Positions 1 to 32,569 of a stretch of 32,569 nt of DNA are shown one piece after another. The translations under genes and the position numbers were made by a program. Location: positions 1-32,569 of the forward strand of contig JAFUCM010000188.1 in NCBI GenBank assembly GCA_017459675.1, given 5' to 3'. Source of the DNA: Eubacterium sp. (GTDB lineage Bacteria > Bacillota > Clostridia > Lachnospirales > Lachnospiraceae). Numbering within the stretch: the first letter of the stretch is position 1; each line of letters starts with the position of its first letter. The notes under the pieces are model-generated. The model was not told the DNA's origin. It did no database searches and saw nothing but the letters and a program-made list of their open reading frames with translations.

Positions 1-745
1 CACTCTCGAGATTGTCCTCGCCAAGCTCCTCGCGAATCAGCTTGATCTGCTCGCGCAGCACGTATTCCCGCTGGTTCTTATCGATCCGGGCCCGCACCTG
101 CTCCTGCAGCTCAGACTGAATCCGGCTGATCTCGATTTCACTGGTCATCAGCGTGGACAGAATCACATATTTCTCATGGAAATTATCTGCCTCCAGCAGT
201 TCCTGCCGCTTCTCGAAGGACATCGGCAGATGAATGGCAATCTGATTGGCCAGATGGAAAATATTCAGCGTGCCGAGTACCTGCTTTACCAGATCCGGGC
301 TGATCTTGTGACTCACCTGCGCATAGGATTTAAAGAGATCTGTCAGCGTCCGGTACATCGCGATTTCCACCGCAGAATCCGGAAGCTCCTCCTGCATCTC
401 CTCAATTTCCGCCACTTCCGCATGACATGCGTCACCGGAATTGTCAAATTTATATAAATGCGCGCGGGACACACTTGCCACCTGCACGCGGAGAACCTCC
501 TTCGGAAGGCGGATCGCCTGCCGGATCCGCACCAGCATGCCGATCTCATACAGATCCTTCTGCTCCGGCTCTGCCACTTCTTTATCGCGCTGCGCCACCA
601 TGAAAACCATCTCATCGTGGACCAGTGCTTCCTGTATCGCCTGAATTGATTTTTTGCGGTCCAGATCCACGTGCACCACCATTTCCGGGAGAATGACAGA
701 TCCCCGGAGCGGCACACATGGCACATTTATCGTAATATCACTCAT
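1..745 (-). CDS. lon: ATP-dependent protease Lon, N-terminal part (cut by window edge)
   Basis: Only the first 248 codons are in the window; the gene runs off the left edge. The protein begins MSDITINVPCVPLRGSVILP, the PLRG-V-xP start of the Lon substrate-binding domain. It continues into the helical part that precedes the AAA+ module (region with REYVLREQIKLIREELGE near residues 225-245). The AAA+ and Ser-Lys protease domains must lie beyond the window. Lon is a soluble hexameric protease that degrades misfolded and regulatory proteins. It follows clpX on the same strand after a 75-nt gap that contains a hairpin, so it may be partly uncoupled from clpX. No strong Shine-Dalgarno is seen (only AGGAT upstream). 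Confidence 0.93.
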   Translation of the reverse strand, partial: MSDITINVPCVPLRGSVILPEMVVHVDLDRKKSIQAIQEALVHDEMVFMVAQRDKEVAEPEQKDLYEIGMLVRIRQAIRLPKEVLRVQVASVSRAHLYKFDNSGDACHAEVAEIEEMQEELPDSAVEIAMYRTLTDLFKSYAQVSHKISPDLVKQVLGTLNIFHLANQIAIHLPMSFEKRQELLEADNFHEKYVILSTLMTSEIEISRIQSELQEQVRARIDKNQREYVLREQIKLIREELGEDNLES

Positions 746-767
746 TTTTCTATCCTATAATATACAA

Positions 768-810
768 ACAGGGCTGCTGCACCTCAGCGAACAGCGTGCA
801 GAAGCCCCGT
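768..810 (-). terminator. Hairpin between clpX and lon (attenuator or weak terminator)
   Basis: Two 15-nt arms (768-782 and 796-810) pair with two mismatches around a 13-nt loop. No long U-run follows on the minus strand, so it may reduce rather than stop read-through into lon, or stabilise the clpX 3' end. Its arm ACAGGGCTGCTGC closely resembles the hairpin arm at 29495-29509. Confidence 0.55.
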
Positions 811-820
811 ATAAATTCTC

Positions 821-2107
821 TCAGGCCGTGGCAGGTCCGCCCACGCGTCCTGCTGCCTTTTTCGCCGGAATTCTCTGTGGAACCACCGGCTCTCCGCGTA
901 CAATCATCGGTTCTTCCGTGCCCTCGACGGAAGCTTTCGTGATCTGGCACTCGCGGATTGTATCATCTGATGGAATGTCATACATGACATTGATCATCGT
1001 CTTTTCCATAATCGAGCGAAGTCCGCGCGCACCGGTCTTCCTGCTCAGGGACTGCTGTGCGATTGCAACAAGCGCGTCCTCATCGAAGCCGAGTGCGACA
1101 CCGTCAAGCTCCATTAACTTCTTATACTGTTTCACCAGTGAATTCTTCGGCTCTTTCAGAATTCTGACGAGCGCTTCCTCATCCAGCTGGTCCAGCGTTA
1201 CAACAATCGGAACACGTCCGATGAATTCCGGAATCAGACCGAATTTTACAAAATCCTCCGGCATGGCCTGGCGAAGCAGTCTGCCGACTTCGACATGATT
1301 GCGCGCACCAAGATCGGCGTTAAATCCGATGGACTTGGTATCCTGACGCATCTCAATAATCTTGTCCAGTCCCTCGAACGCGCCGCCGCAGATGAACAGA
1401 ATATTTGTGGTATCGATCTGAAGAAATTCCTGATGCGGATGTTTGCGTCCGCCCTGCGGCGGGACATTTGCGACCGTACCCTCAATGATCTTCAGCAGTG
1501 CCTGCTGAACGCCTTCACCGGAGACATCGCGCGTAATGGATGCATTCTCCGATTTCCGGGTAATTTTATCAATCTCATCGATGTAAATGATGCCGTGCTC
1601 CGCGCGCTCCATGTCGTAATCTGCCGCCTGAATCAGTTTCAGCAGAATATTCTCCACATCCTCACCGACATAGCCGGCCTCTGTCAGGGCCGTTGCATCG
1701 GCGATCGCGAACGGTACATTCAGCATGCGGGCAAGTGTCTGCGCCAGCAGCGTCTTGCCGCTTCCGGTCGGTCCGAGCATCAGGATGTTGCTCTTCTGCA
1801 GTTCCACATCCGAGACATTTGATGCCAGAATCCGCTTATAATGGTTATAGACTGCTACAGACAGAACCTTTTTTGCATCATCCTGTCCGATTACATAGTC
1901 ATCCAGAAATGCCTTGATCTCGCGCGGGCGCATCAGATTGATCTCAGTATCAAAAATGTCCTGATCCTGAAATTCATCTTCTATGATTTCCTGGCAGAGA
2001 CCAATACATGCATCACAGATATAAGCGCCGTCCGGTCCGGAGATCAGCTTCCGCACCTGATCCTCGGATTTCCCGCAGAACGAGCATCTGATCTTCTGGT
2101 CATTCAT
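821..2107 (-). CDS. clpX: ATP-dependent Clp protease ATP-binding subunit ClpX
   Basis: 428-residue AAA+ unfoldase that feeds substrates to ClpP. Visible features, in order: the zinc-binding domain with Cys8, Cys11, Cys31 and Cys34; Walker A GPTGSGKT at 112-119; the pore loop GYVG at about 145-148; Walker B IIYIDE at 173-178; the ClpP-docking IGF tripeptide at 260-262; and sensor-2 ([11 protein letters not shown]) near the C-terminus. The length is normal for the family. It starts 15 nt after the clpP stop, so the two are cotranscribed and the partners are made together. The last residues (after the sensor-2 domain) are poorly conserved, as is usual. Confidence 0.98.
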
Positions 2108-2122
2108 TCGTATACTCTCCTC

Positions 2123-2704
2123 TTACCGGTTGGTGATCACACGGTCGATCAGACCATAGTCCAGCGCTTCCTGCGCAGACATGAAATGATCACGCTCTGT
2201 ATCCTGTGCAATCTTTTCCAGCGGCTGTCCGGTGTTTGCAGCAAGCATCTCATTGAGTTTGCGCTTGGTCTTCAGGATCTGCTCCGCCGCAATCTCAATC
2301 TCCGTTGCCTGTCCGCGCGCGCCGCCGGACGGCTGATGGATCATAATCTCGGCATTCGGCAGCGCCATGCGCTTGCCCTTTGCGCCGCCTGCCAGCAGGA
2401 ATGCACCCATGCTCGCAGCCATTCCGATGCAGATCGTCGATACATCGCATTTGATATACTGCATCGTATCGTAGATTGCCAGCCCGGCAGTTACCATACC
2501 GCCGGGGCTGTTGATGTACAGGTGAATATCTTTTCCCGGATCCTCGGACTCAAGAAACAGCAGCTGTGCAACCGTAAGGCTTGCTGTCACATCATTTACC
2601 TCTTCGCCGAGAAAGATAATCCGGTCCTTCAGCAGGCGGGAGTAAATATCATAGGTACGCTCGCCTCTGCTGGTCTGTTCTAATACATAGGGGACTAAAC
2701 TCAT
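2123..2704 (-). CDS. clpP: ATP-dependent Clp protease proteolytic subunit ClpP
   Basis: 193-residue serine peptidase forming the barrel of ClpXP. The catalytic triad is Ser98 (GMAASMGA), His123 (MIHQPSG) and Asp172 (TERDHFM), the standard ClpP spacing. The start [10 protein letters not shown] at 2704 is chosen because it matches ClpP N-termini and has GGAGGA about 5 nt upstream. The frame stays open further upstream, but that extension overlaps tig and is basic and unlike ClpP. The start codon lies one base past the tig stop, so translation is probably coupled. There is no obvious CtsR or CIRCE operator before this operon. Confidence 0.98.
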
Positions 2705-2705
2705 T

Positions 2706-4028
2706 TTATTCCTCCGGTGCAGCCTCTGCCTCTTCCGGCTCGTCAACTTCGACAGCCTTCTCAGCGATGAAGTCAACCGCCTTGCGGACCTTCAGGTCAT
2801 CACGGATGTTGTCGCGCTCAGCATCGCCCATGAGTTCCTTGACCTTGTCAACCTCGAGACCGTATGCAGCTGCCATCTCTTCCATCTGTGCCTCGACCTC
2901 TTCGTCAGTAACTTCGAATCCTTCGACCTCAGCGATCTTCTCGAGGGTCAGACGTGTGCGGATCTGCTGCTCAGCCTGCGGCTTCATGGACTCGACAGCC
3001 TGTGCCTGTGTCTGGCCGGTGAACTGCAGATACTGCTGGTAATCCATGCCCTGCATGCGGAGATTGTTCATCAGATTCTCAAGCATCTGCTCAGCCTGGG
3101 ACTCCAGCATCAGCTCCGGAATCTCGATGGTGGAATTCTCTGCAGCCTTGGATGCAGCGTAGTCCTTCTTGGACTGCTCAGCCTGCTCCTGTCTGCTCTT
3201 CTCCATGTTATTGCGGAGATCAGCCTTGTACTCTTCAAGTGTATCAAACTCGGAAACATCCTCTGCGAACTCATCGTTCAGCTCCGGAAGCTCCTTGGTC
3301 TGAATGTTGTGAATGGTGCAGTGGAATACTGCAGCCTTGCCCTTCAGATCTTCTGCATGATAGTCCTCCGGGAATGTAACTTCCACGTCCTTTTCATCGC
3401 CGACGTTCAGGCCGACAAGCTGGTCCTCAAATCCCGGGATAAATGCGCCGGAACCGATCTCGAGCTCATGTCCTTCTGCTGTGCCGCCGTCAAATGCAAC
3501 GCCGTCGATGGTGCCTGCATAGTCAAGTGTGACGGTATCGCCCTGCTCGACTGCGCGGCCTTCTACTGTGACAAGACGGGAATTGCGCTCCTGCTCACGC
3601 TGCAGTGCCTTCTCAACATCCTCATCTGTTACTTCGACCATGGTCTTCGGAACTTCCAGTCCGACATAGTCGCCCAGCGTTACTTCCGGCTTGGTTGCAA
3701 CTTCTGCTGTGAAGATAAACGGCTTGCCCTTCTCAATCTGGGTTACTTCGATGTTCGGTCTGGAGACGATGTCAAGATCAACATCCTTAATTGCATCATC
3801 ATATGCCTGCGGAATCAGATTGTTCGCAGCATCCTCATAGAAAATGCCTGCGCCGTACATACGCTCAACCATCTTTCTCGGAACTTTGCCCTTGCGGAAT
3901 CCCGGGATGGAAATATCCTTTTTCTGTCTCTGATAAACCTGCTCAATCGCCTTGTCAAGTTCCTCTGCCGGAACCTCGATTGTCAGCTTTGCCATGCTGT
4001 TTTCCAGTTTTTCAACCTGAACACTCAT
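2706..4028 (-). CDS. tig: Trigger factor, ribosome-associated chaperone and peptidyl-prolyl isomerase
   Basis: 440-residue trigger factor. The N-terminal ribosome-binding signature GFRKGKVPR is near residues 43-51. An FKBP-like prolyl isomerase domain follows at roughly 150-240, then the long helical C-terminal chaperone domain rich in Glu, Gln and Met. The C-terminus is very acidic ([14 protein letters not shown]). The start is fixed by AAGGAGG at 4039-4045, 10 nt upstream. It is the first gene of a tig-clpP-clpX(-lon) unit that links nascent-chain folding with proteolysis, and it has its own sigma-A-like promoter at 4179-4207. Confidence 0.98.
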
Positions 4029-4343
4029 TTGTCGTTTTCCTCCTTGTATAAAAGTACATTTGCAGGTCTGATGCCCGACTGGCTGCCTGCAAACGCAGGA
4101 TCATCTCTTCCTTTTGGCATTACCTGTGGCACAAAAACACGGAAATCCGGAGGATTCCCTGTTTACAGCCGTCTCGATAGTATAGCATAACGACCGTTAA
4201 AACGCAATGAAATCTTATGCTTTCTGAAGGTTCTGTAAGGGGTTCCGGCCCGCACGGGACCGCCGCTGTGCGCCGCCGCAATCACCGCAGGCGGATCCAC
4301 GCAACCCTGTGCCCACCGCAGGCGCATTCCGGTGATTCTGAAC
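4029..4343. other. Intergenic leader of tig
   Basis: This 315-nt gap holds the tig ribosome-binding site (4039-4045), a leader of about 145 nt, the tig promoter (4179-4207), and two of three 31-bp tandem repeats next to the DUF5711 gene end. No coding region is supported here. Confidence 0.8.
4179..4207 (-). promoter_or_regulatory. Sigma-A-type promoter for tig-clpP-clpX
   Basis: On the minus strand, -35 TTGCGT (4202-4207), a 17-nt spacer and -10 TATACT (4179-4184). It is correctly placed about 150 nt upstream of tig. Confidence 0.72.
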
Positions 4344-4374
4344 TCACCGCAGGCGGAACCACGTGATTCCGTCT
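4282..4374 (-). repeat. Three tandem 31-bp degenerate repeats covering the 3' end of the DUF5711 gene
   Basis: The core CACCGCAGGCG recurs at 4283, 4314 and 4345, exactly 31 bp apart. The unit at 4344-4374 encodes the last residues and stop of the DUF5711 protein. On the minus strand the copies read TGGTTCCGCCTGCGGTGA, GGAATGCGCCTGCGGTGG and TGGATCCGCCTGCGGTGA. Two of the three copies therefore keep a W-x-R-L-R-stop reading. The copies have no unique spacers, so this is not a CRISPR. Confidence 0.75.
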
Positions 4375-5906
4375 TCATCTGCCGCGACATACGTCTTGGT
4401 ATCGACAGAAAACAGCTGCCTGGTATGTTCTTCATAACTGCCGCGGTATTTCTCTGTCCCGTCAAGTCCGAAAACGCACATCTCATTTCTGTTATAGAAA
4501 CTGATCTGATTTCCGGAGAACTCCACGGTCTCAAACATGAAATCCATCGGTTTGCGCGCCAGTTCCCTGCCATTTAGATCATACACATTTATAATGAAAG
4601 GTTTTTCATCTGTGCCGGCATTTCCCGCGCCGTCCGCAGACTTTCCGGATCCTCCGGCATTTCCCGTTCCGCCCGCAGAATTTCCGGCTTTGCCGGCTGT
4701 CTCCGCCCCCGCCGAATCTGCTGCGGCATTTTCCTCAACAGCTGCATCGGATGCGCCGCCGGATTCTTCCCAGGCCGCCTCATCATCGTCCGCATTGTTA
4801 TCGAGCACCAGCCCGATGTACCGGTCACTGTAGAAGACACTCTCGATCTCTTCATTTACCTTGACTTCCTGCTTCTTTTCAGGAACGGTATCGCCTTCAA
4901 AGATCACAAATCCATTATCACGGAATGCGACTGCCGTCGTACCGCTCAGGTACTCAATTTCCGGCACCAGAATGTCCTCCATCTCAAACTGACCGACCCG
5001 GTTGTCCATCTGATTCTGTCCGATGTCATCAAAATTGTAGAAACGGATCAGACTCTTCATGGTGTTATCAGCATAGGAAAGATAAGAAACCGCCAGAAGC
5101 ATGCCGTCTTCGGAAAGCGCGATGTCCATCGGGTAGCCCGGTTCGTTGATGGATGTCTTAATCGACGCAATCTCTTCGCCGTTCGTCTTGTAGTAACGCA
5201 GGAAATTGCTGTTGCTTCCGGTATCTCCGAGCAGCGCTGCAACCGTGCCCGAAGACGAGACATCTGCCCGGACAATCGGCATATCCGTGCTGATCGTTCC
5301 AAGTTCCCCCGTCTCATTGCAGATCACAATGGTAGATCCGTCACTGTCAAATACCGCTGCCGTTGTTCCGCTGACGGAAACCTTCGGTGCATCCATCCGG
5401 TAATTGATTTCCCAGATCATGTTCTGGCTGCGGCTGATCAGCGAGGCGCCGTCCGTTCCGTACCGCAGAACATTTCCCCCGAGGCTGCAGTACTCGCTGG
5501 AAATCGCATTATCCACCGTCTGCTCCGCGACCACCTTGTAAGAATGATACGCCCAGTGCCGCACAATGGTCATACCGATCAGAACAGCTGCAATAACAGC
5601 TGCCGCAATGATTCCCCAGACCACAAGTCTCTGCCGGTAGGGCGCCAGAAAATGAAAGTACCGCAGAATTCCCGGCTTTCTGCTGCCTGATTCTGCCTGC
5701 GCCGAAGGCTCCTCCGGCTGTACATCCTCTGCTGCCGCGCCATTTGCAGCCGCATCATTTGCAGCCGTACGCCGGGCAGACCGGCCTGACGGCTGAACGG
5801 ATCTGCTTTTCTGCCTGCTGCCCGACGCCTTCTCTTGCTCCGCAATCACTTCCTCCGGCGGGATGATCTCAATATTCAGTTCATCTTCATCTCTGTATTT
5901 TGCCAT
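4344..5906 (-). CDS. DUF5711 family membrane-anchored beta-propeller-like protein
   Basis: 520 residues, function unknown. A charged, Ala/Ser-rich cytoplasmic N-terminus (1-90) is followed by one membrane segment at about 94-115. A large extracytoplasmic domain follows with repeated short beta motifs (for example VSVSGTTAAVFDSDGSTIVI and GYPMDIALSEDGMLLAVSY), as in WD40/PQQ-like propellers. I recognise it as DUF5711, known from Lachnospiraceae. A low-complexity Gly/Ala/Asp/Glu/Ser linker at about 371-434 interrupts the propeller and looks inserted. The last codons lie inside a 31-bp tandem repeat. The start has only a weak Shine-Dalgarno and sits about 25 nt after a long hairpin (5931-6062). 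Confidence 0.85.
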   Translation of the reverse strand: MAKYRDEDELNIEIIPPEEVIAEQEKASGSRQKSRSVQPSGRSARRTAANDAAANGAAAEDVQPEEPSAQAESGSRKPGILRYFHFLAPYRQRLVVWGIIAAAVIAAVLIGMTIVRHWAYHSYKVVAEQTVDNAISSEYCSLGGNVLRYGTDGASLISRSQNMIWEINYRMDAPKVSVSGTTAAVFDSDGSTIVICNETGELGTISTDMPIVRADVSSSGTVAALLGDTGSNSNFLRYYKTNGEEIASIKTSINEPGYPMDIALSEDGMLLAVSYLSYADNTMKSLIRFYNFDDIGQNQMDNRVGQFEMEDILVPEIEYLSGTTAVAFRDNGFVIFEGDTVPEKKQEVKVNEEIESVFYSDRYIGLVLDNNADDDEAAWEESGGASDAAVEENAAADSAGAETAGKAGNSAGGTGNAGGSGKSADGAGNAGTDEKPFIINVYDLNGRELARKPMDFMFETVEFSGNQISFYNRNEMCVFGLDGTEKYRGSYEEHTRQLFSVDTKTYVAADEDGITWFRLR

Positions 5907-5930
5907 ACTATATTCTTATCTCGCTAAATC

Positions 5931-6062
5931 GGGGTTTGTCGGGGTAATTGTTTTCTTAAATACGCGTCCGTTCACATGATGCCATTTTCTAAAGCAGCGA
6001 ATTCTACCTGAGCTGCGTAGAAAACGGCATTCTGATAAACAGGCGCGTACTCGACAAACCCC
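5931..6062 (-). repeat. 132-nt stepped hairpin with conserved 13-nt loop (copy 1), between recR and DUF5711
   Basis: The outer arms 5931-5941 and 6052-6062 pair perfectly (11 bp). Inner blocks 5961-5966/6044-6049 (TACGCG), 5979-5991/6018-6030 (one mismatch) and 5994-5998/6012-6016 (GCAGC/GCTGC) continue the stem. A 19-nt one-sided bulge lies at 5942-5960. The loop 5999-6011 is GAATTCTACCTGA. A hairpin at 8958-9018 has a different stem but the same loop except for one base. Confidence 0.8.
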
Positions 6063-6066
6063 ATTT

Positions 6067-6663
6067 TCACAGATCCACGCGGCCTTCCAGGGCGCGCAGC
6101 AATGTCACTTCGTCGATGTACTCGAGGTCCCCGCCGACAGGAACGCCGCTGGCGATGCGGCTCACGCGGATTCCGGTGGGCTTCACCAGCTTGCTGATGT
6201 ACATGGCGGTTGTCTCGCCCTCCAGGCTGGAATTGGTGGCAATGATCACTTCGTCCACATCACCTTCCAGGCGGCGCATCAGTTCTTTGAGCCGGATTTC
6301 ATCCGGTCCGATCCCGAGCATCGGGGAGATCGCTCCCTGCAGCACGTGGTAGACACCGTCAAATTTCTGTGTCTTCTCATAAGCAGCGAGATCACGTGAA
6401 TTTTCCACAACCATGATCTGCCTGTGGTTCCGGTTCGGATTGGCGCAGATCGGGCAGATTTCCTGATCGGTCAGTGTGCAGCAGGAACTGCAGTAACGCA
6501 CGTTATCCCTGGCATCCTTCAGGACGTCCGCGAGACGGTGCACCTGATCCTGCGGCATATTTAAGATGTGAAATGCAAGCCGCTGCGCCGACTTCGGTCC
6601 GATCCCCGGAAGCCTTCCGAGTTCTTCGATCAGACCGTTGATATGACTGCTGTAATATTCCAT
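6067..6663 (-). CDS. recR: Recombination mediator protein RecR
   Basis: 198 residues, the usual RecR length. An N-terminal helix-hairpin-helix region (GRLPGIGPKSAQRLAFH, 16-32) is followed by a zinc finger with Cys58, Cys61, Cys70 and Cys73, then a Toprim domain (IMVVENSRDLAAYE). With RecF and RecO it loads RecA on gapped single-stranded DNA. Its ATG overlaps the TGA of ybaB (ATGA), so the two are translationally coupled. It ends the dnaX-ybaB-recR operon, and a long hairpin (5931-6062) lies just downstream. Confidence 0.98.
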   Translation of the reverse strand: MEYYSSHINGLIEELGRLPGIGPKSAQRLAFHILNMPQDQVHRLADVLKDARDNVRYCSSCCTLTDQEICPICANPNRNHRQIMVVENSRDLAAYEKTQKFDGVYHVLQGAISPMLGIGPDEIRLKELMRRLEGDVDEVIIATNSSLEGETTAMYISKLVKPTGIRVSRIASGVPVGGDLEYIDEVTLLRALEGRVDL

Positions 6664-7013
6664 CAGAAAGGAAGACCTCCCAGTCCCATTCCGCCGGCCA
6701 TCTTGCTCATGCTGCTGGAATAAGCCTCTTCGACTTTGCGAAGTGCCTCATTTGCAGCGACCATGATCAGATCCTCCAGCATCTCGATGTCATCCGGATC
6801 GACAACTTCTTCCGCGAGTTTGATCTTTGTGATCTCACGTTTTCCGGTGACTGTCACCTCGACCGCACCGCCGCCTGCTGTCGCTGAAAACTCGGATTCC
6901 TCCAGCGCCTTCTGGCTCTCTTCCATCTGGCGCTGCATCCGCTGTGCCTGCTTCATCAGATTGTTCATGTTGCCGGGCATTCCGCCGCCCGGAAATCCGC
7001 CTCTTTTTGCCAT
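6663..7013 (-). CDS. YbaB/EbfC family nucleoid-associated protein
   Basis: 116 residues. The Gly- and Met-rich N-terminus (GGFPGGGMPGNMNNLMKQAQ) precedes the YbaB fold (ATAGGGAVEVTVTGKREITKIKLAEEVVDPDDIEMLEDL), and a Gly-rich tail ends in GGLPF. Family members are small dimers that bind DNA and are encoded between dnaX and recR in most bacteria, as here. AAGGAG is correctly spaced before the start. The stop overlaps the recR start. Confidence 0.96.
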   Translation of the reverse strand: MAKRGGFPGGGMPGNMNNLMKQAQRMQRQMEESQKALEESEFSATAGGGAVEVTVTGKREITKIKLAEEVVDPDDIEMLEDLIMVAANEALRKVEEAYSSSMSKMAGGMGLGGLPF

Positions 7014-7050
7014 TGTTTTTCTCCTTCTTTACTGTATTTAACATTATATT

Positions 7051-8820
7051 TTAAAAGAAATCATCCTCCGGCCCGTCATCTTCTTCGGTTTCAATCGGCA
7101 TGTTGATCCGCTGCTGCAGTTCTTCTTCCGAGAGAATCTCTGCAAAATGACTTCTTCCGCCTGCTGTCTCGCATACCGGTTCGAAGGCCGCCTGTTTTCC
7201 GATAACCGTCTGGATCGCTTTCTGCAGCTCCTCCCGGTGCTCGCTGTTGTCCGGCGTATCCTCAAAAAAGAGTTTTGCATTTGGATCCGTAAAGCACAGG
7301 AACAGCTTTGATTCATCCGCAGCCGGATCGTATTTCGGCACCGCCATGCTCAGAAATCCTCTGACAAGTCCGCCGGTCTGGCCGACGATTCTCCGCCAGT
7401 TTTCACGGATCCGCTTCAGATCCTCCGGCGCCGCACGCGGCGGTTTCGGCGCTGTAGCATTTCCGCCCGGAAATACACCTGCTCCGCTGCGTCCTGCAGC
7501 ACCGGTGCCTGCCATACTCCCGGCTCCGTCTGCCCCATACATCCCGCTGCCCGGTCCGCCGGCAATTCCGCCCATCCCGGCGATACCATTTCCCCGGGCC
7601 GCCAGAACCGCACCGGGATTTGCGGCGAGTGTGTGCAAAAATTCACTTTCTTCCGCTGTAAAATTCGCCGTCTCCGCCTGTTTTTCCAGATTCCGGATGC
7701 GCTGCAGAATCGCCTCGCGGTTTGTGTTCATCTCCGGCCTGCAGAGACGGATCAGCGTCGTCTCAACCAGCACGCGCCGCTGCGTCACCTGCCGCAGTGT
7801 TCCGGAAAGTTCCGAGAGGACACGGATATACCGCATCAGTGCGGCCGGTTCAATCATCTCACTCTCTTCACGCAGCTGTGCAAGGTTCTCCGTAGAAACA
7901 TCCAGCACATCCTCAAGTTCCGAATCACTCTGCAGCAGCATCAGGTTGCGCAGATACCAGGTGAAATCGCTGACAAACTGCCCCATCTCCTTGCCCTGCT
8001 GCACCAGTTCTTCCAGAATCCGGATGCTGCCCGCCGCATCACGCGCGATAATCATGCGCAGCAGCCGGCTGAATACATCCGTATCGATCGTGCCGAGCAC
8101 ATTGAGGACGCGGTCAAATGTCAGTTTCTCGCCCAGATGAAACGCAATACACTGGTCCAGCAGACTCAGTGCGTCTCGCATGGAGCCGTCCGCCTTGCGC
8201 GCGATGTAGCGGATTGCCCGCGGTTCACTCTCGATCTTCTCCTGCTCCAGGAGGCTTTTGATCTGATCCGCAATTGTCTCGACTGCGATCCGCCGGAAAT
8301 CATACCGCTGGCATCTCGAGAGAATCGTAACCGGAATCTTATTTGCTTCCGTCGTCGCCAGAATAAACATCACATATTCGGGCGGTTCCTCCAGCGTCTT
8401 CAGAAGTGCATTGAAGGCACCTGTCGAGAGCATGTGGACCTCGTCAATAATATAAACCTTGAAGCGGCCTGATGTCGGCCGGTAGGCCACTTCCTCACGA
8501 ATCTCGCGGATATTATCCACACCGTTATTGGAAGCCGCATCGATCTCAATCACATTGGTCGATGTCCCGTTCAGAATCGCCTGACAGGTACTGCATGCAT
8601 TGCACGGTCCGTTCTCCGTCGGGTGCTCGCAGTTCACGGCGCGCGCAAGAATCTTCGCGATCGTTGTCTTGCCGGTTCCCCGCGTCCCGCAGAACAGATA
8701 GGCATGCCCGATCCGGTCCGCTTTCAGCTGGTTCTTTAAAGTTGTAACAATCGCATCCTGCCCCCGCACCTCATCAAACCGCTGCGGGCGGAATTTGCGA
8801 TACAGAGCCGTATAGCCCAT
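7051..8820 (-). CDS. dnaX: DNA polymerase III subunits gamma/tau
   Basis: 589 residues. This is the clamp-loader ATPase of the replicative polymerase. Walker A GTRGTGKT is at 45-52, the zinc site uses Cys64, Cys73, Cys76 and Cys79, and the Walker B region IIDEVH is at about 124-129. The SRC sensor (ILSRCQRYDFRR) and the domain III region QRRVLVETTLIRLCRPE follow. A 60-residue Gly/Ala/Met-rich linker (about 403-462) joins the ATPase to a tau-type C-terminal domain. I see no A-rich slippery site that would give a programmed frameshift to gamma. AGGAG precedes the start. It is the first gene of dnaX-ybaB-recR. Confidence 0.97.
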   Translation of the reverse strand: MGYTALYRKFRPQRFDEVRGQDAIVTTLKNQLKADRIGHAYLFCGTRGTGKTTIAKILARAVNCEHPTENGPCNACSTCQAILNGTSTNVIEIDAASNNGVDNIREIREEVAYRPTSGRFKVYIIDEVHMLSTGAFNALLKTLEEPPEYVMFILATTEANKIPVTILSRCQRYDFRRIAVETIADQIKSLLEQEKIESEPRAIRYIARKADGSMRDALSLLDQCIAFHLGEKLTFDRVLNVLGTIDTDVFSRLLRMIIARDAAGSIRILEELVQQGKEMGQFVSDFTWYLRNLMLLQSDSELEDVLDVSTENLAQLREESEMIEPAALMRYIRVLSELSGTLRQVTQRRVLVETTLIRLCRPEMNTNREAILQRIRNLEKQAETANFTAEESEFLHTLAANPGAVLAARGNGIAGMGGIAGGPGSGMYGADGAGSMAGTGAAGRSGAGVFPGGNATAPKPPRAAPEDLKRIRENWRRIVGQTGGLVRGFLSMAVPKYDPAADESKLFLCFTDPNAKLFFEDTPDNSEHREELQKAIQTVIGKQAAFEPVCETAGGRSHFAEILSEEELQQRINMPIETEEDDGPEDDFF

Positions 8821-8894
8821 AGTTCCGCTCCTGAAGTTCTGCGTAATTCTTCTGTCACATCAGTGATTTTTGCATAGGTATCCAGTATCATCCG

Positions 8895-8923
8895 ATTATA
8901 CAATGAATGCGGAATCTCCGCAA
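8895..8923 (-). promoter_or_regulatory. dnaX promoter with palindrome over the -35 and spacer
   Basis: On the minus strand, -35 TTGCGG (8918-8923), a 17-nt spacer and -10 TATAAT (8895-8900). A perfect palindrome TGCGGA-N3-TCCGCA (8908-8922) covers the -35 and part of the spacer and could be a repressor site. Confidence 0.65.
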
Positions 8924-8957
8924 GCACTGCAGGAGACAGGAGAATTCCAACAAAGCA

Positions 8958-9018
8958 AGAGACGGATATATGTTTCCCGGCGAATTCCACCTGAGCCGGG
9001 AAACATATATCCGTCTCT
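8958..9018 (-). repeat. Perfect 24-bp hairpin with conserved 13-nt loop (copy 2), between pfkA and dnaX
   Basis: The arms 8958-8981 and 8995-9018 are perfectly complementary over 24 bp. The loop 8982-8994 is GAATTCCACCTGA, matching the loop of the 5931-6062 hairpin at 12 of 13 bases although the stems are unrelated. It lies 44 nt after the pfkA stop. No U-run follows, so it is not a canonical intrinsic terminator. Confidence 0.88.
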
Positions 9019-9062
9019 ATAAATACAGAATCAAAAAACTTACTAACGCTTACGGACGATAA

Positions 9063-10142
9063 TCAGTCACCGAAACTGATTCCGATCCGTTTTGCCTGCT
9101 CGACTTCCTGGCACTTCGGATCTACGATCTTGAGCTGGCCCGCAACATCGCCGAGCGGAACCTTCTTGCACTTGCCGTCTACGATACCGACCATGTAACC
9201 GAATTTCTTCTCCATGATCAGACGTGCCGCCTCGGATCCCAGACGTGTTGTCAGTACACGGTCGTACGGGCACGGGCTTCCGCCGCGCTGTGTGTGACCT
9301 GGTACGGTTACACGCACTTCTGTGCCGATACGCTCAGCAATGTCAGCTGCGATCTTGTAGGAAATCGACTGGTATTTCTCGCCGATTTCTGCAAGCGCTT
9401 TCTTGCGTTCCTTCTTGCCGAGTTTTGCGATTTCCTTCGGAATTGCACCTTCCGCCGCCGCAATGATTGTAAATCCACTGCCGCGTTTGTTGCGCGCCTC
9501 AATTGCGCCGACTACTTTATCGATATCATACGGAATTTCCGGAAGCAGAATAATATCCGCGCCGCCTGCGATACCGGAATACAGTGTCGGCCAGCCGACC
9601 TTGTGTCCCATAATCTCTACGATAAATACACGGCGGTGTGAAGATGCCGTCGTATGGATGCAGTCGATTGCGTCAGTTGCGATATTCACCGCACTGTAGA
9701 AACCAAACGTCATATCGGTTCCGAAAATATCATTGTCGATGGTCTTCGGCAGATGGATGATGTTCAGTCCTTCTTCGCGAAGCAGGTTTGCTGTCTTCTG
9801 TGTGCCGTTGCCGCCGAGAATTACAAGGCAGTCCAGACGAAGCTTGTAATAATTCTGCTTCATCTCTTCAACCTTATTGACCCCGTTAACACCCGGGCTG
9901 CGCATCTCTTTAAAAGGCTCGCGGGATGTGCCCAGAATCGTGCCGCCCTGCGTCAGAATTCCGGAGAAATCCCTTGCGGTAAGCATCCGGTAATCACCGT
10001 AAATCAGGCCCTTATAGCCATTAAAAAATCCATATACTTCCAGTTCATCCACATTGTTTGCCAGACCTTTTACGACGCCGCGCATAGCCGCGTTCAGAGC
10101 CTGACAGTCGCCGCCGCTCGTCAAAAGTCCGATTCTAAGCAT
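9063..10142 (-). CDS. pfkA: 6-phosphofructokinase
   Basis: 359 residues. It phosphorylates fructose 6-phosphate in glycolysis. Family signatures are LLTSGGDCQALNAAMRG (6-22), GGNGT (110-114), PKTIDND with catalytic Asp136 (132-138), and VPGHTQRGGSPCPYDR. The donor-determining positions are mixed. Gly113 corresponds to Gly104 of the E. coli enzyme (ATP type), while Lys133 sits where E. coli has Gly124 and PPi enzymes have Lys. Asn112 replaces the usual Asp103 of GGDGS. I predict ATP use, as in other enzymes with the Gly/Lys pair, but this needs assay. It has its own promoter and is followed by a 24-bp hairpin. Confidence 0.93.
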   Translation of the reverse strand: MLRIGLLTSGGDCQALNAAMRGVVKGLANNVDELEVYGFFNGYKGLIYGDYRMLTARDFSGILTQGGTILGTSREPFKEMRSPGVNGVNKVEEMKQNYYKLRLDCLVILGGNGTQKTANLLREEGLNIIHLPKTIDNDIFGTDMTFGFYSAVNIATDAIDCIHTTASSHRRVFIVEIMGHKVGWPTLYSGIAGGADIILLPEIPYDIDKVVGAIEARNKRGSGFTIIAAAEGAIPKEIAKLGKKERKKALAEIGEKYQSISYKIAADIAERIGTEVRVTVPGHTQRGGSPCPYDRVLTTRLGSEAARLIMEKKFGYMVGIVDGKCKKVPLGDVAGQLKIVDPKCQEVEQAKRIGISFGD

Positions 10143-10233
10143 GTTTGCTGCCCTCCATTTCTGTTTTCCTTAACACCTTCTCATTATGCCGGCAATTCAA
10201 CCCCCGCCGACATTTTTTCTATAACCTCTTTCC

Positions 10234-10262
10234 AGTATAAACTATTTGTCAGAACAGAACAA
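10234..10262 (-). promoter_or_regulatory. pfkA promoter
   Basis: On the minus strand, -35 TTGTTC (10257-10262), a 17-nt spacer and -10 TATACT (10234-10239), about 92 nt upstream of the pfkA start. It overlaps the gap behind the truncated flavin oxidoreductase. Confidence 0.6.
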
Positions 10263-10279
10263 GAAGCACAGTATTCTTT

Positions 10280-10612
10280 TTAGTCAAATCTTATGATAAA
10301 AGGCACCGTCAAACCGGAATTCTCCAGAACCGCTTCCTTATGGATGAGCTCCGTCAGCTTTCTGTACTGCGGGATCAATGTGTCGCTGCTAAGCCGCATC
10401 ATGCCGCCGAAATAATAATCGTGCAGTGCCACGCTGGTAAAACCGGTTATAATCGCACCGACGCCGCCTTTTGCCACTTCCTCATAGATTGCATATGCTT
10501 CCTCTGTCACGCTGCCGTCCTGCTCTGCAATCCCCTCCCAGGTTGCTGACCGCACCAGACGGTTTCTCAGGTGCAGCTTTCCGATTGATACCGGTTCAAA
10601 TACCTTCTTCAT
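10280..10612 (-). pseudogene. Truncated NADH:flavin oxidoreductase (Old Yellow Enzyme family)
   Basis: The 110 codons match the N-terminus of OYE-family NADH:flavin oxidoreductases (FEPVSIGKLHLRNRLVRSATWEG, then GGVGAIITGFTSVA and YRKLTELIHKE). Full-length members are about 340 residues or more. After IHKE the sequence changes to VLENSGLTVPFIIRFD and stops, so the FMN-barrel core and catalytic residues are missing, consistent with an internal or 3' deletion. The start ATG at 10612 has GAGG upstream. It is divergent from an HxlR regulator, a common pairing for intact oxidoreductases. A short expressed peptide cannot be excluded. Confidence 0.82.
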
Positions 10613-10758
10613 TTCTGCTGTCCTCACATGCGCCCCTGCGCCTTAATCTAACCGCTTCAAAACAACCATGATCCTTTAAATGCATCCTTTACAAATCTTC
10701 TGCGCTTTATTTTAATAATCAGCATCCAAAAAACAAGAAGGCAGTTATTTCTTTGCCG

Positions 10759-10773
10759 CTATATTTTATATAG
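10759..10773. promoter_or_regulatory. Palindrome in the HxlR upstream region (possible operator)
   Basis: A perfect CTATAT-TTT-ATATAG palindrome lies about 45 nt before the HxlR-family gene and overlaps a plausible -10 (TATATA). Autoregulation through such a site is typical of the family, but the assignment is inference. Confidence 0.4.
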
Positions 10774-10815
10774 TAATGCGTAGTTTCTATCACAAAAAGA
10801 CGAGGAGACCCCGCC

Positions 10816-11169
10816 ATGAAAAAAATTCTTCCTATGGATGAAAATATCTATGATACCGAATGCCCCATTTTGTATGCTATGGAACTGATCGGTCAGAAAT
10901 GGAAGCTCCCGATCCTCTGGTATCTCGCTGACGCCGAAAATCAGACACTGCGTTATCGGGAACTCGAAAGAAAAGTTGTCGGCATCACCGCCACCATGCT
11001 GACGAAATGCCTCAGAGAACTGCAGGCAGATAAGCTGATCACCCGCACGCAATATAATACAATTCCGCCCACCGTAGAGTATTCCCTTGCCGAGCGGGGA
11101 AGATCGCTCATCCCGGCGCTGGAATCCGTCTATCAGTGGGCGGAAAAACAAATGGCAGATACAGAGTAA
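10816..11169 (+). CDS. HxlR-family winged-helix transcriptional regulator
   Basis: 117 residues. The signature CPILYAMELIGQKWKLPILWYLA (16-38) carries the conserved N-terminal Cys and the family GxKW motif. The winged helix (LRYRELERKVVGITATMLTKCLRELQADKLI) follows. HxlR proteins are dimeric regulators that often sense electrophiles or redox stress and control a neighbouring oxidoreductase. Here the divergent partner is a truncated flavin oxidoreductase, so its original local target seems lost. GAGGAG is placed before the ATG. It converges with the amylase gene across a 16-nt gap. Confidence 0.93.
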   Translation: MKKILPMDENIYDTECPILYAMELIGQKWKLPILWYLADAENQTLRYRELERKVVGITATMLTKCLRELQADKLITRTQYNTIPPTVEYSLAERGRSLIPALESVYQWAEKQMADTE

Positions 11170-11185
11170 AGCTGCGCGCGATGCT

Positions 11186-12535
11186 TCAGCTCTCTTTCGC
11201 CCAGATCTCTCCGGCATTTCCTGGCAGCATGCAGTGCAGTTTTCCGTTTTCTGCCGCTGCCTGCGTCCCGGTCAGCAGACCTTTATAAGATCCGTTCTGT
11301 GCCGGAATATACATTTCCGCGTCCTGTTCATCATTATTGACTGCCGTAATCACTTCCTCACCATCGTGAACGCGCGCAAATGCAAACTGCCGGTTGGAAA
11401 GCATCAGCTCCCGGTACTCGCCATAGCACAGTGCCCTGCTCTCCTGGCGGATCCGGCCCAGCTTTGCGATCAGCTGTGTCAGCGCATTCTGCTCCACTTC
11501 ATCCGCATAGTCTTCCAGCTTCAGGGCGGGACGCAGTGACCAGTCCGATCCGTATTCCTTCTTTCCTTCAATGCCAAACTCAGAGCCATAGTAAATGGAC
11601 GGAATGCCCGGCAGGGTATACAGCAGCGTATACACCGGCGCAAGCTGACGCCGGTCATTCAGCTTGTTGACAATCCGCTCCACGTCATGGTTGTCGACAA
11701 AATCATACAGCTTCGGCCGGCCCGGACGGTTCAGTCCCATATCGTTGTAAATCCGTTTTACCGTGTGGGCGATCTCGAAATAATTGTGATCATTATGGCC
11801 GGAATAAAGCGCCTTGTGCAGCGAATAATCCGTGACCGAATGCAGCATGCCGTCGTTGACCCAGCGGATATACTCTCCGTGAATGACCTCGCCCATCAGC
11901 CAGAATTCCGGCTTCACGTCATTGGCCAGTCCGCGCAGATTCCCCATAAACCCAAAATCCAGCACATCTGCCGCATCCAGCCGCAGACCGTCGATGTCAA
12001 ATTCTGACACCCAGAAGCGGATCACATCGCACAGATAACCGCAGACCTCCGGGTTCTGCTGATTCAGTTTTACCAGCTGATTGTGGCCGCCCCAGTTGTC
12101 GTAAGAAAATCCATCATTATATTCATTGTTGTTCCAGAAATTCAGATTGCAGAACCATTCGGTATATCTGGAATTCTCACGGTTCTGCTTCACATCCTGA
12201 AATGCGAAAAAATCACGCCCGACATGATTGAACACACCGTCCAGAATCACACGGATTCCTTTTTCATGGCAGGTCTGCACAAACAGTTTCAGATCCTCGT
12301 TCGTCCCAAGCCGGCTGTCCAGCTTATAATAATCTGTCGTATCGTAGCCGTGGCTGACAGACTCAAACAGCGGTCCGATATAGATGGCATTGCATCCGAT
12401 TTCCTTTACATGGTCAATCCACGGGAGCATTTCCCGGAGCCGGTGCACCGGTTCCTCATACGCATTTTCATGCGGTGCATCTGCCAATCCCAGCGGATAA
12501 ATGTGATAAAAAACAGCCTCGTCATACCATGCCAT
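11186..12535 (-). CDS. Glycoside hydrolase family 13 (alpha-amylase-like) enzyme, intracellular
   Basis: 449 residues without a signal peptide, so cytoplasmic. The GH13 barrel motifs are complete: DGVFNH at 99-104, GLRLDAAD with nucleophile Asp187, GEV with acid/base Glu216, and FVDNHD with Asp284. A short beta-sandwich C-terminal domain follows. There is no N-terminal carbohydrate-binding or CBM34-like domain. It probably cleaves imported malto-oligosaccharides; the exact specificity (amylase, cyclomaltodextrinase, neopullulanase) cannot be read from sequence alone. The strong AGGAGG (12544-12549) lies only a few bases after the SRP RNA terminator, so its promoter is unclear. The MsmX-type ATPase gene nearby fits oligosaccharide import. 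Confidence 0.92.
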   Translation of the reverse strand: MAWYDEAVFYHIYPLGLADAPHENAYEEPVHRLREMLPWIDHVKEIGCNAIYIGPLFESVSHGYDTTDYYKLDSRLGTNEDLKLFVQTCHEKGIRVILDGVFNHVGRDFFAFQDVKQNRENSRYTEWFCNLNFWNNNEYNDGFSYDNWGGHNQLVKLNQQNPEVCGYLCDVIRFWVSEFDIDGLRLDAADVLDFGFMGNLRGLANDVKPEFWLMGEVIHGEYIRWVNDGMLHSVTDYSLHKALYSGHNDHNYFEIAHTVKRIYNDMGLNRPGRPKLYDFVDNHDVERIVNKLNDRRQLAPVYTLLYTLPGIPSIYYGSEFGIEGKKEYGSDWSLRPALKLEDYADEVEQNALTQLIAKLGRIRQESRALCYGEYRELMLSNRQFAFARVHDGEEVITAVNNDEQDAEMYIPAQNGSYKGLLTGTQAAAENGKLHCMLPGNAGEIWAKES

Positions 12536-12555
12536 GTTGTATTCCTCCTAATAAT

Positions 12556-12826
12556 AAAAAAAGTCGCGCGCCTCACCTTGAACCTCCGACCAGGACGTTA
12601 CTCCTGCAGTTAACTCAGCCCAGGCACCCTCACGGCACACGAAAGATTCCACTTAGTGCTGCTGCATTCCTGCCCTGACACGGTTCATGGAGTTCCGTTG
12701 CGCGAGACCCAGACGTCAACGCCACTTACAGAAGGCAGCTCCCATTCGAAAGGCCCTCAGATCGGCATCACCCCTGCTGTAGCGGATTGCAGGTACAGGG
12801 CACCGCTATCTCCCCGGCTGCGCGAC
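12556..12826 (-). ncRNA. ffs: Signal recognition particle RNA, large bacterial type with Alu domain
   Basis: The minus strand reads about 271 nt of SRP RNA. The 5' part has the Alu-domain region (GCCGGGGAGATAGCGGTGCC, then CTGTACCTGCAATCCGCT). The S domain has the Ffh-binding motif GTGTCAGGGCAGG-AATGCAGCAGCAC. The 5' GTCGCGC pairs with the 3' GCGCGCGAC to close the molecule, and seven U residues (12556-12562) end it. The ends are inferred from the promoter and the U-run. It forms SRP with Ffh to target membrane and secreted proteins. The Alu-bearing form is typical of Bacillus and Clostridia. Confidence 0.95.
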
Positions 12827-12832
12827 CTCATG

Positions 12833-12861
12833 AGTATACCTGTTTTGTCCGAAAAAGTCAA
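12833..12861 (-). promoter_or_regulatory. Strong promoter of the SRP RNA gene
   Basis: On the minus strand, -35 TTGACT (12856-12861), a 17-nt spacer and -10 TATACT (12833-12838). The expected start of transcription falls at about 12826, the 5' end of the SRP RNA. Confidence 0.85.
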
Positions 12862-13071
12862 CTAAAGCAGGCATCCTGCGCCCTCCCGCAAAGCCCCTTT
12901 CCGCAGCTCTCCCGCGGCCGCCGCACGCGTTGTCACATGAGCCGGTTCTATGGAACCTGTCTGGAGATTTGCCGAAAACCAGCCGTCCGTTTTGGATGTT
13001 TATCCATAGCGTCCAAAGCGAAGTCGTTTTAAGATAAGAAACCAGAAAACAACAGTAGGAGGAACGAAAAC

Positions 13072-14184
13072 ATGTCCAGCTTATCACTTGAACACATTTA
13101 CAAAACATACCCGAACGGTTTTGAAGCCGTTAAGGATTTCAACCTTGAAATTGAAGACAAGGAATTTATTATTTTCGTAGGTCCGTCCGGATGCGGCAAG
13201 TCCACCACACTCCGCATGATCGCCGGCCTGGAGGATATCTCAACAGGTACCCTGAAAATCGATGACAAGGTCATGAACGACGTTGAGCCGAAGGACCGCG
13301 ACATTGCAATGGTCTTCCAGAACTATGCACTGTATCCGCATATGACCGTTTATGACAACATGGCATTCGGCCTGAAGCTCCGCAAGGTTCCGAAGGATGA
13401 AATCGACAAGGCAGTCCGCAGCGCTGCTAAGATCCTGGATCTGGAACATCTCCTTGACAGAAAGCCGAAAGCTCTGTCAGGCGGACAGCGTCAGCGTGTC
13501 GCAATGGGCCGTGCAAGTGTCAGAAATCCGCGCGTCTTCCTGATGGACGAGCCGCTCTCCAACCTGGACGCAAAGCTCCGTGTCCAGATGCGTACAGAGA
13601 TCGCAAAGCTGCATGAGCGCCTGGGCGCAACCATCATTTACGTCACACATGACCAGACTGAGGCCATGACACTGGGAACCCGCATCGTCGTCATGAAAGC
13701 CGGCGTTGTCCAGCAGGTTGATACACCGATCAACCTCTACAATGAGCCGTGCAACCTCTTCGTCGCCGGCTTCATCGGCTCTCCGCAGATGAACTTCATG
13801 GATGCGGAAGTTGCAAAGGAAAACGGCGCCGTTGTCCTGAAAGTCTCCGGAAAGACCTTCCCGCTTCCGGAAGCAAAAGGAAAAGTTCTTGAGGAGAAGG
13901 GCTATGTCGGCAAGACCGTTACCGCAGGCATCCGTCCGGAACATATCGATGACGCAGCTTATACTGACCTGAAGGATCATCGCGCTGCCTTTGAAGCTCC
14001 GGTAAATGTTTACGAGCTGATGGGCGCAGAGGTTTATCTGTATTTCGAGTTCGCAGGCACACAGATGACCGCACGCGTAGATCCGCGCACAACTGCAAAG
14101 ACCGGTTCTGTCGGAAAATTCATCCTTGATCCGGAAAAGATTCACGTATTTGACAAAGATACAGAACTGGCAATCGTACACTAA
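13072..14184 (+). CDS. MsmX/UgpC-type ABC transporter ATP-binding protein for sugars
   Basis: 370 residues. Walker A GPSGCGKST is at 37-45, the ABC signature LSGGQ at 135-139, Walker B VFLMDEP at about 155-161, and the switch His at 193. The C-terminal third is the OB-fold regulatory domain of the MalK/UgpC/MsmX group. Such ATPases often energise several sugar ABC importers and are encoded away from their permeases; no permease or binding protein is in this window. AGGAGGA (13057-13063) fixes the start. A strong intrinsic terminator follows. Confidence 0.95.
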   Translation: MSSLSLEHIYKTYPNGFEAVKDFNLEIEDKEFIIFVGPSGCGKSTTLRMIAGLEDISTGTLKIDDKVMNDVEPKDRDIAMVFQNYALYPHMTVYDNMAFGLKLRKVPKDEIDKAVRSAAKILDLEHLLDRKPKALSGGQRQRVAMGRASVRNPRVFLMDEPLSNLDAKLRVQMRTEIAKLHERLGATIIYVTHDQTEAMTLGTRIVVMKAGVVQQVDTPINLYNEPCNLFVAGFIGSPQMNFMDAEVAKENGAVVLKVSGKTFPLPEAKGKVLEEKGYVGKTVTAGIRPEHIDDAAYTDLKDHRAAFEAPVNVYELMGAEVYLYFEFAGTQMTARVDPRTTAKTGSVGKFILDPEKIHVFDKDTELAIVH

Positions 14185-14192
14185 TGTAAAGA

Positions 14193-14236
14193 ACCGGATT
14201 TCTGCGGGCAGCTCTGCAGAAATCCGGTCTGTTATT
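14193..14236 (+). terminator. Intrinsic terminator of the ABC ATPase gene
   Basis: A perfect 13-bp stem (14193-14205 and 14216-14228, ACCGGATTTCTGC and its complement) with a 10-nt loop is followed by CTGTTATTTTT. It lies 8 nt after the stop codon. Confidence 0.85.
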
Positions 14237-14291
14237 TTTCAGGAATAAAGTATATGATTGAATGACCACAGTCATTCAGGAGGAGAAGAAC

Positions 14292-15266
14292 ATGATCCCG
14301 GTAAGTATCATGAATCAGATGCTCGAAGATATTCAGCGGATTACAGGCACATCCATGCGCCTGTGCACGCAGGATGAGATTCTTCCGGACGGTTTCCGGT
14401 TCTATACATCTGTTCCGGGAAGAGATCTGCTTCTTGAAACATGCGGCGAACGGGCGGAAATGGCGTCGCAGCTCTTTCTTTGCGAGCTCTCTCACCTGGA
14501 GCTGGCTGCAAAGTCCAGAAATACGAAAGTATCTTTCCTGAAGGATGTGACACTTGGAAAGATTCCGCCGGAGACGATTGCGTCATCTGCCAGAAAGATG
14601 CATGTGACATTTCATGCGCCGCGCGCCGTTTTCCTGGTCAAAGTGCCGGAGGAGGATCTCGATCCCGCACTGAAGATTGCTTCCGCGATCTTCACCTCTG
14701 CTTCCGGAAATCATAGTTTTGCAGCTGCACCTGACCGGTTTGTAATCGTGCGGGAACTCTCCGGGACGGATCACGTCAGTGATCTTTCCCATCAGCTGGC
14801 AGACACCCTCAGGGCAGAACTCATGGCACCGGTCTGCGTCTCCACCGGCTCTCCCGCAAATCATCTCGGAGAACTGGCGCAGCGTTACCAGGAAGCTGTC
14901 ACCGCACTGACCATCGCATCGATTTTCAGCCCGGACACCTATGTGTCCTCTTATGACAGACTCGGTCTGGGCCGCCTGATCTACACACTGGATCCGGATG
15001 TATGCCGCAAATTCCTGCAGGAGACATTCGGCCCGGAGAATCCGTTAGATGATCTGGAACCCGATCTGTATGAACTGATCACACAGTTTTTCAATCACAA
15101 CCTGAACATCACGGATACTGCAAGAGCACTGTACCTGCACCGGAATACACTGATCTACCGGCTTGAAAAGATCCGGGAACAGACCGGATTTGATATCCGG
15201 CATTTTGACGACGCCATGACCTTCCGAATTGCGATGCTGGTAAACACGCTGCTGAAGCATCTGTAA
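14292..15266 (+). CDS. PucR/CdaR-family transcriptional regulator with C-terminal HTH
   Basis: 324 residues from the start at 14292, chosen because AGGAGGAG lies just upstream. An N-terminal sensing region of unknown fold is followed by a GGDEF-like/CdaR middle domain and a PucR-type C-terminal helix-turn-helix (NHNLNITDTARALYLHRNTLIYRLEKI, about 275-300). Relatives respond to sugar diacids, purine products or other metabolites. Its place behind a sugar ABC ATPase suggests control of carbohydrate use, but no operator is identified. The terminator in front of it implies its own promoter or read-through. Confidence 0.88.
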   Translation: MIPVSIMNQMLEDIQRITGTSMRLCTQDEILPDGFRFYTSVPGRDLLLETCGERAEMASQLFLCELSHLELAAKSRNTKVSFLKDVTLGKIPPETIASSARKMHVTFHAPRAVFLVKVPEEDLDPALKIASAIFTSASGNHSFAAAPDRFVIVRELSGTDHVSDLSHQLADTLRAELMAPVCVSTGSPANHLGELAQRYQEAVTALTIASIFSPDTYVSSYDRLGLGRLIYTLDPDVCRKFLQETFGPENPLDDLEPDLYELITQFFNHNLNITDTARALYLHRNTLIYRLEKIREQTGFDIRHFDDAMTFRIAMLVNTLLKHL

Positions 15267-15400
15267 GCCCCTCCGTCAGAGAACGATCATCTGAATCCGC
15301 GGTCACGCACGGCCTTCTGCTGCTCCGGTCGTGTTATTTCACAGGACCGTACAGAAATATTTCGATCCAGCTCATCACAAAAACAGGTATTACTGTTATC

Positions 15401-15426
15401 AGCACGACAGGTGTCTCTGTCGTGCT
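15401..15426. terminator. Hairpin between convergent cdaR-like and AraC genes
   Basis: A perfect 10-bp stem AGCACGACAG/CTGTCGTGCT with a 6-nt loop. U-runs are poor on both sides (AATTAT on the plus strand), so it is at best a weak bidirectional terminator. Confidence 0.5.
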
Positions 15427-15496
15427 AATTATACATAACATGAAGAAGGATTTGGTCGGCAGGCAGCACACATTACCCTATACACGGATCATCTTC

Positions 15497-16447
15497 CTAT
15501 AGAGTCTCTCCTTTCTCCCGGATCCCAAAATGACTATTGGTCCCTTTGTATTTCGCCCGGTATTCCGCCACTGTCATCTGCTCCATTTCCCGGAACAGCT
15601 GATGAAACTTCCGGGTGGAAGAAATTCCCACCAGATCTGCAGTTTTTTCAATCGAGTAGTCGGTGTCCAGCAGGTAATTCTTAGCATAATTAATCCTGTA
15701 GATATTCAGTGTGTTTTTAAAGGATTTGCCGAAATATTTATCGAAAATCCTTCCCACATGCCGCTCGGAGATATGAAATGTTTCGGCGGCATCCCGCACT
15801 GTAATATTCCGGCTGTAGTTATCATGCATGAACTGTGTAAGTTCCAGTGCCAGATTTACATTTCCCTGATCCGCAGGATCCTTTCGGGAATATATTTCAT
15901 GCGAAATATCCAGATTCCGGAAAACGCGAAGCAGATACTGTGTATAAAATGCTCTGATCATTTCTTCCCTGCCCGGCAGCTCCTGATCCATCTCCCGCTC
16001 CAGTTCTTCAATAATGTGATGACATCCATACCGGTCAGGAAGTGTGACTGCCTGTTCATCGTTCAGATACTGAATAACCGTTTCCAGATACGAATCCATA
16101 TTTTCAGAACCATCACATTTGGCTTTCAGCGCACTTTTTACCGGCATTTCAAATACAAAGATAAAGTAGCGCTTCGGACTCTTCGGCTCATACAAGGTGT
16201 GATGATATACCCCCGGTTTTAAAACGGTCAGTGTATTTTCCTTCATCTCCACACACACGTCGCCGGCCATCAGATGCATCGTTCCTTCCAGGCAGTAATA
16301 GATTTCAAAATCCGTATGCACATGCGAAAATTCCAGACAGCTCTCATCCGTAATCTCTGAATAATTAACTGACACCATATAGTTTCCCATAGAAAGCTGT
16401 ACAATTCTCGGATTATAGGAGATACTTTCGTGTTTTTTGTATTCCAT
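15497..16447 (-). CDS. AraC-family transcriptional regulator with cupin domain
   Basis: 316 residues. An N-terminal cupin-like domain (FSHVHTDFEIYYCLEG, 40-55, with the His-x-His-x4-Glu pattern) probably binds the inducer. Two AraC helix-turn-helix motifs follow: NITVRDAAETFHISERHVGRIF and YSIEKTADLVGISSTRKFHQLF with the family tail. GGAGGGAG is placed before the ATG. It is the last gene of the leftward island holding transketolase, sugar symporter and two dehydrogenases, 30 nt after the PH-domain gene, so it is the likely activator of that island. The ligand is unknown. Confidence 0.92.
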   Translation of the reverse strand: MEYKKHESISYNPRIVQLSMGNYMVSVNYSEITDESCLEFSHVHTDFEIYYCLEGTMHLMAGDVCVEMKENTLTVLKPGVYHHTLYEPKSPKRYFIFVFEMPVKSALKAKCDGSENMDSYLETVIQYLNDEQAVTLPDRYGCHHIIEELEREMDQELPGREEMIRAFYTQYLLRVFRNLDISHEIYSRKDPADQGNVNLALELTQFMHDNYSRNITVRDAAETFHISERHVGRIFDKYFGKSFKNTLNIYRINYAKNYLLDTDYSIEKTADLVGISSTRKFHQLFREMEQMTVAEYRAKYKGTNSHFGIREKGETL

Positions 16448-16477
16448 CTGACTCCCTCCGCTCTAAAGACTTCTCGT

Positions 16478-16921
16478 CTACTGCAGATGTTTTCCGATTG
16501 CCTGAAAGACCGCGTCCTGATTCTTTAAGTAGCGGAGCATAACGTTTCTGTGCCCGTCCCCGGCATTGATATAGATTCCCTGACGCGTGTTATGTATCTG
16601 TATTATATCACGGTAGTATAAATTAATCTCTTTTCCTGCCCTTCCATAGATCCTTTTATTTGTAATTAACAGGCAGGCATCCTGCGTATCCACCAGAACA
16701 CGGGCTGCATCGACCATCATCCACATAGAGATGACATTGGTCAGCAGCATCACTGCGATCTTTCCCGGAAAAACTCTGCCGATAATAAATGATGCAATGG
16801 CCGCCGCTACAAACAGAATCAGTCTGGGAATTCCGTTGAATTCCGGAATAAACTCCACTGTTTCGCCTACTTTCTTCTGTTTTTTCAGTTCCGTGACATG
16901 TTCATCAAAGCGTTTACTCAT
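16478..16921 (-). CDS. Small PH-domain (bPH-like) membrane protein
   Basis: 147 residues from the start at 16921, which has GGAG 8 nt upstream; the longer open frame upstream lacks family similarity. A charged N-terminus is followed by two hydrophobic segments (RLILFVAAAIASFIIG and IAVMLLTNVISMWMMV). A bacterial PH-like beta domain follows (ACLLITNKRIYGRAGKEINLYYRDIIQIHNT). The LITNKRI and ID/DI-I patterns are typical of YdbS/YdbT-like PH domains. Function is unknown. It lies between a dehydrogenase and the AraC gene and may be an unrelated passenger in the operon. Confidence 0.7.
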   Translation of the reverse strand: MSKRFDEHVTELKKQKKVGETVEFIPEFNGIPRLILFVAAAIASFIIGRVFPGKIAVMLLTNVISMWMMVDAARVLVDTQDACLLITNKRIYGRAGKEINLYYRDIIQIHNTRQGIYINAGDGHRNVMLRYLKNQDAVFQAIGKHLQ

Positions 16922-16950
16922 TTTGACTTCTCCTGTAAAGATACGCAAAG

Positions 16951-16979
16951 GCTGAACTGCAGTTTTCCTGCAGTCCAGC
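16951..16979 (-). other. Intercistronic hairpin between dehydrogenase 1 and PH-domain gene
   Basis: The stem ACTGCAG/CTGCAGT (16956-16962, 16968-16974) has a 5-nt loop and is extended by GCTG/CAGC. No U-run follows. It is one of three hairpins in gaps of this operon and may be an mRNA processing or stability element. Confidence 0.5.
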
Positions 16980-17022
16980 ACATTTACAGTTTCTCCAATA
17001 TCTGTATCGGACAATTTTCGGA

Positions 17023-18093
17023 TTATTCGGGAATATCTTCGTTGCATTTGATGAGAATCTTCGGATACTTCCCGGAAAGCTGTGCAGCGAAGGCTTCAAC
17101 ACCATCATCCAGAGAAAATACCTTCTCTGTCAGCGCATCCAGATTCATGCGGGTGAGCATCTGCAGCGCACGCGGGTAAGCATACGGTGCTACAAAGACA
17201 CCCGTGATTGTCAGTTCTTTAAAGTAGCAGTACTTAGAGATGTTGAACGGCATCTCATATTCATTCGGATACTGCGCACCGTAAATCAGCATACCTGCAT
17301 TTGCAGTGACATCCGGCAGGTCTCTGACACAGTGAATGGATCCGGAACAGTCGAGAACGACATCATAGCCGAGTCCGTCCGTTATCTCCATACATCTCTC
17401 ATAAAAATTTTCATGAACCGGATCGATCACGTAGTCTGCACCCACAGAAAGTGCCAGTTCTCTTCTGTTTTCGATCGGCTCACTCATGGTAAGCTTTGTC
17501 GCACCGAACATCTTAAATGCCTGGCAGGCCATCTGACCGATCGGGCCGCCGCCGCTGACGAGTACACGCTGGCCGACCTTCATATTTGCCTTGTCGAGCA
17601 TACGGACGATGATGGACATCGGCTCCAGCAGGCATCCCTTCTTCAGACTGACTTCATCTGGAAGTTTATATACCTGATCCTCATGCCAGACGATTTCCGG
17701 AGAGAACCCCGGGCGGTTGTACTCCTGCGCATTGATACAGTACTGCTGCTGTCCGTTCTGACAATAGTAGCAGCCGCCGCAGAAGCGGAGGAAGTTGCCT
17801 GCGACACGGTCGCCGACCTTCAGTCCCTTATGATTCGCTTCCGGGCCGAGTTCCACGATCACACCGGAAACCTCATGACCGAGCGGAATCGGATCGGTGG
17901 AGCCGACCGGCTCGCCAAAGCATCCGCCTACACAGTGCGGATCTGAACCGCAGATCGCACAGTATGCAACCTTGATTCTGACGTCCTGCGGACCCATCTT
18001 CGGTTTCGGAAGATCAACGAGTGCTACCCGTCCTCTGGTCTCCGGATTCGGATCCTTCATATCGCCAACTAATACACCACATAATGTTTTCAT
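17023..18093 (-). CDS. Zinc-dependent medium-chain dehydrogenase 1 (polyol/sorbitol-dehydrogenase-like)
   Basis: 356 residues. Catalytic zinc ligands are in YCAICGSD (Cys48) and GHE (His73, Glu74). The structural zinc site is Cys105, Cys108, Cys111 and Cys119. The Rossmann motif is SGGGPIGQMA and the acidic residue in MSEPIENRR suggests NAD+. Members oxidise secondary alcohols of sugars or polyols to ketoses; the substrate here is not known. AGGAGG fixes the start. The gap from the upstream dehydrogenase gene is filled by a 136-nt hairpin. It is paired with dehydrogenase 2, which could act on a different carbon or on the product. Confidence 0.9.
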   Translation of the reverse strand: MKTLCGVLVGDMKDPNPETRGRVALVDLPKPKMGPQDVRIKVAYCAICGSDPHCVGGCFGEPVGSTDPIPLGHEVSGVIVELGPEANHKGLKVGDRVAGNFLRFCGGCYYCQNGQQQYCINAQEYNRPGFSPEIVWHEDQVYKLPDEVSLKKGCLLEPMSIIVRMLDKANMKVGQRVLVSGGGPIGQMACQAFKMFGATKLTMSEPIENRRELALSVGADYVIDPVHENFYERCMEITDGLGYDVVLDCSGSIHCVRDLPDVTANAGMLIYGAQYPNEYEMPFNISKYCYFKELTITGVFVAPYAYPRALQMLTRMNLDALTEKVFSLDDGVEAFAAQLSGKYPKILIKCNEDIPE

Positions 18094-18120
18094 GCTTTTC
18101 CTCCTGTATATGCCGCGCCG

Positions 18121-18256
18121 GGACTGTTTACATGGATATCCTCACCGGGACCGTTCACACTTAGTCCTCGCGCAGCGGTACTAAACTCACACTTTCTGTG
18201 TTCGTTAAGGACCGGCGCTGCGGATGTCCCTATGAGGATATCCATGCGCGCAGTCC
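18121..18256 (-). repeat. 136-nt stepped hairpin between the two dehydrogenase genes
   Basis: Nested arms: 18121-18126/18251-18256 (GGACTG/CAGTCC), 18131-18144/18233-18246 (perfect 14 bp, CATGGATATCCTCA), 18147-18151/18226-18230 (GGGAC/GTCCC) and 18171-18177/18216-18222 (CGCAGCG/CGCTGCG). The apical region adds GGT/ACC and ACAC/GTGT pairs. It fills almost the whole gap and ends about 12 nt before the next Shine-Dalgarno. It could be a structured leader, a processing site or a MITE-like insertion. Confidence 0.8.
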
Positions 18257-18267
18257 TTACATTGCCG

Positions 18268-19287
18268 TTACGGTTTGCTGCAGTCCAGCAGAATCTTGCA
18301 GTACTTGCTGGTATGGAAAACATCGAAGCTCTCGACCGCCTCTGAAAGCGGCATAATGTGGCCGATGATCTTATCTGTCTGCATACGGTCGATCATGTTA
18401 ATGGACCGGTGCATGATAGACTGCGTCGTAAATACGGTCTGGATCCGGCCTTCTTTCATGTAGAGACTGTGAAGATTCAGCGGCATTTCATAGGTCGGCG
18501 GGAATACTGCGAAATACACCGCTGTTCCACAGCGTGCCAGAATGTCAATCGGGGTCTGGGATGCCTTCGGTGAACCGGACATCTCAAATACCTGGTCGAA
18601 TCCTTCTCCGTCTGTGATTTCCATTGCGCGTGCCACAACATCCTCATTGAACGGATCGATGACATATTTCGCACCCATTTCCAGCGCCAGCTGCCGTTTC
18701 TCCGGAACCGGATCAATTGCAGTAATGTTCGCCGCACCCGAAAGGATAATCTGGTTCAGCATAATGGAACCGATTCCGCCGACGCCTGCGATTGCGACAT
18801 TTGCGCCGTGTTTAATCGGTGCCAGATCCATTGCGCGCAGGCAGCAGTTTGTGGGCTCCACAATCGAATATTTCATCAGATCCGCGTCATCCGGCAGCTT
18901 GTAGATCGTCTTACAGTCAGTGACGACATACTCCGCAAAGCACCCGGTCGCAACCGCGTTGGTGCAGTACTGTGGCTTGCCGTTTTTACAGTTTTCGCAC
19001 ATGCCGCAATGGGATACCGGGAACATTGTTACCTTATCGCCGACTTTATAGCCGGCTTTGGATGCCTCTTCGCCAATCTCAACGATCACGCCGGATCCTT
19101 CATGGCCGAGTGGTGCCGGCGGCTGCGCGCCCATGACATTCTGCTCGACCTGATGCACATCACTCGCACAGATTGCCGCATATGCCATTTTCACTTTGAC
19201 TTCATTTGGTCTCACCTCGGGGATTTCGACAACCTTCAGTTCAATTTCTTTATCGTGTGTCCACCACAGCTGTTTCATTGTAGCCAT
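18268..19287 (-). CDS. Zinc-dependent medium-chain dehydrogenase 2
   Basis: 339 residues. Catalytic zinc ligands are Cys40 (AAICASD), His62 and Glu63 (GHEGS). The structural zinc site is Cys94, Cys97, Cys100 and Cys108, and the Rossmann motif is GVGGIGS followed by TAIDPVPEKR, so NAD+ is likely. It is a distant paralogue of dehydrogenase 1; both end the NAD-binding fold with YVIDPF/V-E. AAGGAGAG precedes the start. It lies 18 nt after the symporter gene, so transport and first oxidation are coupled. Two such enzymes in series could interconvert a polyol and two ketose or aldose forms. Confidence 0.9.
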   Translation of the reverse strand: MATMKQLWWTHDKEIELKVVEIPEVRPNEVKVKMAYAAICASDVHQVEQNVMGAQPPAPLGHEGSGVIVEIGEEASKAGYKVGDKVTMFPVSHCGMCENCKNGKPQYCTNAVATGCFAEYVVTDCKTIYKLPDDADLMKYSIVEPTNCCLRAMDLAPIKHGANVAIAGVGGIGSIMLNQIILSGAANITAIDPVPEKRQLALEMGAKYVIDPFNEDVVARAMEITDGEGFDQVFEMSGSPKASQTPIDILARCGTAVYFAVFPPTYEMPLNLHSLYMKEGRIQTVFTTQSIMHRSINMIDRMQTDKIIGHIMPLSEAVESFDVFHTSKYCKILLDCSKP

Positions 19288-19305
19288 TTTATACTCTCCT
19301 TTTCG

Positions 19306-20694
19306 TTAGTTTGCCATACCCTTCTGGCGGAGACGTTCAACGATCTCGTTATAGGTCTTCTTATCCAGCTTGTAGCTGAACAGTGCGATTGCAGCAACGA
19401 TGCAGCACAGGCCGACAAACATATGGGAACCGAAGTTCATTGTGAACAAAACGGTTGAGGACTGCTCACCGCCCGGCACATAGCCGACCTTGTCCAGAAT
19501 CAGAGCTGCGCCGGAAATCGATACTGCCTGTCCGACCTTCAGCATGAAGTTGATAAACGTTGACAGGAACCCTGCTGCATAGACGCCATATCTGTCATAG
19601 GTATACTCCGCCGTGTCAGGCATCATGCCGAATACGTTGCCGAGCATCATACCGGTTCCGAGACCGACAATTGCCTGCAGAATATAATAGACAACCTGTG
19701 CGCCTGCGTTCTCGATCGGCAGGAAGAAGGAAATAATAGAGGCTGCTGCAATAATTGAAAATGCAATGCCGCCCAGTGTTCCCTTGTTGTTAACTTTCTT
19801 TACAAGATAGGATACCGAGAACGCACCTACCATACCCATAATGGACCAGAGTGTCTGTGTATTTGCGTACAGCAGCTCATTCTTTGCGTTGTAGGTGCAG
19901 AAATACAGACGGAAGGTCATGCCGCCCTGGATGATTCCCCATGCCAGGTAAGCGATTGCGATCTGGATAACCGGCCAGTTGCCTGCCAGTGTCTTAAACT
20001 GTGAAAGAAAGCTGACCTTCTCACTCTTGGAGTCATCGATTTTAACGATTTCCTTAGAGGAAGCAACCGTAATAATGAAGAACGGAACTGCCAGCAGTGA
20101 GAAGAAAATGGTAGCATACTGGTAGCCCTTCGCTCCGCCGCCGAAGTAGTTAACAACACGAAGTGTCATGAAGGAAAGGACTGTCATAGCCAGGAATGCG
20201 CCGGTCATACGGTAACTGGACAGTGCACTTCTGGTCTCTGTATCACGTGTCATCAGCGCCGGCATAGCGGAATATGTAACGTTAACCATCGTATACAGAA
20301 GAACGAGGATAAAGTACATGCCAAGGCCCCACCAGGTGCGGGCTGTCGTTGACCAGGACGGGAATGTCGTGAATGTCAGTACGTTAAAAATCAGCATTGG
20401 CACGAATGCAAACATAATCCACGGACGATAACGGCCCCATCTGGTGTTGGTATGATCTGCAAGCGATCCGATCACCGGGTCATTGACTGCATCCCAGAAC
20501 TTGGAAATAAAGATTACCAGTCCGACAATCGCACCCGGGATCAGGGCGATATCTGTCAGGAAGAATACCAGATAGGATCCGACCAGGGACCAGCTCATGT
20601 TGCAGGCAAAGTCACCGCAGGCATATCCGATCTTCTTAGGTGTGTTCAGTTTGGTAAATTCATCTACCTTTGCAACGTTTGTCTGATTGCTCAT
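19306..20694 (-). CDS. GPH-family sugar:cation symporter (MelB-like)
   Basis: 462 residues with about 12 membrane segments. The N-terminal signature FWDAVNDPVIGSLADHTNTRWGRYRPW holds Asp68 and Asp72, which correspond to the cation- and sugar-binding aspartates of MelB. The glycoside-pentoside-hexuronide family imports glycosides, pentosides, hexuronides and related sugars with Na+ or H+. A phosphorylating PTS is therefore not used, and the substrate enters unphosphorylated. GAGGAGG precedes the start. It lies between the transketolase genes and the dehydrogenases and is the only transporter of the island. Confidence 0.93.
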   Translation of the reverse strand: MSNQTNVAKVDEFTKLNTPKKIGYACGDFACNMSWSLVGSYLVFFLTDIALIPGAIVGLVIFISKFWDAVNDPVIGSLADHTNTRWGRYRPWIMFAFVPMLIFNVLTFTTFPSWSTTARTWWGLGMYFILVLLYTMVNVTYSAMPALMTRDTETRSALSSYRMTGAFLAMTVLSFMTLRVVNYFGGGAKGYQYATIFFSLLAVPFFIITVASSKEIVKIDDSKSEKVSFLSQFKTLAGNWPVIQIAIAYLAWGIIQGGMTFRLYFCTYNAKNELLYANTQTLWSIMGMVGAFSVSYLVKKVNNKGTLGGIAFSIIAAASIISFFLPIENAGAQVVYYILQAIVGLGTGMMLGNVFGMMPDTAEYTYDRYGVYAAGFLSTFINFMLKVGQAVSISGAALILDKVGYVPGGEQSSTVLFTMNFGSHMFVGLCCIVAAIALFSYKLDKKTYNEIVERLRQKGMAN

Positions 20695-20718
20695 AAAAAC
20701 CTCCTCATTTTACAGGGG

Positions 20719-20755
20719 CCATGAACACAGCACAGAAATGAGGCTGTGTCCATGG
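20719..20755 (-). other. Intercistronic hairpin between tktC and the symporter gene
   Basis: 13-nt arms (CCATGAACACAGC at 20719-20731, GCTGTGTCCATGG at 20743-20755) pair with one mismatch and an 11-nt loop. No U-run follows. It lies shortly before the symporter Shine-Dalgarno and may set the ratio of transporter to enzyme mRNA. Confidence 0.55.
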
Positions 20756-20789
20756 TCTTTGTCCCCGGAAATTTCTTTGATCCAAAGGA

Positions 20790-21743
20790 TCAACACATCA
20801 TTTCGCGGATGCAGGCGGCGATTTCTTTACCGGAATATCCGTATTTCGCCTGCTGTTCATCACCCGCGCCAAAGCCTGCATAAACCTGCGGGATACCAAA
20901 TCTTCTGAACTGTTTCGGATAGAAGTTGTTATCAACAAAGTAGTCTGCCAGTGAACTTGCGAGACCGCCTGACATCAGATGATCTTCCCAGACGATGATT
21001 CCCTTTGTCTCCTGCACTGCTTTTCTGACTGCCGCCTCGTCAAATGGTTTAATCGTATACATATCGATTACGCGGACATCAATGACTTCTTTTTCCAGTT
21101 CCGCTGCTACGTCCAGTGCCTCGCCGACCATCTCACCGAGGCAGAGAACAGCGATCTCTTAGCCGTCACGGGCTGTCACGCAGCCGCCGCTCTTAAATTC
21201 AATCGTCCCCGGCACATAGAGCGGACGGTCTTTCTTGCCCTGTGCCAGACGGATGTACATCGGTCCTTCGTAATCCATTGAGAGCTTCAGGATATCGCGG
21301 ATCATATTCGGATCGCCGATTGAAACAACTGTCATGTTTACCATGGACTTCAGAATTGCGATATCCTCCATTGCATTATGTGTGGAGCCGCCGCCTGAGG
21401 TCAGACCTCCGCCGGTTCCGATGATGCGAACCGGAAGATTCTGATAGCAGACGTCCGTACGAACCTGCTCACATGCCCGCATGGAAAGGAACGGAAGCAT
21501 GCCCATAACAACCGGAATATTTCCTTCCAGCGCGATACCTGCTGCGACGCCGATGCAGTTCTGTTCTGCGATACCGACATCAATAAAGCGCTCCGGATAG
21601 TTCTCCTTGAACTCGATCAGGTTCATCGCCACATCCGGTGTGCAGACAAATAATTTTTCATTCTCCGCGCCGATCTCGTTCAGGGTTGCGCCGATGACGC
21701 TGCGGGCGGAAATCCATTCTCCGAAATTAAATGATCCAGCCAT
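20790..21743 (-). pseudogene. Transketolase C-terminal subunit, interrupted by an in-frame TAA
   Basis: The reading frame of 317 codons from 21743 is continuous in family similarity but has one TAA at codon 195 (21159-21161). Before it lies the pyrimidine-binding domain (RFIDVGIAEQN with the catalytic Glu60; TSGGGSTHNAMEDIA). After it, in the same frame, EIAVLCLGEMVGEALDVA begins the transketolase C-terminal domain and runs to a normal end. GGAGG precedes the ATG, which overlaps the tktN stop (TAATG). With its partner it would transfer C2 ketol units. The stop may be a true null mutation, a young strain-specific change, or a base error. Confidence 0.85.
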
Positions 21744-22597
21744 TATTTTGCCTCCTTCCCATAGATACGCTCGATGCTCGCAATTGCCTTCTCGTAATCT
21801 TCCTGGTTCAGGCTTCCTGCGTGCCAACCGATGTTGCGCTCCATGAAATCAACGCCTTTTCCTTTGATTGTCTGCGCGATGATTGCTGTCGGACGGTCAG
21901 AATCTGATGCCGGAAGGTTGTCCAGTGCATCAACAATCTCTTCCATGTTGTGTCCGTCAATCTCGATCACATTAAATCCGAATGCACGCCACTTGTCTGC
22001 GTACGGATCCAGCACTGTCACCTCTTCTGTGTGACTGCACATCATCTGATGGTTGCGGTCGACGACAACAACGAGATTGCCCAATTCCTGAGAACGTGCA
22101 GCAATTGCTGCCTCCCAGATTGTACCCTCACAGGATTCGCCGTCACCCACCATACAGAACACACGGTGAGACTGCTTTCTTGCTTTGGCTGCAAATGCCA
22201 TGCCGACTGCCATCGGAAGGCCATGTCCGAGTGAGCCGGATGAACACTCCAGCGCCGGCAGCTGAACGCGGCACGGGTGCATGCCATATGCACTGTCAAG
22301 TTTTCCATACGTTCTCACAATCTCGTCATAATCGAAAAATCCGCGCAGGCACATTGCAATATACATACAAACCGCACCGTGGCCTTTACTCAGAATAAAG
22401 CGGTCACGCTCCGGCATACGGATGTCATCCGGATTGACATTCATTCCATGATGAAATAATCCAATCAGCAGATCTGTCATGGACAGATCACCGCCGATAT
22501 GTACCGATCCCTCATACTGCACACAGAGATCCAGCAGTTTTTTCCGCATTTCAAAAGCCAGATCTTCCAGGCGAACAACTTCTTGTCTGTCAGCCAT
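21743..22597 (-). CDS. Transketolase N-terminal subunit (TPP-binding)
   Basis: 284 residues. This is the N-terminal half of a split transketolase, a form common in Clostridia. Family features: SKGHG at 70-74, SGSLGHG near 120-126, and the thiamine diphosphate motif GDGESCEG (151-158) ending in DRNHQ with Asn182. It needs the C-terminal subunit for activity, and that gene is interrupted here. A full AAGGAGGTGG lies before the start. It is the first gene of the leftward island. Split transketolases outside the pentose-phosphate operon are often specialised for an unusual ketose. Confidence 0.93.
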   Translation of the reverse strand: MADRQEVVRLEDLAFEMRKKLLDLCVQYEGSVHIGGDLSMTDLLIGLFHHGMNVNPDDIRMPERDRFILSKGHGAVCMYIAMCLRGFFDYDEIVRTYGKLDSAYGMHPCRVQLPALECSSGSLGHGLPMAVGMAFAAKARKQSHRVFCMVGDGESCEGTIWEAAIAARSQELGNLVVVVDRNHQMMCSHTEEVTVLDPYADKWRAFGFNVIEIDGHNMEEIVDALDNLPASDSDRPTAIIAQTIKGKGVDFMERNIGWHAGSLNQEDYEKAIASIERIYGKEAK

Positions 22598-22930
22598 TCA
22601 AGCCACCTCCTTATGTTTCATGACGGATATTCATCGTTCTCTCCGTCAGCCGTTTGATTATGATAATATGTTATTTTTTTTCAAATTGTCTGTCGATTGC
22701 GTTTCGAGACGCCGTTTTTCAGATGGAAGTCCTTTTTTGTGCACTTCGTTAATTTCATGTCATTGCGCAAATTTTGCTTTGTGCTATTTGCATAATTTTC
22801 TTTCACAGAATTTGTTGAATTTAACTTTAACGGACAGAAATCACAAAAACCTGTCCGAAATCTTTTATATCTTTCTGGTAACATGAAATTACAGGAAAAA
22901 CCCATCGGTAAAAGTAGAAAGGAGCTTCAC
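22598..22930. promoter_or_regulatory. AT-rich divergent control region of the catabolic island
   Basis: This 333-nt gap lies between the divergent tktN and alcohol dehydrogenase genes and is clearly richer in A and T than its surroundings. It has a perfect 7-bp inverted repeat TGACGGA/TCCGTCA (22621-22627, 22642-22648) in the tktN leader. A second, CGGACAG/CTGTCCG (22831-22837, 22851-22857), lies before the dehydrogenase. A -10-like TATTAT or CATAAT is present for tktN without a clear -35, as expected for an activated promoter. Both inverted repeats are operator candidates. Confidence 0.5.
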
Positions 22931-24034
22931 ATGATCAAAATCAGAGCAGCCGTAACAAACGCAAAGAGTGAACCGTTCAAGATTCAGGAAGTAAACCTTG
23001 ATGCGCCGAAAGGCCACGAAATTCTGATAAAAATGGTGGCCAGCGGCGTCTGCCACACGGACGCAGCTGTCCAGCATCAGTTTATTCCTGTGCCGCTTCC
23101 GGCCGTACTCGGGCATGAAGGTGCGGGAATTGTAGAAGAAGTGGGTCCGGAAGTAACCGAATTCAAACCCGGTGATCATGTCGGCGTCTCCTTCGGTTTC
23201 TGCGGTGTCTGCAAAAACTGCCGTTCCGGACATCCGGCAGCATGCATTAATCTGAATAAAATAAACTTCGGCGGCATTCAGCCGGACGGAACTACCAGAA
23301 TATCTCTTCCGGACGGACAGAAACTCTCCACGTTCTTCGGCCAGTCTTCTTTCTCGAGCCATATCGTAGTCAATGAAGCTGCGGCAATCAAAGTAGAAGA
23401 CAAGGACATTGATCTGGGACTGGTTGCACCGATCGGCTGCGGCATTCAAACCGGTGCGGGCGCCGTTCTCAATGTTCTTCGCCCTGCTTTCGGATCTGCC
23501 ATCGCAGTTTTCGGCTGCGGCACGGTCGGTATGAGTGCCATTATGGCTGCAAAAATCGCGGGCTGCGAAAAGATTATTGCTGTCGGCGGAAATTCGAAGA
23601 GTCTGGAGCTGGCGCTGGAACTCGGTGCGACACATACAGTCAATCGCAAAGAATGTGATGATATCGTCGGCACAATTCATGAGATAACCGACGGCGGATG
23701 TGATTACGCAATTGATACATCCGGAAATCCGGATTTTGTCAAGAAGATGCTCGGAAGCGTCGGTTTCCTCGGAAAAGGTGTGATCCTCGGCGCTACCGGC
23801 GAAGTGACATTTGATATTCAGAATGAACTGATGGGTGATTTTAAATCACTGCTCGGCGTTGTCGAAGGCGATGCCATCCCGAAGCTGTTTATCCCGAAAC
23901 TGATTGAATACTACAAGCAGGGACGCTTCCCGATCGACAAGCTGGTGAAATTCTATCCGTTTGAAGAGATCAATGAGGCACTCGAAGCATCCAGCCGCGG
24001 CGAATGCATTAAGGCTGTGGTACGCATGGACTGA
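22931..24034 (+). CDS. Zinc-dependent alcohol dehydrogenase, aryl/class-III-like
   Basis: 367 residues from 22931, chosen because AAAGGAG lies 7 nt upstream; the frame is open further upstream without family similarity. Catalytic zinc ligands are Cys41 (GVCHTD), His62 and Glu63. The structural zinc site is Cys91, Cys94, Cys97 and Cys105. The motif FGQSSFSSH and the Rossmann sequence FGCGTVGMSA match the benzyl alcohol/class III-like branch. This differs from the two polyol-type dehydrogenases across the gap, so it more likely reduces or oxidises a simple aldehyde/alcohol. It is divergent from the island and followed by an intrinsic terminator. Confidence 0.92.
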   Translation: MIKIRAAVTNAKSEPFKIQEVNLDAPKGHEILIKMVASGVCHTDAAVQHQFIPVPLPAVLGHEGAGIVEEVGPEVTEFKPGDHVGVSFGFCGVCKNCRSGHPAACINLNKINFGGIQPDGTTRISLPDGQKLSTFFGQSSFSSHIVVNEAAAIKVEDKDIDLGLVAPIGCGIQTGAGAVLNVLRPAFGSAIAVFGCGTVGMSAIMAAKIAGCEKIIAVGGNSKSLELALELGATHTVNRKECDDIVGTIHEITDGGCDYAIDTSGNPDFVKKMLGSVGFLGKGVILGATGEVTFDIQNELMGDFKSLLGVVEGDAIPKLFIPKLIEYYKQGRFPIDKLVKFYPFEEINEALEASSRGECIKAVVRMD

Positions 24035-24084
24035 TCTGACTATTATCATTCTCAAAAGCCTATATCACTATCCCCCTTACCTCA

Positions 24085-24127
24085 AGAAGGCTGACGCACA
24101 TACTATGCGTCAGCCTTCTGCCTTTTT
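24085..24127 (+). terminator. Intrinsic terminator of the alcohol dehydrogenase gene
   Basis: A perfect 14-bp stem (24085-24098 and 24106-24119) with loop CATACTA is followed by GCCTTTTTA. It separates the convergent MATE gene. Confidence 0.88.
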
Positions 24128-24140
24128 AGGAGCACTTACC

Positions 24141-25538
24141 TTACAATCGCCGGTTTCTCCTTCGCAGACGCACCAGGAAGATCACACCGCGGAACACAAG
24201 CTCCAGCCCCACTGCAGCCCAGCTGCCTTTCAGTCCAAAATGTACCGCGCACCATGCTGACGCGGGTATTCTGACGCCCCACATACTGATCAGAGTCATG
24301 ATGCTTGGGACCAGTGTGTCACCGCGTCCGCGGAATACACCGTTGGTCACGACCGCTGCAGCATAGAACGGTTCTTCGAACGCAATGATCCGAAGCAGTG
24401 CCGTGCCGAGTGCCCGGATTTCCGGGTCCGGCGAGAGCATCCCGATCATCTGCGGCGCAAACAGGAACAGAAGCGTGGAACATCCGATCATGATCACAAT
24501 GCCCACTCCGACAACCAGACGACTCAGCCGGACATTCATATCTTTCCGTCCCGCACCGACCGTCTGGCCGATGATTGTCGTAGCGGCCTGACTGATGCCG
24601 AATGCCGGCATATAGCAGACGCTTTCCGCCGTAGCCGCAAAGGAATTTGCCGCGATGGCTACCGTTCCAAGCGGCGCGATGATCTTTGTGTACATGACAT
24701 ATCCCATGCCCATGACAACCGCTTCAAAGCCGACCGGAAGGGAGATTTTTCCTGCTGTTCGCAGCTCCTGTTTCAGTGATCCGGCTGCTTTTTCGCGCCG
24801 CAGCCGCAGCATCGGCGAGCGGAACAGCAGAATCAGCAGCATGACCAGTGTGCAGACAACCTCCGCCATGGCTGTTCCAAGCGCGGCACCTGTCACGTGC
24901 AGTCCTGCGCCGGGCATTGTAAATGCTGTAGTTCCGATCTGAATCTCTCTTGTCGGAAAGATAAACAGAAAATTGAACACAACATCCAGAAAACACATCA
25001 GAATATTCAGCATGCTCGGCACTTTCATGTTGCCGCTGGCCCCAAGCATTCCGGACGCCGCGTAATTTATTGCCAGCGCCGGGATCGCGAAGGCATATAC
25101 CCGAAAATACCGTGTCGCATCAGGCCGGATATCCGCCGCTCCGCCGAGCATTCCCGGCAGCTGTCCCGAAAGGACCACACATCCTGCAGAAAGCACTGCG
25201 GCGAGCAGCAGGATAAACAATAAACCGTGCCGGACGGCGCTCCTGGCAAGATCATTTCTGCCCGCACCGATCTGCTGCGCCACCTGAACCGTAAAACCGA
25301 TGGCCATCGCCTGGCAGACATTTCCGATCAGCCAGGTGGTCGACGCGACCAGTCCGATGGAGGCAGATGCGTTCGCACCAAGCTGCCCGACCATGGACGC
25401 ATCGATATACTGCATGATAACCGATGAAATCTGGGCCAGAATTGCCGGGATGCTCAAAGAAAGAATCATGCTGAGCTGCTGTCCGCGTGTCAGTTCCTTT
25501 CCTGCGCGTAATTGTCCGAGATAATCCTTCCGTGCCAT
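24141..25538 (-). CDS. MATE-family multidrug/cation antiporter
   Basis: 465 residues from the start at 25538, which has GGAG 8 nt upstream and the N-terminus MARKDYLGQLRAGKELTRGQQ; an in-frame extension of 23 codons exists (from 25607). About 12 membrane segments are visible. Family features are the N-terminal IPAILAQISSVIMQYIDASMVGQLGANASASIGL segment and the repeat-related GISQAATTIIGQTVGAGR in the second half. MATE proteins export drugs, metabolites or toxins in exchange for Na+ or H+. Substrate unknown. It stands alone with its own promoter. Confidence 0.93.
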   Translation of the reverse strand: MARKDYLGQLRAGKELTRGQQLSMILSLSIPAILAQISSVIMQYIDASMVGQLGANASASIGLVASTTWLIGNVCQAMAIGFTVQVAQQIGAGRNDLARSAVRHGLLFILLLAAVLSAGCVVLSGQLPGMLGGAADIRPDATRYFRVYAFAIPALAINYAASGMLGASGNMKVPSMLNILMCFLDVVFNFLFIFPTREIQIGTTAFTMPGAGLHVTGAALGTAMAEVVCTLVMLLILLFRSPMLRLRREKAAGSLKQELRTAGKISLPVGFEAVVMGMGYVMYTKIIAPLGTVAIAANSFAATAESVCYMPAFGISQAATTIIGQTVGAGRKDMNVRLSRLVVGVGIVIMIGCSTLLFLFAPQMIGMLSPDPEIRALGTALLRIIAFEEPFYAAAVVTNGVFRGRGDTLVPSIMTLISMWGVRIPASAWCAVHFGLKGSWAAVGLELVFRGVIFLVRLRRRNRRL

Positions 25539-25634
25539 CACAATTTCTCCAGCATCATTCGTCTTAATAAGATACCCGGTCCGGTGTTTCATCCTCGCGC
25601 CGAGCATCTTTCATTAACTTCTCTCCATACTGCT

Positions 25635-25663
25635 ATTATACAATCCTTACGCATTATCTCAGA
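25635..25663 (-). promoter_or_regulatory. MATE gene promoter
   Basis: On the minus strand, -10 TATAAT (25635-25640) with a weak -35 region near 25657-25662 (CTGAGA). The leader has a 16-codon open frame at 25565-25615 behind GGAGAG that overlaps the start region of the main gene in another frame. Confidence 0.5.
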
Positions 25664-25752
25664 TCAGTATTTCTCATTTATTTTACAGAATCTCAGACAG
25701 AAGGACAGCCGGGATGATCACTTCTGATCCTTCCCGGCTGCTCCGTTTTTTT
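25651..25752 (+). ncRNA. Candidate small RNA with orphan intrinsic terminator
   Basis: A strong terminator (stem 25706-25714/25732-25740, CAGCCGGGA and its complement, with an inner TGATC pairing; eight Ts at 25745-25752) points along the plus strand. No plus-strand gene lies upstream. A plus-strand promoter TTAACT-N18-TACAAT (25615-25644) would start a transcript of about 100 nt ending at this terminator. Both neighbouring genes read on the minus strand. Confidence 0.4.
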
Positions 25753-25766
25753 TATTGTCTCTGTCA

Positions 25767-26531
25767 CTACTTCTTCAGGAACCGGATCCGTCCTGCTGTC
25801 TGCTGCTCTACCTGCTTCCACAGGGAATGCAGCTGCTTTTTGTGTGTACACAGTTTTTCCGTACAGTTCTGACACTTCAGATAGTCATTCGTCTGCTCCG
25901 AGAACCGTTCCGGATGTCTGTAAAAAGTAATTTCCCACCGGATCAGAAGCGCAAATGACAATGCCAGCAGCCCCCATGCGTAATACCGTCTGACAAAAAA
26001 CAAAGGGGTAAACATCATCGCATAATCCCAGTTATAGATTCTGCACGTACTGCAGCACTTGTTTTTCATAAACCAGGATTGAAACGGACAGAAAAACAGG
26101 ATGCAGATCATATCGCAGACAGAGTAGGCACCGCACAGAAGAATCATGATCCCGTCGTCAAAAATCCCTGCCATCCGCAGTGCGCCGAAGATCAGGTTAA
26201 ACGTAATCCAGAGCAGCAAAACCAGAACCGTCGCGTTATTATCCTGAATCACGATCTCTGTCTTACCGGATTTGATATAATTCTGCCGGAACTGCTTCTG
26301 GCATCCCGGACTCTCAAACCTTGACGGAAAGAAACGCAGAATCATTTCAAAAACAAACACGCCGCAGGTAATGTATAACGGCACCGGGTTTTCTTCCAGC
26401 GATACGGTGATCTCCGGACCGGCACGGAACCGGAAAACAAAATACTCGATCAGGAGTAAAATCAGTAAAATTGAACGGTAAACAAGACGCACATAGTGCA
26501 GCGTGGATACCGCAGTCAGTTTCCGTTTCAT
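25767..26531 (-). CDS. Uncharacterised Cys-rich integral membrane protein
   Basis: 254 residues, function not recognised. About five or six hydrophobic segments are seen (roughly 18-36, 51-68, 100-120, 127-148, 172-198). Conserved-looking cysteine groups lie at Cys77, Cys148, Cys159/160/163 (KNKCCSTCRIYNWDYAMMF) and a C-terminal cluster Cys220, Cys223 and Cys228 (CQNCTEKLCTHKKQ), which could bind a metal or form a redox site. The C-terminal tail is basic. AGGAGG precedes the ATG. It is a single gene between the candidate sRNA and the DJ-1 gene. Confidence 0.75.
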   Translation of the reverse strand: MKRKLTAVSTLHYVRLVYRSILLILLLIEYFVFRFRAGPEITVSLEENPVPLYITCGVFVFEMILRFFPSRFESPGCQKQFRQNYIKSGKTEIVIQDNNATVLVLLLWITFNLIFGALRMAGIFDDGIMILLCGAYSVCDMICILFFCPFQSWFMKNKCCSTCRIYNWDYAMMFTPLFFVRRYYAWGLLALSFALLIRWEITFYRHPERFSEQTNDYLKCQNCTEKLCTHKKQLHSLWKQVEQQTAGRIRFLKK

Positions 26532-26589
26532 CGGAATTCATCCTCCTGAAGCATAATTTCAAGGCTGACACAGGTCCCTTCATACACAG

Positions 26590-26628
26590 GGAGCAGAGTC
26601 CCGGGATCCAGTCCATGTTCTCTGCTCC
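26590..26628 (-). terminator. Hairpin downstream of the DJ-1 gene
   Basis: A perfect 9-bp stem GGAGCAGAG/CTCTGCTCC (26590-26598, 26620-26628) with a 21-nt loop. No U-run follows on the minus strand, so this is at best a weak terminator or a 3' stabiliser. Confidence 0.4.
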
Positions 26629-26654
26629 TTCTGCCGTATTATATTTAATTATGA

Positions 26655-27206
26655 TCAGTACGGATATACAAACTCTTCTTTAATCTTTGCCACTGTCTCT
26701 TCGCCGTGCAGCACACGGATCAGTTCAAATGCGAAATCAGTCGCAGCGCCCGGGCCGTGACCTGTTGTAACATTACCGTCTGTAACAGCGGGAACCTGTT
26801 GTACATCAGCGCCGATCAGACGATCTTCCAGTCCCGGATAGACAACTGCCTTTTTCCCCTGCAGGAATCCCAGTTCCCCGAGGTAACGCGGAGCGGCACA
26901 GATCGCTGCGATATGCTTTCCTGCCTCAAACTTCTCAACCAGAAGAGATTTCAGCGCATCATGCGCTTCGATATTCTCTGTTCCGACACCGCCGCCCGGC
27001 AGAATGAACACATCACCGTCTGAAAAATCAACCTTTGCAAACTTCTTGTCGGCCTTGATTTTCACATCATGTCCGCCAATGACTGTTTTCTTGTCCATAA
27101 TGGAAACCGTTGTTACAGTGTCTCCTGCTCTGCGCAGCAGATCAATCGGTGTAAGTGCCTCAACCTCTTCCAGGCCGTCTGCCAGAAATACAAATACGTT
27201 AGCCAT
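26655..27206 (-). CDS. DJ-1/PfpI (ThiJ) family protein
   Basis: 183 residues from 27206, where AAAGGAG gives a good start; the longer frame (10 extra codons) is not needed. Family features are DGLEEVEALTP with the conserved Glu near 14, the glycine turn LPGGGVGTENIE, and the nucleophile elbow AAICAAPRYLG with Cys103. Relatives act as glyoxalase III, deglycase or chaperone-like stress proteins; activity here is not proven. It has its own promoter, which contains a perfect inverted repeat between -35 and -10. Confidence 0.92.
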   Translation of the reverse strand: MANVFVFLADGLEEVEALTPIDLLRRAGDTVTTVSIMDKKTVIGGHDVKIKADKKFAKVDFSDGDVFILPGGGVGTENIEAHDALKSLLVEKFEAGKHIAAICAAPRYLGELGFLQGKKAVVYPGLEDRLIGADVQQVPAVTDGNVTTGHGPGAATDFAFELIRVLHGEETVAKIKEEFVYPY

Positions 27207-27295
27207 TTTAAAGCTCCTTTCTCTCCAACCTCTCATAAGTCCGCCCGCATACGAATCAATGTTTTACACGGGCGGGTGCCATGTGCACTGTAACT

Positions 27296-27324
27296 ATTTT
27301 AACATGATTTCTTTCATGTTTCTA
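27296..27324 (-). promoter_or_regulatory. DJ-1 gene promoter with operator in the spacer
   Basis: On the minus strand, -35 TAGAAA (27319-27324), a 17-nt spacer and -10 TAAAAT (27296-27301). A perfect AACATGA-N6-TCATGTT palindrome (27301-27320) fills the spacer. A CCGCCCG/CGGGCGG hairpin (about 27241-27276) lies in the leader. The arrangement suggests repression. Confidence 0.55.
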
Positions 27325-27384
27325 CGAAAACGTCTTTCTGCTTCTTTCTCTGTTCCTTAATGAAACATCTTTTGCTTTTTTGGA

Positions 27385-28179
27385 TCAGAGCTTCTTTGCT
27401 TTCTCTGATGCTGCAATCAGCGCATCCATAACGGCGCCGCGCATGCCTTTTTCCTCAAGAACGCGAAGTCCTTCGATCGTTGTCCCGCCCGGTGTCATGA
27501 GCATATCCCTCAGTTTTCCGATATGCAGTCCGGAATCCAGCACCATTTTCGCGCTGCCGAGAACCGTCTGCGCGGCAAACTTATATGCAGTCTCCCGCTC
27601 CATTCCCTGATGAACCGCGGCGTCCGCCATCGACTCAATAAACATAAACACGTATTCCGGTGCGCTGCCGCTGACGGCAGTGACTGCAGGCATCAGATCC
27701 TCCGGCACTACCTCCGCGCGGCCAAAACAGTTAAAAATGCGGGAAACCTTTTCCAGATCTTCCACCGTAACATTTTTATTGGGGCAAAGCGCCGTCATGC
27801 CTTCGCCGACAAGTGCCGGTGTATTCGGCATGGCACGCGTGATTTTCTGCTGGTCTCCCAATACCTCCGCAAGATAAGACAATTCTCTTCCGGCAGCAAT
27901 CGACACGATTACAGTGTCCGGTCTGACAATCCCTCGGATCTCTTCCGCAACAACACCGACCACATTCGGCTTTACCGCGAGCACAAGAACATCCGCAAAC
28001 TCCGCCACCATCCTGCTTTCCAGACTCGTGCGGACATGAAAACTGTCCGCAGCGCGCTGCAGCGTAGCCTTTGTCTTCGCCGAAACCATAATGTTATCCG
28101 CCGGAACCAGCTGATTCTTTAAAATGCCTCCAATAATTGCCGACGCCATATTTCCACATCCGATAAATCCGATTTTCAT
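27385..28179 (-). CDS. proC: Pyrroline-5-carboxylate reductase
   Basis: 264 residues. The enzyme reduces 1-pyrroline-5-carboxylate to proline with NAD(P)H. Features: the N-terminal Rossmann start MKIGFIGCGNMASAIIGG, the conserved RAMPNTPALVGEGMTAL, VSGSAPEYVFMFIESM, and the C-terminal LMTPGGTTIEGLRVLEE. Length is standard. AAGGAGA precedes the start. A likely promoter is TTGAAA-N17-TAAATT in the gap shared with the divergent surface-protein gene. Confidence 0.97.
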   Translation of the reverse strand: MKIGFIGCGNMASAIIGGILKNQLVPADNIMVSAKTKATLQRAADSFHVRTSLESRMVAEFADVLVLAVKPNVVGVVAEEIRGIVRPDTVIVSIAAGRELSYLAEVLGDQQKITRAMPNTPALVGEGMTALCPNKNVTVEDLEKVSRIFNCFGRAEVVPEDLMPAVTAVSGSAPEYVFMFIESMADAAVHQGMERETAYKFAAQTVLGSAKMVLDSGLHIGKLRDMLMTPGGTTIEGLRVLEEKGMRGAVMDALIAASEKAKKL

Positions 28180-28283
28180 TGCTTTCTCCTTATCATACAG
28201 GAATCTGTTATTTGTTCTGTTTTGTTTGTAATCTCTTGTTCAATTTATCATAAGATTTCTTCACTTTCAACTCAGGCAGACAG

Positions 28284-28337
28284 CCTGACCTATACCTGAC
28301 CTTCGGCAAATCCGCATAAACTGACCGAATCCTGACT
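28284..28337 (+). promoter_or_regulatory. Paired CTGACC boxes upstream of the surface-protein gene
   Basis: CTGACC occurs at 28285-28290, 28296-28301 and 28321-28326, and CTGACT at 28332-28337. The spacing is 11, 25 and 11 bp: two direct-repeat pairs, each one helical turn apart, as bound by OmpR/PhoB-type response regulators. A -10-like TACTAT lies at 28357-28362 without a well-spaced -35, consistent with an activated promoter. Confidence 0.5.
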
Positions 28338-28427
28338 TGAAACACACAAAGCTGCATACTATGGTAACGTTATATAATTATATCCTGCTGCTCCGCAGAT
28401 ATTTCACACACAAAAGGAGGGGTTCTC

Positions 28428-29417
28428 ATGGTTAACAAATTACCACAACGTAAAATAAGACACTGCATGCTTCTTCTGTTGCTGTTCCTGGCCTGCATGT
28501 TCATCAGTGCTTCAACTGCGGCACCGGTTCAGGCAAAAGCAAAGGTATATAAAATCAAATCCGCAAAAGACTGGAAGAACATCTCGAAAAAGAAGGGCGG
28601 TAAATTTAAACTCACAAAGAATATTACATTAAAAAATACCAAACAGTATCTTACGATCAAAAAGAACAAGAAATATACCATCGACCTCAATGGTCACAAA
28701 ATCACGGACTGGGGAACCGGATCAGAATCCAGTCCGCTGACCATCAACAAAGGAACGGTTATCCTTAAGAACTCAAAGAAAAAGGGCGGAGTTATCTATT
28801 CAAAAGAATGGATGGGAATCAAGGTTAACGGCAAAGCTAAACTCTATATGAAAAACAATGCCTCCATCGTAAATGACCCCACCGAATTTAGAACAGGTCT
28901 TGCCTCCGCCATCTACCTGACCGGATCCGCGCAGTGCTATCTGCAGGGAACAAACGTCGTACAGGGGATTAATAACGGTGTCGCGATGCTGGGCAGTTCA
29001 AAACTCTTCCTGACCGGCAGACCCAGAATCCGCGCCGGCGCACTTAATTCGACAATGAATTTTACACATTACGGAAGCGGCATCAATATACTGGAGTCCG
29101 GCTGCAGGGTATCATTAAAAGGCGGAAGCATCGGAACAAAGGCTACGCCAGATACCACAATGAACGGACTCGTATTCACCGGCTCCGGAAGCTATCCGGT
29201 ACTTGACCGCATGGGAAAGAGCCTGACGCTGGATCCCGGATATAAGTACCAGGACTTCAAAGGAAACGCAGTAGGCATTACAGGAAGCAATGTGGATGCA
29301 CTTTTCCAGCGTATTACCGGTTCAACCGGCTCCTCCGGCCTGCCCGGCGAGAAAAAGCTGACGACAGCTGTGCAGGACCCGGAAGGATATTACACAGTCT
29401 TTATTGTTAAGAAATAA
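28428..29417 (+). CDS. Secreted Lys-rich protein with a predicted parallel beta-helix
   Basis: 329 residues. A clear Sec signal peptide is followed by likely cleavage at VQA/KAK (after Ala36). The mature N-terminus is very Lys- and Asn-rich (residues 37-115, for example KDWKNISKKKGGKFKLTKN). It then shows repeated short beta strands with G, N and T turns (KLYMKNNASIVND, QCYLQGTNVVQGINNG, KLFLTGRPRI), the look of a right-handed beta-helix as in bacterial adhesins or lyases. No LPXTG or repeat anchor is seen, so it may be released or bound by charge. AAGGAGGGG precedes the ATG. It is more AT-rich than its neighbours. Function unknown. Confidence 0.78.
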   Translation: MVNKLPQRKIRHCMLLLLLFLACMFISASTAAPVQAKAKVYKIKSAKDWKNISKKKGGKFKLTKNITLKNTKQYLTIKKNKKYTIDLNGHKITDWGTGSESSPLTINKGTVILKNSKKKGGVIYSKEWMGIKVNGKAKLYMKNNASIVNDPTEFRTGLASAIYLTGSAQCYLQGTNVVQGINNGVAMLGSSKLFLTGRPRIRAGALNSTMNFTHYGSGINILESGCRVSLKGGSIGTKATPDTTMNGLVFTGSGSYPVLDRMGKSLTLDPGYKYQDFKGNAVGITGSNVDALFQRITGSTGSSGLPGEKKLTTAVQDPEGYYTVFIVKK

Positions 29418-29487
29418 ACCGCCTAGTTCTCTCCTTCCGTCTCTTTTATTCACCAGACTGCACCGCCGCCTGCCAATGTGCGGTTTC

Positions 29488-29539
29488 TAAAAAAACAGGG
29501 TTGCTGCGTCAAACAACATGTTTAACGCGGCAGCCCTGT
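29488..29539 (-). terminator. Intrinsic terminator overlapping the end of the LuxR-type gene
   Basis: 15-nt arms (29495-29509 and 29525-29539) pair with two G-U wobbles. The stop codon of the minus-strand gene (29522-29524) lies in the loop and the last five codons form one arm. A run of seven Ts follows on the minus strand. It also separates the convergent surface-protein gene. Confidence 0.8.
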
Positions 29540-30898
29540 ATATGTATTTAAAAGAATTACACGGTTTCTGCAGCCTGTTTTCTGCAGAAGGTTGTGAATA
29601 TGAAATTTTACAGTACTTTCCGAGATGGAGAGCACTTCTGCAATCTCCTGGTTGTTCTTTTCCTGCAGAATCAGCATCAGCACCTCACGCTCTCTTGCGG
29701 ACAATTCATACTGTGCTGAAAAACGGCTGAATTTTTCCTGTTCCGTTTCCTGTCCGGGGTACTGAGACAGCCAGATTCTCTGATAAAGCACAAAAAACAG
29801 GATAACCGCCGCAGCAAACAGAGCGGCAAGCGCTGCAATTAAGATCAGGACATGCCCTGCAAGTAGCAGCGTAATTATTTCTCCGAATGCGTCACCCAGA
29901 CGTCCTGCCAGCAATCCGAACCCGGAAACGGCAAACAGCTTCTTTTCTCCGGCCATATCTGAAAATATAAGGATCCGGAAGACCGTAAAAAATCCAAACG
30001 TGAAATAACTCAGCGCCCACAGAATCAGAAAAGAAACAGATACCCCTCGCATCGCAAGCATGATGAACGGTACCACAAGAGCTGTCATCGCCAGAATTCC
30101 CCCGTATCTGCGATCTCTGTCATTTACGATTCCAGCAATCAGAAGTCCGGCCGCGTAGAAAATCCGTGAAAATTCTACACTGATCCCTTTACTGAGGTCT
30201 GCTGAAGGAAATCCGAATCCACAACTGTTAATGATGCTGAAAAGAAGCACAAGCATGCTGACTGCAAGCAGATCCCTTCTGAATAACTGATTATCCGATA
30301 ATGCCCGCAGCGGCATCGGTTCCGGCAGGCTGCTGCCGGTATTTCTGCGCGCTTTCCTTTCGTTTTCAGCCAGGCATATAATTGCCGCAGACAGGCAAAA
30401 ACATACTGCAAACATTCCTAAATGTCCCGGATCCACTTGTTTACGAATTAGAGACACCAGCCAGGAAACAATAATTGAAACGCTGTATCCGATTCCAAGT
30501 GTGCATCCCCGCTTTTCTGAACTGACGGCCAGACTCAGCTGATAAAGATAATAACCGCAGATCACACCGCACAGAACATTCATCACGAAGCCTGACGCCA
30601 GTGACAAAACGGCTGAATTGCTGTACGACGCAGGCAGCATGCAGACCAGATGCAGCAGAAGTGTGATATACAGGATTTCTTCTTTTTTCCGCCGCAGCAG
30701 ACATGCGGAAACAGCGATGCCGGCTGCCTGAAACCCATATCCTGCCGCGAGTGTTATGAAATCTGCTTTTGCCGGCGATACCATACCGATTATATGATAA
30801 GTCCACTCCAGATATGCGGTCGATGTCAGCAGAAAACACAGACAAATGAGTACTGCTGTGCGCACCGGCCCATGCCGTTCAAGGTGTCGTATCTTCAT
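29522..30898 (-). CDS. Membrane-bound LuxR-family regulator (12-TM sensor plus HTH)
   Basis: 458 residues from 30898, where AAGGAT and the N-terminus MKIRHLERHG give the best start. About 12 hydrophobic segments form an MFS-like membrane part. A linker and a C-terminal LuxR/GerE helix-turn-helix follow (YELSAREREVLMLILQEKNNQEIAEVLSISESTVKFHIHNLLQKTG). One protein therefore carries both a membrane sensor and a DNA-binding domain. Such proteins, known from gut Eggerthellaceae and Clostridia, often control neighbouring uptake or enzyme genes. Its ligand and targets are unknown; the convergent surface-protein gene is a candidate. Confidence 0.9.
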   Translation of the reverse strand: MKIRHLERHGPVRTAVLICLCFLLTSTAYLEWTYHIIGMVSPAKADFITLAAGYGFQAAGIAVSACLLRRKKEEILYITLLLHLVCMLPASYSNSAVLSLASGFVMNVLCGVICGYYLYQLSLAVSSEKRGCTLGIGYSVSIIVSWLVSLIRKQVDPGHLGMFAVCFCLSAAIICLAENERKARRNTGSSLPEPMPLRALSDNQLFRRDLLAVSMLVLLFSIINSCGFGFPSADLSKGISVEFSRIFYAAGLLIAGIVNDRDRRYGGILAMTALVVPFIMLAMRGVSVSFLILWALSYFTFGFFTVFRILIFSDMAGEKKLFAVSGFGLLAGRLGDAFGEIITLLLAGHVLILIAALAALFAAAVILFFVLYQRIWLSQYPGQETEQEKFSRFSAQYELSAREREVLMLILQEKNNQEIAEVLSISESTVKFHIHNLLQKTGCRNRVILLNTYTGLPR

Positions 30899-30947
30899 TC
30901 TTATATCCTTCTTGCAAAGAATTATATTTTCTGATTCCGATAAAATT

Positions 30948-30975
30948 ATTATACACAACCGGCCTGCAAAGTAAA
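30948..30975 (-). promoter_or_regulatory. Promoter of the membrane LuxR-type regulator
   Basis: On the minus strand, -35 TTTACT (30970-30975), a 16-nt spacer and -10 TATAAT (30948-30953), about 50 nt before the start codon. Confidence 0.6.
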
Positions 30976-31059
30976 CTGTCTCCATTTTTCATATCTTTTG
31001 CATTCATTCGCCTGCGATCGAAAAACAGGATATAAGCTTTACTCACAATAAATTGAAGA

Positions 31060-31088
31060 TTGAATGGCAGGTACCCCTGTGATAAACT
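31060..31088 (+). promoter_or_regulatory. Promoter of the DUF3783 gene with no leader
   Basis: -35 TTGAAT (31060-31065), a 17-nt spacer and -10 TAAACT (31083-31088). Only 7 nt (AACTTTT) separate the -10 from the ATG at 31096, and no Shine-Dalgarno is present, so the transcript may start at or next to the start codon. Confidence 0.5.
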
Positions 31089-31095
31089 AACTTTT

Positions 31096-31521
31096 ATGAA
31101 AGAACAAATATTACTATTTGAACTGAATGATGAAAAACAGAAACTGTATCTCCGCCAGGCACTGATGCCGCTTCGGATCAGACTGAAAACAGTTTCACGC
31201 GCGCAGTATCAGCTGACAATCGGTGAGCTCACAGTTGCGGAACCGGCAAACACCCCTGCATCCAGCCAGAATAATCAGAAAACAGATACTTCTTCAGCAG
31301 ATGATGCTGCAAAGGATGAAACTGCTATTCCCGTACCGATGCTCGTGTTTTGCGGACTGTCTTCTGACCGTCTTGATGCCGTGCTCGCCGCACTGCGCCG
31401 CAAAGGTGTGCGGATTCCGCACAAGGCAGTTCTCACACCGCATAATGCTGCATGGACGCCGGTGCAGCTGTTTTCAGAACTGGATGAAGAACACAGACGG
31501 TTTCAGTCAAACGATAAATAA
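31096..31521 (+). CDS. DUF3783 domain protein
   Basis: 141 residues from the ATG at 31096; an upstream in-frame start at 31060 would lie in the promoter. The N-terminal ILLFELNDEKQKLYLRQALMPLRIRLKTV and C-terminal MLVFCGLSSDRLDAVLAALRRKGVRIPHKAVLTPHNAAWTPVQLFSELDEEH match DUF3783, known from Clostridia and without assigned function. Between them is a Ser/Thr/Asp/Gln-rich linker (about 50-80). No Shine-Dalgarno is seen. It precedes a thioesterase gene on the same strand by 73 nt. Confidence 0.82.
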   Translation: MKEQILLFELNDEKQKLYLRQALMPLRIRLKTVSRAQYQLTIGELTVAEPANTPASSQNNQKTDTSSADDAAKDETAIPVPMLVFCGLSSDRLDAVLAALRRKGVRIPHKAVLTPHNAAWTPVQLFSELDEEHRRFQSNDK

Positions 31522-31594
31522 GACATAGATATCTCGATAGAAATATTAATATTGACAGAGATACTGATCGATATACTGATGAGGAAGCACAGGT

Positions 31595-32089
31595 ATGGAT
31601 AATATAGATACACGCCCTAAGAAAACAGTGGCAGATTCCAAGACAGAAACAACAAGAACCATCCTGTATAAGGATATCAACGGCAGCAACCGCCTGTTCG
31701 GCGGCCGCCTGATGGAATGGATTGATGAGACCTCCGGCATTACAGCCATGCGGCACTGCGGCGGTTTCGTTACTTCTGCATCTGTAGATAACCTTCGATT
31801 CCGCAGAGGTGCCAATCTCTATGATGTGATTACACTGGTCGGACGCGTCACCTACGTCGGCCGGACTTCCATGGAGGTCCGCACCGATGTCTACGTGGAG
31901 GACCCCAAAACCGGCATGCGCCACATGATCAACACTGCCTACATGACGCAGGTCTGTATCGATGACGAAGGCAAGCCGAAGGTAATTCCTTACGGACTGG
32001 AAATCAGCGGCCCCTCTGAACAAGCCGAATGGGAAGGTGCGCTGAAGCGAATTGAACTGCGCAAAAAAAGAAGACTGGAAGGATATTGA
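31595..32089 (+). CDS. Acyl-CoA thioesterase (hotdog fold, YciA-like)
   Basis: 164 residues. The hotdog signature NRLFGGRLMEWIDETSGITAMRHCGG and the following strand SVDNLRFRRGANLYDVITLVGRVTYVGRTSMEVRTDVYVED match acyl-CoA hydrolases that release free acid and CoA. The N-terminus and the basic C-terminal tail (KRIELRKKRRLEGY) are poorly conserved. GAGGAAG lies before the ATG. A terminator stem overlaps the stop codon. Confidence 0.93.
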   Translation: MDNIDTRPKKTVADSKTETTRTILYKDINGSNRLFGGRLMEWIDETSGITAMRHCGGFVTSASVDNLRFRRGANLYDVITLVGRVTYVGRTSMEVRTDVYVEDPKTGMRHMINTAYMTQVCIDDEGKPKVIPYGLEISGPSEQAEWEGALKRIELRKKRRLEGY

Positions 32090-32107
32090 ATTCTTCCAGT
32101 CTTTTCA
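32071..32107 (+). terminator. Terminator overlapping the thioesterase stop codon
   Basis: A perfect 11-bp stem AAGACTGGAAG/CTTCCAGTCTT (32071-32081, 32093-32103) with the stop in the loop is followed by a T-rich TTCATTT tail. Confidence 0.75.
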
Positions 32108-32148
32108 TTTCTCAGGTGCTAATATCACCTTGTTGCTGCATAATTAAT

Positions 32149-32181
32149 AAAAAACGAAGTGGTTTCCCACTTCGTTTTTTT
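32149..32181. terminator. Strong bidirectional terminator between thioesterase and the rRNA operon
   Basis: A 14-bp stem (AAAAAACGAAGTGG with its complement, 32149-32162 and 32167-32180) has a TTTC loop and T-runs on both strands. It ends the tRNA-Asn/rRNA transcript on the minus strand. Confidence 0.92.
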
Positions 32182-32183
32182 CG

Positions 32184-32255
32184 CTCCCCGAGTAGGGTTT
32201 GAACCTACGACCCTTCGGTTAACAGCCGAATGCTCTACCGCTGAGCTATCGAGGA
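32184..32255 (-). tRNA. tRNA-Asn (anticodon GTT)
   Basis: 72 nt on the minus strand. The acceptor stem TCCTCGA pairs with TCGGGGA, the D-loop region is AGCTCAGCGGTAGAGC, the anticodon loop CTGTTAA gives GTT, and the T arm is GTAGGTTCAAACCCTAC. No encoded CCA. It is the last gene of the rRNA transcript. Confidence 0.96.
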
Positions 32256-32312
32256 TTATTATGATGCCATGCACCTTCAAAACTACATATACAAAATCAT
32301 CGAAGTTCTTTT

Positions 32313-32569
<257 letters not shown>

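What the first reader, a model, noticed from the sequence alone, without database searches (positions are those of the whole stretch)
5931..9018. Two hairpins with unrelated stems share the same 13-nt loop, GAATTCYACCTGA
Hairpin 1 (5931-6062) lies behind recR and hairpin 2 (8958-9018) behind pfkA. Their stems differ completely, and hairpin 2 is a perfect 24-bp stem. Yet the loops 5999-6011 and 8982-8994 match at 12 of 13 bases and both are closed by C-G. A conserved loop on variable, self-complementary stems is the pattern of selection on loop identity plus stem structure. Both sit at operon 3' ends and neither has a U-run. This could be a protein-bound 3' element, a new family of REP-like or transposable palindromes, or an RNA kissing motif.
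Basis: seen in the sequence. Interest (0 to 1): 0.75.

Follow-up and report, generated by a model that had tools for sequence, protein, structure and literature searches.

The report
Gene-end hairpins sharing one loop
More than a hundred hairpins in three related bacterial genomes carry the same 13-base loop on stems that change sequence yet stay paired, mostly behind genes, where they likely mark or protect the ends of messenger RNAs through a still unknown factor that would read the loop.

Summary
The window's genome holds 127 places within 3 mismatches of GCGAATTCCACCTGAGC (reversed-pattern control: 3); relatives matching Lachnospiraceae bacterium FE2018 and Eubacterium sp. RGIG2458 hold 15 and 40 exact GAATTCNACCTGA; two other genomes of the genus hold none. 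In 37 gap-free copies, 21 of 22 stem pairs change on both sides and 92.3% of cells pair. In 44 orthologous pairs, 132 compensated stem changes stand against 52 uncompensated; the loop differs at 0.096 per site, the stem at 0.345. Convergent gene pairs hold 24 copies, divergent ones 1. Mismatch asymmetry and U-runs point to the strand reading UCAGGURGAAUUC. Best reading: a 3'-end RNA hairpin whose loop is read by an unidentified factor. Only 21 of 132 have a U-run, so classical termination covers a minority. Type A (hairpin 1) looks recently mobile; type B (hairpin 2) is often kept at orthologous sites. REP tags and a REP transposase were sought and not found. Main rival: palindromes recognised as single-stranded DNA.

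The parts
5926..6066 (-). hairpin 1, type A element: outer inverted repeat 5926-5941/6052-6066, 13-bp stem 5979-5991/6018-6030, AA x G irregularity 5992-5993/6017, closing stem 5994-5998/6012-6016
   Evidence: sequence; fold; absent at the orthologous recR site in G001 and G002
5999..6011 (-). conserved loop, reads TCAGGTAGAATTC on the transcript strand
8958..9018 (-). hairpin 2, type B: perfect 24-bp stem 8958-8981/8995-9018, 44 bases behind the pfkA stop codon
   Evidence: the orthologous site in G002 has the loop on a different paired stem, G001 an ordinary terminator
8982..8994 (-). conserved loop, reads TCAGGTGGAATTC on the transcript strand
8942..8954 (-). likely remnant of a second loop unit downstream of hairpin 2 on the transcript strand (GAATTCCAACAAA on +)
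   Evidence: 3-mismatch match, a level at which chance matches are common in this window; similar second units follow other copies
6067..6663 (-). recR, gene ending into hairpin 1
   Evidence: TIGR00615
9063..10142 (-). phosphofructokinase gene ending into hairpin 2
   Evidence: NF002872

Best explanation
These hairpins, mostly behind genes, share a nearly fixed 13-base loop on stems that change in step, and they likely work as RNA: the UCAGGURGAAUUC loop would be read by an unidentified factor that fixes or protects the mRNA 3' end. Shown: the copies, the near-invariant loop, the covarying stems, the persistence of many type B copies at orthologous sites, the position behind genes and the near-absence from divergent spaces. 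Inferred: that RNA rather than DNA is the working form, that a trans-acting factor binds the loop, and that the outcome is termination where a U-run follows and 3'-end definition or protection elsewhere. Type A copies such as hairpin 1 are inferred to be a recently mobile carrier of the same apical hairpin; type B copies such as hairpin 2 are the resident form.
For: Loop: 131 strong hairpins, all within 4 mismatches although 6 were allowed. Stems: covariation score 0.73 against 0.19 shuffled and at most 0.18 slid; 132 compensated against 52 uncompensated changes at orthologous sites. Retention in a random sample of G000 copies: type B at 8 of 11 located sites in G002 and 6 of 11 in G001, type A at 2 of 11 and 0 of 11. 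Position: 65 tandem copies with a gene ending into the hairpin on the UCAGGURGAAUUC strand against 24 in the other orientation; convergent 24, divergent 1. Strand: isolated A-C 54 against G-T 28 on the GAATTC strand, i.e. G-U favoured on the mRNA strand; 36 v 16 where a gene ends into the hairpin, 10 v 8 in the other tandem orientation. U-run: TTTT in 21 of 132 on the mRNA strand against 29 of 824 background windows, 9 of 132 on the other strand.
Against: 111 of 132 copies have no TTTT behind the stem, and a looser definition of stem ends showed no U excess (3 of 137). 24 of 132 copies have the opposite tandem orientation, and some orthologous sites carry the loop flipped. Of 14 loopless 3'-end sites in G001 only 4 have an ordinary terminator that I could recognise (two by scan, two by eye), and 0 of 10 scanned in G002. 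G-T pairs are scarce (28 isolated beside 2653 Watson-Crick), which suits DNA-level pairing or arm copying at least as well. No expression data and no candidate factor.
Confidence: 0.42

Rival explanations
1. Non-autonomous mobile palindromes recognised as folded single-stranded DNA: an IS200/IS605-like or unknown transposase binds the loop and the irregularity 6-7 pairs below it, and copies survive mainly at gene ends.
For: Type A copies are alike (39 of 406 arm pairs at least 90% identical) and mostly missing at orthologous sites. A shared irregularity lies 6-7 pairs below the loop (93% and 80% of type A, 41% and 17% of type B). PF01797 transposases occur in exactly the three carriers of five genomes. 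REP transposases read loop and bulge (PMC8266576, passages). G-T pairs are scarce.
Against: Type B arms are mutually unlike (mean identity 0.35) yet often sit at orthologous sites. No GTAG or CGTC tag (3 and 1 of 132). The five transposases tested of 14 matches are IS200 type, and only 1 of 10 fetched transposase loci holds a loop copy (L153). Strand asymmetries are not expected.
Confidence: 0.27
2. Neutral palindromes kept paired by mutation: template switching at the hairpin copies one arm onto the other, and the stem needs no selection.
For: Compensated changes (132) far exceed half changes (52), with only 12 to G-T; G-T pairs are rare.
Against: It does not explain a loop more conserved than the stems (0.096 v 0.345 per site), the gene-end position, the strand biases, or why other loops are rare (1 of 46 strong 13-nt hairpins in loci that were fetched for the motif). 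It may act together with the best explanation.
Confidence: 0.12
3. A DNA-uptake-type word parked in gene-end hairpins, as in Neisseria and Pasteurellaceae.
For: Dispersed short word associated with gene-end hairpins; the kind is known (PMC1852404, passages).
Against: The word is in the loop, not the stem; 127 places rather than about 1000 or more; of 27 distinct exact copies examined in G000 only L010 lies in no hairpin and L015 has one arm lost.
Confidence: 0.02
4. Chance similarity of two unrelated hairpins.
For: 3-mismatch matches are common in the window (43 found, 31.7 expected).
Against: 31 exact copies against 0 control matches; covariation.
Confidence: 0.005

Closest known systems
REP elements (GTAG- and CGTC-tagged palindromes) and REPINs
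   Same: Dispersed intergenic palindromes, mainly between tandem and convergent genes and downstream of coding regions (PMC3733652, passages); type A sits inside outer inverted repeats, as the halves of a REPIN would (REPIN structure recalled; PMC3116915 seen as listing only).
   Different: No GTAG/CGTC tag, arms about 28 nt to the last G-C pair instead of stems of 6-13 bp, a 13-nt loop instead of 2-4 nt in many REP families, stems free and loop fixed; no REP-type transposase among five tested.
Intrinsic (Rho-independent) terminators
   Same: Hairpin behind the stop codon; 21 of 132 have TTTT on the mRNA strand; a few sites alternate with ordinary terminators between species.
   Different: Most lack a U-run; terminator loops are normally not conserved (recalled).
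Uptake-signal terminators of Neisseria and Pasteurellaceae
   Same: One genome-wide word tied to gene-end hairpins (PMC1852404, passages).
   Different: There the word forms the stem by inverted copies and is present about 1000 times or more; here it is the loop on changing stems.
BOX elements of Streptococcus pneumoniae
   Same: Modular palindromic units in tandem, intergenic (modular make-up recalled; family listed in PMC2267715, passages).
   Different: No sequence relation was tested; a shared apical loop is not a BOX feature that I know of (recalled).

Membership tests
REP element | GTAG or CGTC tag at the foot of the palindrome | tested here: not met
   GTAG 3 and CGTC 1 of 132 feet, background 3 and 9
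REP element | short stem (6-13 bp) and, in many families, a 2-4 nt loop | tested here: not met
   left arm to the last G-C pair: median 28 nt; 13-nt loop
REP element | cognate REP-associated tyrosine transposase in the genome | tested here: inconclusive
   five of 14 PF01797 matches tested: IS200 type, all below the REP_Tyr_transpos cut-off; nine not tested
REP element | located behind genes, rare between divergent genes | tested here: met
   convergent 24, divergent 1, tandem 89 of 132
Intrinsic terminator | stable hairpin shortly behind a stop codon | tested here: met
   median 53.5 bases from loop to the gene that ends into it in the commonest context
Intrinsic terminator | U-run directly behind the stem | tested here: inconclusive
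   TTTT in 21 of 132 v 29 of 824 background; no excess with looser stem ends
MITE | terminal inverted repeats and recent dispersal | tested here: inconclusive
   type A: outer repeats and near-identical copies; type B: 8 of 820 arm pairs at least 90% identical
MITE | target-site duplication | not tested
   no clean empty site was aligned; the recR site in G002 holds another repeat
Uptake-signal terminator | word forms the stem and occurs about 1000 times or more | tested here: not met
   word is the loop; 127 places
Rfam family | match above the gathering score at either hairpin | tested here: not met
   best weak hit at hairpin 2 is mir-1252, 24 bits against 70

The most novel reading that the evidence does not exclude
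A loop-coded class of transcript ends: one genus runs about a hundred gene-end hairpins through a single RNA-binding factor that recognises the UCAGGURGAAUUC apical loop (heptaloop GGURGAA), so that stems drift freely and can even be exchanged between type A and type B at one site while the loop address is kept.
Probability: 0.3. Interest if true: 0.85.

Novelty: new variant of a known kind. Interest (0 to 1): 0.62.

Why it matters
Dispersed bacterial hairpin families are usually defined by their stems, and terminator loops are regarded as free (recalled). Here the stem is free and the loop is fixed across more than a hundred sites in three species. If a factor reads the loop, it would govern mRNA ends across a genome; if a transposase reads it, this is a loop-defined relative of REP elements. 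Both are testable: one carrier matches the genome record of Lachnospiraceae bacterium FE2018.

Tried and rejected
Rejected: chance; a known Rfam family; a tagged REP element; an IS200 element end (of ten fetched transposase loci only L153 holds a loop copy, about 290 bases away); CsrA-type GGA recognition (T at position 7, which removes GGA on the mRNA strand, in 42 of 131 loops; CsrA motif recalled); kissing by GAATTC (broken at position 6 alone in 17 of 131).

Led nowhere: a resemblance of GGTRGAATTC to 16S rRNA (recalled) could not be checked, no 16S being found in G000 or G001. Literature: the loop letters (two papers listed by title and abstract, unrelated, not opened), conserved loop and variable stem (none), REPIN/RAYT/Firmicutes, uptake words and terminators, Lachnospiraceae and palindromes: the listings showed no description of this family; only open-licence PMC papers are held and only the top rows were listed. 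A T-run test with loose stem ends showed no excess (TTTT 3 of 137 on each strand v 29 of 824); the excess appears when the stem is ended at its last G-C pair, a choice I made after seeing the tails. Ordinary terminators at loopless sites were fewer than I expected.

Limits: one search prints a capped list of its 127 places; the distinct copies examined are 96 in G000, 22 in G001 and 45 in G002, collected with GAA and TGA fixed (relaxed). Of these 163, 137 have a stem score of 24 or more and 132 of those both flanks; the 26 without a stem include chance matches inside genes. Loci compared were fetched because they hold the motif, so retention is taken only; two G001 sites there (segments 9, 12) rest on 72-73% identity. 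Gene contexts come from my own simple gene caller. Types A and B come from a simple rule of mine.
Full report
WHAT IS THERE. The two hairpins and loops are as described. Hairpin 2 is a perfect 24-bp stem. Hairpin 1 has a 5-bp closing stem, an AA x G irregularity, 13 more pairs and an outer inverted repeat (5926-5941/6052-6066) directly beside recR's stop codon. RecR, YbaB/EbfC, DnaX and a phosphofructokinase are confirmed by family models.

HOW MANY. The window's genome G000 (2.98 Mb, 220 contigs) has 31 exact GAATTCNACCTGA and none of the reversed pattern, and 127 places within 3 mismatches of GCGAATTCCACCTGAGC against 3. Of the five genomes held for the genus, G001 has 15 exact copies, G002 40, G003 and G004 none; G003 and G004 are smaller and 85-90% complete. 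Of 299 genomes sampled from the family, G000, G001 and one genome with a single match hold the degenerate core (G002 was not in that sample); of 392 sampled from the order only G000 (a stricter core, and G001 and G002 were not listed in that sample).

THE LOOP. Allowing 6 of 13 loop mismatches and asking for a strong stem, 131 hairpins in the three genomes all lie within 4 mismatches of GAATTCCACCTGA; positions 1-4 and 10-13 have at most 3 departures each; positions 5, 6, 7 and 9 vary almost only between C and T (11, 17, 42 and 44 departures) and position 8 departs in 10. Of 46 strong 13-nt-loop hairpins in the G000 loci, whatever their loop, 45 are within 3 mismatches; those loci were fetched for the motif, so this is descriptive.

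THE STEMS. Type A (hairpin 1) ends in ..AAGCRGC/GCYGC.. and sits inside one of two outer inverted repeats, AAATCGGGGTTTG or GGGGACGGTTCTCTGTCTCC. Type B (hairpin 2 and most others) has a weak GTCTC..GAGAC theme and otherwise unlike arms. Mean left-arm identity within G000 is 0.35 for type B and 0.60 for type A. On 37 type B or unassigned copies chosen for at least 17 of 22 paired positions, 92.3% of cells pair, 21 of 22 pairs change on both sides, and the covariation score is 0.73 against 0.19 shuffled and at most 0.18 slid; the choice raises the paired percentage. Without it, 132 copies have a median stem score of 43.5 against 13.5 for arms swapped between copies. An irregularity lies 6-7 pairs below the loop in 93% and 80% of type A and 41% and 17% of type B copies. 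Some type B copies are followed, on the transcript strand, by a short second hairpin or half unit with the same GGTRGAATTC.

ORTHOLOGOUS SITES. For 44 pairs of copies at orthologous sites the loop differs at 0.096 per site, stem positions 6-22 at 0.345 and the flanks at 0.159; shared pair positions: 545 unchanged, 132 compensated, 12 half changes to G-T, 40 broken, 16 unpaired in both. Behind pfkA, G002 has the loop on a different paired stem plus a second hairpin, and G001 an ordinary terminator. Hairpin 1 is absent behind recR in both. At one site (L004, L172, L245) types B, B and A occupy the same place in the three species, and some sites carry the loop flipped in a relative. A random sample of 27 G000 copies (12 B, 12 A, 3 unassigned) was located in the relatives and read (the recR and pfkA sites in part). 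With the strict pattern in the same orientation, type B was found at 8 of 11 located sites in G002 and 6 of 11 in G001, type A at 2 of 11 and 0 of 11, unassigned at 0 of 3 and 0 of 2, and at none of the 9 G004 and 4 G003 sites fetched (weaker matches there were not fetched). By eye, four of the G002 misses (segments 10, 15, 21, 26) hold a degenerate or flipped copy.

POSITION AND STRAND. Of 132 copies, 65 lie in tandem with a gene ending into the hairpin on the UCAGGURGAAUUC strand, 24 in the other tandem orientation, 24 between convergent and 1 between divergent genes; 13 have no gene called on the left, 1 none on the right, and 4 lie inside called genes. Convergent and divergent spaces are about equally many on a chromosome, so 24 v 1 is a strong bias (p 1.5e-6); 65 v 24 gives p 1.6e-5. 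G000 alone: 18 v 0 and 33 v 14; G002: 5 v 0 and 20 v 6; G001: 1 v 1 and 12 v 4. Copies are related, so the p-values are optimistic. Isolated stem mismatches are A-C 54 and G-T 28 on the GAATTC strand (p 0.005), so G-U is favoured on the other strand; 36 v 16 where a gene ends into the hairpin, 10 v 8 in the other tandem orientation. TTTT directly behind the stem on the mRNA strand is found in 21 of 132 against 29 of 824 background windows, and in 9 of 132 on the other strand. With looser stem ends there was no excess.

MECHANISM. I commit to an RNA hairpin at transcript 3' ends whose apical loop is bound by an unidentified factor, giving termination where a U-run is present and likely 3'-end protection or definition elsewhere. 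Shown: the family, the loop, the covariation, the retention, the position. Inferred: RNA as the working form, the factor, the outcome. Difficulties: most copies lack a U-run; of 14 loopless G001 3'-end sites only 4 hold an ordinary terminator that I could recognise (segments 11 and 17 by scan, 2 and 5 by eye), 0 of 10 scanned in G002, 1 of 6 in G004 and 2 weak ones of 4 in G003 (shuffled control 7 of 420 per strand); and G-T pairs are scarce, which a DNA-level or mutational account would also give.

RIVALS AND KNOWN KINDS. The best rival is a palindrome recognised as folded single-stranded DNA, as REP and IS200/IS605 transposases do through loop and bulge (PMC8266576, passages). PF01797 proteins occur in exactly the three carriers of five genomes, but the five tested of 14 matches are IS200 type, REP tags are absent and type B is often kept in place. 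REP elements share the gene-end location (PMC3733652, passages). In uptake-signal terminators the word makes the stem (PMC1852404, passages). No Rfam family matches. Searches of the open PMC library listed no description of this family.

VERDICT. A real hairpin family with a conserved loop, found in one genus in the genomes searched; a new variant of the dispersed bacterial hairpin kind, with a testable and possibly novel loop-reading mechanism.

Noticed in passing
L012, L013, L020, L241, L245, L258; G002 recR site in L284: A second dispersed repeat, GGGGACGGTTCTCTGTCTCC, occurs singly and as inverted pairs around some type A hairpins; it sits where hairpin 1 would be in G002.
   Followed up: partly
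L253, L281, L005, L250, L232: Tandem units: further hairpins or half units with GGTRGAATTC directly beside the main type B hairpin, some closed as GCGAAGGTRGAATTCGC.
   Followed up: partly
L323, L324, L325, L328: G001 carries other dispersed repeats at the same intergenic sites (units with GCATCCGCA or GCATGC), so these sites look like hot spots for changing repeat families.
   Followed up: no
L021, L181, L182, L317: Loop hairpins that sit on top of what looks like an ordinary terminator base (A-run, GC stem, loop unit, GC stem, T-run).
   Followed up: partly
loci at contig ends in G000 and G002: Many copies lie near contig ends, so the repeats probably break these assemblies and copy numbers are likely underestimates.
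   Followed up: no
window 12564-12825, 32184-32255, 32312-32569: Large SRP RNA, a tRNA and the 3' end of 23S rRNA.
   Followed up: no
window 4344-5906: A 520-aa open frame downstream of hairpin 1 without any NCBIfam match at 1e-10.
   Followed up: no
loops at 5999-6011 and 8982-8994: GGTRGAATTC resembles a conserved stretch of 16S rRNA (recalled); no 16S was found in G000 or G001 to compare.
   Followed up: partly
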